A DNA stretch of 64,000 nt from assembly GCA_948567375.1 (NCBI GenBank), contig OX419755.1, positions 50,672,291 through 50,736,290 on the forward strand, read 5' to 3'. This stretch comes from Lunularia cruciata (taxonomy: Eukaryota > Streptophyta > Marchantiopsida > Lunulariales > Lunulariaceae). The stretch's first letter is position 1. The number at the start of each line of letters is the position of its first letter. The translations under genes and the position numbers were made by a program. This document shows positions 1-64,000 of this stretch, piece by piece. A model generated the notes under the pieces. The model worked only from the letters and a program-made list of their open reading frames with translations, did no database searches and was not told the origin of the DNA.

Positions 1-785
1 CTCGAGATCACCTTGAGGCACATGGCTTAGCAAAGAGAGTGGTTCAGATGGTGAATAGAGGATTGCAAAAGTATGGTTTGTAGAGAGGCCACTTGGGAGA
101 TTGGGATCTCCAATTACCTTGGTTGGCCATGGGCTATAGATTCAGCTGGCAAGCCTCCTTAGCATCCTTCTCTCCATACTTCCTACTCTATGGACAAGAT
201 CCAAAGTTACTTGCAGCCATTCATCAAGATGCTACTGTAGTTTTGGACTTGGATGACCCCAATGTATGGATGAGCGCATGTTCTCAACGGGCAGAGATCT
301 TTTGGAGAGTGATTTTAATGGCCTTTGAGAACTTGGCAATTGCTCAACATAGAGATACTTTACGCTATGCTACCATTTGAGGAGGAGGTTATAGACCCTT
401 GATCCATTGATTTCATCCAAGCAACTATGTATATCTATAGCAAACAGTACCAACGACACTTGATGTTTTGACAGGCCGTACTATCTTGAGAGTGTGTGAG
501 GTTTTGCCATCTGGAGTCCTTGTGTTGGAAGGACATGATGGTGTTTTTTGGAAGGATCATGTGAGCAATTATGCACCATGCCACCTCCCAAACATTGATG
601 GTACTATGGACCCAAGCTTGGCACTTGTACGTGCAAGCTTGAGGTGTATGTTATGTGGCTCTTTTGGTGGAGTTGCTACTATGTTAGTGTGTGATAGCTA
701 TTCGAGAGGATGGCATATGGCATGTATGACTCTTCCCCTCACGGTGGTTCCTCAAGGACAGTGGTTATGTCCTAGATGTACTTGA
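1..785 (+). pseudogene. Ty3/gypsy polyprotein 3' end (copy A): integrase tail plus PHD finger
   Basis: This is the 3' part of a gypsy polyprotein, entered from beyond the left edge of the window. It closely matches the 3' end of the full element at 30530-40459. Positions 1-60 cover the integrase segment that should hold the catalytic Glu. At 93-380 lies the integrase C-terminal part (LPWLAMGYRFSWQAS, then SPYFLLYGQDP). At 468-640 is a GPY-like module (ILRVCEVLPSGVLVLEG, APCHLPNIDGTMDP). At about 645-782 is a PHD-type zinc finger with the spacing C-x2-C-x11-C-x2-[C]-x4-H-x2-C-x14-C-x2-C. Damage is visible: the catalytic Glu codon reads AAG (Lys), the fourth zinc ligand reads TAT (Tyr), and TAG stops replace Gln codons, for example near position 80. 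The start lies off-window. Family assignment is firm; function is inferred from domain homology. Confidence 0.85.
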
Positions 786-950
786 CCTATAGCTAGTTCA
801 TTCTTTATATGGTATAGATTGCATACATGTGACTAACAATGGGGCTCCATAGCACCTGGCCTCCTAATGTTTGCCCATTAGAGGGTATACCATATACTTA
901 GAGTAGATGGCTATTTGGAGTTAGAGGGACATAACCGCCAACTAGGGGGG

Positions 951-1622
951 CCAATTGTGGCACTTTAGAGTCTATGTATGACTTACGTGTGAGTTGTGCT
1001 TCTATAGTGTATGATGTTGACAGCGATGTATGTTGTGTAGCAATGTATATACGCACGATAGTTGTCACGCCATTTGTAGTGTCGCATCTAGATTGCTCGG
1101 ACACTGGAGTTGCAATGATAGTAGTTAGAGTTATTTAAGCAATTCCTCAGAGACTTCTTTCCGATGGTCAAATTTTGTGTTTGGGGTATTGACTTCACGG
1201 TGGAGCCCATTGTCACTTTGCACCATTTTCACCATCAAGTGTGTCATCAGTGGGACTGTTAGGGTTCAGACCTCCTTGAGTCCAGGGGTATACTTTCAAA
1301 GTGCAGCTCCTGAGAGCTCACTTCTCTAATGTTGAGCCTTCGAGTTCTTGGCTATTGTGGACAGAGGCCGGCAAGCGTCACTTAAATTCTCTATGCTTGA
1401 GTGGGTGTGGCTTGACTGTAATCCGTGCCCAGTTGTTGGCAATTTATAGAGTGACAGATCAAGTACTAATCAGAGGTGAGTTGAGTTGAGTTGAGAGTGG
1501 TAAATAATCTGATTATTGTGGCACTTTAGAGTCTATGTATGACTTACATGTGAGTTGTGCTTCTATAGTGTATGATGTTGACAACGATGTATGTTGTGTG
1601 GCGATGTATATATGCACGATAG
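951..1622 (+). repeat. 3' LTR region of copy A, arranged X-M-X
   Basis: After about 165 bp of 3' untranslated sequence comes a block X (about 955-1062), a block M (1063-1515) and a second copy of X (1516-1620). M begins TGTCACGCC. The same arrangement closes copies B (39774-40459) and C (about 48655-49265). Comparison with copy B suggests that the true LTR is M plus the second X. Directly downstream, the sequence becomes chromovirus integrase, so this end looks like the insertion boundary of copy A. Confidence 0.75.
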
Positions 1623-1624
1623 CC

Positions 1625-2336
1625 ACCTTACTTCCATTGGTGGAATTTTCCTACAACAATTTAGTTAATACATCTATACATGTCATACCATTCTTATAAG
1701 TGTATATAGAACACCCTTTCACCCCTTCAAGCTTGGTAAAGATCCACCTAGTGGTTACAAAAGTTGATGTTATCAACACTTTTGTTTCTAGAATCCAATA
1801 GGGTGTAGAGAAGGCCAAGCACAAGTTGCAAATAGCCAAAAATCAACATAAAGAATGTGTAGATGCATATCACAAGCACATGGAATTCAACATTGGGGAT
1901 CAAGTGTGGTTATCCACAACCAACCTCATATTAGTTGGCCCTTGTAGGCTTAGACCTCATTTTATTGAGCCTTTTCCCATCATCCATCGAATCAACATAG
2001 TGGCCTATCACTTCAAGCTACCACCACACATGAAGATTCATCTAGTGTTGCATATTTCCTTACTATGTAAATATGCACACCAATTGCTCCACTTTCCTTT
2101 GATAGAGGAAATTAGATGTTCAACACTCATTGATAGCATGGGGGAATATGAAGTCAAATGCATTCTCTAGAAATGCATCCATAATACCCGCCATCCACAT
2201 GTGGAATATTTCATACATTGCAAAGAGTACCCATTGTTTGAGGCAACATGGGAGCTTATAGTTAACTTGATCAATGCATCAATGTTAGTGCAATATTTTG
2301 AGCAACATCTTTGCAACAAGGACGTTGCATCTTAAA
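1625..2336 (+). pseudogene. Chromovirus integrase C-terminus and chromodomain (broken)
   Basis: A single reading frame with only a few stops runs through the end of a Ty3/gypsy integrase. It reads LLPLVEFSYNN near 1627, then a helical linker, then GDQVWLSTTNL and the GPY/F region with LPPHMKIHLVLHISLL at about 1890-2070. A chromodomain-like tail follows at about 2150-2335 (HVEYFIHCKEYPLFEATWEL, then FEQHLCNKDVAS). These two modules define chromoviruses, where the chromodomain guides integration to marked chromatin. Stops are TAA near 1706, TAG near 1800 and TAG at 2168-2170. The coding sequence ends at a polypurine tract and LTR just as an intact element would. The 5' side starts abruptly inside the integrase core at the end of copy A, which fits copy A having inserted here. 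Confidence 0.88.
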
Positions 2337-2346
2337 AGGGAGAGGT
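2334..2346 (+). other. Polypurine tract of the chromovirus
   Basis: AAAAGGGAGAGGT lies directly before the LTR start TGTAATACC. In LTR retrotransposons such a tract primes plus-strand DNA synthesis. The equivalent position of the minus-strand chromovirus (26487-26500) is similarly purine-rich on its sense strand. Confidence 0.75.
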
Positions 2347-2347
2347 T

Positions 2348-2903
2348 TGTAATACCATTAGTTAGACATATTATCTAAAGATGGAGATTGGTTGATAATA
2401 TCTTGAAGTATGTTATATGATAGTCTAAGTATATCAGATAGAGGTGTCACCAAAAGATTCCTACTAATATGGTAGAGGTTGAAAACACCCTAAAAACTTC
2501 AAAGTCAATTTTAGAGGCCTAAATAGATAAACTAGACCTTGAAAAGTAAAAGATTTCTTGACCTTTAGGGAAAAGGTGTGCCTTTTCTCCCCCTTGTTGG
2601 TATAATCAAGAGCTTTCCAACAATACTTCATCTATGCTATTTTGAGCTTCCAATAGGAAGATTCCCCAAAGATTCCCTTTGGTCAACCTTGTTGGACAAA
2701 CCAAATATGACAAGGATTGACATGTCAGCTAACATGTCACTAATCTATGTATTTGATCCAATGGTGTAGCTCCTTTTGTGTGGTTCTTCTTTGCTATATA
2801 ATAAAGACAAGGTGCTCCTTTGGGGCATTGGAGTATTGAGGGATGAAGTCTTGTGTTTCTCTTCTGTTTTTCTTGGGGTTTCTCCTATCCTTGAAACATT
2901 ACA
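2348..2903 (+). repeat. Chromovirus 3' LTR (plus orientation)
   Basis: The LTR starts TGTAATACC and ends with CATTACA, giving imperfect inverted termini. It contains a promoter-like TATATAATAAAG and a conserved AAGGTGCTCCTTTGGGGCAT block, both shared (in the opposite orientation) with the LTRs at 6866, 16129, 25763 and 29492. It is shorter and more diverged than those. No second LTR is in the window because the 5' part of this element lies to the left. Confidence 0.75.
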
Positions 2904-3106
2904 TGCCAAGTAGTGGCTCTAAGAAGAAGCTTCTTTGGAAGCTTCTTGGTTGGCTTAGCTTGCACTCCAAGAAGGTGGTTTCTAGTTGGAAGATTTCTTG
3001 GGAACTTCTCTAGAGCCTTGTATGTTTCCTATAAATACCAAAGCCAAAGCTCATGTTGTGCATTTGGAGTTTCCCTCAGTCAAGGGTGCCAAGGTGATCT
3101 TCGACT
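2904..3106. other. Gene-free stretch with a TATA-like box
   Basis: No coding content was recognised. A clear TATA-like CCTATAAATACC lies near 3026, followed by sequence resembling a transcript leader. It could be the U3/R part of another LTR, but no boundaries were found. Confidence 0.3.
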
Positions 3107-5900
3107 CTAGTCTTCCATTCTCCTATTTCTCTCCTTTGTCTTTACACAAGGAGTTTCTTTTCTAGTCTCATTTTGGAGTAAGGCACCTACTTCCTCCCTT
3201 ATTTCTGCAAGGAAACTTGCAAAAGAAGGCACACTTGAACCATCTTTCACACCTTTCTTAGGTTCAAATTCATCTAGAGAGTAATGATGTTGCTTCTTTA
3301 CCTTTGTTGTCTCCAATGAATTACTTTCCTTTCTCTTAAATATTCCCTTTCATCTTATCCTTCTAAATTTAGAATCCAAAAGGGAAAAGTCAAAGTACAT
3401 TATCTCTTTTTGTGACCTTTATTTGGATCTTGTTTCTACACATTGAACTTCCATATCTAGCCAATCTTCTTCCTCAAAGATAAAAGTAACGTTAGAGTCC
3501 AATTCTTCCAACATAATAAAGTGTACATTTGTATCTACCTTTGTGGAAATTGATGTCTATACAAATCTTACCAAGGCTTTTGGAGTTGGTGGTTGGGGAC
3601 AATTAGCAATAACATGCAGGAGCTCCTTATAGTTAGATCACAAGGGCATATAGCTAATCTACTTCCATGGCTCAATGCAATATGGTGAAGAATTTTTGGG
3701 AGCTCCATAATTATAGCAAGCTCTAAGAGTAGTATTTTTCCTAGCAGACATAATCTTCTTGGGTGGATCATATTGGCATGTTCTAGATTTATGTATCATG
3801 AAATATGGATTGTTGGTCTAAGCATGTGATTAGGAGTTTTGTGCATAGCAAAAATAGGTTCTTCTTCCTCTACATAATACTAGGGTCTTTACCACAAAGG
3901 AACCAAGTCCATTTGATGTACAAGATATGTTGGCCTACTAGATAAAAATTCTTTGTTGGCATGTCTAAGCTTACTATAATTGGTACACCAAATATTTTGG
4001 GCACGTGTAAGGAAGTGGTCATCTCTCTTCCTTTGTGCCAACCATTAGGACCTTGAAGTAAAACAAGTCTTTGATTAGCTCTTCCAATGTGGAATCCACC
4101 TTTGGTGGATTCCACAAGCCTTGCAAGCCTTCAGCCAAACTCTGAAGCCTTGCAAGCCTTCAGAGTTTGGTTTAACTTCTAAATTCTATGATCTTTTCCT
4201 TCTCATTTCCTTTCCTTTCTGCTTTAGAAAAAAATGAATGCAAAGGAGATAAATCAAAATTAGATGAATTTGAAAGTGAAATGAACCATCTTGGTGACTA
4301 ATGTTTTGACTTCTTAATCTTTGTTCCACCATCTTGAGATTGGTGAAATTTTGTTAAAGAATTTAATTTAGCTAATTCATATAACTCAATGGACTTGAAA
4401 ACTTTTACAAGGGTGTCATGAACTCTTTCCTTTGCAAAAATTCTCAAATCAATAGGTAATCCCCAAGGAACTAGGCAATAACTTAAGCATCAAAGTTATC
4501 TAGTGCATTAGCTTGCTTTGGTATTTTATTCAAAAAGGTATAAAACCTTTTTGTATGACCTCTCAACTTCTTATGCTTTCTTATATCTAGATTATTCAAG
4601 GTAGCCGATATATCGGATTCAAAAGCTAGTCCTAAAATCTCTTCAAGAAGTTGGCCTTAAGCAAATAGGTTGTTAGATTTGCTAAACTTTTTTAAACCTT
4701 GGCTCACATGAAAATACCAATTCCTTACCTTTTTATGTAATAGATTTGGAGAAATTTGCAATCAGTCCCATTAGGTTCTTCTTTATTGGCTGTTGAGATA
4801 ACTTCAGATTCTTTGCTTAACATATATGGATCCTCCTCTCTATCTTTTTTTTTTAATTTTAGGTATCCTTTGTGTGTAAATGGAGCAGGGGTGTTCATTG
4901 AAGGTGAAGGTACACTTGCACTTGTGGTAAAGATTGTCCTTGCAATTGAAATTGGGTCCTAGTGACAAAGATCCAATATGCAATAACGGTGTTCATCTGA
5001 ACTCTTGTTCTACAAAAGATGGTCAACTATCTGACTGTCTAACTTGGGTGAAAGGAGATCAAAAAACTCTTTCTCCCAACCATTCAACTCTAGGTTTTCT
5101 AGCTCTACCAAAAGCAAAGCTTCAATACCTTTCAAAAATTTGCCTTCCTTTGAGTTTTCCAGTTCAAGAGTTTCTTGGTATGTGCTTAGATGGACAATAT
5201 CACTTATAGCCAAGTCTCTTTGTGAGCTTGCTAAGATCTCATAAAGTCCCATGGTAGGCTTTAGCGCATTCTCTTTTTTGTATCAAGGATTGATGTCCTT
5301 TTGAAAGTTCAGGTCCACTATGTTTGATGCTCTGGTTCACAACTCAAAAGGATCTAGGGAAGGCTGACTAGTCTTTCCAAAAATATTCCTTGGTTGGAGA
5401 TCAATATACCTTTCAAGGATCCATTCTCCAAATCTAAAAGGTTAGTCATGAGATACTTGAAATCCTTGTTGGATATTAGTTGGTTAAGGTGGGCTTGAAT
5501 TAAAGTCCTCAGATATCGGGAAACCAACTCTTGGCAAAAAGAATTTGATGGAGTCAAGATACTTGGTGATAATAAACAAGTTCTTCCAAAGATTTTCCTC
5601 TAATAGTTGTCTTTGTTATGTTTCCAATTTTTCTTTAGGGATGTTAGTAGCTTCTTGATAAGTCTTTGCTCAATTTTTGTGAACTCCAAAACTTTTCTTT
5701 TATATTCCTCTTCAACCTTTCTTTCAGCCTTGACTCTAGCTTACCTTTCCTTTGCCTGATTTTGTGCCAAAAGGCATTTATCTCTAATTGTTAAAGGTGA
5801 TAGAGATGTCTTGGATCTGGTGTTTGTTCTCTTGACAACCTTCATTGCCAAACTCTTTATGTTACTTATATCTTACCACTTCCAAGGAATGTAGCCTTGG
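3107..5900 (-). pseudogene. Antisense gag-like relic with zinc knuckles
   Basis: Read on the minus strand, this stretch keeps fragments of a gag-like protein. Near 3945-4005 a decayed zinc knuckle is visible (W-C-T-N-Y-S-K-L-R-H-A-N-K-E-F, where the second and last Cys would be Y and F). Near 3590-3720 two more knuckle-like motifs are present (A-C-Y-N-Y-G ... S-P-Y-C, and K-E-L-L-H-V-I-A-N-C-P). Towards 5010-5250 and 5354-5557 the minus strand has open, charged, helix-like stretches. The order of the fragments is not that of one continuous frame. No protease, RT or integrase was recognised here, so the element type is unknown; a non-autonomous or gag-only LTR element is one possibility. Confidence 0.4.
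4088..4170. repeat. Two adjacent perfect hairpins
   Basis: The first inverted repeat has 13-bp perfect arms TGTGGAATCCACC (4088-4100) and GGTGGATTCCACA (4104-4116) around a 3-nt TTT loop. The second has 13-bp perfect arms CCAAACTCTGAAG (4135-4147) and CTTCAGAGTTTGG (4158-4170) around a 10-nt loop. They sit within otherwise decayed gag-like sequence. Confidence 0.85.
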
Positions 5901-6865
5901 TAGCAATGCAAGAATTTTAATATTTAATAACAAAATTAACAAGATTGTATTATTTTGACATAAAATAGTTAGTTCCCATGATGATACAACTAGAAATGAA
6001 GAGATACAAATGTTAATTTCATTGAATAGTCCCTTATTCTTACTTCTTTCATTTCTTGGGCAGAAATCCTCAAAAAAGAAGGTTATAATACCCACCAAGA
6101 CACATCACATAAATTAACAAAGGTAAACTCACTAAAAATTGGAATAAATCTAATCAACTCTTGAAAGTAATGTTTCAATTCATGGTCTTATCCCCTTCAT
6201 GAGACATTACTTAACTTTGTCTCCAAAGGTCTATCTTCAACTCCAAAGGAATGCTAGTCTGGTCCAAAGGTCAACTTTAGGTCCAAAGGCATGGCATTGC
6301 TCCAAAGGATTGACTTTGCCAAGCTGAAGGCATACAAATCTTTCCAAAGGTAAGAAAACTCTCAATGAAACAATTTGCCTTCCAAAGTTAGGACTTGATT
6401 GTGCAATTCTTACTCCTCTAATTTTATCTTTTTATTACTTTCAACATATAAATTCTAATAGGTCCATCAAGGCATTGCTTCCATTTGATCATCATCACCT
6501 CCAAGGATCAAAAGAAACAAGGAGAAGGAAACCGCACTTATTGCAAAGATTTGATAGAAAGCCAAAACACAAAGGGATGCAATTGTAGAAGGATGATAAA
6601 ATTGATGAAGATCTCAAAGTTAACTACTAAGGAATTGAAAAAAATTGCATTTTGAGTGTTTGGTTTAAAATACCCCACCACTTTGAACTCAATGCTATAC
6701 CAAAACAATATATTGGAATGCTACACAGTATGAATCTGCATGTACATCTCTTTGCAAAGAGCATTGATTGACTTCAAAGGAATTAGAGTCCTTAAGTAAA
6801 ATTCTCTAACTTCTAAAATTTCTCAAGTACACCTTCTAAGATCACCTTTGAGTACACCTTTTCTC
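5901..6865. other. Gene-free stretch with clustered TCCAAAGG
   Basis: No gene was recognised. Between about 6216 and 6352 the octamer TCCAAAGG occurs six times at irregular spacing. The sequence continues across the solo LTR into 7603 onward, so both flanks belong to one older repetitive unit. Confidence 0.4.
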
Positions 6866-7602
6866 TGTAATACTCCAAGGACAAGAGAAGAGAGAAAACA
6901 CATATTGCACACTCAAACATTTGATGCCCCAAGGGAGCACCTTCTCTTTATTATATAGACAAAGAGTATCTCCTCCAAGGAAGCTCCACCATAGGATTAG
7001 GGACACAGATAGGTGACATGTCAGCAAGCTCCACCCTTGGATTACTTACTTGGATGGGTGACCTGTCTGGTCTAGGTCCTATCTGGTTGGTCAAACAAGC
7101 TTTGACCGGAGTGAATCTTTTAGAGAATCTTCCTGTAAGAATCTCAGAATCACGTGAGTAAGGTACCATTGGAAAGCTCTCAACGAGACAAAGCAAGGGG
7201 GAGGGAAGGCCAACCTTTCCTCCGTTGGGGGGGATTTGCACATTTTCGAGGCCTAATTCATCCGTTTAGGCCTCCGAAATTGCCTTCAAAGATTTCAGGC
7301 ATATTTTGGTTCCTACTCTATTAGTAGAAGTCCCCTTTTGGTGATACCTCTTTCTGATCTGTTTAGTCCATCATGTGTAACATCCTTCCAGATGTTACCA
7401 AACCGATTCTCACCTTTAAATCATATGTCTAGCTATTGGTTCTAAGGTTCTCAAGTATATTTTGGTTTCTGCCTTATTAGTAGAAGTACTCTTTTGGTGA
7501 TACTTCTATCTGATCTATTTTGACCATCATGTATAACGCCATTCTAGAAGTTACAAAACCAAATTTCACATCTAGATCATATGGCTAACCCTTGGTATTA
7601 CA
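6866..7602 (-). mobile_element. Solo chromovirus LTR with TTCTC target duplication
   Basis: A 737-bp LTR begins TGTAATACTCC and ends CTTGGTATTACA on the plus strand. It is flanked by identical 5-bp duplications TTCTC (6861-6865 and 7603-7607). It is the same family as the two LTRs of the element at 25763-30245, and compared with that element it is minus-oriented. It contains the shared TATATAATAAAG box on the minus strand. No internal element sequence lies next to it, so it is a solo LTR left by LTR-LTR recombination. Confidence 0.92.
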
Positions 7603-10600
7603 TTCTCCTACAACCTTCAAAGTATAATTTAAGTAATCCTTTGTCCCTAATGTCTTCTATCGCCTTTTATTGGAAAATTTTATTTTTTCTTCTTCTCATT
7701 TCTTCCCTATACTCTTGTTAAATTTACTCCTAAGTTTCTAAAGTGGTTAAATTGAATCCCATCATTTGACAAGATATATCTTACAAAGTCATCTAAAACT
7801 ACTTGTAATTACCACACAAAGTCTATACTCTTTCCTTTGGACCTAATGTATTTCTTCCCTCTTCACTTCCAATTCCTTTGGCTTACACATTCATTCCCTT
7901 CTCCTTGATTTTTGGATCTATCTCTATACCAATGTCCACCTTCTCAATATGGGTCACCTTGTTTGACATCTTTGGATCTTCTCGGCTATGATGCTCAAAT
8001 CTTCCTTTAAATCATTGATCTCCACTACTTTTGCATTTTGCAATATTACACACTTATTTTTCTCTTTCCTTTGCCACATGTAGTCGTCTATACTTGGCAT
8101 ATTTTTTGGCTAACTCTTATCTAAGTACTACATTCATCACTTTTGCATTACTTCTATTTCTATCCAGTCTATCCAAAGGGCTTCTACTTCTACCTTCAAA
8201 CTTCCTATCTCTTCTTCTTGTGATGTAATATTAGCCTTCAAGGTTCTGTTCACTTCCTTCATCTTGGTCAGATCTTCTTGCATTGATTCCATAGAAAATT
8301 GACCTTCATCTTGTTCTCCTTGTGTGTCATCTAACTCCTTTTGAAGTATTGGTATCTTGGTCTACAATTCCTTCAAGGTGTTATGCATCCACCTTGGCAA
8401 GTCACTTAAGCTCTTTACTTTGTATTGCTTCTCCTCCTCATAGATATTTTTCAAGAACTCTATAATAGGAATTACACGTGTTGTCAATGTTTCTAAGATC
8501 ATGGTCACTTGTCAAATGTTGCTCTTGTACTAGTGGTTCTCCCTCTCCTTTGGGTTCATTCAAAACTTGTTTACTCTCTAAAGAAATATCTTCACCTTTG
8601 GATTCTCAATTGGTCAGTTCATGCCTTCCCTATCACCTATTGTAAGTGGACTCTTCCTTATCACCTATTGTAAGTGGACTCTTCCTTGGTGTGACGTTGT
8701 TTAGTCCAAATAGACCTTCTAGTCCTAGATCTGCTAAATGTTGATCAACCTCAACATCCTCCATCCTTGGTGGCATCAACTTATTGAGGTCTCCTTGCAA
8801 CTTATTGAGGTCAAATTATTGAGTCCTTTCTAAGTCTTCCTTGTCCAATTTATGACTAGAAAACTCTACTTTTTCTTCTTCATCCAACAACACCAAACCT
8901 ATGTAGAAATAAATCAGAAATGGTATTAGGTATGGGGCCAAAGAAATGATAGCTTTGAATAGTGCATTGATAAGATATTATTGCCCAATCCACTCCCTTT
9001 TTTTTAAACATGAGCTCAAAGAACAAGACTTGATTGACATTTATATAAGTGGTCCTACTCAGTTTGAAGATCTTTAATAGGTTTGAGACAATGTCCCTTT
9101 GGGATGGGTTGCAATAGGAATAATCTTTTCATCCATTTTTGGCATCCTTTGGCATATCAAATAGGTGATCTATTAAATCTATGAATCTCTTGGCATTGAC
9201 AAATTAAGAATCCCACTTCAATTTTTTCTCTATGCCAACATTCTTTCCAAACACGTCCTTCCAATGAAAGTATACCCATAGTTGGATATTTCCTCTCAAA
9301 CTAGGTTGATCTTGGAATGTACTATGTTTGATTTTTTTTCCCAATCCCAATGGATAAGTAGGACAAGTTCCACATTAAGAATGACAACCCTTTGCTTTCC
9401 AAGAATAACTTTTGGCCATACATCTCCCAAGGATCAAACTTTGGAGTTTTCAACTTTAGATGTCTCTCTCTTCCTCAACTTCTCCTTGTGATTGTCTATG
9501 TTTAAGCCATTGTGCTAAGTTTGGAGTTTGATTGATTAAGAAATTTTTCTATTCAAATATTGAAGAGTCAATATGGGACATATCTTCTATGGGAATATAG
9601 AAATGTAAGTACGGGATAGATCTTCAATTATTAGATTCTTTTTATGGAAGTGAGGTAGTTCACGTTAGGATTGATTTCTTTGTGAATACACATGGAAATA
9701 AAATTTGCCTTACCTTGTTTGAATTTTCTTCTCAAGGGCTTTCCAAAGACACCAAGATCATGGAAAATGGAGCTCTAGAAAGTTACATCCACTTAAAGTG
9801 CAAGACAAATATGTCTTACATGATTGCAAGAATATATCTCACTTGCAGAACTTTGTGAGCTGATGTATATCAATTGGTACATGATCTAGTCTAAGATACA
9901 TGATCAATTAGTACCACACATCCCAAAACTAGGAACTCCAAGTGCAAATAAATATATTTGTAATATAGATGATCAATTGTGACTGCATATAGTTCTTGAA
10001 TAAATAAAATCTTATGTCATTGTGGACGTAGGCAAACACTGGTCAAACCACATGAAATTTTCATAATTTCTAAACATAATTTTCTTGACTAGTGTGATGA
10101 AGAATTTTTCTCCATAGAAAAGCCAATTTTGTGTTCTTGTTGCTCTCTCAAAACCAATTTGATTTCTCTCAACATTAAGAATACACAGAAGTTTGTGTCT
10201 TTGGATCTCACTCTACCTTCTCTTTGCTCCCAAATTCCTATTGCACACTTCTGTGCTAGATTCTCTCAAAAGTGAAAAGTTAATGTGGGCCTAAAAGAGG
10301 TATAACACTCTAAATATACTTCTCTTCTTTTCCTTCTCATGTACGGGTCGGTAGCTGGTCAGTATCCTCCATTTTCACACCTTCTTGATTGAAGGCAAAC
10401 CATTCTCTATTGGCTCTTCCAAAGAACTGTCAAGGTTTCCAAAGATCAGTTATTTCATCATACCCCGTACTTTCTTGAGGTCACACTCCCAAAGATGTTT
10501 TAATTCCCACATATGCAACCTTACAACCATCTTTGATTGATAAATGCTAACTTTGATTTGGTGATCTTGTCCTTTCACTCCAAATGTCATGCTTTCATTT

Positions 10601-10739
10601 GTCTTGGTGTAGGAAATCCATCCCTTTGGACAGGTCAGCCCAGTCTTTTGGAGTTGAAGCTCATACCTTTGGAGCATCATCTCCAAAGGCTAAGATCTCT
10701 CCTTTGTACTTCCAATCAAGGCAAGAGATGGTAAAAATG
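7603..10739. other. Unassigned repetitive DNA, no recognisable gene
   Basis: This 3.1-kb stretch continues the sequence interrupted by the solo LTR. It is CT-rich on the plus strand, so the minus strand has purine-rich, helix-like open pieces, but no domain was recognised. Near its right end, the minus strand at 10450-10686 has a 78-codon open frame of ordinary protein-like composition (includes TGLTCPKGWISYTKTNESM) that matches no family I know. It is probably degraded LTR-element internal sequence. Confidence 0.35.
8629..8690. repeat. Tandem duplication of about 28 bp
   Basis: A unit containing TCACCTATTGTAAGTGGAC occurs twice head to tail, each followed by TCTTCCTT. The copies are essentially identical, so the duplication is younger than the surrounding decay. 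Confidence 0.8.
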
Positions 10740-11470
10740 AACAAAAGTGAAAATTTTGTAAATTCATTGTGTACTACAACTAACCACTCCCATGACTTGA
10801 TAATATACTTAAAACAGTCAACAAAGACATTGACTTATGACACTTTAGTGCTTATGTATAATTTTGAATGGCATCAATGTTAATAATGGTAAATTAGGTT
10901 CATGTATACTTTGAATATAAACAATGTTTATATGGTAGTCTACCTCACATGGTCATCTCCAAGTGGTACAATCATACTCCTTGCAATCCAATTTTCATCT
11001 TTACCCTTGCAAAGTAAAGAATATCTAACAAACCTTATATAATATATCTTGTGTTACTCAAAACAACACCACATGTGAAAATGAAGCCATAGCTAACATA
11101 GAGATAATAATACCAATAAGATATGATTCATCTTGTATTTCTACACACTTAAATTTTCATATCTCGCCTTCCACCATACATAAGTAAATACAATTTAACG
11201 CCTAAAACTAAAAAAAATAAAAATAAAAATAAAAATATTTCTCATTTCTATAGCTTGCACAATTAGATCCAAAATAACAAAGGTATAAAAACCTAGAGTT
11301 TGAGAAAAGAAAACACCATCTATCATTCAAAAATCTTAAAAATCTAAGTTTGTTATATCTTCCTAAATAACTTTCCATAACCTTCAATTTACATAATCAG
11401 ATTGAAAAGAAAACCAATTGTGCCATCTACTTAAACTAATAATCATCTCAAATATATTGAAAATTAATAA
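10740..11470 (-). mobile_element. R1 retroelement 5' fragment (R1-a)
   Basis: Similar in order and wording to 17240-17570 and 43625-43990, which are the 5' (N-terminal) parts of larger R1 copies. Shared landmarks are a CCCATGACTTGATAAT-like stretch, a CTCCAAGTGGTACAATCATA-like stretch and a CTTGCAAAGTAAAG-like stretch. No coding frame survives. A (TAAAA)n-like tract lies at about 11207-11240. Confidence 0.6.
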
Positions 11471-12835
11471 ATTGATCTCTATTTTGGCCTTTCTCTTCCC
11501 GTGACGATTGCCCGTCCCTGCCTCGTACCTCTCGCACATTTCAGTTTTACTACACTTATGTAATAGTCGATATTATGATATTACAATATATTTCAGTAAA
11601 TAACATTTATTTTTTATTTTTTGACGAGTTATGTTGTATTTCAGTGCATGGTGCTCTCACCAACCTAGCATCTGTTGATGCTCATGTAGGAAACATTTTG
11701 TTTTTGTAACTACTCGATCCTGCACTACTAAAGTTAGAGGCAAAATGGTTTAGAATTTTATGTTGAGCATGAGTATTCAAATAGATGTAAATTTAACTGA
11801 AATTTCCAATATCTACTTCTCAAGTAAGATCTTGCACTTCTGCTTATAAACATCTTCTTGGAGCAGAATTATTTGCTTAGAAAAAAAGATAAAATAGAGA
11901 TCTGAACATGAAAGAGCTTAAAATGCTTCAAACTATAAGCATAAGAGTGTATGGACCTGTGTAAATTCGAGCATTCCACTACTAAGGATTATTGTTACCA
12001 CATGCATGTATTTCAGAGCATGCTTTAAGAATCCCAAATGAATCAAAACTAGCGCAAGTACCATTTAAAATTTACCATCTAATGGTAGAGTTTAAACGGA
12101 GACGATAATTTTAACTTAGAAATCTGTTCTAGGTTATGTGAAGTTTTCAGCACCAACTCGTTCTAAACTCACGTGAGGCTAGTTTTCGAGGTGTTCGTGA
12201 GATTGGCAGGACTCACAGTGTAATGGCCACACACGTGTGTTATATTTACCCTTCACCGCGAGTTTAACGTCAGTTTCATATTTTGCGGACAACGTTGATG
12301 AACCATGTAGACAAAGTAACTTTGTTTATAGCCATCATTATTAGTACATCGACATGAACACGTTAGAGTAGTGTGATTACATTTAGTTGGCGCTCGCTTT
12401 AACGTTCATTTGACTGAAATTAACTTTAAAGGAAAATGGTTTAATCCAATCCAGCATATTCCCTTTTCTTAAATTAATCAATTTAATAGGAAAAGTGTTG
12501 TAACGCTTCAAAATTCTGAAACTGATAAGGATACTCTAAAGCAAAGAAGTTCCTTTTAAGATAAATTTTACATATTTCATCTACCTTGCAACTGTGGTTA
12601 GTTGTGTTGTAGCCAATTTATATTTTGGAATGATAGCTAATCTACTGCAAAAACTAATTTTGTATGGAGTAACAGTCTATCTTAGATATCACAAGTTTAA
12701 AAGGAAAAGATCTGCCTTTTGTTATCATATACAAGAATTTTAATTATATATCTTACAAGAGAAAGAGCAATTTCCATATATATACGAGACTTCATACTTG
12801 TGAACACAAGAAATTTTGATGTTTGCCAAGGTCAC
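11471..12835. other. Single-copy-looking intergenic DNA
   Basis: No gene or known repeat was recognised. The stretch has more CG dinucleotides than the neighbouring element relics, for example at 11500-11530 and 12150-12300. A 12-bp palindrome ACACACGTGTGT with a G-box core lies at 12229-12240. Confidence 0.4.
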
Positions 12836-13147
12836 CACCGAAGAAAAAATTGAGAAAAAAGGTGATTATGCAGAATAACAAGAAGGATCGAAAGCCGGAC
12901 AAGGATGAGACATAAGAGATAAAATGGGGCTAAGCCCTAATAGTATTTGTATGAGAAATCTTTACCACTCTACCTAAGACATCCAAGCTATGATTTACAA
13001 ACTATTGAAACATCCAAAGAAACATCATCTAGAGTGATTGCTCTCATATGGATTGCACCAGCCAGTGCTCTTTGTAGAGAAATAGACACACATTCTCTAA
13101 AATATGCTAAAAAGTATGAGAATGAGAGTGGTATCCTTCACATCTAA
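12836..13147 (-). mobile_element. R1 retroelement 3' fragment (R1-b), 5'-truncated
   Basis: Matches the 3' end of the R1 family: a terminal block with GGGGCTAAGCCC at 12926-12937, then a coding-derived stretch (on the minus strand) ending with GAGAATGAGAGTGG on the plus strand near 13130. The rest of the element is missing on the 5' side, the usual look of a target-primed insertion that stopped early. Confidence 0.65.
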
Positions 13148-13650
13148 TATAAGAAAGAAACAATCCATTGAGGTGTTTTCTAAGCTTGCATGTATCACAA
13201 TAATTTTATCAATTACTTGGCCTTTATCAATGACTTCTCAATCATCTGAATCTATAAGTTAAAAATGATTAATACTAGAGAAATTTTAGACTAATAGAGA
13301 ATCTCATAAGCATAAATAAACACAATTCTTACAAGTTTAAAAGAACACAATTCTTACTACTTGCTTTCCTACTTGCTTTTTTTAATTTCTTGTTAGTAGT
13401 GTGAATATTTTAGGAAAGTGTCTTTTAGAACAAGTAGTCATCTCTAAATAAGATGATGTAGACCAAAATTTATTTTGGAAAAAAGATAAATGCATTCAAC
13501 TTATCCAAAAATTCCAAAATATAGAAACTATAAACAACATGAAAATAGTAGCAATTCATAAAATAACCAAACCAAAAGAATGTAGATATTTCATGACACA
13601 CAAGAACACTAGTTAATCAAAGTGCAAAAAGCTTTAATGAACAGCACAAG
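13148..13650. other. AT-rich spacer between R1 copies
   Basis: Nothing recognisable was seen here. It separates the truncated R1-b from the longer R1-c. Confidence 0.35.
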
Positions 13651-16600
13651 ATAGACAACAATCTAAGATAACAAGAAAGATGGAAAGACCATATCGAGCC
13701 AAACAAGGATAAAACATAAGAAGTAGAATGAAGTATGAAAAATCTATCATATTGCACCTCAGATATTTGAGCTATGCAAGTTGTATAGTCTACATACTAC
13801 TAGAACATCCCAAGAAGCATCACCCAATGTGATTGCTCTCTTATGGATTCCACCAATTAGTGCTCTTTGTAGAGCAATAGACACACACTATCTAAAGTAC
13901 TCAATAATATAGGAAAGTGAGAGTGGTACCCTTGACATTTACTATGTCATATTCTTATTCACTCTTTGAAAAATGTGTAAAATCTGGATCACTTCATATA
14001 ATTACAAAGCAAGGCTAGAGGAACAAAGAGATGACTCTATTGCATATCTCTATACTTGGAGACCTTGCCTTTGGCCGCTCTACTTGCCACCCATCCAAGA
14101 GGATGAGTAATCATTCTCTCCAAAACTGCATCATATGTGGGGTCCATAACCACAATATACACTATTTTCACTTATTATCTTGGACCATATATAAGTATGT
14201 TGTAATTTGTGTTGTTTGCAAAATATATAAATGCTCCTTCCAAATGAAGTACCACTCTCTTGTGCCATAGTAACACTATATTCTTTATTTCATTATGGGT
14301 AGCTATCATGTGCACTCCAAAACAACATTGTGTCATATGGACCCCTATTGTGTCTACTTTAGAACCACACTCACAAGTGAATAATGAAAATGCATATGGG
14401 TGTAACAAACCTAGGAAAAACCTCATCATAGAGAAAGTAGTTGCTGTGAATTAGAATACCCTAGTAAATGGTCAAGCTAAGATCCAAGTGTCTAAAACCT
14501 TGCTAGAGCAAGAGCAAAGACATGCCCTAGTAGCACAAGGAGTAGATGAATCAACTAAGAAAAAATGTAGTGCATGGTGAACAATCAATCCATCAAGGAA
14601 GAATGCACACCTTTGGCCCAATCAAAAGGCAAGGAACTAAAGGATGGAAAGCCCATGGGGATAGGAAATCTCTTGTTTTCCATAATAGCACCTAGAGAGA
14701 AAAAGATCCTCCTCCACCTTGGTCACCACGACTAACTTATCAACTACCACAAAATAAGAGGCAAATAGAGGTGTTGAGAGAACCCAACAACCCACAAATG
14801 TTATAGATGTCATCTCCTCCATAGGCAGTAGGCCAATCCCTTTGCATAATATTGATATAGATATTTGTCTATGTGCCAAATCCACTCTCAAATACTCAAA
14901 TGTCCATGTTCCAATGATATTGACAAAGACTCCCATGATCTTCCTATCAAAAGCTCTCAAATATGATAGGAAGGTCAAAGAAGGAAGAAATATGCAAAAT
15001 AGGTAAGTTGATGGGAAATACTAGAACATAGTTACCAAATTCCACATACAGATCTCCTTATAGAAGAAGATCATCTACATGAAGAATATACTCTACAAGT
15101 GCAACATCCTTGGACTTATTGGTACTCCAAGAATATTAAGGTCATCTATAGATGTGATATATTGCTTTGGAAGCTAGAGGTGAAGATGGGTACTTAAGAA
15201 GGACCATACTCTACACTTTGACACCTTGCCTACAAGATGAAGCTTGGTAATCAAATGATCAAAGGCATACCTAATCTGATGTATAAGACACACAATGTGT
15301 GTATTATCTACCAAGGAGAGAAATACACAACCTTGCATGGCAAAACTAAAAGACAAGAGAGCTTCAAAATGAGCCATGGCAAATAAAATTCACCTTAAAG
15401 GATCTTCCTATTTTGTATCAACAACCAACTCTAAGGCAATGGCTCCCTTCTATGAAAATCAAGTTTGTAATAAAGGGAAGAAGTAGAATTATAAAAGTTC
15501 CACACAAAAGGAATAAGACTAGCCAAGGATCAACTAGCCTCCTTGAGCTCTCTAAAGATGAATGAAATGAGATTTTATTAAAATTATTCTCAATATTCAC
15601 CCATAGAAAAATCCACTCTAAGTAGATATTTAGGAGTTCTCTAATACTTAGAGATATAGTCTCACAACCTCTAAGTATAACAACTCCAAATTGATGTTGA
15701 TGGAGGTGTTATTGGAAGTAAGAACTATGCTAAAGGACAATATTATGGCTAGCAAGATGTAAAAAGACTTCCCCAATAGCATTTTCTAATGCTCCTATAT
15801 CCTTCTCCATTACAAGAATTCTACAAACACCTAGCTCTTCACTAATTGATGTAAGAATCTCTCCCCTTGCTACTACAACCACCTGAAATAACTTGGTAAA
15901 CCCACTAGAAGGATCATCCGCCTAAAATCAATCTCTAAGATACTCATAAACCATCCTTGAAGCCTCTTGAGGAGAGTTGTGGGACAATGCACAACACTTG
16001 TGAAAAAAAAATGTATCACAACATAAATGCTCCTCAAGTTGATAATCAAAGACCACTAATGGTACTGCTCCTGCAAAAGGAGGTAATAAACACATGGAAG
16101 AGATGATTTGGTTAATTGAACTAGCTATTGTAATACTCCAAGGACAAGAGAAGAGAGAAAACACAGATGCACACTCAAACATTTGATGCCCCAAGGAGCA
16201 CCTTCTCTTTATTATATAGACAAAGAGGATCTCCTCCAAGGAAGCTCCACCATAGGATTAGGGACACAGATAGGTGACATGTCAGCAAGCTCCACCTTTG
16301 GATTACTTACTTGGATGGGTGACATGTCTGGTCTAGGTCCTATCTGGTTGGTCAAACAAGCTTTGACCGGAGTGAATCTTTTAGAGAATCTTTCTGTAGG
16401 AATCTCAAAATCACGTGAGTAAGGTACCATTGGAAAGCTCTCAACGAGACAAAGCAAGGGGGAGGTAAGGACAGCTTATCTTTTGTCGGGGGGGGATCTG
16501 CACATTTTTGAGGCCTAATTCATTTGTTTAGGCCTCCAAAATTGCCTTCAAAGATTTCAGGCATACTTCGGTTCCTACTCTATTTGTAGAAGTCCCCTTT

Positions 16601-17965
16601 TGGTGATACTTCTTTCTGATCTGTTTAGTCCAACATGTGTAACATCCTTCCAGATGTTACCAAACCAATTCTTACCTTTAAATCATATGTCTAGCTATTG
16701 GTTCTAAGGTTCTCAAGTCTATTTCGGTTTTTGCCCTATTAGCAAAAGATACTTCTATCTTATCTATTTTAACCATCATGTATAACATCATTCTAGATGT
16801 TACCAAACCAAATTTCACATCTAGATCATATGGCTAGCTCTTGGTATTAAAGCTATAAACAAAGGATGTTGTGCTTGTACTCCTTGACTACACTCTCTAG
16901 CCTGACCCAATATCCTATATCTTTGTAATCAAGTGGAATATGCAGTATCTTCTGATTGATTTATCTTTTGCAATTTGCAACCCAAATAGACTCCTCTTGT
17001 TGGATAGCCAAATCCTTTACTTGAAACCTATGACATCTAGCAGCCACTTCTCTTTATCTCATGCTCCACCTTCTAGTATAACAAGGACATCATTGTAGGA
17101 GTAAGAGGACTAAGAACCATACTAAACACATTTAAGGGATCATTGATCAAGTGGTGAGCAAAAATCTCATCTAGCCTTGTCATGGAATGTATGATAAGCA
17201 TAGATATTGAAAACTAGTCTCAAATAGCCCTAAAATACAACATACTTGACATAATAACTATTCCCACGACTTGATCATATATCCTTCAAATGGTAAACAA
17301 AGGGATGTACAAAGCATGTGTAATTGCAAGTATCAAATATATAGATGTGGTTGCTTGCCTCACTTAAGCATTCCAAGTGGTCCAGCATAGTCCTTGTCCA
17401 TCTTTCTCACATTGGTCTTTACCTCTTGCAAGGTAAAGAGTTGATTACATATTGTGCATGGTGGGTATCACAACTCTGCAATCCCACCATTGGGAGAGTG
17501 AAGCCATAACTAGTACAAGAATAATGATAGTAATATAGTATATTGCTTTTCACATCTTTTTTTTCTGCAAAGTGACAACTCACTCACATCCCACCTCACT
17601 TGAGTAAAATGCTAACTCTAGAGACCCTAAAAACTATTCTCATAAATTCCATTTCATATCCTATAGTTTTCAGACTAAGTTCTAATGGAATATGAAGAGA
17701 AAGATCTCCATAATTTCAAACTAAGTTCTAATGGAACTAGGACATGAAGACAAAGAGATTATAATTGAAAATTCCCAACCCATCACTCTAATTAGGAAGT
17801 AATCACTCTAAGCTTTAAAAAATTGAATGTCTTAGTATCTTTCTACTGAATTTTCTATAGTCTTCAATTCAAGTACTATTCTAACCACTCATATCCTACA
17901 TACTAGTATGTGCTTAGAAATTCTAGAATTCATCCTCTCTCTCTCTTTCTCTCTTTCTCTCTTGT
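13651..17965 (-). pseudogene. R1 retroelement copy R1-c with decayed reverse transcriptase
   Basis: A long minus-strand R1 copy. From 5' to 3' on the minus strand: N-terminal region (17570-17240), RT (about 15940-14640) and the C-terminal Cys/His-rich and nuclease-like region (14430-13700). RT pieces are visible as CVFLSLVDNTHIV at 15290-15325, where the family catalytic Asp-Asp pair reads Asp-Asn, and as NIENNFNKISFHSS near 15560 for motif A. At 14175-14429 the segment C-E-C-G-S-K-V-D-T-I-G-V-H-M marks the Cys/His motif. Frames are broken many times. The solo LTR at 16129-16851 interrupts it. Family homology is judged by side-by-side reading with the copy at 40464-43990. Confidence 0.7.
16129..16851 (-). 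mobile_element. Solo chromovirus LTR with GCTAT target duplication
   Basis: A 723-bp LTR of the same family as 6866-7602. It starts TGTAATACTCC at 16129 and ends TTGGTATTAAA at 16851 (the last CA has become AA). It is flanked by perfect 5-bp duplications GCTAT at 16124-16128 and 16852-16856. It lies inside the R1-c copy and is therefore younger than it. No internal element sequence is present. Confidence 0.93.
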
Positions 17966-18189
17966 CTCTTCCTTCTTCCTAAGAACAAACCTCGCTTTGG
18001 ATAGCAATATTGGACCATGGACTAACAAACTATCTAACATAGCTAGATATAAGCCAAACTCTGGATAATTTCAGTATGAATACAAGGATATCCATCATTT
18101 TCTCAATGAGATTATCAACACTTCATACCTTAAGGAATAGCAAGTCTTTTGGAGAAATAAATTTACCATTTATTGAGAAATTGGAACCC

Positions 18190-21100
18190 CATGAAAATAA
18201 GATATGACAAAGGATAAGAAGATCCAATCAAGTGTTATGAAGATAAAATCCATAAATTATTAGATAAATCCAAAAGATAAAATGTGCTAAGCTTTGAAAT
18301 CTCTCTTACTATATTTAGTATATTAGCATTATATAAATAAAAAATCTATATGCAAATCATTTGAAGTAGCATCACCTATTAAGATTGTTCTTTTATGAGG
18401 TACACTAACCAATGTTTTCCATATAGCAATGAATACAACCAGTAAACTCTTCTATATCATTGCAAATATTGCTTCTCTAAATTATTTTCTGTAATTCTCC
18501 TTTTTCCTTCAAGATTGCAATAAGTCATATGGGTAACTTGTAGTGTAACACTCATGCTTGATACAACAAAGATGTAGATGTGTGGACAAAACCTAGATGG
18601 AACCGCATTGCTATCAAGAAAATACTTGGTGTGAGTTAAAATACCTTAATACATAGTTGAGCTAAGATCCAAGAGTTTATATTATTTGAAGAGCAAGAGT
18701 AAAAGTGTACACTAATAGCACAGTGAATGGATGAATCAACTAAAAAAAATATAAAGCTTATTGAAATTATTGGTCCATCAAGGAAGATTGCAAACCTCTA
18801 GTCCAATTAGAAGGCTAAGTGTTTAAGATGAAAGATCACTTATGTTTGAGTGGAAAAACTATCTCTTATCTACTATCATACTATCTCAAGACTAATGTAC
18901 ACCTCCTTCACTTATGTCATATTTTTTAAGGATTTTCTATTAGCAATATTAAAATGGGAAAAAAGCAAAGGTGTAGAAACTGCTTGACTACACTAAAATA
19001 TTATATGTGCAATCTCCTCCATTGATATTAAACACACTCTTCCATTCAAAATTTGCAAAGATATCCATCTGTGCATCAAGTCATACACTTGGAGATCTTA
19101 GTCCAATTGTTAAAGACTCTAATGATCCTCCTATCAAAGACTCTTAAGCATCATAAGAAGGCTAGAGAAGGAGAACAATGCAAAGTAAGTAGGTTGATCA
19201 ATGACCAATAGTAGAAGAAAATAAACCAAACACAATTTGTAGATCCACTAATACCATTGTATGTAAGATATTCATTACAAGGATAACATATGAGTAATGC
19301 AAGAAAAAGTATTGAAAATTTATTTGTACTCCAATCTGTAGATGTAATTAACTCCTCTAAAATTTATAGATCAAAAGTAATACCTCAAGAGAAACACATA
19401 TTCCATTCCTTAAATCTTGACTCTCAAGATGAAACTCCATAATGAAGTAGTCAAATTTTTACCTAACCTAGTCTACAAAACACACAAGTGTATATTGTCT
19501 ATCAAGGAGACAAAGATACAACTTGTGTGGCCAATGCCTTAAAACAAAGCTATAAAATAAGCTTAGGCAAATAAAGGTCCTCTTAAGAGATCTCACTATC
19601 ATATACTAACAGTTGACTAAAGAACAATGACTCAATTTTGTGTGAGAATTTATGCTTGTAATAAAGAGAAGAAAGTGAATCATAGAAGGACCACATAAAA
19701 GGAAACAAGACTTGTCAAGAATCCATTAATGTCCCTAAGCTCTTGAAAGATGAATACACATGAGACACTACTAAAGCATTTGCAAGAACCACTTGAAAAA
19801 TAACCTAATCTGAATGGATAACTAAGATTACTCCTATGACAAGAGATATAAGACTTGCAACCTTTCTTAATGTGAGGTTTTAAACTTAGGGGAATAAAGA
19901 TGCTACTAGAAGTGATTATTATGTTGAAGGACAATGATATGGTTAACAAGTTGTGATAAGACGTTCCCAATGGTAATCCGTCTAAGGCTTCTTATGTTCC
20001 TTTCTCCACTAGAACAACACACTCCATGGATTGATGTACATATCTTCTCATCACTATTACTACTATAGCCACCTAGAACCACTCCACATAATTATTAGTA
20101 ACGTCATTTTCCTAATAGCAATCTCTAATATACTCATAAAGGATGTGCAAACAGCAATCTATGAAGACATAAGTTCCTTTGGTTGATACTCTAAAATCAA
20201 TAATAGTACTCTCTTTCCAACTTGAGTATATAACAAGTATAAAGAGAAAATAGTCTTATTACTTAGACTGATCATAAACAAATAGTATTAGGTTTATGCG
20301 AACTTTATTGTATTCCCAATCGGATCTAAGGTTCTACATCATAACAACCAAATAGAATTTATAGTATCTTGTGATTGAAGGATCATCATCTACCTATAGG
20401 CAATCTGTAAGATATTCATAAACTATACTTCATAAGAACTTTGAGGAGAACCATGGTACTATTCACAAAGTATGGATAAAAACTTATCTATAGAAACACA
20501 ATAGTCTCTCTTGCTAATATTACAATTGTATAGTTATGATGTACTGCACAACCTAATCCAAAATCTTATAAAGTCACAACTATTGTGATTAAAAATATAT
20601 CCTAATACGTGTAGGTCAAACAGATATCCTTCTATAATATAGGTCAATCTCCATATCAGAACCTCTAAAATATATACAACCCATCTCTAGTATAACAAAG
20701 ATATAATCATAAAAGCGACGGTGGCTCATCACATTTTAATCAATTGAAGGGTAAGCAAAAAGTCTATCTAATATCATCATCGAATGCACGAGAAAGCTTG
20801 TGAAATAAGTATGACCCACCAGATTGGTATACCAAAAATTGTGAATAAAGTAACCGTAATGCATAATCTCAAATGTCAATTGAAGGATTGATATATTTTG
20901 TATAACCTTAAAAGTAAATTCCTTTAAATGTAAATAATCTTGATATTGTTACTTACTGCATGTAAACATCCTGAAGTGATTTAATCATAATCGGTATACA
21001 TCTTTCTCGTAAGTGAATCTCTGCTACTTACGACATAGAAAGAAGTCTATGACACACTAAATATAGTATATCCTACATCAATATAAAATATCCTACAAAG

Positions 21101-21500
21101 AAAGTAAAACCAGAGCAAACCAAAATCATAACTAAGAAAAAACATTAACACCATAATATAATCCATCCTATATCTCCTTAAATATACAAAACCACAATCC
21201 ACTAAGTAAATGCTAAATTTTCAAAACCCTAAGCTATAAATATCTATGATTTCTGTCTTTTTTTCCTTTGTTTTAAAACTAGATACTTGTAGAGTAAGAG
21301 AACCAAAAGATGACTAGATTAAAAATAACAGAACTAGATTGATCTTTCACTCCCAAACTAAAATAATCAATCAAAACCTTAAAAGTTTTAAACATATTCA
21401 TATTTTACTGTACAATTTCCAATAGTCTTTCCAAACTTTAAATTTGAAATCCAAACTTCTTCCACAATTATCCATTGCTTTTCAATCTAGATACCAATTT
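18190..21500 (-). mobile_element. R1 retroelement copy R1-d, strongly decayed
   Basis: An older, more AT-shifted copy of the same family, in the same order as R1-c. The 3' terminal block is near 18200-18290, the C-terminal region at 18360-18800, the RT region at about 19000-20150 and the 5' region at 20890-21300. No useful frame remains; similarity is by shared landmarks such as the TTGCTCTTTTATGAGG-like block and the CCACTTGAAAAATAAC stretch. Between R1-c and this copy (17966-18189) nothing else was recognised. Confidence 0.55.
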
Positions 21501-21534
21501 AAGTAAATCATAAGCAAAATTCAGAAAAATGCTT

Positions 21535-22640
21535 TTAATGACTTCTAACAGATTTAAAAAATGCATCTCCGATAACTCTATTCAATCTAATGAATAAATG
21601 AAAGTGTACTTCTATTAACTCTTTTCCAATGACTCTATTTGTCGAGTTTCCATCCGCTCGAGAATGTTCCATGGTATGCTCATGTGAAACTGGAGTCCAC
21701 ACCCCCGGGGTAAAGACACTAAACACATGCGATTATCGATAACGAGGAACCGTTTGATATTAGAGTTGCATTCCTCCGAGTAACGTGTGACAAATCAATC
21801 ATTCATTTGAGAGCAATGCGAAGCAACAAAGAAATGAAAAAGGCGACAGCGTAGGATAGCGAGAAGGATGACAAGACCCCCATCACACCATTCAAGGGTA
21901 AAACATAACAGGTAAAAATATCCAACAGTATCCGTATGGGAAACAATGCGAGGCGATAAAGAAGAAAGACGGGAAAGCGAAAATATTGCTTCTGTCGCAT
22001 GAAAACCTAATATGTTCCATTGCAAGAACAACATGAAACTGTTAACAAAATCAGTATTCCATTGCTGTCACTCCAGAGCTATGGGAAGCGATGAACCAGT
22101 CAGTGTTGCTCCCTGTCGCACGAAAAAGACGAGAAGCTAATAGTAACTGGTCATATGTATATATGTGAAATGAGAGAAGGTGTTCATAGGACGGGAATCC
22201 ACACCCTCTGGGGACAAACCGCCGCAACCTAAGCACATGCGATTCTAGGCATCGAGGAATTGCGTCAGAACGTTTATAATTTCATACGTTCCATGAAATA
22301 AGAGGGATACACTCCATAGCAAGACCATTATGAAGCGTTCAACGAAGTAAACTTTCATATTAGAACAATGCGAAGCGGTAGAGCAAGAATCCGGGCAAGT
22401 CAGCAATACTATTTGGCACGCTGTTTTCTGTCACAGTCTCTGAAAAGTGAGAAGTCCGGTGAAAATGTGAGCAACTAGGGACGAGAGTGCAAGCGATGGC
22501 AGGCTGCTATTTGTCACACGATACCAGACAAGTGAGGATTCTCTGAAGAAATTGAGAAATGTGAGCAACTAGGAACGAGAGGTTATAGGAAGAAGAGCGA
22601 GGGTGAAAGCTGACACAATACTAGATCTATCGTGCTATAA
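21535..22640. repeat. Degenerate repeat array next to MsrA
   Basis: Related segments recur about 500 bp apart. A GAGTCCACACCCCCGGGG...CACATGCGATT segment (21690-21735) resembles GAATCCACACCCTCTGGGG...CACATGCGATT (22195-22245). AACAATGCGAAGCGGTAGA (22363) resembles GAGCAATGCGAAGCAACA (21812). A shorter pair, GTGAGCAACTAGGGACGAGAG (22466) and GTGAGCAACTAGGAACGAGAG (22561), lies about 95 bp apart. The composition is less AT-rich than the R1 copies to the left. No coding potential was recognised. Confidence 0.55.
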
Positions 22641-23346
22641 GGAAATCAATTCAAATCAAAGAAACGAAGGGACAATGTGACGAGGCTTCCTTCCTCCTGT
22701 AAGGTCTCCACAGATTTGAGCTCAATCGAGACAGGCAGGCATGTACTACGGTAGTGGTTGAGGTTCGGGCTTCTCTTAACTTGCAACACGAATCAAGACA
22801 TACAGGCATGTACTACAGTGGTTGGCGGTGTGCGCTTCTCGTGACTTGTGCGAGTTTCCACTGATGACGATGAGTAGCTAGAGAAATGTTTCTAATATCA
22901 ACAGCAGGAAGATAGTGAGCAGTTCTCATTACGAAGATATTCGATCCTCTACAAACTCTTACATTTCAACCAACCGAGGAGCTTGCTGGTACGTGGAGTC
23001 AAAACATATTATGACAAGAGAAACTTGATTGTACAACCAAAGATCTGGCATTTTCAGTATTTCTAGATCTCTATTTACATCAGTAGTAAGCCCTCACACA
23101 GCGAGTGTACAAGTATTGGCTTCTCCTACAACGAACATTGATTTCATGATGGGATGCGCAAAACTAGAACACTTCATGTAGTGAAGGGTTTAGACAAAGT
23201 CTCCACACCCAAGAGCCAAGAGTGAGATAATTTACACCAACCAAGCTTTCTACATCCGGGAGTAAACGTGCCTCCACTCGCAAATATGTGACTGCTGATC
23301 TACGAATCAACACGCCTGACGAATAAACTAGCCTCACTAAATAAAC
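22641..23346. other. 3' flank of MsrA
   Basis: Lies downstream of the MsrA stop codon (minus-strand gene) and probably holds its 3' UTR. A repeated CAGGCATGTACTAC phrase occurs at about 22735 and 22805. No separate gene was recognised. Confidence 0.4.
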
Positions 23347-25041
23347 TTAGCCGTAGCACCGGATAGGGTCCTTGCAGCCCTTTTCAGTTGACTGCCCGAA
23401 ACCGAATCGACCACCTTTTGCCAAGTACTGTTGATGATATTCCTCTGCACGATAAAACTTCTTTGCAGGTAAAATTTCTGTGACAATTTTTCTATTCAAT
23501 TTAGCTTGATGCTTCCCTAATGATTCTTTAGCTGCTTGCTCCTGTTCTGGAGAATAGAAGTAAATCCCAGATCTATACTGAGTCCCCACATCGCCACCCT
23601 GCTCACAAACAGGCTCCATACAAGTAAGTCTCGCTGGGTCTAGGGTCTGAACACGCCGAGTGTGACAAAGACAGTGGGCAACAGGCAAGTGTTCTTTACA
23701 CCGTACTACCCTAGAAAATACCAAGGTTCAGAAGTTTGACTTTAGACTTTTTTTGAATTTGGAATTGACCTGTTGTTTGTGCTAACCTAGCGTTACCGTC
23801 CTAAAAGAACGACGATATCTCAATCTAGCTTCTATCTTGCTTAGCTTTGTCCACTAAGAGGCATGTATACACGCAGAGGATGCATTCTATCAAACATGAA
23901 AATCGGATGTCACAAAGGCATATTTCTGTCGGGGTATCCTCACTGCAGCCAAAGGGTGACCCTCTGCCCTACCCTCAATTCTACTCAATCAAGTATATTC
24001 GGATGTCAATACACAATATAGTTATGATGACATCCGCTAGGACATTGCATCCTTCCACAGACCCCGAGAACACTTCCACAAGAATACATAAACCGCTGTT
24101 GATGCAGGGAACCAAGTGCGAGTAAGAGTTTGAAAGACCTAAAAGGATACGAGGTTTGGCTCGAAGGTATGTTCAGATGCAAACGGGACAGAATTGCAAT
24201 TGCGGTTCGATGCCTTGGACAAAAGTAGGCCATCCAGGTGCTGTAGAAGTCGAAACAAAATTGTAACACCATCTCAGAGCTAAGCAACTCCAATGCATTC
24301 AGAATACACGGTGACCAGTTCACAAAGGTGTCTGAGAACACTTCAATAGAGAGGGACCACAAACTAGACGCTTTGAGAAGAATCAGACAGCCAGATAAAA
24401 GAATATTGATAAATGCAGGCGTAAAGAACAAGGGGATGTACCTGTCGATTGAGAGTGGTAGGATCATGACGAGCCCAGAAAACATCCAGAAGACTCTCAT
24501 ACGTGCATGCATTGGGATCATAATGGACTCTCACAACCTCGGAATGGCCAGTATTTCCATCACAAACGTCTCCATACGTAGGATTGTGCACTTTTCCATG
24601 AGTGTAGCCCACCTCGGTCTTGGCAACTCCCGGTACTCTTTGAAACGCCAATTCCACTCCCCAAAAACATCCTGCTCCGAAGGTCGCAAATTCGCACCCT
24701 GCTACTGGTGTATCATCGTCGGGCCCCAAAGCAGGACCACTCGATGCATCAGAGGAGGCAGAAGTAGCAGCAGCTGCTCGAAATTTTCCGAATCCTAATT
24801 TACTCAACCAACCCCCTGTTTCCATTACGACGGGGGAAATTGTAGCGACTCCGGCGGGCCCCTTTGCACTTTGCGAATATTTGTTCCGGGGGAATTTGAT
24901 CCTCGGTCCCAAGAACGCCGACCCAAGAGGAAGCACAGTCCCTTCACTACTGGTGCAGCAAATCTGCAATCCCCCGACGACTGCTGATGAAAGGCTGGCG
25001 GATGTTGCACGGACATGCGCTCCAACTGTTTGAAAAGCCAT
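23347..25041 (-). CDS. MSRA: Peptide methionine-S-sulfoxide reductase A, probably plastid-targeted
   Basis: Reduces the S-epimer of methionine sulfoxide in proteins, usually recycled by thioredoxin. Two exons: 25041-24442 and 23598-23347, with an intron starting GTAC at 24441 and ending AG at 23599; the joined frame is 283 aa. Residues 1 to about 75 are rich in Ser, Ala and basic residues, like a plastid transit peptide. The catalytic GCFWG is at 124-128 (Cys125). EVGYTHG, GHSEVV and the exon-2 [14 protein letters not shown] are typical of the family. The C-terminus KGC-DPIRCYG supplies resolving cysteines Cys275 and Cys281. Length and domain order match plant MsrA proteins with a transit peptide. 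The start is the first ATG before the transit-like segment. Its upstream region ends at the R1-e element about 460 bp away. Plastid targeting is inferred from composition only. Confidence 0.95.
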
Positions 25042-25504
25042 TTCTCCCCCTACAGAAACTTCCTTTCTCTTCTTCTCCTTCTTCTTCGGAATCCTTCAAA
25101 CCGAGGCAGGGAGCTAAATCTAAATGCCGTACACTCGTGGCTAGCCTTCCTCCGGCCAAGAGGACGAGCTCTTGTGGTTCACGTTCAGTTTCATCACCAT
25201 ATAAAAATCCTCTTATCCTTTCTTCTTCGATACACTGGCAGGAGATGCTGAACTTCTAGAAAACCGAGAGAGAGAAGCTTCACTTAAGCAGACAAGCCTA
25301 ACCGTGCTTTTTAGTGTTTAATCGCAGGAGGAATTAAGATAGAGCGCAAGTGCTATGAGAATTAAGTCAAAAGTGAACAAGCTAACTATTGGGTAATTCA
25401 GAAAGGTGCAGAATGTTAAACATGATAAAGTTGGACTTGGAAAAGCTAACAATGGGCGAACCACAGTACAGTGCAAAACGTTCCGATGATGATTTAGGAG
25501 AAAA
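25042..25504 (-). promoter_or_regulatory. MsrA upstream region (5' UTR and proximal promoter)
   Basis: The 460 bp between the MsrA start codon and the first mobile element. It contains a strand of CTTCTTCTCC-type pyrimidines on the plus strand (purine-rich leader on the sense strand). No convincing sense-strand TATA box was found, so any promoter here may be TATA-less. Confidence 0.4.
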
Positions 25505-25762
25505 GAAGGAAAAGGCGATCGCATAGAGAACACTAAGGGACGACCCCATCAAGCCGAACAAGGGAGAGACGAAAAAGGTAAAATTTGGCTAGGCCCCCAA
25601 TAGAGTCTATATGAGAAATTTGCACTACTGCACCTGAGATATCCGAGCTATGCAACCCTAATGGTCTACGAACAATTGGAGCATCCGAGGAAGCGTCACC
25701 TAGTGTGATTGCTCTCCTATGGGTTGCACCAGCCACTGCCTTACGTAGAGCAATGGACACAA

Positions 25763-26486
25763 TGTAATACTCTGAGGATATAAGACCTGAAGAGAAATAC
25801 ACCATGAGAAACACACAAGTTCACATTGAAACTTCCGATACCCCAAAGGAGCATCTTTTCTTTATTATATAAACAAAGTGGATCTCTTCCAAGGAAGGTC
25901 CACCATAGGATTAGGCACACAGATAGATGATATGTCAGTAAGCTTCACCCTTGGATTACTTACTTGGATGGGTGACATGTTGGTCCTGGTTCTATCTGGT
26001 TGATCAAAAGCTTTGACTTGAGGGAATCTTCTTGAGAATCTTCTTGTATGAATCTCATAATCATATGGGGTGAGGTATCATTGGAAAGCTCTAGAGGAGA
26101 CAAACCAACGGAAGGAAATGTGCACCTTCTTGAAGCCTAATTCATATGTTTAGACCTCCAAAATTGACTTCAAAAATTTTAGGCATATTTTGATTCCTAC
26201 TCTATTAGTAGAAGTCTCCTTTTGGTGATATCTCTGTCGGATCTATTTAGTCCATCATGTGTAACATCCTTCCAGATATTACCAAACCAATTCTCATCCT
26301 TACATCATATGTATGGCTATTGGTTCTAAGGTTTTCAAGTCTATTTTGGTTTATGGCCTATTAGTAGCAGAACTCTTTTGGTGATACTTCTATCTGATCT
26401 ATTTTGACCATCATGTATAACATCATTCCAGATGTTACCAAACTGATTTTCACATCTAGATCATATGGCTAGCTCTTGGTATCACA
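25763..26486 (-). repeat. 3' LTR of the minus-strand chromovirus
   Basis: Runs on the plus strand from TGTAATACTCTGAGG to CTTGGTATCACA, so on the sense strand it starts TGTGATACC. A purine-rich tract (sense AATGAGTGAGGTT) lies directly upstream at about 26487-26500. A TATATAATAAAG-like box is present on the sense strand near 25865. Confidence 0.9.
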
Positions 26487-26499
26487 AACCTCACTCATT

Positions 26500-26982
26500 T
26501 TAAGACGCAACGTCCTTGTTGTGCAATTGTTGCTCAAACGCTTGCACCAACACTAACACTGGTGCATGTGTCAAATTGGCAGCAGGCTCCGAGGTTGCTT
26601 CATAGAGAGGGTAACCTTTCCATTATACTAGATAGTCCACCCGTGGATGGCGAGTACCACGGATACATTTTTGGAGAATACACTCCACTTCATATTCCTC
26701 CGTGCCATCAATGAGTGTCGGACTAATGTCTTGTGTGGAATGACACTAGCATGATTAGGGAGCATATCTGCATAGTAGGGAAACATGAAACATTGGATGG
26801 ATCTTCATGTGTGGTGGCAGCTTGAGGTGATAGGCCATAGCGCCAACTCGACAAAGAATCAAAAAAGCCCCAATACAACGAGGTCTGAGCTTACGAGGTC
26901 CAACTAATATGAAGTTGGTTGTTGACAGCCACACTTGATCCCCAACATTGAACTCCATGTGCCTATAGTGTGCATCATTGTA
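26500..26982 (-). pseudogene. Integrase GPY/F region and chromodomain
   Basis: On the minus strand: YRHMEFNVGDQVWLSTT (about 26965-26915), GPRKLRPRCIGAF, LPPHMKIHPMFHVSLLCRY (about 26820-26760), then a chromodomain-like tail (HPRVDYLV, WKGYPLYEATSEP, KDVAS) down to about 26505. In the tail the usual aromatic Trp of the E-A-T-W box reads Ser, and a stop precedes WKGYPLY. This module binds DNA non-specifically and would direct integration to modified histones. Confidence 0.88.
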
Positions 26983-27200
26983 CGTCCTTCTTCTTCACAA
27001 ACAAGACAGGAGCTCCATATGGTGATACGTTGGGTTGGATGAACCCTTTTTATAGCATATCCTCAATTTGATTCTTACATTCCTCCAACTCATGAGGTGA
27101 TAGGCAATATGCGGCCTTCTAAGGAGATGTCTTCCCCGAGAGTGTCTCAATTTTATGATCTACTCTCCTTTTTTGGTGGTAATCGTAAGGGTATATCATC
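26983..27200 (-). pseudogene. Reverse transcriptase N-terminal fragment, cut at a deletion junction
   Basis: On the minus strand the frame reads LSPHELEECKNQIEDML, then GFIQPNVSPYGAPVLFVKKK, a standard start of a gypsy RT. Immediately after the KKKD codons, near 26983, the sequence changes to the integrase C-terminal linker in a different frame. The palm domain with the catalytic Asp residues is therefore absent. Confidence 0.9.
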
Positions 27201-27499
27201 AAGAAAGACATCTTGAAACTCATTTACCACATCCTTCAATTTCTTAGGAATTTGTCCATCAAGTTGTGCACTCTAGACTTCTCTTATTAGAACCATGAAA
27301 CATCTATTGGTCTAACAGATAGCTATTGTCCCTATGACATAGAGAGGCAATTCTTGTCTGTGTGATTTTTCTTTAACCCCAATGATTGACCATTGGTGGG
27401 TTCTCACTACTTTCTTCCTCCAATCTACCATGTAGTTGTAATGCTCTATCAATGGTTTGCCTAAGATTGCATCATAATGAGCTAATTATATCACTCGCC

Positions 27500-27880
27500 A
27501 CTCAATTGCTTTCTGATATTCTCTTATAGAGAGTGTTACTCGTCTAGGTAATGATTCAATCCTCTTTATTTGCCATTTTAAGTAACTCTACTTCTTCTCT
27601 TTCATCTCTCTCTAGATCCATTCCCAATCTTATTGCAATAGAGCAAGACAAGAAATTTTGTGTTGCTCCGAGATCTATTAATACTCTCACTTGATTGCCT
27701 TCTAGGACTCCATTTACTACAATCAATTGTGAGATTGCATTTTGGTACCTTTGTGCGCTTGTCTTCTTCCTTCCCTTGCTTTTTTGCTTCCTTATTGAGC
27801 CAATAAGGCCGTGAGGTACATTTACTAGCAATCTTTGTTTTCCAAAGTGATTTCCACCTCCTCTTCTTCATTGCGTCTCT
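27500..27880 (-). pseudogene. Aspartic protease of the chromovirus
   Basis: The minus-strand frame reads VRVLIDLGATQNFLS at about 27690-27645, the retropepsin active-site region. The residue after the catalytic Asp is Leu where the family has Ser or Thr, so the enzyme is probably inactive even apart from the frame breaks. It follows gag directly as in other chromoviruses. Confidence 0.85.
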
Positions 27881-27899
27881 CCATGGTGTTCAAAAATTT

Positions 27900-28905
27900 C
27901 TTGTATGAAGGCCGAGGGCCTCAATGGAGATGAGCACAACAATTGGTAGATATATGCCTAATACAACCACAATTGTAAAAATGGTGTTGTTCTCCTCAAT
28001 TTCCTTCTCCTTGTGGAACTCCATCTCTTTGTTCTTCTACCCGTCTTTGCTCTCCTTGAAGCGGTTGTGCTCCTTGATCTCAAAACCAAAGGTTGCCTAG
28101 TTCCATCAATACTTGTCCACCCATGTGTGGCATTTCTGCCCAATAATGTTGAGGTGGAACTTCTCTTTCACCTCCACCCAATGCTCCTTCTATCCTCTAT
28201 GCACAAGCAATGGCTCCCTGCAAGGATATTGTACCATGACTTCTTGGCAAATCCGCTCCTTCAACCCTCATTTGAAATTGTTAAGAGCTTCTGTTGGACT
28301 CATGTCGGTTATTGCGACTTGTAGATCTAGAAATACCTCCACATACTCTTGTACATTGTTCTTTTGTTTCAATCCCATAGTTGGATCCGGGCCATCTGCA
28401 CAAAATCCACCAATTGGAAATTCTTTAGCAATCCTTCTTGCATTGTTGTCCATGTGACCTCTCTTCTCTTTGCCAACAATTCCCAAGCATCATACCATAT
28501 GAGGGCTTTATCAATCAAGTACCCACATGCAAACACACTTACAACATGCTCGGTGATCATTGTTGAGAACAATTGGAAATATCAATTCATTCTTGAGATC
28601 CAGTTCTCTACTACTCCCATTATACGCTACCCCTTGTAAGGCTCAATGTTATAGGTCTTCTTCATATGGAGTAGTAATGTGGCTTCATTGTTGATAGGGT
28701 TTGTAGGCATGGATGCCTCTCCAAGTACTTCAATCGTAGGTATTGGGTTTGAGATTGCTCTTCTTCTTGCATTGCTTGATCATTCCTGAGGGCCTGCACT
28801 TGACTTTTTAACGCCTCCATGGTCATCTTAATCTCTCAAAATTTGTTCAACATCCCTTGCATTCCTTGCACCAACTCCTGCAACTACGGATCCATGGTTC
28901 ATGTA
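27900..28905 (-). pseudogene. Gag of the chromovirus with one zinc knuckle
   Basis: The likely start is the ATG near 28905 on the minus strand (MDP...LQELVQGMQGM). It is followed by a capsid-like stretch, including LIWYDAWELL and WTTMQEGLLKNF around 28500-28430 and NNVQEYVEVFLDLQVAITDM near 28380-28320. A zinc knuckle near 27990-27945 reads F-Y-N-C-G-C-I-R-H-I-S-T-N-C, so its first Cys is changed to Phe. Gag packages the RNA and forms the particle. Several stops and shifts break the frame. Confidence 0.85.
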
Positions 28906-29470
28906 ACACTCAATTGTTATTTTCTACTTCAATAGAGAGTTAATATGATCACTTTGGAGGGCGTACAAACTATCAAAACTACCATTGGGACCTCAGAAGC
29001 TACCACTTGTTGATAATATTCCTCATCAAAATTCCTGACCACAAAATCTCTAAATATCACTTTTGGTCTCACTACATAACTAATTTCTACTTGAGTGTTT
29101 AAAAGGGAAAGGATTTGGGACATTCAAATCCATCACAAAAAAATGTAGATTGTTAAATCCCACTCTCTATTGTATACACTACAGGCAAAATCATTGGGTT
29201 TGGCAAATTCATCACTATATCCATGAACTCTGCTCAGAAATGAAAAACCAAATACACTCTTACTTGCTTGCACTGAATGTATAAAATCTTGATGTGGAAT
29301 GGATTCAAGAACAAAAGGCAAGGTGCTAGATATTGTCCTCCCGGAGCCTCCATTCCATCCTCCTTCTAACACTCTTAATTTACCAATTACACCAGGATGT
29401 TTCTCCTCAAAATTACTCAATCAAAGTAGCCCATGTTCTTCCAAGAGGGGTGATCCGCTCTCTTGGATGA
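28906..29470 (-). other. Chromovirus leader between primer site and gag
   Basis: A 5' leader of about 560 bp on the sense strand. It holds an open stretch of 95 codons at 29420-29133 (LRVLEGGWNGGSGRTISS ...) of normal protein-like composition but no recognised family, followed by another short one at 29123-28929. It may be the N-terminal part of a longer gag or a chance frame. Confidence 0.4.
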
Positions 29471-29490
29471 CAATACCTGCTCTGATACCA
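29471..29490 (-). promoter_or_regulatory. tRNA primer binding site (initiator Met type)
   Basis: On the sense (minus) strand TGGTATCAGAGCAGGT begins one base inside the 5' LTR end. TGGTATCAGAGC is the standard complement to the 3' end of plant initiator tRNA-Met, used to start minus-strand DNA synthesis. Confidence 0.93.
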
Positions 29491-29491
29491 T

Positions 29492-30245
29492 TGTAATACT
29501 CCAAGGATAGGAGACCTGAATAGAAACACGCCATGAGAAACACAAAAGTTCACACAAAAACCTCTGATGCCCTAAAGGAGCACCTTCTCTTTATTATATA
29601 GACAAAAGGGATCTCCTCCAAGGAAGCTCCACCATAGGATTAGGCACATAGATAAGTGACATGTCAGCAAGCTCCATGCTTGGATTACTTACTTGGATGG
29701 GTGACATGTCGGTCCTGGTCCTATCTGGTTGGTCAAACAAGCTTTGACCGGAGGGAATATTTTAGGGAATCTTCTTATAGAAATCTCAGAATCAAGTGGG
29801 TGAGGTACTATTGGAAAGCTCTCAATGAGACAAACCAAGGGGGAAGCAATGGCAAGCCAAAACTTCATTAGGGAGGGATCAACACATTTTGAGGCCTAAT
29901 TCATCCGTTTAGACTTCCAAAATTGCCTTCAAAGATTTTAGGCATATTTTGATTCCTACTCTATTAGTAAAAGTTTCTTTTTGGTGATACCTCTATCTAA
30001 TCTATTTATTCCATCATGTGTAACATCCTTCCAGATGATACAAAACCAATTCTCACCTTTAAATCATATGTCTAGCTATTGGTTCTAAGGTTTTCAAGTC
30101 TATTTTGGTTTATGCCCTATTAGTAGAAGTACTCTTTTGGTGATAGTTCTATATGATCTATTTTGATCATCATGTATACAATCATTCAAGATGTTACCAA
30201 ACCAAGTTTCACATCTAGATCATATGGCTAGCTCTTGGTATTACA
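29492..30245 (-). repeat. 5' LTR of the minus-strand chromovirus
   Basis: A 754-bp LTR, on the plus strand from TGTAATACTCCAAGG to CTTGGTATTACA, with inverted termini TGTAATAC and GTATTACA. A sense-strand TATATAATAAAG near 29600 is the likely promoter. It differs from its partner at 25763 at many positions. Confidence 0.93.
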
Positions 30246-30529
30246 CACATGTTGCCTAAAATATGCTACAAAGTATGAGATTGAGAGTGGTACCCCTTGG
30301 CGCCTAACATGATAAGCTCTCGTGCACTCCCTAACAAATGTGTCAAACACCATGCCCATTGCTCCATATAACTCTAAGGCTAGAAGGACAAAGAGGTGAA
30401 ATTGATGCATGCCCTTATACATAAAGACCTTGCAACATGCTGTTGCACTCGCCACCCATCCAAGGGGATGGGTAATCACTCCCTCCAAAATTATATCATG
30501 TGTAGGATCTGTAACCACAACATCCGCTA
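30246..30529 (-). pseudogene. R1-e segment: nuclease-like C-terminal part
   Basis: The minus strand reads LEGVITHPLGWVASATACCK, then FHLFVLLALELYGAMGMVFD, then a basic stretch ending in ISYFVAYFRQHV. This follows a D-x-VVV-D-P-type stretch seen more clearly in R1-h (55586-55771, VADIVVVDPTLNAMSERVLT). Similar Asp/Glu-bearing segments after an RT resemble PD-(D/E)xK-like endonucleases, but no full catalytic set is demonstrable here. It is cut on both sides by later insertions. Confidence 0.55.
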
Positions 30530-30980
30530 TGTCACGCCATTTGTAGTGTCACATCTAGATTGCTCGGGCATTGGAGTTCCAGTGATAGTAGTTAGAGTTA
30601 TTTTAGCAGTTTCTCAAAGACTACTATCCTACGGTCAGATTTTGTGTTTGGGGTATTGACTTCATGGTGGGGCCCATCGTCACTTTGCACCTTTTGCACC
30701 GTCAAGTGTGCCGTTAGTAGAATTGTTAGGGTTTCAAACCTAGCTCAAGTCTAGGGGTATACTTTTGAAGTGCAGCTCTAGAGAGCTCACTTCTTTGATG
30801 TTGAGCCTTCGAGTTCCTGGCTATGGTGGATACAGGCCGGCGAGCGTCACTTGGATTCTCTTAGCTAGAGTGAGTGTGGCTTGACTGTAATCAGTACACA
30901 GTTGTTAGCAGTTTACAAAGTGACAAATCAAGTACTGATCTGAGCTGAGTTGAGTTAAGAGTGATAAACAATCTAATTAT
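30530..30980 (+). repeat. 5' LTR of copy B, lacking its last part
   Basis: Starts TGTCACGCC and matches block M of the 3' LTR (39894-40353) throughout. At 30980 it passes into unrelated sequence, whereas the 3' LTR continues with block X (about 105 bp). The end of the LTR, and probably the primer site, are therefore missing. No TGGTATCAGAGC-type primer site follows. Confidence 0.85.
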
Positions 30981-32414
30981 GTCAGAGAAGTGAAATCAGG
31001 GGGAAATCAAGTGCAAGAACTTTGAGTGTTGGTGGTATCTCCAAGCTCGGTGGATCGTTGATAGCTCGATTGAAGTTTAGTTTTTCCTTGGTGTGCAAAA
31101 GCTCATTGCTTGATGGAGATTTGGCCGTAAGGCAAAAGATGTGTGGAAGCGCTGGCCAATTCTCAAGCACAAAAGGAGCAAATTTTAGCAGTGGTTGTGA
31201 TTTTGAGCTCAAGAGGTGAAGGCAGGACCATTTTGTTGCTAGTTGGGCTCAGAAGGTAAAATTGAAGGTGGAGTTGTGAATAGATTCTCATGAATTTGTG
31301 ATTTGGAGAAACCCGTGTTTTCAATTTGGCTCGAGTGAAGAGTTAGCGGGGGATTTGGCGGTCAACCAACTTTAGGGTTTATGCTAGATTTTACGTCAAA
31401 TTTTGGCTGGATATTAGATCAGATTTTGGCCAAATTTGGAGGAATTTCACTGTTTGACTAGATTTGGAGGAGTCTTGCTAGTTTGGAGGAATTTTGCAAG
31501 TTTGGAGGAGTTTTGCAAAATTTTGGAGGAGGTTCAAAGTAGCAAGAAGAAAGGCCTCATTTGGCATTTAGAGGCTTTGAGGCATAGGGCTATGAGAGGC
31601 TACGAAGGGCCAACAAGCCAGCTTGTTGGCGTGTGGCTAGCAAGTTTAGAGTAGATCTTGGTCATTGGTTGGCAATATCGGCCCATCCTGCTAGATTGTA
31701 CACAACAAGTTTTGACCCCTAGATCTCTTGTTCCTAGATTGGTGCCCTAGCCAACTGGTCCACCCTCACTTGTTGTCCTAGTGATTGTGCCACTATTATC
31801 TATATACTTGTAGCTTTGGCTAGAAGAGATAGTTTGGTCCCATTCTTGCTGATCCTGGTAGCTTAGGACTTAGATACAAACTTTTCTTATGTCAAATACC
31901 AAATGGTGGCAAAGTCTGTCCCGTGTTGTTTTATGAGATGGAGGGTTTTTGTTTAAATTTCTTGTGATTGGATCCCCTCCATCCTCTACTTCTTGTTTGT
32001 GCACCACATTTGTGTAAGGTGCCCTAACTTTTGACCATTGATGCTCTGGTGTGCTCTCGGTAGTGAGATTGGAGTGATGACTAGGCAGACTACCTTTGTT
32101 TCTCTCCGATGAGGTAGGAAGTGATGACTTGCAGACCGTGAGAGTGCGTGTTGTGATGGCAGGTTACAGGTTGCACTTTCTCTTAGTGTAGTTATCTCGG
32201 TTAGAGTTACATTAGTGGGTGGTGCTTAGTTGGTATTGGCACTTGGTGGAGTACTTGTGGTTGCAGTTTGTGGTTCCGGTTTGTTGTTGTAGTTTGCGGT
32301 TGCGGTTACTTTGTCACGACAGAATTCTTTGGGGATTCTAGAGGAGATAGCCCTATAGTACGCAGTGGGTTTACTCAGAGTGGTACTTGGTATCAGCTTG
32401 TATCTCAAGTCCCA
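30981..32414 (+). other. Leader of copy B
   Basis: About 1.4 kb of untranslated leader without recognised domains. At 31434-31530 the motif TTTGGAGGA recurs five times, mostly alternating with TTTTGCAAG-like words. Gag begins after this. Confidence 0.5.
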
Positions 32415-33760
32415 ATGAGGGAGTAGATTGACTCTAAGTTGGAGTTTGACACAAGAGTTTATTCAATTGAGAGTGCACTTGGTATGTCCGCACCGTTGTT
32501 GTGGGATATGGACAAGATTTATGGAGCCTCCAAAGGCCCTAGGCGTTACTCTGGTACAATGGGTACCATTGAGTTGGATGACTTCATCCAAGAGTTTGAT
32601 AGTTGGTGTGATCTGCAGTAGATGCGGAACTCAACTTTATTTACACCCTTCATGGCATGGAAGGGGTTATTTCAGCATCTAGAGGATCCGCCGATGGATG
32701 ACTACCATAAGTTTAGGAGAGCTCATTTGGAGGAGATCAAGTTATGGAGACAACATTGGTCTCCGAACTATGTCTCTATCACTTTAGGTTTGGTGGCCAG
32801 GAGTAGATTGGCTATACCTACAAGTTCTAGCTCAAGTAGTGTTAGTGGAGCTAGTGGAGGTGCACTAGTTGGAGATAGTGCTACTACAAGTAGAGGTATC
32901 ACTGCAAGAGGTGGTATGGTACCAGGGTTTAACCCCATAATGGAGTTCTTCTAGTGTTTGAGGCAGAACTACCAAGGAGTGTGAATTGACAAGCTGAGAA
33001 GCTTGCAAGAGTTCCAATAGAAGGCTGGAGAGAGCCTACGCAAGGCATACACTTGCATGAAGCGGCTGATCAGTTTCACTCAAGGAGTTACTGAGGCCCA
33101 AGCAATCCAGTTTTGGTATGGGATACTACACAGACAGGGAATTGCAACATAGAGTTTGTGATGCTACGTTGTTACAGGCTACTTCACCTACTTTGGCAGT
33201 GGTCTTTGGTTTGGTTGAGCGTATTGAGCTCAACATGGTGGAGGAGAGGGTGGTGACTTCTAGATTTGGTAGGGAGACCTCATCCACGGCTGTGACTTCT
33301 TCTAGAGTGTAGCAAAGTGCACCACGCCTAGTTGGTTTTCAAGGACAGGATGGATAGCCTAGATCCTTTGTAGCGAGTGGAGGGCCTAGTGGAGTTAGAC
33401 CCTTGCATTCATTTTTGGGTCAACAGTAGCCAGTGAGTGGTGGTGTTGCTTGTTGGACTTGTGGTGGACCTCACCATTAGAGAGAGTGTACTCAAGATAG
33501 TGGACCTGATACTTTGGGTGCATCATAGCCAGCACAGAGGCAGTGCAAGCATTGCCACAGATTTGGTCACACTAATGACCTGTGTTTTGACCTACACCCG
33601 GAGTTACGGAGTGGTAGGCCTGCTATGGCAGGTAGTAGAGGAGCTCCAGTTCATGGAGGATGAGGTGGTAGACGTGGTGGTAGAGGATCTACACCTAGTA
33701 GGGGTGCAGTACCTACCCTTACTTCTGATACAGCTATGGCTACTTGGATTGAGTAGTTGG
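32415..33760 (+). pseudogene. Gag of copy B with two zinc knuckles
   Basis: A start codon at 32415 opens the frame, with a TAG three codons later. Recognisable parts are MEFDTRVYSIESALGMSAPL (32439 on), SWCDLQ at 32605-32622 followed by TAG, and a helical stretch at 33000-33110. The two nucleocapsid knuckles are C-W-T-C-G-G-P-H-H-x-R-E-C at 33451-33489 (x is a TAG stop) and C-K-H-C-H-R-F-G-H-T-N-D-L-C at 33544-33585. A Gly/Arg-rich tail follows. Gag packages the element RNA. Frame breaks are numerous. Confidence 0.85.
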
Positions 33761-34159
33761 AACAGAGATTGCTAGTATGGCCATTGCTCAGAGGAGATCA
33801 GATTTGGGTGCTGAGGCTTCCACCTCAGATGCTGGTGATAGAGATGCTTTGGACTTAATGTGCGGAGTAGCACAAGTAGATGCATCTATAGCTATGACTA
33901 GGAGTGCAGTACGTGCTCTAGAGCCTAGAGGAGCATCAGTGGAGTTGGACCCATAGAGAGGAGAGGTTGGGAGATAAATCAAACTTCCTCAATCTTTCAC
34001 ACTATCTGAGGCATTGCAAACAACATCCATGGTTCCTAGACGTCCTAGTGCAGGCATGGTAGGTGGTGATGGAGTGCATGATGGACTACTTGCTAGTCAA
34101 CCACCTGTTATTATATAGACTGAGTTTAGCATTATGTTAGGGGTGGCTCATCTGATTAT

Positions 34160-34890
34160 GCGGTGTCCTTTGTTGCTAGTGACATGTTTACATTAGGAGT
34201 TGACCCAGCCCTAGTGTTCTTATTGGCTATCACGCTGTGTGAGAGTAGGGATGATGCAGTTCCTACTACTAGAGCAAAGGTGGTTGGTAGAGGAGCTGAC
34301 TTGGTTGAGGAGCATGGGATCCGTTCAGCGACCAATGGTTTATGGCAAGTAGCAACGGCTAGACTGGAGGAGTTGCTAACTAGACCGGCCTTTGAGAGAG
34401 CACAGTTCACACCTAGTGTTGTCCTATTGGATAACCATAGGGGGATTTTCCATTTGGTGGGACCTTTAGGAAAGGTCTATACACCATATAGAGTCTTGTT
34501 AGACTCTGGTGTGTAGCCTCTTATGTTGGGGAAGGCTACAGTTGTCAGTCTGGAGTTACGGAAGACCAATGTGGAGAGGTGTCCATTTCAAATTTAGACA
34601 TCTATAGGTGGTGGTTCGACATAGTACATCACACGTGGAGAGCTTGTTGTCCATGTTCAACCTGGTCATCCGATTGATAGCCCGGTGGTGAGAGCTCAGG
34701 CTATTGTGACAATAGCTAAGTCATATGATGTGCTAGTTGGGGGAGTAGTGTTATACCCCATGGGTTTTAGTATTGACTATTGGGAGGAGACAACATCCTA
34801 TAGACCAGGTTGGTAGTCTGGTGAGGGACGGATATATTGCCTACCAGTACGCTTTAGTAGTGGTAGTCTTGGCTCACTATAGTCCAGGAC
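34160..34890 (+). pseudogene. Aspartic protease of copy B
   Basis: The frame from 34163 reads through a 117-codon piece that ends with VYTPYRVLLDSGV at about 34477-34515, the retropepsin active-site triplet Asp-Ser-Gly. Downstream pieces are PLMLGKATVV, then ITRGELVVHVQPGHPIDSPV, then SYDVLVGGVVLYPMGFSIDY up to about 34780. TAG stops interrupt it after the active site, at 34514-34516, 34597-34599 and 34622-34624. It would process the polyprotein. Confidence 0.8.
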
Positions 34891-34891
34891 C

Positions 34892-36250
34892 ATGGCAACA
34901 TCAATTTTAGCTTTCAATGGTGCAATTACTTGGCTTGGTTACTTGTTGGAGAGGAATGCTGATGTAGAGGATACTCCAATACCAAAGGAGATTGCTCGGA
35001 TTTGGAGTACGAGTGGGATTATTCCATCCACCTTGGATGTTCCATTGTGGAGTTCAGAGGAGGCATTGCAGTAGCATGCAAATTAGTTGGTGCAGTAGGC
35101 TTGGAGTAGAGCCTTTGTACTATCAAGAGATGAGTGTGAGGATGAGCCTCCAGAGTCAATTACTTTGACACCTCTGGATACCACACTCATTGCTTGGTAG
35201 TATCTAGTAGAGGAGATATGTCTATTGGAGTTATTTGGTGGGATTAGCACCGGACTAGTTGCGGTATTACAAGCAAGTATATGAGTACAGAGGTACTTTA
35301 TGTTGAGAGAGATGAGAATACTAGGCAAGTCTCTCTACATCATGTGGCACACTTGGCTTATTGATATCCAAAGTTATTACCAATGTCAGCAGTCATAGGT
35401 TACCAGAAGGCCCTACCAGCAGACATTTCCTTACTAAAGGCGCATGATCTGGAGAGACATGTGCCTATTCACTTGGTGATTTTTGGATAGCCATATTAGG
35501 GACACACACATGTTGGTAGAGGTTTGGGTCTTCAGAATCCTCATTTTGGTTTGTTCTAGGAGATGTTATGGATACTACTACATCTGTAGGTTCATCAGTC
35601 CATTTCTCCAACTTACTTTTTGGAGAACATTCCGTTGATGGGTGATTCTCGCACTAGAGTGATGGCGAGTATTCATCATGTCCATTCTTGGATGGGACCT
35701 ACTGTATTGTTAGATGCTGCCAGAGTGGGATCACTAGCTCATTATCTTTGTCTTTGGTGGACAAACCTCTTACCCAGAGAGGTTCTAAAGCGTGCTTATG
35801 ATGGGATTCAACGACTTGACTACATCCTTGTTGATGATATCTTCGATGCTGGGCGTCAATCTCAGACAATGGTAGTGGCTAATAGGTCACCTATGGCAGT
35901 GGTGAACCTAGTTGGACAGTCTAGAGCCACATTTCCCACACTCATGAGTTTCCCAAGCTCTCATGCTTTTTGAGAAGGAGGACCTGGACTTGTTTGGGAC
36001 TCATAGTTACATCAATTGGTGGAGCCCAACATTGATGAGAGAGAGCATGCAATGGGTTTTTGCACCGGTATTACCACTATTCCAACAATGTTAGAGGCAT
36101 CCAAGCGTCAGGTGTTAGGTCAAGCTATGGACCTAAACTGTTTGACCTGGATTGTGAGCCTTGGCTTGGCAAAGCAACGTAGGATGTGCTTGATAGGTAT
36201 CACCACTATGACACTTGTGAGCCCTGTGTCTATCAAGACGATTTAGGCAC
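34892..36250 (+). pseudogene. C5-cytosine DNA methyltransferase domain inside the retrotransposon
   Basis: Transfers a methyl group from S-adenosylmethionine to cytosine C5 when intact. A linker (34892-35215) precedes the domain. Motif I reads LLELFGGISTGLVAVLQA (from 35222) and binds the cofactor. The motif IV site is at 35485-35505: Phe-Gly-stop-Pro-Tyr-stop-Gly-His, with the catalytic Cys codon reading TAT (35494-35496) and the next codon TAG. Motif VI is Glu-Asn-Ile-Pro at 35623-35634. Then LLDAARVGSLAH, WWTNLLPREVLKRAYDG (35710-35800), and motifs IX/X with EREHAMGF and LGQAMDLNCLTWIVSLGLA (36040-36170). Position between protease and RT, in the same orientation and codon style, shows it is part of the element. 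In-frame stops are TAG and TGA only. A frameshift lies just after motif I, near 35300. Confidence 0.88.
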
Positions 36251-37515
36251 ATGTTGGGAGCAATGGATCGAGTGGACATGGTATTCTTGGGACACAACCA
36301 ATAGCTACTAGGGAGAGTGATCTACTTGGAGTCCACCCAAGTGAGCGTGGGCTACTAAGATTACACCCTTGGTCCACTTGGGATGCAGCTAGAGGACATG
36401 TGGAGCATGCAACCAAAGTGGAAAGAGTTTTTTACATAGAGGTTGGGACCTCTAGTGGTTAGGAGCATGACACTATTGCTCCCAAGGGCCTAGTGTAGGA
36501 GCCAATCAGGACGTCTTCCACTCCTACTACAGTTACAGAGGATACTTGGGAGCCAAATCTTGGACCCAAGCTTACTAGAGAGGAAGACGGAGGGTTTGGA
36601 GGTTCTTGAGGAGCCACACAAGTTGTTTTGCCTTCAGTATGAATGATTTGGGTGCTCTAAAGGGACTTGGTATACGGATTGAGCTGACTAGCAATACACC
36701 AATTTTTTGATGTCCTTATCAATATAGTGAGATAGAGAGTACATTGATTCAGAGCCGGAGTAGTGACCTTTTTAAGGCTGGTTTGGTGGAGATTTCACAT
36801 GGAGAGTATGCATCAGCGATAATGATGCCGGTAGAAAGGATATGCATGGCAACTACATAGAAAGGTAGATGTGTGGAGATTATTGTCCTATCAACCAATA
36901 GACCAAGGCTGATCAATATGCCATGCCTACACCGGAGGAGATTTTTGATGCAAATGGGCATGCAAAGGTCTTCAATACTTTGGATCTTTGAGCGGGATAT
37001 CATCAGTTGCTAATCAAGGAGGAGGATAAGTCCAAGATAGAATTTTGGACTATTGATCCTCACGGCAAGGATGTGTTATATCAGTGGAGGTTCTTACTGC
37101 TTGGGTTAAAGAATGCTCCTCCTGAGTTCCAGAGGGTCATGGATAGGATCCTAGCTGGATTGGATTTGCTTGGTGTTACATTGATGGCATTTTGGTCTAT
37201 AGCACTACTGTGGAGGAGCATGAGAGGCAGTTGTTGGAGGTGTTTGAGAGGTTGAGATCTCATGGACTCAAATTACATCCTAGGAAGTGTAGGTTCTTCC
37301 ACGAGCAGGTTGAGTATTTGGGTCACACTATCTACCTCGGAGGACTTGGTGTTCAGCATACCAAGGTGGAGGTTATTGCACGTATTCTTTGGCCTACGGA
37401 TGTGAGCAGAGTGCGAGTTATCCTTGGGTTGGCAAACTTCTATTGCCGTTATGTTAGAGGATTTAGTGTCATTTTTAGGGCCTTGACAAAGCTGACCATG
37501 CTTACATAAGAGTAG
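36251..37515 (+). pseudogene. Reverse transcriptase of copy B
   Basis: A linker (36251-36640) leads into the RT. Visible blocks are LFKAGLVEISHGEYAS (near 36765), the LDLRAGYHQL-type region near 36980-37010, KDVLYQWRFLLLGLKNAPPEFQRVMDRILAGLDL (split by no stop, 37040-37170), and the palm box C-Y-I-D-G at 37174-37188, where the family has Y-I-D-D. Then HGLKLHPRKCRFFHEQVEYLGHT and the thumb (VILGLANFYCRYVRGFS, up to about 37480). The catalytic change and several frameshifts make it inactive. Copies RNA into DNA in intact relatives. Confidence 0.9.
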
Positions 37516-37985
37516 TGTGTTGGGGAGATGAGCAGGAGAGAGCTTTTGTAGAGCTCAAGGAGAGGTTGACATCTGCTCCTATTTTGAGGAGACCAATCAA
37601 AGGACTACCATTTTGAGTTCATATTGATTGGAGTATGTTGGAGCATGGAGCGGTGCTCACCTAGCATGATGATGAGGGGAAGGAGTTTGTGGTGGCCTAT
37701 GCTAGTCGCTACAACAATTTAGCAGAGGCAAAGTATAGTTCATATGAGGGAGAGTGCTTGGTAGTAGTTTGTTTAGTAGCACATTTCCAATGTTACCTAT
37801 TTGGTAACTCTTTCACTCTCATCATTGAGCATCAGCCACTGAAGTGGTTGATGGAGTCAGACAAGCTACCAAGGAAGCTTACACGATGGGCTCTGATTTT
37901 ATAGGAGTATGATTTCACAATTGTTCACAAACCTGGAGTGGTGAATCGTGATGCAGATGGGTTGAGTAGAAACCCATGTCTCAGC
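37516..37985 (+). pseudogene. RNase H of copy B
   Basis: Follows RT directly. Recognisable are a VHIDWS segment near 37620, VAYASRYNNLAEAKYSSYEGE at 37692-37754, then IIEHQPLKWLMESDKLPRKL (37825 on), and VVNRDADGLSRNP near 37938-37976. The third acidic position (family T-D-H-Q) reads Glu. RNase H removes the RNA strand during reverse transcription. Confidence 0.88.
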
Positions 37986-38261
37986 CAGCAAGATCAGATC
38001 GGAGCACATTGGCATGGTGAGACAAATGAAGAGATGGTGCCAGGTTGGCATGCATCGGCCAATCTGTGTATATTTTTAGAGGCTTTGCTGGTATCTCTCT
38101 CAGTGCATACAGGAGGAGTTATTGAGGCCATAGATCCAAAGAGTGAAGATATTGGTACCGTTCAACAAGACATTCATGATGATGTCTTAGTGATAGACTA
38201 TCTTTGCACTGGTGTTGTGGGTGGCACAATTGGAGCCAAGGCAAGAGACCGTGTTCTTTAG

Positions 38262-39204
38262 CAAGCCAAATGGTTCAGATTGGAAGGCATACACCTTTTG
38301 CATGTATGGGAGGATGGTAGAGTGCAAGTAGTACCACTTCCATCTAAGAGACCATAGTTGGTCCGTCATGCTCATGAGGAGCTATGCCATTTTGGAGTAA
38401 AGCGTACATATAGCTTACTCCAGAGTCATTATTGGTGGCGCAATATGCAGACCATGGTACAGTAGTTTGTTGCTAGATGTGTGGTTTGTGACCAAGTTAG
38501 AGCATCATTCAATGCTCCTACGCCATAGTTATACCCATTACCTATCATGGGATTGGGTTACCATTAGATTTTGGACTTTGCTGGACCTTTACTGCTGATT
38601 GTGAGACATCATTGGTATGTTTTGGTGATGGTGGAGCACTTCTCCAAGTGGATTGAGTTGGTGGCACTTCCTGATAAGTCTAGTGAAGGGACAGCTTACT
38701 CGTTCCTGGATCAAGTTCTTAGTCATTTTGGTGCACCAGTTGAGGTTTTGATTGATCAGGGTACAGAGTTCTTGGGGGAGTTTAAGGTCTTGTGTGACAA
38801 GGCTTTGATTGATCATTGTACTACATCCCAAGATCACCTGAGGCAGATGGCTTAGCAGAGAGAGTGGTTCAAACGGTGAAGAGAGGATTATGAAAGTATG
38901 GTTTGCAGAGAGGCCACTTTGGAAATAGGGATCTCCAACTACCTTGGTTGGCCATGGGCTATCGATTCAGCTGGCAAGCCTCCTTAGCATCCTTCTCTTC
39001 ATACTTTCTACTCTATGGACAAGATCTAGATTTACTTGCAGCCATTCGTCAAGATGTTATTGTAGTTTTGGACTTGGATGACCCCAATGTATGGATAAGC
39101 GCATGTTCTCAACGGGCAGAGATCTTTCGGAGAGTGATGCCGATGGCCTTTGAGAACTTGGCGATTGCTCAACATAGAGATACTTTATGCTATGCTACCA
39201 TTTG
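38262..39204 (+). pseudogene. Integrase of copy B
   Basis: A zinc-binding HHCC part (HAHEELCHFGVKRTYSLL, ARCVVCDQVRA) lies at 38365-38510. The catalytic core has the first Asp at 38574-38576 (DFAGPLLL), the second at 38754-38756 (LIDQGTEFLG) and the Glu at 38858-38860, so all three DDE residues survive in this copy. A one-base loss near 38835 shifts the frame before the Glu. The C-terminal part at 38946-39204 matches copy A. TAG stops at 38259, 38354, 38462, 38526 and 38565 (approximate starts) and a TGA near 38890 interrupt it. Confidence 0.9.
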
Positions 39205-39610
39205 AGGAGGAGGTTATAGATCCTTGATCCATCGATTTCATCTAGGAAACTATGTATATCTATAGCAGATAGCATCGACGACACTTGATGTTTTGACAAG
39301 CCGCACTATCTTGAGAGTGCATGAGGTTTTGTCATATGGAGTCCTTGTGTTAGAAGGATGTGATGGTGTTATTTGGAAGGATCATGTGCGCAATTGTGCA
39401 CCATGCCACCTCCCAAACATTAATGGTATTATGGACCCAAGGTTGGCACTTGTATGTGCAAGCTTGAGGTGTATGTTATGTGGCTCTTTTGGTGGAGCTA
39501 CTACTATGTTTGTGTGTGATATTTGTTTGAGAGGATGGCATATTGCATGTATGACTCCTCCCCTCATGGTGATTCTTCAGGAACAGTGGTTATGTCCTAG
39601 ATGTACTTGA
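39205..39610 (+). pseudogene. GPY-like module and terminal PHD finger of copy B
   Basis: A short basic module (ILRVHEVLSYGVLVLEG, then APCHLPNINGIMDP) at 39293-39455 is followed by a complete PHD-type ligand set at about 39469-39607: C-M-L-C, C-D-I-C, W-H-I-A-C and C-P-R-C, spaced C-x2-C-x11-C-x2-C-x4-H-x2-C-x14-C-x2-C. PHD fingers usually read histone H3 tails. Here it takes the place at the polyprotein end that a chromodomain holds in chromoviruses. A TAG stop precedes the module near 39264. Reader function is inferred from the fold family only. Confidence 0.88.
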
Positions 39611-39773
39611 CATATAGCTAGTTCATTCTTTGTATAGACTACAGACAGGCAACTAACGATGGGGCTCCATAGCACCCGGCCTTCTGATCTTTGCACATTA
39701 TAGGGTATACCATATACTTAGAGTAGATGGCTATTTGGAGTTAGAGTGACCTAACCGCCAGCTAGGAGGGCAA

Positions 39774-40459
39774 TTGTGGCACTTTAGAGTCTATGTATGA
39801 CTTATGTGTGAGTTGTGCTTCTATAGTGTATGATGTTGACAGCGATGTATGTTTTGTAATGATATATATATATGCATGATAGCCATCATGCTATTTGTAG
39901 TGTCGTATCTAGATTGCTCAAACACTAGAGTTCCAATGATAGTAGTTAGAGTTATTTTAGCAGTTTCTCAACAACTACTTTTTGACGGTCAGATTTTGTG
40001 TTTGTGGTATTGACTTCATGGTGGGGCACACCATCACTTTGCACCATTTGCACCGTCAAGTGTGCCAACAATGGGACCATTAGGGTTTCAAACTTAGCTC
40101 AAGTCCAGGGGTATAATTTCAAAGTGCAGCTCTAGAGAGCTCACTTCTCTGATGTTGAGCCTTCGAGTTCTTGGCTATGGTGGACAGAGGCCTGTGAGCA
40201 TCACCTGGATTCTTTAAGCTAGAGTGGGTGTGGCTTGACTGTAATCAGTGCCCAGTTGTTAGCAGTTTATAGAGTGATAGATCAAGTACTGATCTGAGTT
40301 GAGTTGAGTTGAGTTGAATTGAGTTGAGTTGAGAGTGGTAAACAATCTGATTATTGTGGTCCTTTAGAATCTATGTATGACTTATGTGTGAGTTGTGCTT
40401 CTATATTGTATGATGTTGATAGCCATGTATGTTGTGTAGCAATTTATATAAGCATGACA
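39774..40459 (+). repeat. 3' LTR of copy B preceded by an extra X block
   Basis: X (39774-39893), M (39894-40353) and X again (40354-40459). The LTR proper is taken as M plus the second X because the element's left end begins at M (TGTCA) and its right end is the second X (TGACA), next to GCTA repeats of the target. A GAGTT-type pentamer run lies at about 40299-40335. Confidence 0.8.
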
Positions 40460-40463
40460 GCTA

Positions 40464-43400
40464 CTATCACCTGATCATCTCGGACCAAGTATAAATTTGA
40501 CCTAACAAAGCATATGCTAGTGTCATCTACAAAGCATACAAATGCTCTCTCCAAGCCAAGTATCCACTCTCTTGTTCCATACCAAACATTATGTCCCTAA
40601 TAGCATCATGGGTAGCTATCCTTTGTCCTCCAAAAGGACACCATGTCATATGGACTGTTGTTGCATCTAGTATAGAACCACATTCACAAGTGAGTAATGA
40701 AGATGTAGATGGGTGGACCAAACCTAGGCAAAACCTCATCGCTGTAGAGAAAGTAGCTGGTGCAAGTCAGAACGCCCTAATGCATTGTTGAGCTAGGATC
40801 CAAGAGCATGCACCCTTGCCGGATCAAGAGCAAAGATGTGCTCTAGTAGCCTGAGGAATGGACAAGTCAACTAAGAGAGAATGTAGCATATGCTCACATT
40901 ATCGCTCCATCAAGGAAGATTATAAACCTCTAGTCCAATCTGACAATAGTGAAGAAAAAAATGGAAAGTCCTCTTGTGCCCGTGATGAAAGACTATCTCT
41001 CATCTGCCATAGTAACATCTGGAGAGAATAAGATCTCTCTTCCATCTTTGCCACATAAGTCTCCAAAATTGGCCTATCAACAACCACAAAACAAGAGGAA
41101 AGTAGAAGTGTCGTGAGAGGTCAAATACCCAAAAATGCTATAGGTGTCGTCTCCTCCATAGATAGCAAGCCAACCCCTCAACATGAGATTGGCAAAGCAG
41201 TCTGTCTACGTGCCAAATCCCTTGTCACACACTCAAAAGTCCTTGTTCCAATAATATCACCAAAGACTCCCATAATCTTCCTATCAAAGGCTCTCAAACA
41301 TGATAGGAAGGACAAGGAGAGGAGAACTATGTGAAGGAGGTATGTTGGTTGACGAGCAATACTTGAGGAGAGTAAACCAAATGCCACTTATGGATCTCCT
41401 AATAATGGAAGGCATCTACATGGAGAACATCCTCTTCAAAAGCAGCATCTAAGAAGCATGTGAAAAAATCCTTGGATCTTACCGGCACTCCAAGAACACA
41501 TAGTCCATTTGTAGCTGTGATACACCCCTCTAGAAGCTCAAGGTAGGGAGGGATACCTAAAGGGGACCATGCCCTGCACTTTAACACCTTGATGCTCAAG
41601 CCAACTAGATATAGCTTGGTAATCAAGTGATCAAAGACCTACCTAATCTGATCTATAGGGCCCACAATGTGTGTATCATCTGCCAAGGAGGGAAATACAC
41701 AACCTGGCATGGCCAAAGTAGTAGATAGGGGAGCTCTAAAGTGAACCATGGCAAATAAGGGTCCCCCTACAAGATCTCCCTTATGTGTACTATAACACCC
41801 ATTTGTGCATGGTGTGGTATTGTGATATTTAGCTTGGTATTACAAGTACTTGAGAGATATTATTTATATAGATAAAGGATGGTTCTACATTATTCATGAT
41901 TAGCTAAAGTTAGTCATAGCTAAGATATAAGGGACCTTACTTTAAAGGAAGTTGAAAAGATGAGCACTACTATTTTGGATTCTAGTGTGTTGACTTGGTA
42001 TTATTCTTAGGTGTTTGGCTTTGAGAAAAGAGTTGAGAACTCTTGAGCCGGCAAGCCTCTTTGTTTTGGATTCTTCTATAGTCCAAGGATACCCCATGTG
42101 AAGGAATCCTTGACTTAATTGTTGGGTCAAGATAAGATTACATGCTTAGTAGAATATGCCCGTGTGAATGGATATTCATTAATACTTTTTAGCTTCACTT
42201 GACTTTTAGCCTAGTAACTTGAGTTATTATGGTAAATAATAACTTTAATGCGTAAATATTTCACAAGTTTGTGAACTAGGGGTGAGGAGGTACTCATCAT
42301 CCTTTCATTTGCAACTATCTCTCTCTCATTGAGTTCTCTAGTGAGCAATGTCTTGAGTCTTGGAGTGTTAGCCTTGGAGGAGTATGATGGAGTTGGGGTT
42401 CCTTGCCTTCTTAGTCCATGGTGAGCTACCATAATAGCCATCAGAGGTTCATCCTTAGTGAGAGACAAGCCGGCTCATAGTACCAATAGCTGACTCCAAG
42501 ACGGAGACTCCTTCTTGTGAACAACCATGTTGGTAGTACATGGAAGCAGGAGAGCGATAAAAATACCGCACAAAAGGAATAAGACTTTCCAATGATCCAC
42601 CAGCCTCCCTAAGCTCTCTAAAGATGGATGCATGTGATACATTATTAAAAGTGTTCTCAACATCCACTTGTAGGACGACCCACTCCGGATGGATATCTAG
42701 GAGTGCTCTAATGCCTAGAAATATAACCTCACATCCTCCAAGTGTAACCACTCCAAATTGATGTGGATTGAGGTGTTGTCAAAAGTGAGAATGGTGCTAA
42801 AGGACAATGGTATGACTGACCAAACGCAAAAAGATCTCTCCAATAGCAATCGGTCTAATGCGCCTCATGTCCTTTTCCATTGCAAGAAGTTGACTAACAC
42901 CTAACACCTGACTAACAGACATAGGAATGTCTCCTTTTGTTACTACTATAACCACCTAAAACAACTCAATAAAACCATTAGAAGGATCATCTACTTGAAA
43001 GCAATCTCTAAGGTGCTCATAAACTATCCCTAACAAGCCACCTTATGAAAGGTGATGGGCAATGTATAGTGCTTGTGCAAAAAGTGAATTATCAAGACAT
43101 AAAGGCTACTCTAGCTGATACTCTAAGACCTCTAGTGGTAGTCACTCTATTTCCATAAGATGTAGTGAGCGTAGGGAAGAGATATTCTCATCAGTAGGAC
43201 TAGCCATAGACAAAGGATGTATTGCTTGTGCTGCTCTACTAAACTCTCTCGCTTGACCTATTGTCCTACACCATTGTAATTGAGTGGACACTGTGGTATC
43301 CCATGGCAAAACTTATCTCCTAAAGCGTGTAGCCCTAACAAGCTCCTCCTAAAGGGTCACCCAATCTCCCACTCAAAATCAATGAAATCTAGCACCCACC

Positions 43401-43990
43401 TCTCTAGCCCCGCATGTCCTCCTCTACCATAACAAAGACACCATCAAAGGAGTAAGAAGAATAGGAACCATGCTAACTCGTCCAAGAGATCACGTGGCAA
43501 TGATCAAGTGGTAGGTGAAAAGCCTGTCTAGCCTCATCATGGAGTGTGCGGAGTATCCTATGGAATAGACATGGACATGGAAAACTAGTCTCAAATAACC
43601 TCAAAATGAAACTTGCCTGAGAAGCTAACCACTCCCACGACTTGATATGTATCCTTGGAACGGTCAACAAAGGGATAGAAGAAGTATGCATAATCTTGAG
43701 TGTCATTGTTGTCTATGTGATTGCTTGCCTCACGTGGGGATCCCAAGTGGTCCAATCATAGTCCTTGTGCATCCTTCCTACATAGGTCTTTACCCCTTGC
43801 AAGGTAAAGTGTTGGTCACACATCGGGCATGGTGTATCTCGAGCCGTTGTAGGCGGCACTACATGGGGAGGTGTAGCCATGGCTAGCACAAGAATAATAA
43901 TAGTAACACATGATGCGCTACTCCATATCTCCCCATACCTGCAAAACCACAACCCCTCACATCCCAACTCACATAAGAAATTACAATATC
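40464..43990 (-). pseudogene. R1-e segment: C2H2-like finger, reverse transcriptase and Cys/His motif
   Basis: Minus strand, N to C. Near 43870-43800 a finger-like C-P-M-C-D-Q-H-F-T-L...H is present. RT motif A is at 42751-42560: EWVVLQVDVENTFNNVSHAS, then ESLIPFVRYFYRSPASMY. After the later insertion, GGPLFAMVHFRAPLSTTLAM and PSLADDTHIVGPIDQIR follow at 41770-41650, with the Asp-Asp pair at 41676-41681 intact. Next is KVLKCRAWSPLGIPPYLELL (41610 on). A Cys/His-rich segment (CECG...VHMTWCPFGGQRIATHDAIRDIM) lies at 40700-40600. The frame is broken by stops and the insertion. The RT is not of gypsy or copia type; it belongs to the non-LTR-like group. Confidence 0.75.
41791..42479. mobile_element. 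Probable solo LTR inserted in the R1-e RT
   Basis: A 689-bp block absent from R1-c separates two halves of the RT. It is flanked by GTAC at 41787-41790 and 42480-42483. It begins TATAACACCC and ends CTCATA; if both ends lost a C by deamination they would be TG...CA as in LTRs. A TATATAG box lies at about 41869. No coding region was recognised. It is distinct from the TGTAATAC family. Confidence 0.6.
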
Positions 43991-44355
43991 TCCAAACCCT
44001 AAAATCTATAAACTCTCATAACTTTCAAATTCCATCTCCAAAATTTTCAAATTAAATTCCCATGGAACTTAATCATGAACACCAAGACATTAGAAATAAA
44101 AATTCTTGACCCATCACTCTCAATGTATATGGATCACTCTAAACCCTAAAAACCTAAAAATCCTCATAATTTTCTACTTAATTCTCCATAGTCTTCAATC
44201 TAGATACCAATAAAACCAAAATTTAAAAAAAAAACAGAATCTATTATTCACTCAAGTGCTATGTGCTAGAGAGCCCTCATAACATATGGATCTTTCCTCT
44301 CACATCTCTCTCTCTCTTCTCCCATCTTGACACTCTCCTAATAAACTACACTATG

Positions 44356-44462
44356 ATGATTTAGTGTGGAAGGCGACCGTGTAGAAAAAATGAAAGATGG
44401 GAAGACACAATCAAGCCATACAAGGGAGAGACAAAAAAGGTAAAATGGGGCTAAGCCCCAAT
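44356..44462 (-). repeat. R1 terminal direct repeat at the 5' end
   Basis: Closely matches the R1 3'-terminal block at 25505-25610: both share CAAGGGAGAGAC, AAAAAGGTAAAAT and a GGGGCTAAGCCCC-like palindrome (44446-44460 here) in the same order and direction. Either R1 has short terminal direct repeats or this is the 3' end of another R1 copy abutting the first. Confidence 0.65.
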
Positions 44463-45922
44463 AGATAATTTAGTTGGGAGGAAAAGTCAAATTTGGGATG
44501 ATTAAGTTCCAATGAAGTTTTGAGGTTCATGTTCAATACATTACTTGATTCTTGTACATTAGCTCTTGTATTATAGGATCAGGGATTAAGACTCAGTCCA
44601 AGATGAAAATTATAGGTTCACGAAGATGTGCATTATAAACATCAATGCAGTCTTTTTGGGGTTAACAATGCTAGAATAGGTCCTTTCCTCTTCATAATTA
44701 GATTTTTTTGCAGTTTTTTAAAGATGCGTAGAAACACAAATAGAATGGACTATGTAATGCTTGTAAACTCTTATTTGTGTAATTTATTGTTAACCCATAC
44801 TTCTAACTATATTAACTAAAATTCTATTGATTTAATGTGGGAGATCATTCCCTCATGCCGGAGACATTTAGCAAAGATTCTAAACACACATATTGTGGTG
44901 CTTTCAACATGATGGATGTAGCTTTCTACTAAAGATAATTTTCACTATGGGAAGCCTAGTTTATGCACATCTAGTAATGAAAATAATCAACTCAAAATTG
45001 CTAGCTTCTTGAATTTGGTGATTTCAATTTCATCTTAGAATGAATTGTTCTTTTTTGTCTTTGACTTTAGCAAGCATAATGAAAAGGAAAAAATTGACTC
45101 ATCACAATTTAATTTTCAATATTTTGAAATAAGGATTATGATTTCAAGTTATTTCAACACTTGAAGAAAAAAAACACAAAAAATCTAGTCATTTAGACTC
45201 ACTTAGTTGATGACTTCTTTTAATCTTGTTTGTTTGTGTGCTTGGTAAAGGTGAACTAAGCATAAATAGAAAACAAAAAGTATTTTGTATCTATTCTTTA
45301 GAATAGAAACAGAATATCTAATATCTTGGATATTATCTAAAAAATTTAAGCATAAATCTATAATCTACTTATTATCAGTCAAAACTACACTAATGTTATT
45401 AAATTTCTGTATATAATATGATGATTCTTGACTAAAATGTTATTTCTCAATTTCAGATAAAGTTACAAATATTTTCATAGATACTCATATTAATTTTTTC
45501 TTACCATCTATTTAGTCTTCATAATTTGTATTTTAAGGACATACATCTCTATTTTGTATATTAACTTGGATATTCCTATATCATAAAATTCTCCTATGAT
45601 CTGTCTATATACTAATTATTGGTTATCATTGATAGTTGAAATATTCTATCAAATTAATTTGCATATATGTGGCAAATGAAATCTTTTAAATTGAATTGTA
45701 AAATATCTTAATTCTACTTATCCATAGTTAAATACATCAATCAATAGTGGTATAAATCATTATGTCCTTATAGTTTATATTTCTCAAGGTGTCAAGATAA
45801 ATATACGAGAGATGTTTGAAGTGATGAGATGCATAATTAGCTCTTAAATCAGTACTTGCAATTCATTTGTATTATATAGTCTAAGTTACACCTTCTACTA
45901 ATCATAATGACAACTTAATATA
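44463..45922. other. AT-rich DNA, nothing recognised
   Basis: No frame longer than a few dozen codons shows domain features, and no repeat family of the window was recognised. Confidence 0.45.

Positions 45923-45979
<57 letters not shown>
45923..45979. repeat. (AT)n microsatellite
   Basis: About 57 bp of uninterrupted alternating A and T. Confidence 0.97.
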
Positions 45980-45983
<4 letters not shown>

Positions 45984-46264
45984 TAATGTTGATTAGGTTA
46001 ACCATGATGCACTTATTGGGAAACTTGAAACTTTTCCACAAATGAGAAGTCGTATAACACTTACTGGGGTGGATACCCAGAATAAGGAACCAGAACCGGC
46101 GGGGTCTTTGCAAATGCGGCACTTCATGGATTAGAGTAGTCGCTTAATATTTGGATAGAAAATATTTCATGTAAGGACACCAAAGGGAAACGTGTTGAGC
46201 AAACGGAGAGAGACAGACCGGCTCCCTTTCATCCGAATGCCAAGAGAATTTTACCTACATATTT
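45980..46264. other. Intergenic DNA of mixed composition
   Basis: Less AT-rich than its left neighbour, with GAACCGGCGGGGTC near 46093. No coding or repeat assignment was possible. Confidence 0.35.
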
Positions 46265-46620
46265 CTCACGTGTTATCATGTTAGGCGTCAGGGGGTACCA
46301 CTCTCACTCTCATACTTTGTAGCTTATTTTAGACAGCGTGTATCCATTGCTCTATAGAGGGCAGTGGCTGGTGCAATCCATAAGAGAGCAATCACATTAG
46401 GTGATGTTTCTTCGGATGCTCCAGTTGTGTGTAGACCGTACGACTTGCATAGCTCGGATATCTTAGGTGCGGTAGGGCAGATTTCTCATACAGATTCTAT
46501 TGGGGCTTAGCCCCATGTTACCTTTTTTGTCTCTCCCTTGTACGGCTTGATGGGGTCTTCCCATCCTTCATTTTTCCTACGCGGTCGCCTTTTTTCCCAT
46601 ATTTCTCACAGAACACTTTC
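46265..46620 (+). mobile_element. R1 retroelement 3' fragment in plus orientation (R1-f)
   Basis: The reverse complement of the R1 3' end. It starts inside the nuclease-like region (GTTAGGCGTCAGGGGGTACC), runs through CAATCCATAAGAGAGCAATC and ends with TGGGGCTTAGCCCCA (46501-46515) and GCGGTCGCC near 46585. It is relatively well preserved. It is 5'-truncated, and the only plus-strand R1 copy seen. The following 46621-46985 holds nothing recognisable. Confidence 0.75.
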
Positions 46621-46985
46621 TTAACACTAAGTTTAGCATACTTTTATCTCCTTCTTATATCGTCAAATATTAATCCTAGTAAGCGTTAAAGCTTATTTCT
46701 TTGATTGCGCAGAAGAAGACATAAATCCTAGTGGAAGCTTGTAATGGGCAGTTTATAAATTCAAACACACATTATATGGTAAATAACAATAACAATACAT
46801 TAAAGGTATTAAAGATTTTTTACCTAATATACTTTTATACTTATTATGGCAAATTAATCACTCAACTTAAAAAGATCTTCAAACGGAATGATCATTTTAA
46901 AGTAGAAAAGTTGAAACTCAGTCAACTTGAAAAATATCTTAGAAGAAAATAAACCTATTTAAGTAGAAAATTTGGGAGAACATGA

Positions 46986-47060
46986 CCATGTGTGAAAGCA
47001 ATAAGGATGGGAAGACCCTATCAAGCTGTACAAGGAAAAGACAAAGGGGTAAATTGCAAA
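46986..47060 (-). mobile_element. R1 3'-terminal scrap (R1-g)
   Basis: A short match to the terminal block: AAGGATGGGAAGACCCTATC, ACAAGGAAAAGAC and GGGGTAAATTG. Probably a very short 5'-truncated copy. The following 47061-47375 shows nothing recognisable. Confidence 0.5.
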
Positions 47061-47375
47061 TGCTAATTTGAGATTACATAATTGTGTGCTTTTTGTTCTT
47101 AATTCAGTAAGAATATTTGGTTAAATTATTTTTAATAGTCCATCACTGTCCATTGGTAGTATATAGTAGCACATCAATTTTGAATTACTTTCATAAAAAT
47201 TTAGATTAGTTACTTGCTAATTAATATTTTACTTTAGGTATAACTTTTACTCTGTGTTCAAAGTATTTCCTTCTCTTGAATCTAACATTGAAAATTTTTA
47301 TTGTGATGATTGAATATATAATTATCAATGTTGGGTTTGCTTTAAATATCTGATCATACTAAAATCATACTTTGA

Positions 47376-49265
47376 AGAAGTATGATTTTACAATTATTTG
47401 AAAACTTAGAGTAGTGACCTTGACGCATATAGATTGAGTAAAATTCATCTACTATCTAACATCATAAGACAAAACTCATATGCATGGTGAGACTAGTGGG
47501 GAGATCATGCAAAACTTACAAGCAATTGTAATTTTATTTGATTAAGGCTCAAGTAGAATGATATCAATGCAATGTAAATTTTAAGCCCTTAGATCCAAAA
47601 GGTAGATATGATCATATTTGACAAGTTAGCAGAAAATCCATGCTTACATCTTCATGCTTGTATTGTGGTTGGTTTACCTGGTGCAAACTAGAGAGATTAT
47701 ATCCTTTTAACCAGCAAGGAGATTCAAACTCAATGGTAAATGCATTTTTTGCATAGAAAAGGATAGTAAAACACAAGTAGTACTATGTCTCAAAATGTAT
47801 AATGGATATGTATTCTCATGAGGATTTGGGACAATTGGAGTCTAGGGGAGTATAGCTTACTTTAGAGTTTGTATTTTTTGTGTAGTATATAGATTGATGT
47901 ATCTCACACCTCTAGCAATCTCACTTCATTATTTCTTACTACATGCATGAGGCTCAAATTTAATTATATTTATTTGACATAATTTTAGTATGGATTTGGA
48001 CCTAGAGGATTCATATGTGTAGGTTAGAGCATGTTCTCAAAGAAAAAAGGTCTTTCAGAATAATGTCAATAACATTTGAAAACTTAGCAATTTGTCAACA
48101 TAAAAACATTATCAATATGCTATTGTTTGAAGTATAATTTATAGACCATGGATGTATGGGTTTTATCTTATATCTCATGTTTTATATCATATGCATGATA
48201 TGAGTTTGTAGCATTGAGATTGCAAATAATAATAAATATCTTAAGGATCTATGAGGTTTTTCTTTCTAGACTTCTCATATTAGAGAGATATAATTGTGGT
48301 ATGTGGAAGGACCAAATTCAATATTATGCACCATACTGCCTTGCAAACCTTGATAACACTATGAATCTAAGCTTAAAGATTATATGCATCGCTTAATCTT
48401 ATAAAGAAAATCACAAACTTCAATACCTTATGGGTGTCTATGAGGTTCTTTTTCCAAGAATTCTCATCTAGGAGAGAGATATTGTGTTATTTGGAAGGAC
48501 CATATTCAAAATTATGCACCATACTACCTTCCAAAACTTGATAGCACTATGAATCTAAGCTTAACAATTATATGCATCTCTTTCTAGTTAAAAAGAATAT
48601 CACAAACTTGGAGTAGATGGCTACTTGGAGTTAGGTGAACCTAATTTCAAGGCAAGGATGGTACTTTAGAGTTGTACATAACTTTATATAAATATTGCAG
48701 TTGTACAATATTAACAATCATGTATCTTTTGTAATGATATATATCTACACAAGCTAAGTATTACATCATTTATAATGCCTTATTTATTTTGTTAAGACAC
48801 ATTTATTTTACCTTATGTTAATAGCTCTTAATAGAACACCTAGTTGTGGTTATCTACGTCATTAAGGTATCCTCTAGTACCATTAAGGTACCTCTTAGTA
48901 CCATTAAGGTACCTCTTAGTACCATAAGATCATCATTTATTATTAAGATGGTTGAGTATGCTATTAGAGCAAGATATTCTAGTCTCCTCAAGTAAGTGCT
49001 AGACTTTAAGTTAGAACCTCAAAGAGCTACATTTTATGAGTAGAGCCTTTGTGCTCTTGGCTATGGTCAAAGAAAGCCTATCAATGTAACTTGGAGACTC
49101 TTATATTAGAGTGGGTTTTATTGATTTAATTGTGATTTTTAATTGGTAAATTTATATAAAAGTGATTTTGATTATGTTACTTTAAATTTGGCACATGAAA
49201 TTTTTTTGTGAGTTGTGTTTACAAATTTATGATAGTTTTAGTAATGTATATATGCATCTTAATCC
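47376..49265 (+). pseudogene. Old copy of the methyltransferase/PHD gypsy, 3' part (copy C)
   Basis: A strongly AT-shifted relative of 37900-40459. Order: RNase H end (TATGATTTTACAATT, 47384 on), a remnant of the linker, the integrase C-terminal tail (48000-48130), the GPY-like module (48230-48385) and a second, tandem copy of that module (48432-48590). Then comes the X-M-X LTR arrangement (about 48655-49265). The PHD-coding part is not present after either module copy. Most of the middle of the integrase is missing or unrecognisable. It shows that the family has been in this genome for a long time. Confidence 0.75.
48861..48923. repeat. 21-bp tandem repeat, three units
   Basis: Three adjacent units share ATTAAGGTA and CTAGTACC or TTAGTACC; the last two are identical. 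It lies within block M of copy C. Confidence 0.85.
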
Positions 49266-50481
49266 AGTTCAAATGTTTCTGACCACTATTGTACTTCTCT
49301 CAAAGTTATGAGAAGCTATTGTCTTTGACATTGTTCTCCAATGTATAATAAGTCTATATTTTATAACAAGGCTCAACATTGAAGCTCAAGCAACAAAAAA
49401 GACCCAAACATAATAAAGAAACTAAATTTACTATAAAAATTTATGATATGAATGAATTTGAGTGTAATTTTGATTTTATATTGTGGTAATCTAATGTTGA
49501 CTAAAAAGTGGTACATTGGCAAGAAAAATCATGTTCTCTTAAGGATCCATTTGGGAATAGATAGACTTGAAGAGGAATGTTACAACTCATAGTTATTTAT
49601 TGTGAACTCTTTAACGTCTTGGGTAGGAACTAAGAGTAATGTCATCCATGTGGTGCACTAATGCAAATAGAAAACTAAGAAGATCACTTTCACTAAGAAT
49701 AATTTTCAAGTATTTCTTGAAGGTGATGATTCAATCAACTGTAAAGGAGTTACTTCACTACAAAGACACTTAACTTTAAAGAATGTGTTCTATAATTCCC
49801 AAAAGGCAAAACTCCAAAGGTACTTTGGATTAGTGCAATTCTTTTTTTTCACTCTTGTGGTACTATTCAACACTACCATTCAATTTTTATCCATCAAGGC
49901 ATTAATTTTCTCATTCAAAACTATTGGGGATCCCACATCCTAATCACAAGTAAAAATGGTCATACACTTAACTACTCAAGAGTCACTTAGTGAAGGTATG
50001 CATCAAAACTCAAAATTTCAGCAGAAGCAACAAAGAGCATTTAGCCCTTTTTCTTTATTCATGTTCGAAGGACTGAAGGATGTACATTAAGCCAAGGTCT
50101 AAAATACTCTTTCTACTCTAAGCCAAAGAAATCTATCAATTGAGGAAATCCAAAGATCTTCTTGACTCATCCTCACTATACATTGTTAAAATCCTATCTT
50201 CTTGTCATATCCTATCTTACTCACTTGTAGGTTAAGTAGGCACCTTAGACATGTTAAGGAAGATATCAGTTCTTCCACAAAGATAGCTTGCAATTTTTTC
50301 TTGTTTAGACTTACTACTCCAAAGGTTACACTTACAAATGTCCTACAACTAAGAAGATTATCTAGAACTACATAGAATTTCTATTCCAAAGATCTTTGGC
50401 CTAAGATACTACTACAAAAAACTTATTTTTCAAATATTTTTAGCCTAGGGTACTACCACAAAGAACTACCTTTGCCCTTGG
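49266..50481. other. AT-rich DNA without recognised genes
   Basis: No domain or family was recognised. Short CCAAAGG words similar to those at 6216-6352 appear near 49810, hinting at the same old repetitive unit. Confidence 0.35.
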
Positions 50482-50700
50482 AAATCCTAAGAAGGAGTTT
50501 GGTCCTTTCTAAAGTAGTCAATGATCTTGAAGCCTAAGGTATTATAGGATTTGCAAATCCTAAGAAGGAGCTTGGTCCTTTCTAAAGTAGTCAATGATCT
50601 TGAAGCCTAAGGTATTATATGATTTGCAAATCCTAAGAAGGAGTTTGGTCCTTTCTAAAGTATGCCATGATCTTGAAGCCTAAGGTATTATGGGATTCAG
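50482..50700. repeat. 73-bp tandem repeat, three units
   Basis: Units begin with AAATCCTAAGAAGGAG at 50482, 50555 and 50628. They carry TTGGTCCTTTCTAAAGTA and ATGATCTTGAAGCCTAAGG in the same order and differ at only a few bases. The period is not a multiple of three. Confidence 0.95.
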
Positions 50701-52235
50701 TAAACTTCTTGTATGTATGTTCAATAAGCCTAATTGCTAACTGGTACATCTTCTCATCTTTGTATTTCTACTCCTCCAACTTTTTGATATTTAGCTATAG
50801 CTTGTGTAATTTTGTTTTGGTCGTCTTACCTTGAGCTACCTCTTTCATCATTATGAACAATTAACTTCCTTGATTTGCCAAAGGGTCTTTTTCTTGGGTT
50901 CTTTAGAATTGTACAAGACTTTGGCTTCCTTAGTCACCTCCTCTAACATTTGGGGTTGATCTAATACACTCTCTTCCTCCTTTGCAAGTTCTTAAGCAAG
51001 AATTTCCAACTAGGTAGCAACTTCCTTCTTGTATTTGGCCATTTTCAATTACAAGGTGACTACTTGTATCTTGGCACTTTTGAATTCTACTATAATGTTA
51101 ACTGCCTCTTCATCTTGCACCTGAGACGCTCTTCATTCCTCTCTTTTTTTGTTCAAGCCAAAGAGCTCTCAAGTCTTCCAACAACTTCCAAATGTCTTAT
51201 TTGTGTTGGGTTTAATATGCAATGAGTTTTGGTGTTTTTGTGCTTCATTTTGTAGTTCTCTTGCATAAGTTTGTTCAATTTCCAACACTTCTCCCTGTAC
51301 AGATTATGGTTCTTTTCCACATTTTCCTTCTACTTGTCTTGCTTTATCTTCATAGTGTATGATTTCTTGTGCAATGTTGGGACAAGGGAAGTATATTTGG
51401 TGATGTCCACATAAGTCTCTTGGTATAAAGGCATGATAGTCTGCATCAATTGAAGCATTGATCCTACCAAATTGAAGATAAAATTAGAGCTATCCATCAT
51501 CATTGGTGTTCTTTTTACTTATGCAATGTTTTCTTCTTCTCTTTTCTATTGTACTCCACTTGGAAGGGCTTTATCTTTAACTTCAATATCTACCCTTCCT
51601 CCAATATCTACCCTTCCTTTCTTTGGCCTCTTGTTACCCTTTGGATTTGTTTCTTGAATTGGGTTGAGGCGCTCTTTGCTCCAATATTGTGTTTCTTCTT
51701 CTTGCTTTTTGTTGGTCCAGTCTTTGTGATCTACACTTACTATTTCTAGATTTGGTATAGATTATGCATCTTGTACCAACCATCATGTACCAATCTTTGG
51801 ACTAAAATTCTTACCCTTGGAAGGTAAAGGAGTTTTCTTCCTCTTCTTGATCTTCTCCTTCCACATCTTTTACTTGTTCCTTCAAAGATACATCTATTAC
51901 TTGGAGGTTCTTCCTTGGTTTCTTGGTTGGGTTTTAAAATCTAGTTGGTGTCAATCTCTTCTTTTGGACTATAGTAATTCCCTCTTGATCCACTAGTACA
52001 AACCTCTTGGAAATTACATATTTTTCATTTGTTGCCTTATACTTCAGAATTAGTGCATTTCCTTTGGATTGCAAAGTGAATTATCCACTAGATGATAATG
52101 TCTTGGGAACTTCCTTCTTTCTTTTTTACTAAGCAAGTTCAACCTCATGTAAAAGTGGGTAGCACAAGAGGCTAGGTAGATTGCTCCATTATCTTCTTCA
52201 AATTCCTTGATGATGCTTTTTGCTTAGAAGCAAAA
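50701..52235. other. CT-rich repetitive DNA, no recognised gene
   Basis: Composition like 7603-9530, with purine-rich, helix-like potential on the minus strand but no recognised domain. It may be the internal region of the same unidentified element. Confidence 0.35.
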
Positions 52236-52570
52236 CATGTGTGCTCAATTCCACTCCCCCTTTGTTGTCTCATCGAGATCTTTCCAATGGTACCTCTTCC
52301 ATGTTGTTCTGAGCTTCCTACTAGAAGATTCCCCAAATATTCTCTCTTTGGTCAAACTTGTTTGACCAACCAAATAGGACAAGGATTGACATGTCACCAA
52401 TCCATTCATCTAATCTAAGGGTGTAGCTCACTGCCATGTCACCAATCTGTGTATCTAATCTAAGGGTGCAGCTCCCTTTGAGTGGATCATCTTTTCTATA
52501 TAAAAGACAAGGTGCTCCTTTAGGGCATCAGAGTTTTTTGAGAGTTCCAATCTTGTGTGTTTCTCATCTA
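52236..52570 (+). repeat. LTR fragment related to the one at 2348
   Basis: Shares GGTCAA...GACCAACCAAAT, GACAAGGATTGACATGTCA and a TATA box before GACAAGGTGCTCCTTTAGGG with the LTR at 2565-2860, in the same orientation. A stretch around CCATGTCACCAATC is duplicated internally (about 52400-52470). The ends are unclear. Confidence 0.65.
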
Positions 52571-52794
52571 CCCTGATGTTTCATCTGCCCATGCAAAGGA
52601 GTTCTCCCAAATATCCCCTGAAGCTCTCTCCACCTTGCCTTTCATTTCCTAGATGACTCATGCATCACTAAGTTCTCAATTCTAGAGCAAGGACAGATGT
52701 TTGCTCTAGACCAACTTACTCTTACAATAGATTGCCCATTTGCTTTCAAATGTTACATACTTCATTTGACTTTTTTGATAAAGACCATCTTACG

Positions 52795-53050
52795 GCGGAA
52801 AGGTAAGGCCTTTGAAAGCCTGGGGCCAAATCATACGTTTTTCATGCAAATTTAAATTAATGGTTCGACCCCGACCCAAGGGAAGTTGTCTGGGCTCCTT
52901 TGGCATTGGCTTAACCTTAAACTCACAGGGCCGCTAAAAAAATGTGTAGGAAGTGCCAAAGGAGCCGACCAAGTCAAGGTGCCACTATCGTCCTGCAGGA
53001 AAGAGCCCGGCGACAGCCTTGTTTTATCTCGGAGCCGTCACTATTGAAGC
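52795..53050. other. GC-richer island with a 13-bp inverted repeat
   Basis: Composition differs sharply from the AT-rich flanks. Perfect arms GGCTCCTTTGGCA (52893-52905) and TGCCAAAGGAGCC (52954-52966) enclose 48 nt. A GGTTCGACCCCGACCC stretch (52862) resembles a tRNA T-arm. From about 53013 the plus strand reads ATALFYLGAVTIEAW in one frame. Identity unknown; organelle DNA, a structured RNA or a gene scrap are all possible. Confidence 0.4.
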
Positions 53051-54972
53051 ATGGAGAATAGCTTTAAAGATCTTTCCTTTAAGCTTGGGGTGAACACCAT
53101 GTTGACTATTGGAATGCTACAAGCACAAAAAGCTAAATTTGGACAAGTACAAAGGTTGCAAAAAACTATTAAAAAAACTACAAAGGTTTAGAATTAATAC
53201 TTTCTCTTTGGGTTCAAGATGGAAAACTCTTGGCAAAAAGTGAAATTGCTCAATGTGCACTTGATTTTATTGCCATTTTCCCCAATTAGAGGGTGAGAAA
53301 TCACTCTCCACACATGCAAGCTCTTTGGTGGACACCAACAATCTTTAGTAGTAGTTCTTTATCTAGGTGGTGGTGCATTTTAAATTGGTGTACAATTTTT
53401 TGTCCAAAGGACCTTCATACTTGAATTCTTTACCTCCTACTATTCATTGAACTTGACATCTATGGGATCACTCCTTTGGAGTGCATTAATCTTCATACTT
53501 GCTCACTTTGTACCCTTGTGTGTATAGACATAACTTCAAAGAGAACTCAAGTTATAGGTTCCTTTTGTGAACAAGCAAGCATTCTACCATATTCTTATGA
53601 ACAAGAGAGAGAGAAATAAAATAATAACTTTTGAAAAAAGCTATGGAACATAGAGATAAGAGACTTATGGTATCTCATAAAGACCATGAGCTTTGGAGAT
53701 GAACAAGATCATACATTGAATACAAAAATCTCCAAATTGAAGAGAGAGTAATTTTTACAAAGAGTATGAAAATTTATAGAACCTATGGAAATAAATTCAT
53801 GACTGTACAATTTTATAGATTTGTTGTAGATCTATAGATCAATTTTATAGATTTATTGTACACCTTATAATAGTTTACAAGATAACATAGATGATTAATA
53901 AATCATTACAAAATCATTCTATATGTATCTTACTAAAACCAAATCCTATTGTTAAAGTTGTACAAATCTTCTTTGACAAAAGTTTAAGTTATGAATACAT
54001 GCACAAACTTGATTGAGGTTGACAATGATTTGAGTTACTCTTTATGAATGTTGCCTAAATGTTCTTAATAAAGACCTAGAAGGAGGTTTTAGACATTTTT
54101 GTAGCATATGATACACACTATTATTCATAATATACATAAAAATTAAGAAATCTATCTTGATCTAGATCTAGATGATTGTTGGTTGTATTTCTTACAACCT
54201 TCTTTGGATTAATAAACCACTATTTTATTATTTGTAACCTCAACCATCCTCCGAGATTAAATTAGTCTAATCTATTCACATACTATTTTTTTACGTAGTC
54301 AGATTTATATTTTTTTAACCTAAAGAGATCCATTCAAAATTACTTAATTTTTAGAACTGTAGAAAGTTATAAAGAATTTTAAATATTATTTTAAATAGCA
54401 TTTGAAGTATTAATTCCTCTAATTAAAATGATAATTTTAATACATTTTTTATTTTACAGATTTTATTTATCATTATTATCATACATGTAATATAAACAAA
54501 CTTTCTTTCTTAGTTCACTTATAATCTCATTTAAATAGTATCTCTTGAAAAAAAGCAAATTTTTTATAAACCATGCTTTGTGTGTCCTTAATATTAAGAG
54601 GTGTTTTTTGATTTTGAAAAAATTATATAATTTTCCTAAACCAACTAGATGGTAAAATTTCATTATTACCAAAATACCTATTTTTATATATGAAGGAAAA
54701 TAAGACTCTAGTGGGAAAATGCCTTAAGATAAGTTATCTCAAGCTATGATATATTTTATCTTATTTACCTTGAACTCGATTAGGCTAACCAAATTTATTT
54801 TAAACTTAGTAAATTAAATAAATTCAAGCTAAATAATTAAAAATAAAACTAATTTTAATAAAGAAATGAACTCTGATGCATGAAACAAAATTTACACTAA
54901 GATAATCCTTATGGATTATTTGTAAAAACATACTTTGAATGTTTTTCAATAAATATCTTAATTTTGATGGTC

Positions 54973-54974
<2 letters not shown>
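53051..54974. other. AT-rich DNA, nothing recognised
   Basis: No coding or repeat assignment. The minus-strand open stretch at 54463-54672 is low-complexity and AT-driven. Confidence 0.4.

Positions 54975-55022
<48 letters not shown>
54975..55022. repeat. (TA)n microsatellite
   Basis: About 48 bp of uninterrupted alternating T and A. Confidence 0.97.
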
Positions 55023-55026
<4 letters not shown>

Positions 55027-55194
55027 GTATTTTGTTTCTATAAGTATTTTGATGGGACAAAGTGTTATGGAATTTGTATGTGTGTCTTCCTTTGAGGCCC
55101 ATGGATTTCAACAAATAGAACTATAGTTTTGTTGCAAGTGCTTTGATTAATATTGTTAAGATGAGGCTAACATGCAAGTAGGATGAAACTTTGA

Positions 55195-55880
55195 AGAAGG
55201 AGAATGCATGTGATAGGAAGACCCCATCAAGCCATACAAGGAAAACATACGGAGTGAATGGAGTTAAGGCCCAATAGTATAGATAAGAGGGATCTGCTCT
55301 ATAGCACCTAAGATATATAAGATATGAAAGTTATATGGTCTACAAACAACTAGAGAAATTGAAGCAACATCACCTAGTGTGATTGCTCTCCTATAGATTG
55401 CATTAGCCAATGCTCTCTATAGAGCGATAGACAGATGTTGTCTAAAATATGCAGTAAAATATGAGAGTGAGAGTGATATCCATGATGCTTGGAATGGTAT
55501 GACATCATGCTTCCTTGATAAATGTGTCAAATGCTACGTCCATTGCTCCATATAGCTCCAAGGTTAGAGGAATAAAGAGGTGACTTCATTGCAAACCCCT
55601 GAACTTGGAGACCTTGTTTGTTGCATCTCCACTCGCTGCACTTCTAGGAGGATGGGTGAGCACTCTCTCCGACATTGCATTAAGTGTAGGGTCCACAACC
55701 ACAATATCTGCTACTGTCATTTGATCATCTTGGACAAAGTATAAGTCTGCGCTGACCCGTGTCATCTGCAAAGTATACCACCGCTCCCTCCAAGCAAGGT
55801 ACCCACTCTCTCATGCCATGGCAAACATTATATCCATAATAGCATCATGGGTAGCTATGCTCTATCCTCCAATAGTAAGA
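55195..55880 (-). mobile_element. R1 retroelement 3' fragment (R1-h)
   Basis: A continuous R1 3' part without later insertions, useful as a reference for the empty site of copy B: CCACAATATCTGCTACTGTC near 55697 matches both flanks of copy B. The minus strand at 55771-55586 keeps VADIVVVDPTLNAMSERVLT of the nuclease-like region. The 3' terminal block is at 55210-55285. Confidence 0.7.
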
Positions 55881-58150
55881 TGAAGCCCGCTCTTGTTGTT
55901 TCTCAAAGTTTTTTTTTTGTGTGTCAAGAGTACATGTGTTAGACTAGTCACATATAATGGTTACCACAAATAGTGTATTATTTTGAAGATCAAAATAAAG
56001 GAAGATTCTATTATAACTTTTAGATTATGAATAACTTTTTCATAATTTAATTCTTAGAATTTAGACTTCCAAATATGTAAAATAATATCTATAAAGTTGT
56101 ATTCAATTTTTTATTTGATATCATTAATATTCATTTGTGATTAAATACATTTTTATCTCAATTTTGTTGAATGCAAATTGAGCATTTAACCTAAAGCTAT
56201 CTTTTGAATGACTTAGCAAATTTCAATTAGAAATATTTTCCAAAATTTCTAATCTGAAATTGAGTTCAAAAACTTATAATATTGTAAAATATCTCAAAGT
56301 TCTCCATTAGATCTAAAATTACAAGGTTTGCATTTGATTCATATATTTTAGTTCATTTCTAATAATCATCTCTCTTCAACTTCACCTCACAATTAAGAAA
56401 TTTTGCAGGTTTCCCAAAAGATATTTTTATCAACAAGTTTGGATCTCAAAATTTCAATGATATACTCTTGGTGCTTTATTGATGTGCTCTTCAACTACGA
56501 TATAGTATCTAAAACAGATTTTAAGATATTTATGTATCATATTCATTTTCATCTATATATTAAGAATCATGTATATCTTATGTTGTGTAATTTTAGAATA
56601 TTTCCCATATAATTAATGAATAAATCTAAATTTATTTATTAATTATACTAATACAGAATTAATGAAGAACTCTAACTCTATTGATTACTACTAATGCTCA
56701 AATCATGTCATTTTGGTTTCAAAATTTTGGTTAAAGTTTATTAAAAAAAATAATTTATGATTTGCTAATTAATGATCATAATTACAAAAATATTTGAATA
56801 ATACCTTTGCTATCTTACATAAACTATATTTTCTGATTTTTATAAAATTTTAAAAGCATTCTAAATACATATGTATGTATTATGTAATTCTTAATAGAAA
56901 TTAAAATTTCATACTTGATGATTATACTTAAGAGACTCTAAAATTATTTTTATTCGTCTTTATTCTTGATTTTCTAGTTTCTAGTTCTTCGAAACTTCTG
57001 TATATTGTATAAAATTTATGATGTATCTTCTAATGGTAACAGACTTTCTATAGGTAATGTATTTTTCTTATTTAGATTATGAATTTGAAATAATATTATT
57101 TTAGATATTTTTGTTTGGTACTTTTAATTTCTGCAGAACATAGCAACTATAACTCGTTTTCTAAATTTATATTTAAAATTACAATATACTACCTTTTCTT
57201 TACATTGACTTTCTAATCCTATAATTCAGAGTTAGAATTTCAAAGTAACTTATTTATATCTATTACTAGATTTCAAAAGAAATGAGGTATAATCTGCTTT
57301 TTCCCTTGGCTGATTGTGTTATTGAAATTAAAATTAAAGAACTATATTGACTTATCATCTACATCTATCTAACAGCTTAATTTTATATTAATGTCTAAAA
57401 TGTTGATTATTTGATGATTAACTATTCACAATAGCAGATTATCTTTTACAAGGTTTTAATTTTCCTTTACCTCATATACATTTATAAATTACAATTTTAG
57501 CTTAGAGTATTGTGAGCTTGAATACAACATATTGGAACACATTACAATTATCAAAAGATTTTATTTTTTTAAATTTTAATTCATGAGTTACCATGTAATG
57601 ATAAAATGCTTTTAAGTGGAGATAATAAATATAACTCTAACTCTCTAAGTATATCTCTATATCTCTCAATAATAAAAATATATTCCAGCATTTTTCTAAT
57701 ATGGTAGATAAAATAAATATTCTTTCATCATTATTCTTTCATCATTTAAGGGGAAAATAGATATCATGGTCCAAACGAGTAGCATTATTCTTAGGAAAAC
57801 ATTCTCTGTATTACTATATAAATTAAAATGGATTTAATTTCTATAAACTATATAGAGTATCTTTAGATGATGCATATCATTAACCGAGTCACAATATAAA
57901 CTAGAGTGTTTATACATGTAGTTTATCCTTGGTTTAGAAGTATTCTTATATTTTCATTTAAATATTTATCCATATGTTGTAACATGTTCGGATGTTGTAT
58001 CAAATACCATAACAAAACTTTAAACCACGATGATGATCTACCCTTACAGTTCATGGCCTAATTAACCTAAATTCGTTCTATGTTGATAACCTAAATAGTG
58101 AAGGAGAAAGATCTATTCATAAGAATACTGTACAATAGAGAGATAAACAT
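55881..58150. other. AT-rich intergenic DNA
   Basis: Very AT-rich, without recognisable coding sequence or repeats of the families described here. Confidence 0.45.
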
Positions 58151-58268
58151 ACATATACCCATGGTTTAGTGAAGAAAAGAATTGAGAATGTTCATATTTC
58201 TTCATCATGTACTGTTGTGTGTTCCCTGAGCTCCCACTTTACCTGTAAGAAGGAAGGGATGACAGTAG

Positions 58269-58276
58269 TATATAAT
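58269..58276 (+). promoter_or_regulatory. Possible TATA box of the SET gene
   Basis: TATATAAT lies about 230 bp before the proposed start codon, in DNA less AT-rich than the region to the left. Placement fits a gene with a 5' UTR of about 200 bp, but no transcript data support it. Confidence 0.25.
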
Positions 58277-58500
58277 GCTGTAATTGCTTGTAATAGAGGT
58301 GTCTTATCTCAGGAATCCTTACGATTCGGGTGGTGTCAGTTGCAGTTGGAGAATGAAATGGTTTAAAAGGTTCAATGGTGTATGCTGAATTCCTGTGTAC
58401 TGATACCAGCATATGAATAGACCATCGAGATTGTGATGGTAAGAAAGGCAGACAAATTGTGAATGAGAGAGTTTGTAGACCGTAGGAGAGAAGGTCCAAG

Positions 58501-61500
58501 ATGGATAAAGAAATTTCCATATTCTTGACTTGGGCAGAAGCTCAGGGATGTGAAATGGCGGACCTGAAAGTGCAAGGAAGAACATTTCACGCTGGTGTAT
58601 CTCTTGCAGCTGGTACCACTGTGTTTAAAGTGCCTTTCTCCGTTCTGGTGTGTGCTCGTACTTTCGTATGCTAGCTGTAGAGTTCTCGTAAAATTAACAT
58701 CGTTGAAATTCAAAGGTGGTAAGTGGCTGTTGAGTCCTATGAACGTCCTGTTTATCACGAACTGAAAATTCTTTGGCTCATTTTCAATCTGTCAGGTTTG
58801 GCTATTTTGATTTGAGCTTTGTTACAAGATTTCTTTCGGGAGAAATTTCGGCATTCTAAACCGTTGTTGGTTGATTGCACGGTTTTGACCATCACCACAC
58901 GTCTTTTGTGTATGTTGAGAACGTACTGGATTTGTTGTAATTGTGCTGCAGATGAACTTGGACGCAGCATGTAATGACAAAGTGTTTGGTGAGCTTTACA
59001 AGAAACTATCTGCGGATGGTGCCTCTGAAAGAATTGTGTAAGTAGACGGTTATGAAGATCGCTTCGCTCGCTGGTTTTCATTATCAGATGGTTGATTTGC
59101 GGGGAGGTCTGGTTTGGCTTTAGAATTGACACAGTCTCAGTTGATTAAGCCCCTTCGATATCTTGCGTATTAAGTGTAGTGAGCGCCTCTTTTACCTGTG
59201 TTATCTTCGTCCATCTCTGCCCTCACCTTCAATGTCTGTAGTTCTTAGTTACTTCCTTTTCAATTCTACGTATAGTTTTCGAGTCGAATTCCTACACGAC
59301 GAGATCTTTCGAGCAACTTCTGCTAGGGTTAGGATTTGTGTGGGAGGTCCACGAAAACTTTTGAATCTTGATAGCACGACCTCCTAAGCTCAAAGCTGCC
59401 GTCTTCAGTTTTTATCAGACACGCAACCTCCTACAGGTTTGTTTTGCAATTACAGAGTACTTCTCACCCAAAATACTGAATCCAACCTGCTCAAGAAATG
59501 TAGTAGACATAATCTTTCTCTCCCATTTTGCTTTGCTTCGTTTCCGTCACTTCGAGGAAAATGAGGGAAGAAGGACATGGGAAACCAAAGCACGTTCTGG
59601 AGCATAGAAGCCTGTCCAATCAGTCAACGAGAAACAGGGTTCTAATTCTCATGATCACTCGCTAGACTAATCACTTGCTGGATACCTCAAACTGCAACAG
59701 AGAGAAAGCATTACACGTAACTGAGCAGCGAAGGTAGCATGCCCCATCTCAAGTGCAGAAGAATTTATCTCCTCATGAATAAGATTGGTCAGGTCTCTAA
59801 CAAGACAGGTGTGAATGGGGGACTTCCTCAATTCGCAGACTATGTTGCTAACTTTCTCAACTTGAGATGTTATCAGCTTATCCCTAGGTGCGCTCCATGA
59901 ATTGATAATCTTGTTGTCATTCTCTCTCCCGTTATACATTGACCTCATCTTTGTTCTGAATTAGGTTGACTTTGTTCGTTGCTGTGGAGAAGGCAAAAGG
60001 AGAAACCTCATTCTGGTTCCCGTATCTGGATTCATTACCTTCATCATTTAGTTCTCCGTTGTGGCTCAAGTATGTCACCTCATCTGTCTATTCAAGTACT
60101 TTATACTCTGTGATATTACGCGTGTAAGGTCATTCGCGGAAGCAATGTTAACTCCAAGCAAAAATTGCGTCTCCTTAGAGACGACGAATTGGCTCTTCTT
60201 CGAGGGACTAAAGTTGCAGCGTCTCTGAGTAAGGACCGCGCTGGATTCCGCCAAATTGTGAAATTCTGGGCACCGAACCTGCTTTCCACACCGGTGACCA
60301 GTACTTCTGACATTTCCAATGCGTTCAGAAGTAAGTTTGAAGTCTTACCTGAGCGCATGCGGTTGTTTCTGGAGGGCCAAACAAACGTGTTTCATGGTAT
60401 CTTGTCGTTAAGTGATCCAGGTGATTAGCTGGTGTTTGAAGTAGGTTTTCTGCTAAAGGACGATGATATATCTTGACATAGACAGGACATGGAAGCATTG
60501 GATCTGAACTGCTAGGCTAGCCAAAACATGCACAATTCTGGAAAATGGTGTGCATTCCTGTTCACGTTTGCATGCTAGGTCTTCTTTGCATGCTTGCTGT
60601 TTTGTAGAGTGGATGCTTTATCGTAAGATGTGCAGCAGTGGAACTTCTGTGGTCACACTACATACCCCGATGAGTATCTGTTGGGCTTAAAGGCCTTAAC
60701 ATCCAACTCATAGCCAGCAGGAGCTTCACTGATTGAAAGTAGAACGTTTAGGGGATATGCCTGTTCAGAGCGTGGTCCTCATAGACCACTCTGCTCCTCG
60801 TATTTTCACAGAGGGCAAATATGTTTCTCTGCAATCTATTTTTTGATTCACAAAATCATGCTCTTCCAGTTCTAATATGAAGATTATCTTTCAAGCACAG
60901 CCAAAGTCCTGCGAGCAGCCACAGAGGAGTCGGCACTTTTATGGGCTCGCACAGTTGTTCTTTCACGGGGGTTCACACTCCTTCTTGAGGGCAGACACAA
61001 AGTTTCTCTAGTGCCTCTATTTGACCTACTTGATCACTCTCCATCGGCACGGTTTGTACTTTATTCTCAATGTGCACAACCTGCATAAGTTAACCTGGAA
61101 GAACAGCTCACACTCTCAGAAAAATGCGCAGTTCATTCATCCAAAGGAGTGTCAGCACAGACCGATTAGGCAATGTTTAGGTCTTACTAGTATCAAATTT
61201 CTAGAACCAAGTCCATTTCATACTCTATCTTGATAGCGTCCGTTTGTCGAACCCTGCAGCGTAGAGTGGATTACGAATGATGCAGAACGAGAAATTGAGT
61301 TCATCAGTGCTTCTGAAGTACAAGCAGGAGAAGAACTGTACAACAATTATGGTCAAAAGGTAGGACATGCGCACAAACACTAAAATGCATATATGTTTAA
61401 CGCCTTGGCCTTGACTTGCTTTGCCACTCATGAACGAAAGAACATAAACTCGGGACGAGAGGTTCTGGTATCGTAGCCAGCTAGCTCGGCATCCCGGAGG

Positions 61501-63673
61501 GCACTGACGGAATAGCGGGTGTTATCGTGCAGACTTACTATGGAAAGACTGCTTCTTCCTTGTTGTGCTGTGTAGTTTTGACGGGCTCATGCTGACATAG
61601 AGCATGGAGGGGTTAATCCCAGTCCTCATACAAAAGCTCCGGGGGAGTCCATCTCCTTTACACTAAACATTGTTTTATGATACTTTATGGGAACGTCCCA
61701 ACGTCATCCTCTTTCTTCTCAAGGTCACACTTGCTCGCACTCACTCTGTACTGCAGGTACCTATGCATCACAACCCCTGGATGCAGATATACGCATGCTT
61801 ACCTACCTATGTAACTGACAGTTATGACGATCTTTAATGTGTTACTGTTAAAGGTCAGAGTCAGTCCAGTCAGACGTGGGTAGAGTGGGTTGTTTACAAT
61901 GAGTTCTGTATCCAATCACGCAATACGGTTTTTGTAATTGTATTGTATTGACGTTTACAATAATACGTCCCCCGTATTATTGTAATTCGTCAAAGTACAA
62001 GTCAGTGCTTCGGAACACCATTGAACGAAGGTATGCTCTTCGATATAAGATGTGGTGGCGCTTTGAGATGGATTTTACACGAAACTTAGATGAGATAAAG
62101 TAAAGGGATAAAGATGCTTTATATTGATCTCTCCTCACCCTCCAGTTGTCCTGCTTGATTCAGATGAATGCAATCGTTTATCATTGAGTGCTTGCTTGAT
62201 TCCTGAGATCAACCGAGGAGATCTCGGACAAGACAGACTGATTCTAGTACTAACGAAGGGGCTTCCGTTTTGGTCTTTGTAGGCAAACGACGAACTCTTG
62301 CAAGGTTATGGCTTTTGTCTGTACCCCAATCCTGCAGATGTGTACCATATACGTATTGGACTATCAGCACAGCAACCAAAAGCTGTTGAGTGTGAAGAAG
62401 CTCACAGATCACGAGCCAGGCAGGAGCTGATGTGGAGGATGGGCGTCTCAGCTGAGTTTGCTTTGAGGGTCGACTCCCCTCTTCCAGAAGCTCTCATAGA
62501 TACTGCACGTATATGTTTGCTATCGGACTCCGATGTATACTCTGCAATTGGCGTAGGTTGGAATGTTACTGCAGAAACTGCTTGCTTGGAGGTATGTGCT
62601 CATTACCTTGGCCAGCTCGTAACCAAACATAATTGCCCCTTACGACGTTAGTGGTCTCGCACAGTGTTGAAGTGAAATACTGAATACAGGTGGTTATTCG
62701 TGCTTGCAGATATCCGCCACGGACTTCAAAGCAATTTCGAACTTGCGGCGGCTCCTTATTACATCCGTAAAGCAATTTGACGGGGGATTGGATGTTGAGA
62801 TTGACAAAAGTTTGCTGTTCCCTGGAGACGAGTCTACTGGAAGTGGTCTAAAGGGCAATGCAAGGTTTGCAGTGATGTATAGACTTGGACAAAAGGTACT
62901 ACTTTACCCAACATTCACAGCACTGAGATGTATCCTGGTACTCTTGGTTCCTTTGACTCAAGGCTTCTGAATATGCTAGTATGTTAGTCTTCATGCAGCA
63001 CTACGAAGTCTGCAAGTATGGTAGTCGGTCTGACTGAGCATGGACTAGACCAGGAAAGGAAGCCTGTCCATCGGCAGGCAGTGTTAATTACCGTATTGTC
63101 CAGATGTTCTTCCTCATTTGTGCCTCAACTAGCTTAACTATTCGAGAGAGATATACTGGGTAGTCCGTCTACGAACGTAACGTTGCATAAATACGGCTAG
63201 AAGATTCTCATTTGTGGACTTACGAGGCACCTTCAGGAGATTATACATACAACTTTGCGAGCTCTTGGAGATCATGCAGCCTCCACTTTGGAGAAATGGG
63301 TATGGTACACCTGCACAAATTTGAGGAATTTTTAGTAGGAAGATATTCCTAGTCGTTATGCAACTTCTTTCTCTGATAATCAAAAGGCAAACATGCGTTT
63401 TGTTGGAGTATAAGCATATTGAGGTGAACACATTATAGTTGAACCCATTATCCATATATCTATCTATAACATGCTCATGCTGCAACCTGCAATGCGTTCA
63501 CAAATCATTGATCTTTGCCGGCCCGTCACACGACCGAGAACTGTGGTTCATTGTGTTAGAAGATGTTAAAGTGTACGGTCATAGAGGTTTTAGAATCTAT
63601 CAAGTCTAAGTCTGTCTCACGCAAGAATTCTTTTAGCTGTTTGATGCATGACTTCGTGGAACTCTTCTACTAA
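58501..63673 (+). CDS. SET-domain protein methyltransferase, Rubisco-LSMT-like
   Basis: Nine exons were traced by frame and GT/AG sites: 58501-58647, 58952-59037, 59965-60069, 60143-60420, 60901-61051, 61260-61359, 62283-62591, 62710-62895 and 63560-63673. The joined frame is 491 aa, in the size range of LSMT/SETD3-type enzymes, which methylate Lys (or His) of specific proteins using S-adenosylmethionine. The split SET domain shows FLTWAEAQG (8-16), GRTFHAG (26-32), SFWFPYLDSLP, DDELALLRGT, SALLWARTVVLSRGF (216-230), LVPLFDLLDHSPSA (242-255) and AGEELYNNYGQK (278-289). Then NDELLQGYGF and an LSMT-type substrate-binding domain to RLGQK. The usual N-H pair reads Asp250-His251. No transit peptide is evident with this start, so a cytosolic or nuclear site is more likely; an upstream exon cannot be excluded. 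The start has a good context (AAGATGG). The substrate is unknown. Confidence 0.85.
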
Positions 63674-63724
63674 TGAAGCGATGTGTAGGCACTTTCGCTC
63701 ACTTGCTTGTTTCAATGTTGCTCA

Positions 63725-63945
63725 CATTCTTGTCTCAAGATCGGACTAGCAGAACCACTATTTCTGGAAGTGGCTCAGGAGGTCAATTCGGAACCTTTAG
63801 GGGTCAACCTGAGTGTCTATCAGACGTGGTTGGCGAGAAGTGGACTGAGTTTTTCGGATGTATCCGAAGTTTTATCCAGTGCTGGACATCAACCATATCT
63901 GCAACTGAGGAAGCAATGTGGTGCTGGTAGGTCTTCATGCTGTAA
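63725..63945 (+). other. Open stretch that may be a further exon
   Basis: Just after the SET gene stop codon, one plus frame reads IGLAEPLFLEVAQEVNSEP, then NLSVYQTWLARSGLSFSD, and ends at a plausible donor (GTGCTG then GTAGGT). An acceptor-like CTCAAG precedes it. It could be an alternative last part of the SET gene or the first exon of a neighbour. No family was recognised. Confidence 0.3.
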
Positions 63946-64000
63946 CGACGCGATGCAAAGCTTTATAGCATTCTTGAACTGACTAATTCTTTGAAACAAA

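Follow-up and report, generated by a model that had tools for sequence, protein, structure and literature searches.

A high-copy Ty3/gypsy-type retrotransposon family of the liverwort Lunularia cruciata with a predicted DNMT3-type methyltransferase domain

Plants silence transposons through DNA methylation, and an abundant land-plant transposon in which a methyltransferase of its own is conserved to about the same degree as the reverse transcriptase (RT) would reverse the usual arms race. The question is raised by a 64,000-nucleotide stretch of the Lunularia cruciata genome (contig C1, 50672291-50736290; hereafter the window), in which an initial annotation had seen a cytosine-5 methyltransferase domain within a gypsy element: does a land-plant gypsy family encode such an enzyme, and does it extend or merely parallel the charophyte case? 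We report that the first claim, including the extension, holds for the family and not for the copy in the window. The family is real, well conserved and abundant, and the function of its methyltransferase (DNMT) domain is predicted. What is chiefly new is its occurrence in land plants, a UAG codon placing the DNMT on the Gag side, and a history that DNMT and RT appear to have mostly in common, the DNMT having shifted position once.

Linde et al. ascribe to Ty3/Gypsy bursts the genome size of Lunularia, twice that of its kin, a matter on which the present family bears; the word 'methyltransferase' is absent from their main text (PMC9985172). A gypsy polyprotein with a DNMT3 domain, KnitGypsy-Dnmt3, has been described in the main text on Klebsormidium nitens (de Mendoza et al. 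2018, PMC5890265). Passages of PMC12344493, citing the 2018 work, place DNMT3 within retrotransposons (LTR Copia, DIRS) of streptophytes and dinoflagellates, while a passage of PMC6338049 states that land plants such as tracheophytes lack DNMT-bearing elements. Passages of PMC10952607 and PMC13182070 do not mention such elements, and nothing in the open-licence PMC literature covered (titles, starts of abstracts and main-text passages) was recognised as describing gypsy elements with a DNMT from bryophytes.

The window copy and its family

The genome searched comprises 565.77 Mb in 74 contigs, among them a plastid contig with matK and, as judged by eye, chlB and psbA. Pfam PF00145 served to find all 24 sister loci (L005-L028), which are therefore no unbiased sample; L009-L028 were picked mostly for long frames, and L001-L004 were omitted from the set as host genes. 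The limits of the parts of the window copy, a gypsy-type element of 9.93 kb on the plus strand (30530-40459), were mapped by tblastn with pieces of sister copies (Table 1).

Table 1. Parts of the element in the window (window positions; percentages are identities)
Feature	Position	Strand	Basis
Left target-site duplication GCTA, 4 bp	30526..30529	.	sequence; second copy at 40460-40463
Left terminal repeat unit B1, about 449 bp, begins TGTCAC	30530..30979	+	blastn with L026 unit B, 88%
Gag remnant	32604..33414	+	tblastn with P0001 piece, 83-85%, 2 pieces
Gag CCHC zinc knuckles (nucleocapsid)	33418..33654	+	tblastn 87%
Retropepsin region (LDSG)	34283..34912	+	tblastn 83%
Linker, protease-DNMT	34913..35197	+	tblastn 78%
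Decayed DNMT3-type cytosine-5 methyltransferase domain	35201..36216	+	tblastn 80-82%; class via sister copies and relatives
Motif IV site, stop-Pro-Tyr-stop (sister loci: Trp-Pro-Cys)	35488..35499	+	sequence
Post-DNMT linker, ORF1 end	36217..36495	+	tblastn 77%
TAG between ORF1 and ORF2, then GAGCCA in the window copy	36496..36498	+	sequence; TAG in 25/25 copies
Reverse transcriptase	36714..37518	+	tblastn 76-83%, 3 pieces; Pfam RVT_1 in 37147-37509
RNase H	37521..37970	+	tblastn 84%
Integrase: zinc-binding, core and C-terminal part	38274..39424	+	tblastn 83-87%
PHD finger, integrase end	39425..39607	+	tblastn 77%; Pfam PF00628, 34 bits, in 39266-39610
Unit A1, 106 bp, right end repeated internally	39774..39879	+	blastn 88% to A2
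Unit B2, left end repeated internally (approximate outer limits)	39882..40353	+	blastn 88% over 39886-40312
Unit A2, element right end, ends GACA	40354..40459	+	repeat comparison
Right target-site duplication GCTA, 4 bp	40460..40463	.	sequence

The methyltransferase motifs read by the initial annotation, motif I (LLELFGGISTGL), ENIP, EREHAMGF and LGQAMDLNCLTW, are all found in the window frames, and its placing of the domain between protease and RT was right. The DNMT domain of a sister copy matches the window in two pieces (E 2e-160 and 1e-10); these E-values and the sister loci rule out a chance match of motifs. Part of the extent that had been given to the domain, 34892-35197, is the protease end and a linker, the methyltransferase itself starting near 35201. 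PF00145 matches the open frame of a sister copy (P0001) with a modest 30.5 bits against a cut-off of 22, and the window pieces 35590-35973 and 36010-36210 gave no Pfam match. Motif IV, taken to be intact, is destroyed in the window, although W-P-C stands in 24/24 sister loci. That the domain landed in the window copy alone, as a chimeric insertion, is scarcely conceivable: all 24 sister loci carry it, though all were found through the domain itself, as do 40 scored genomic places at 99-100% identity and elements of other species.

A genome search with 1361 bases of the DNMT gave at least 40 places at 99-100% identity (of 5520 first-look candidates), and a 26-base word after the stop codon that ends ORF1 occurs at 3442 sites with at most 3 mismatches, against none in a reversed control. 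Counted as full copies, these sites would come to about 34 Mb or 6% of the genome, an order of size only, many sites being partial copies and older copies being missed. From the best matches 19 end pairs were retrieved, and in 14 of these the divergence between the two B repeats is 0.7-2.0%. The long frames of the sister copies read Gag-CCHC-protease-DNMT (ORF1, up to 1428 aa) and RT-RNase H-integrase-PHD finger (ORF2, 966-1037 aa). The Pfam order in P0002 (ORF2), RVT_1, RT_RNaseH, Integrase_H2C2 and rve, is that of gypsy elements; ORF1 has an LDSG motif, and the Pfam scan of P0001 (ORF1) gave no protease match. We conclude that the family is a high-copy, autonomous Ty3/gypsy-type retrotransposon of which the window copy is a decayed member. 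RT of the copia type is also very abundant in this genome (PF07727 search; at least 150 loci, of 5513 candidates), with some open frames exceeding 1400 aa.

Chromoviruses are gypsy elements with a chromodomain on the integrase. The liverwort family likewise has a chromatin reader at the integrase C-terminus, but it is a PHD finger that stands where chromoviruses have the chromodomain: the Pfam scan of P0002 gave a PHD finger after the integrase and no chromodomain.

The ends are split direct repeats, and standard LTRs are ruled out, two full-length identical LTRs being absent. On the left a single unit B (449 bp) leads directly into the internal part, and the right side reads A (106 bp), GC, B, A, so that the inner A-GC-B is the right element end joined to the left end (GACA-GC-TGTC). 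Among 19 end pairs, from the 40 places matched at 99-100% identity, left B is present in 18 and the right-side A-B-A in 14 (13 with left B); one pair has A-B only (L031/L032), one a single A, and three have no right repeat within the fetched stretch. Elements have TG...CA ends and a short target-site duplication, including the window copy (exact GCTA); both ends could be read in 13 sister copies, of which 11 have an exact 4-bp duplication and two one that matches at 3 of 4 bp. Split direct repeats are the layout of DIRS-like elements, from which the liverwort family differs in having a DDE integrase and no tyrosine recombinase; no recombinase family was matched at E <= 0.01 in P0001 or P0002 (Pfam), and the rve core is present. 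At L049/L050 (contig C2, near 70829006-70840306) the single A is followed by an exact 4-bp duplication, without B2-A2, possibly an alternative end product of the replication cycle.

Read in the frames of sister copy L014, the window copy is interrupted by 46 nonsense codons (CAG to TAG in 26 cases) and by 11 indels, 10 of which change the frame; its catalytic Cys has become Tyr. Because of this damage the window copy is dead and unable to make methyltransferase. Its B1 and B2 units differ at 58/450 aligned sites (K2P 0.142). When the flanks 29529-30529 and 40464-41464 are joined without the element, a 144-residue open frame on the minus strand crosses the site, and the insertion thus seems to have interrupted another frame. 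Beside the left end (29922-30233) lies a 156-base unit in two tandem copies that are 74% alike. The window also holds, at 3-1623, the right end of a second family copy, cut by the window start (integrase end and A-B-A repeats, with a PHD finger 92% identical) and, at 47888-48542, diverged integrase C-terminal-like fragments of a more distant relative (31-52% identity).

With L010 assumed to be the younger copy, which sets the direction of decay, C to T changes in the window copy amount to 146/492 (29.7%) at CG, 236/876 (26.9%) at CHG and 173/2847 (6.1%) at CHH sites; among CHG sites CAG and CTG reach 28-30% and CCG 17%, and A/T transitions 2.5%. The corresponding figures are 5.6% (CG), 4.5% (CHG) and 0.5% (CHH) in the 14 young end pairs, and the B1/B2 pair of the window gives a weaker contrast (7/14, 9/32 and 29/147). 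This excess at CG and CHG indicates that copies of the family have been methylated there, as host MET1/CMT would do, and host enzymes acting alone would be expected to leave the same pattern. One could also see in it self-restraint, the element's own methyltransferase marking new copies for silencing and limiting activity or damage, so that the host, and thereby the element, benefits. The heavy decay, which implies that the window copy was methylated at some time, and the purifying selection on the DNMT discussed below would fit, but the 3442 junction-word sites and the low B-repeat divergence of the 14 best-match end pairs point to bursts and not restraint, and the decay may be host work alone; we consider self-restraint unlikely. 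The initial annotation also raised concealment of the element's copies and an influence on host methylation as possible roles of the enzyme.

Class and conservation of the methyltransferase domain

In the alignment the motifs run from I to X, unrearranged. Motifs IX-X stand after motif I, unlike in the rearranged DRM, which rules out the DRM class. A single-sequence search of solved structures gave DNMT3A as the best match (31.9 bits, E 2.4e-7), and a nine-row profile gave DNMT3A 75.6 bits (E 3e-20), followed by 4onj (40.9), HhaI (38.4), DRM2 (36.4), HaeIII (30) and Dnmt2 (26); structures named DNMT1 or CMT were absent at E <= 0.01 from this profile search. The entry 4onj, titled DNA methyltransferase, is presumably tobacco DRM. 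With DNMT3A leading the profile search, an origin from DRM or from bacteria is ruled out, and on these comparisons the domain is a DNMT3-type cytosine-5 methyltransferase of predicted activity. The host genome itself has a DNMT3-like exon (L001, contig C7:31989837), a DRM exon with rearranged motif order (L002, contig C1:48270096) and a CMT-like exon (L003, contig C8:50013591), the class of the last being judged by eye.

Is the domain still a DNA methyltransferase? It might instead have become a structural binder of cDNA or RNA, or methylate RNA. Glu replaces the Pro before the catalytic Cys in relatives P0030, P0037, P0047 and P0049, and the Klebsormidium gypsy enzyme gave no methylation in yeast, a result that its authors judged inconclusive in the main text of PMC5890265, where SymbioDIRS-Dnmt3 of dinoflagellates is described as producing de novo CG methylation in yeast. 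Against this stand the catalytic Cys, present in every sister locus and, among relatives, in 134 of 138 aligned rows, and motifs I, VI, VIII, IX and X, retained in the sister loci with scattered single changes. We regard a loss of DNA methylation as decidedly improbable. In the DNMT piece of the Volvox protein P0223 the catalytic column holds a residue other than Cys.

Best identities to 20 Marchantia proteins are 75% for the DNMT, 77% for RT and 82% for RNase H, against 66% for Gag, 61% for the protease, 49% for the protease-DNMT linker and 32% for the post-DNMT part. Nonsynonymous and synonymous changes (N/S) were counted over 24 copies after exclusion of stops and of C/T changes in CG and CHG contexts, and five tests were made. 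For the DNMT the counts are 8/16 for shared and 54/28 for singleton changes (Fisher p 0.0086), leaving out 2 shared and 2 singleton stops; the loci had been chosen by their DNMT match, which may soften the DNMT singletons. The protease gave 2/12 against 33/7 (p 1e-5), and RT, RNase H and integrase together p 0.03. RT alone (7/7 against 28/15, p 0.36) was not significant, nor were the two linkers (5/5 against 34/10, p 0.12), whose ratio is like that of the DNMT. These counts and identities show purifying selection on the DNMT, which is about as conserved as RT.

The UAG codon between the two frames

A TAG separates DNMT and RT in 25/25 copies (24 sister loci and the window), after which ORF2 continues in frame with ORF1 (e.g. 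L013, L014). Genome-wide, 801 sites have the exact downstream 26-mer, and the preceding codon is TAG in 786; the remaining 15 have another T-codon (11; TAA and TTG among those listed), AAG (3) or CAG (1). The UAG thus did not arise through copy-by-copy decay, being present at 786/801 sites and in otherwise open copies. It is followed by CAGCCA in 21/25 copies, and 23/25 fit CAR YYA, six bases described as essential for readthrough in tobacco mosaic virus (TMV) in passages of PMC2754532. The same passages describe rice gypsy readthrough candidates which, like TMV and the liverwort family, have two frames split by a presumed readthrough stop; the CAR YYA context is common to TMV and the liverwort family, which differs from both in carrying a DNMT.

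We infer from the codon and its TMV-type context that the UAG is read through to give Gag-Pol. Folding of the 101 bases downstream of the stop codon, done for two copies, gave RNA structure no better than that of shuffled sequences (z -0.3). Among relatives, P0175-P0178 are ORF2-like proteins of 1033-1083 aa, separate from ORF1, and P0186, in which DNMT and RT share one frame without a stop, counts against the readthrough model.

Relatives, ancestry and a model

Protein searches, each scoring about 8000 candidates, gave 50, 144 (best 120 listed) and 352 (best 120 listed) relatives. A Marchantia polymorpha relative is 72% identical in the DNMT region, and Marchantia-named proteins make up 14 of the 50 relatives in one search. 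Also among the matches listed are M. paleacea, Riccia sorocarpa and Calypogeia fissa, the peat mosses Sphagnum fallax, S. troendelagicum, S. jensenii and S. tenellum, and Closterium, Klebsormidium nitens (integrase-PHD, P0179), Volvox reticuliferus and V. africanus; the label Chrzof1 we take to be Chromochloris. With relatives in liverworts and peat mosses, the DNMT-gypsy design first reported from algae is also present in land plants. A count of the zinc pattern gave 95 of 116. A search of viral contigs gave 3 pattern matches, with no relative among them. Two Volvox proteins, P0223 and P0256, have an integrase together with a PHD finger.

For the trees, proteins were sampled by length cuts, 60 of 172 for the DNMT, 132 of 288 for the integrase and 28 of 288 plus the own element for DNMT/RT, and we chose the roots, DRM for the 60-DNMT tree and group C for the integrase and DNMT/RT trees. 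FastTree placed the 60 retro-DNMTs, analysed with 5 short host/PDB fragments, in one clade (SH support 0.86) adjoining the host DNMT3 exon, a host comparison of short exons only. The integrase tree (132 proteins, rooted with P0049, P0051 and P0052) joined the own element to Klebsormidium P0179 (support 0.85 inside 0.95), a partial protein, so that the comparison covers the integrase-PHD region only. All 20 proteins with the DNMT after RNase H fell in the other large clade (85 proteins, including Volvox), and the six with the DNMT before RT comprised three with the own element and three of the root group. The 'after RNase H' group was recovered in both the DNMT and the RT tree (22/22; ultrafast bootstrap 99 and 89), as was the 'before RT' group without the root group (4/4; 100 and 100). 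DNMT and RT distances correlate (28 proteins plus the own element; Mantel r 0.848, a value reached in 0 of 2000 permutations), and within the groups the branching order is not the same throughout. As the main groups agree, the DNMT appears mostly to have travelled with its RT, with one change of place on the sampled trees. Closterium P0098, basal to the 'after RNase H' group in the 60-DNMT tree, is labelled PF14223, presumably a copia-type gag family; its position beside the other gypsy group suggests that the DNMT may have moved between element classes.

The family resembles KnitGypsy-Dnmt3 in several respects. The main text of PMC5890265 describes a non-rearranged DNMT3 under purifying selection, as in the liverwort family, and the legend of its Fig. 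4 describes DIRS retrotransposon-like repeats with Gypsy-typical domains, the split-repeat layout found here; the Klebsormidium integrase-PHD protein also groups with the liverwort family. The two differ in host (a land plant against K. nitens), in the place of the DNMT (ORF1 before the UAG against the Pol ORF, according to that text) and in copies, with 3442 junction sites in Lunularia and, in K. nitens, fewer than in Symbiodinium; PHD is a word that the main text of PMC5890265 never uses. SymbioDIRS-Dnmt3, described there too, is likewise a retroelement-borne DNMT3 but belongs to another element class, having a tyrosine recombinase in place of the DDE integrase of the liverwort family. What suggests kinship with the Klebsormidium element is one incomplete protein, covering integrase and PHD finger, together with the legend in PMC5890265. 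On the second question left by the initial annotation, a mere parallel seems less likely than shared ancestry, given the integrase grouping, the like end structure reported and the agreement of DNMT and RT trees.

Independent uptake of DNMT3 by bryophyte, Klebsormidium and other algal elements, or horizontal transfer into bryophyte elements, strikes us as rather doubtful, if less so than the alternatives weighed above. The main text of PMC5890265 concluded that acquisition in K. nitens was independent of that in dinoflagellates, the DNMT stands at two different positions in the two main clades, the host-gene comparison rests on short exons, and P0098 may belong to another element class. Set against these points are the single retro-DNMT clade among 60 domains, the concordance of the DNMT and RT trees in their main groups, and the PHD finger held in common, to which the K. 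nitens figure legend adds the split repeats.

We favour, at a probability of roughly 55%, a model in which an autonomous family makes its DNMT at Gag level via a leaky UAG, methylates its own copies, is targeted by its PHD finger and shares an ancestor with the Klebsormidium element. Readthrough of the UAG would set the ratio of Gag-Pro-DNMT to Gag-Pol, so that the methyltransferase would be produced at the level of the capsid protein and packed into the particle. There it might methylate the new cDNA de novo, or else the freshly inserted copy, while the PHD finger of the integrase would read the H3 tail and steer insertion. Host maintenance enzymes could then keep CG and CHG methylation, visible as deamination decay, and the design would be inherited from the common ancestor. 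A wider reading, which we hold only tentatively, is that one ancient DNMT3 capture was kept in algae, mosses and liverworts with a single relocation, from before RT (bryophytes and the Klebsormidium clade) to between RNase H and integrase (the Volvox clade) or the reverse. Leaky-UAG packaging would then load many methyltransferases into each particle and deliver the cDNA pre-methylated to a site chosen by the PHD finger, and the family would have helped to double the Lunularia genome.

The role of the domain is testable, since Marchantia, a tractable model, has relatives of the family. The name of relative P0175 is that of a transcript assembly, a hint of expression in some relative.
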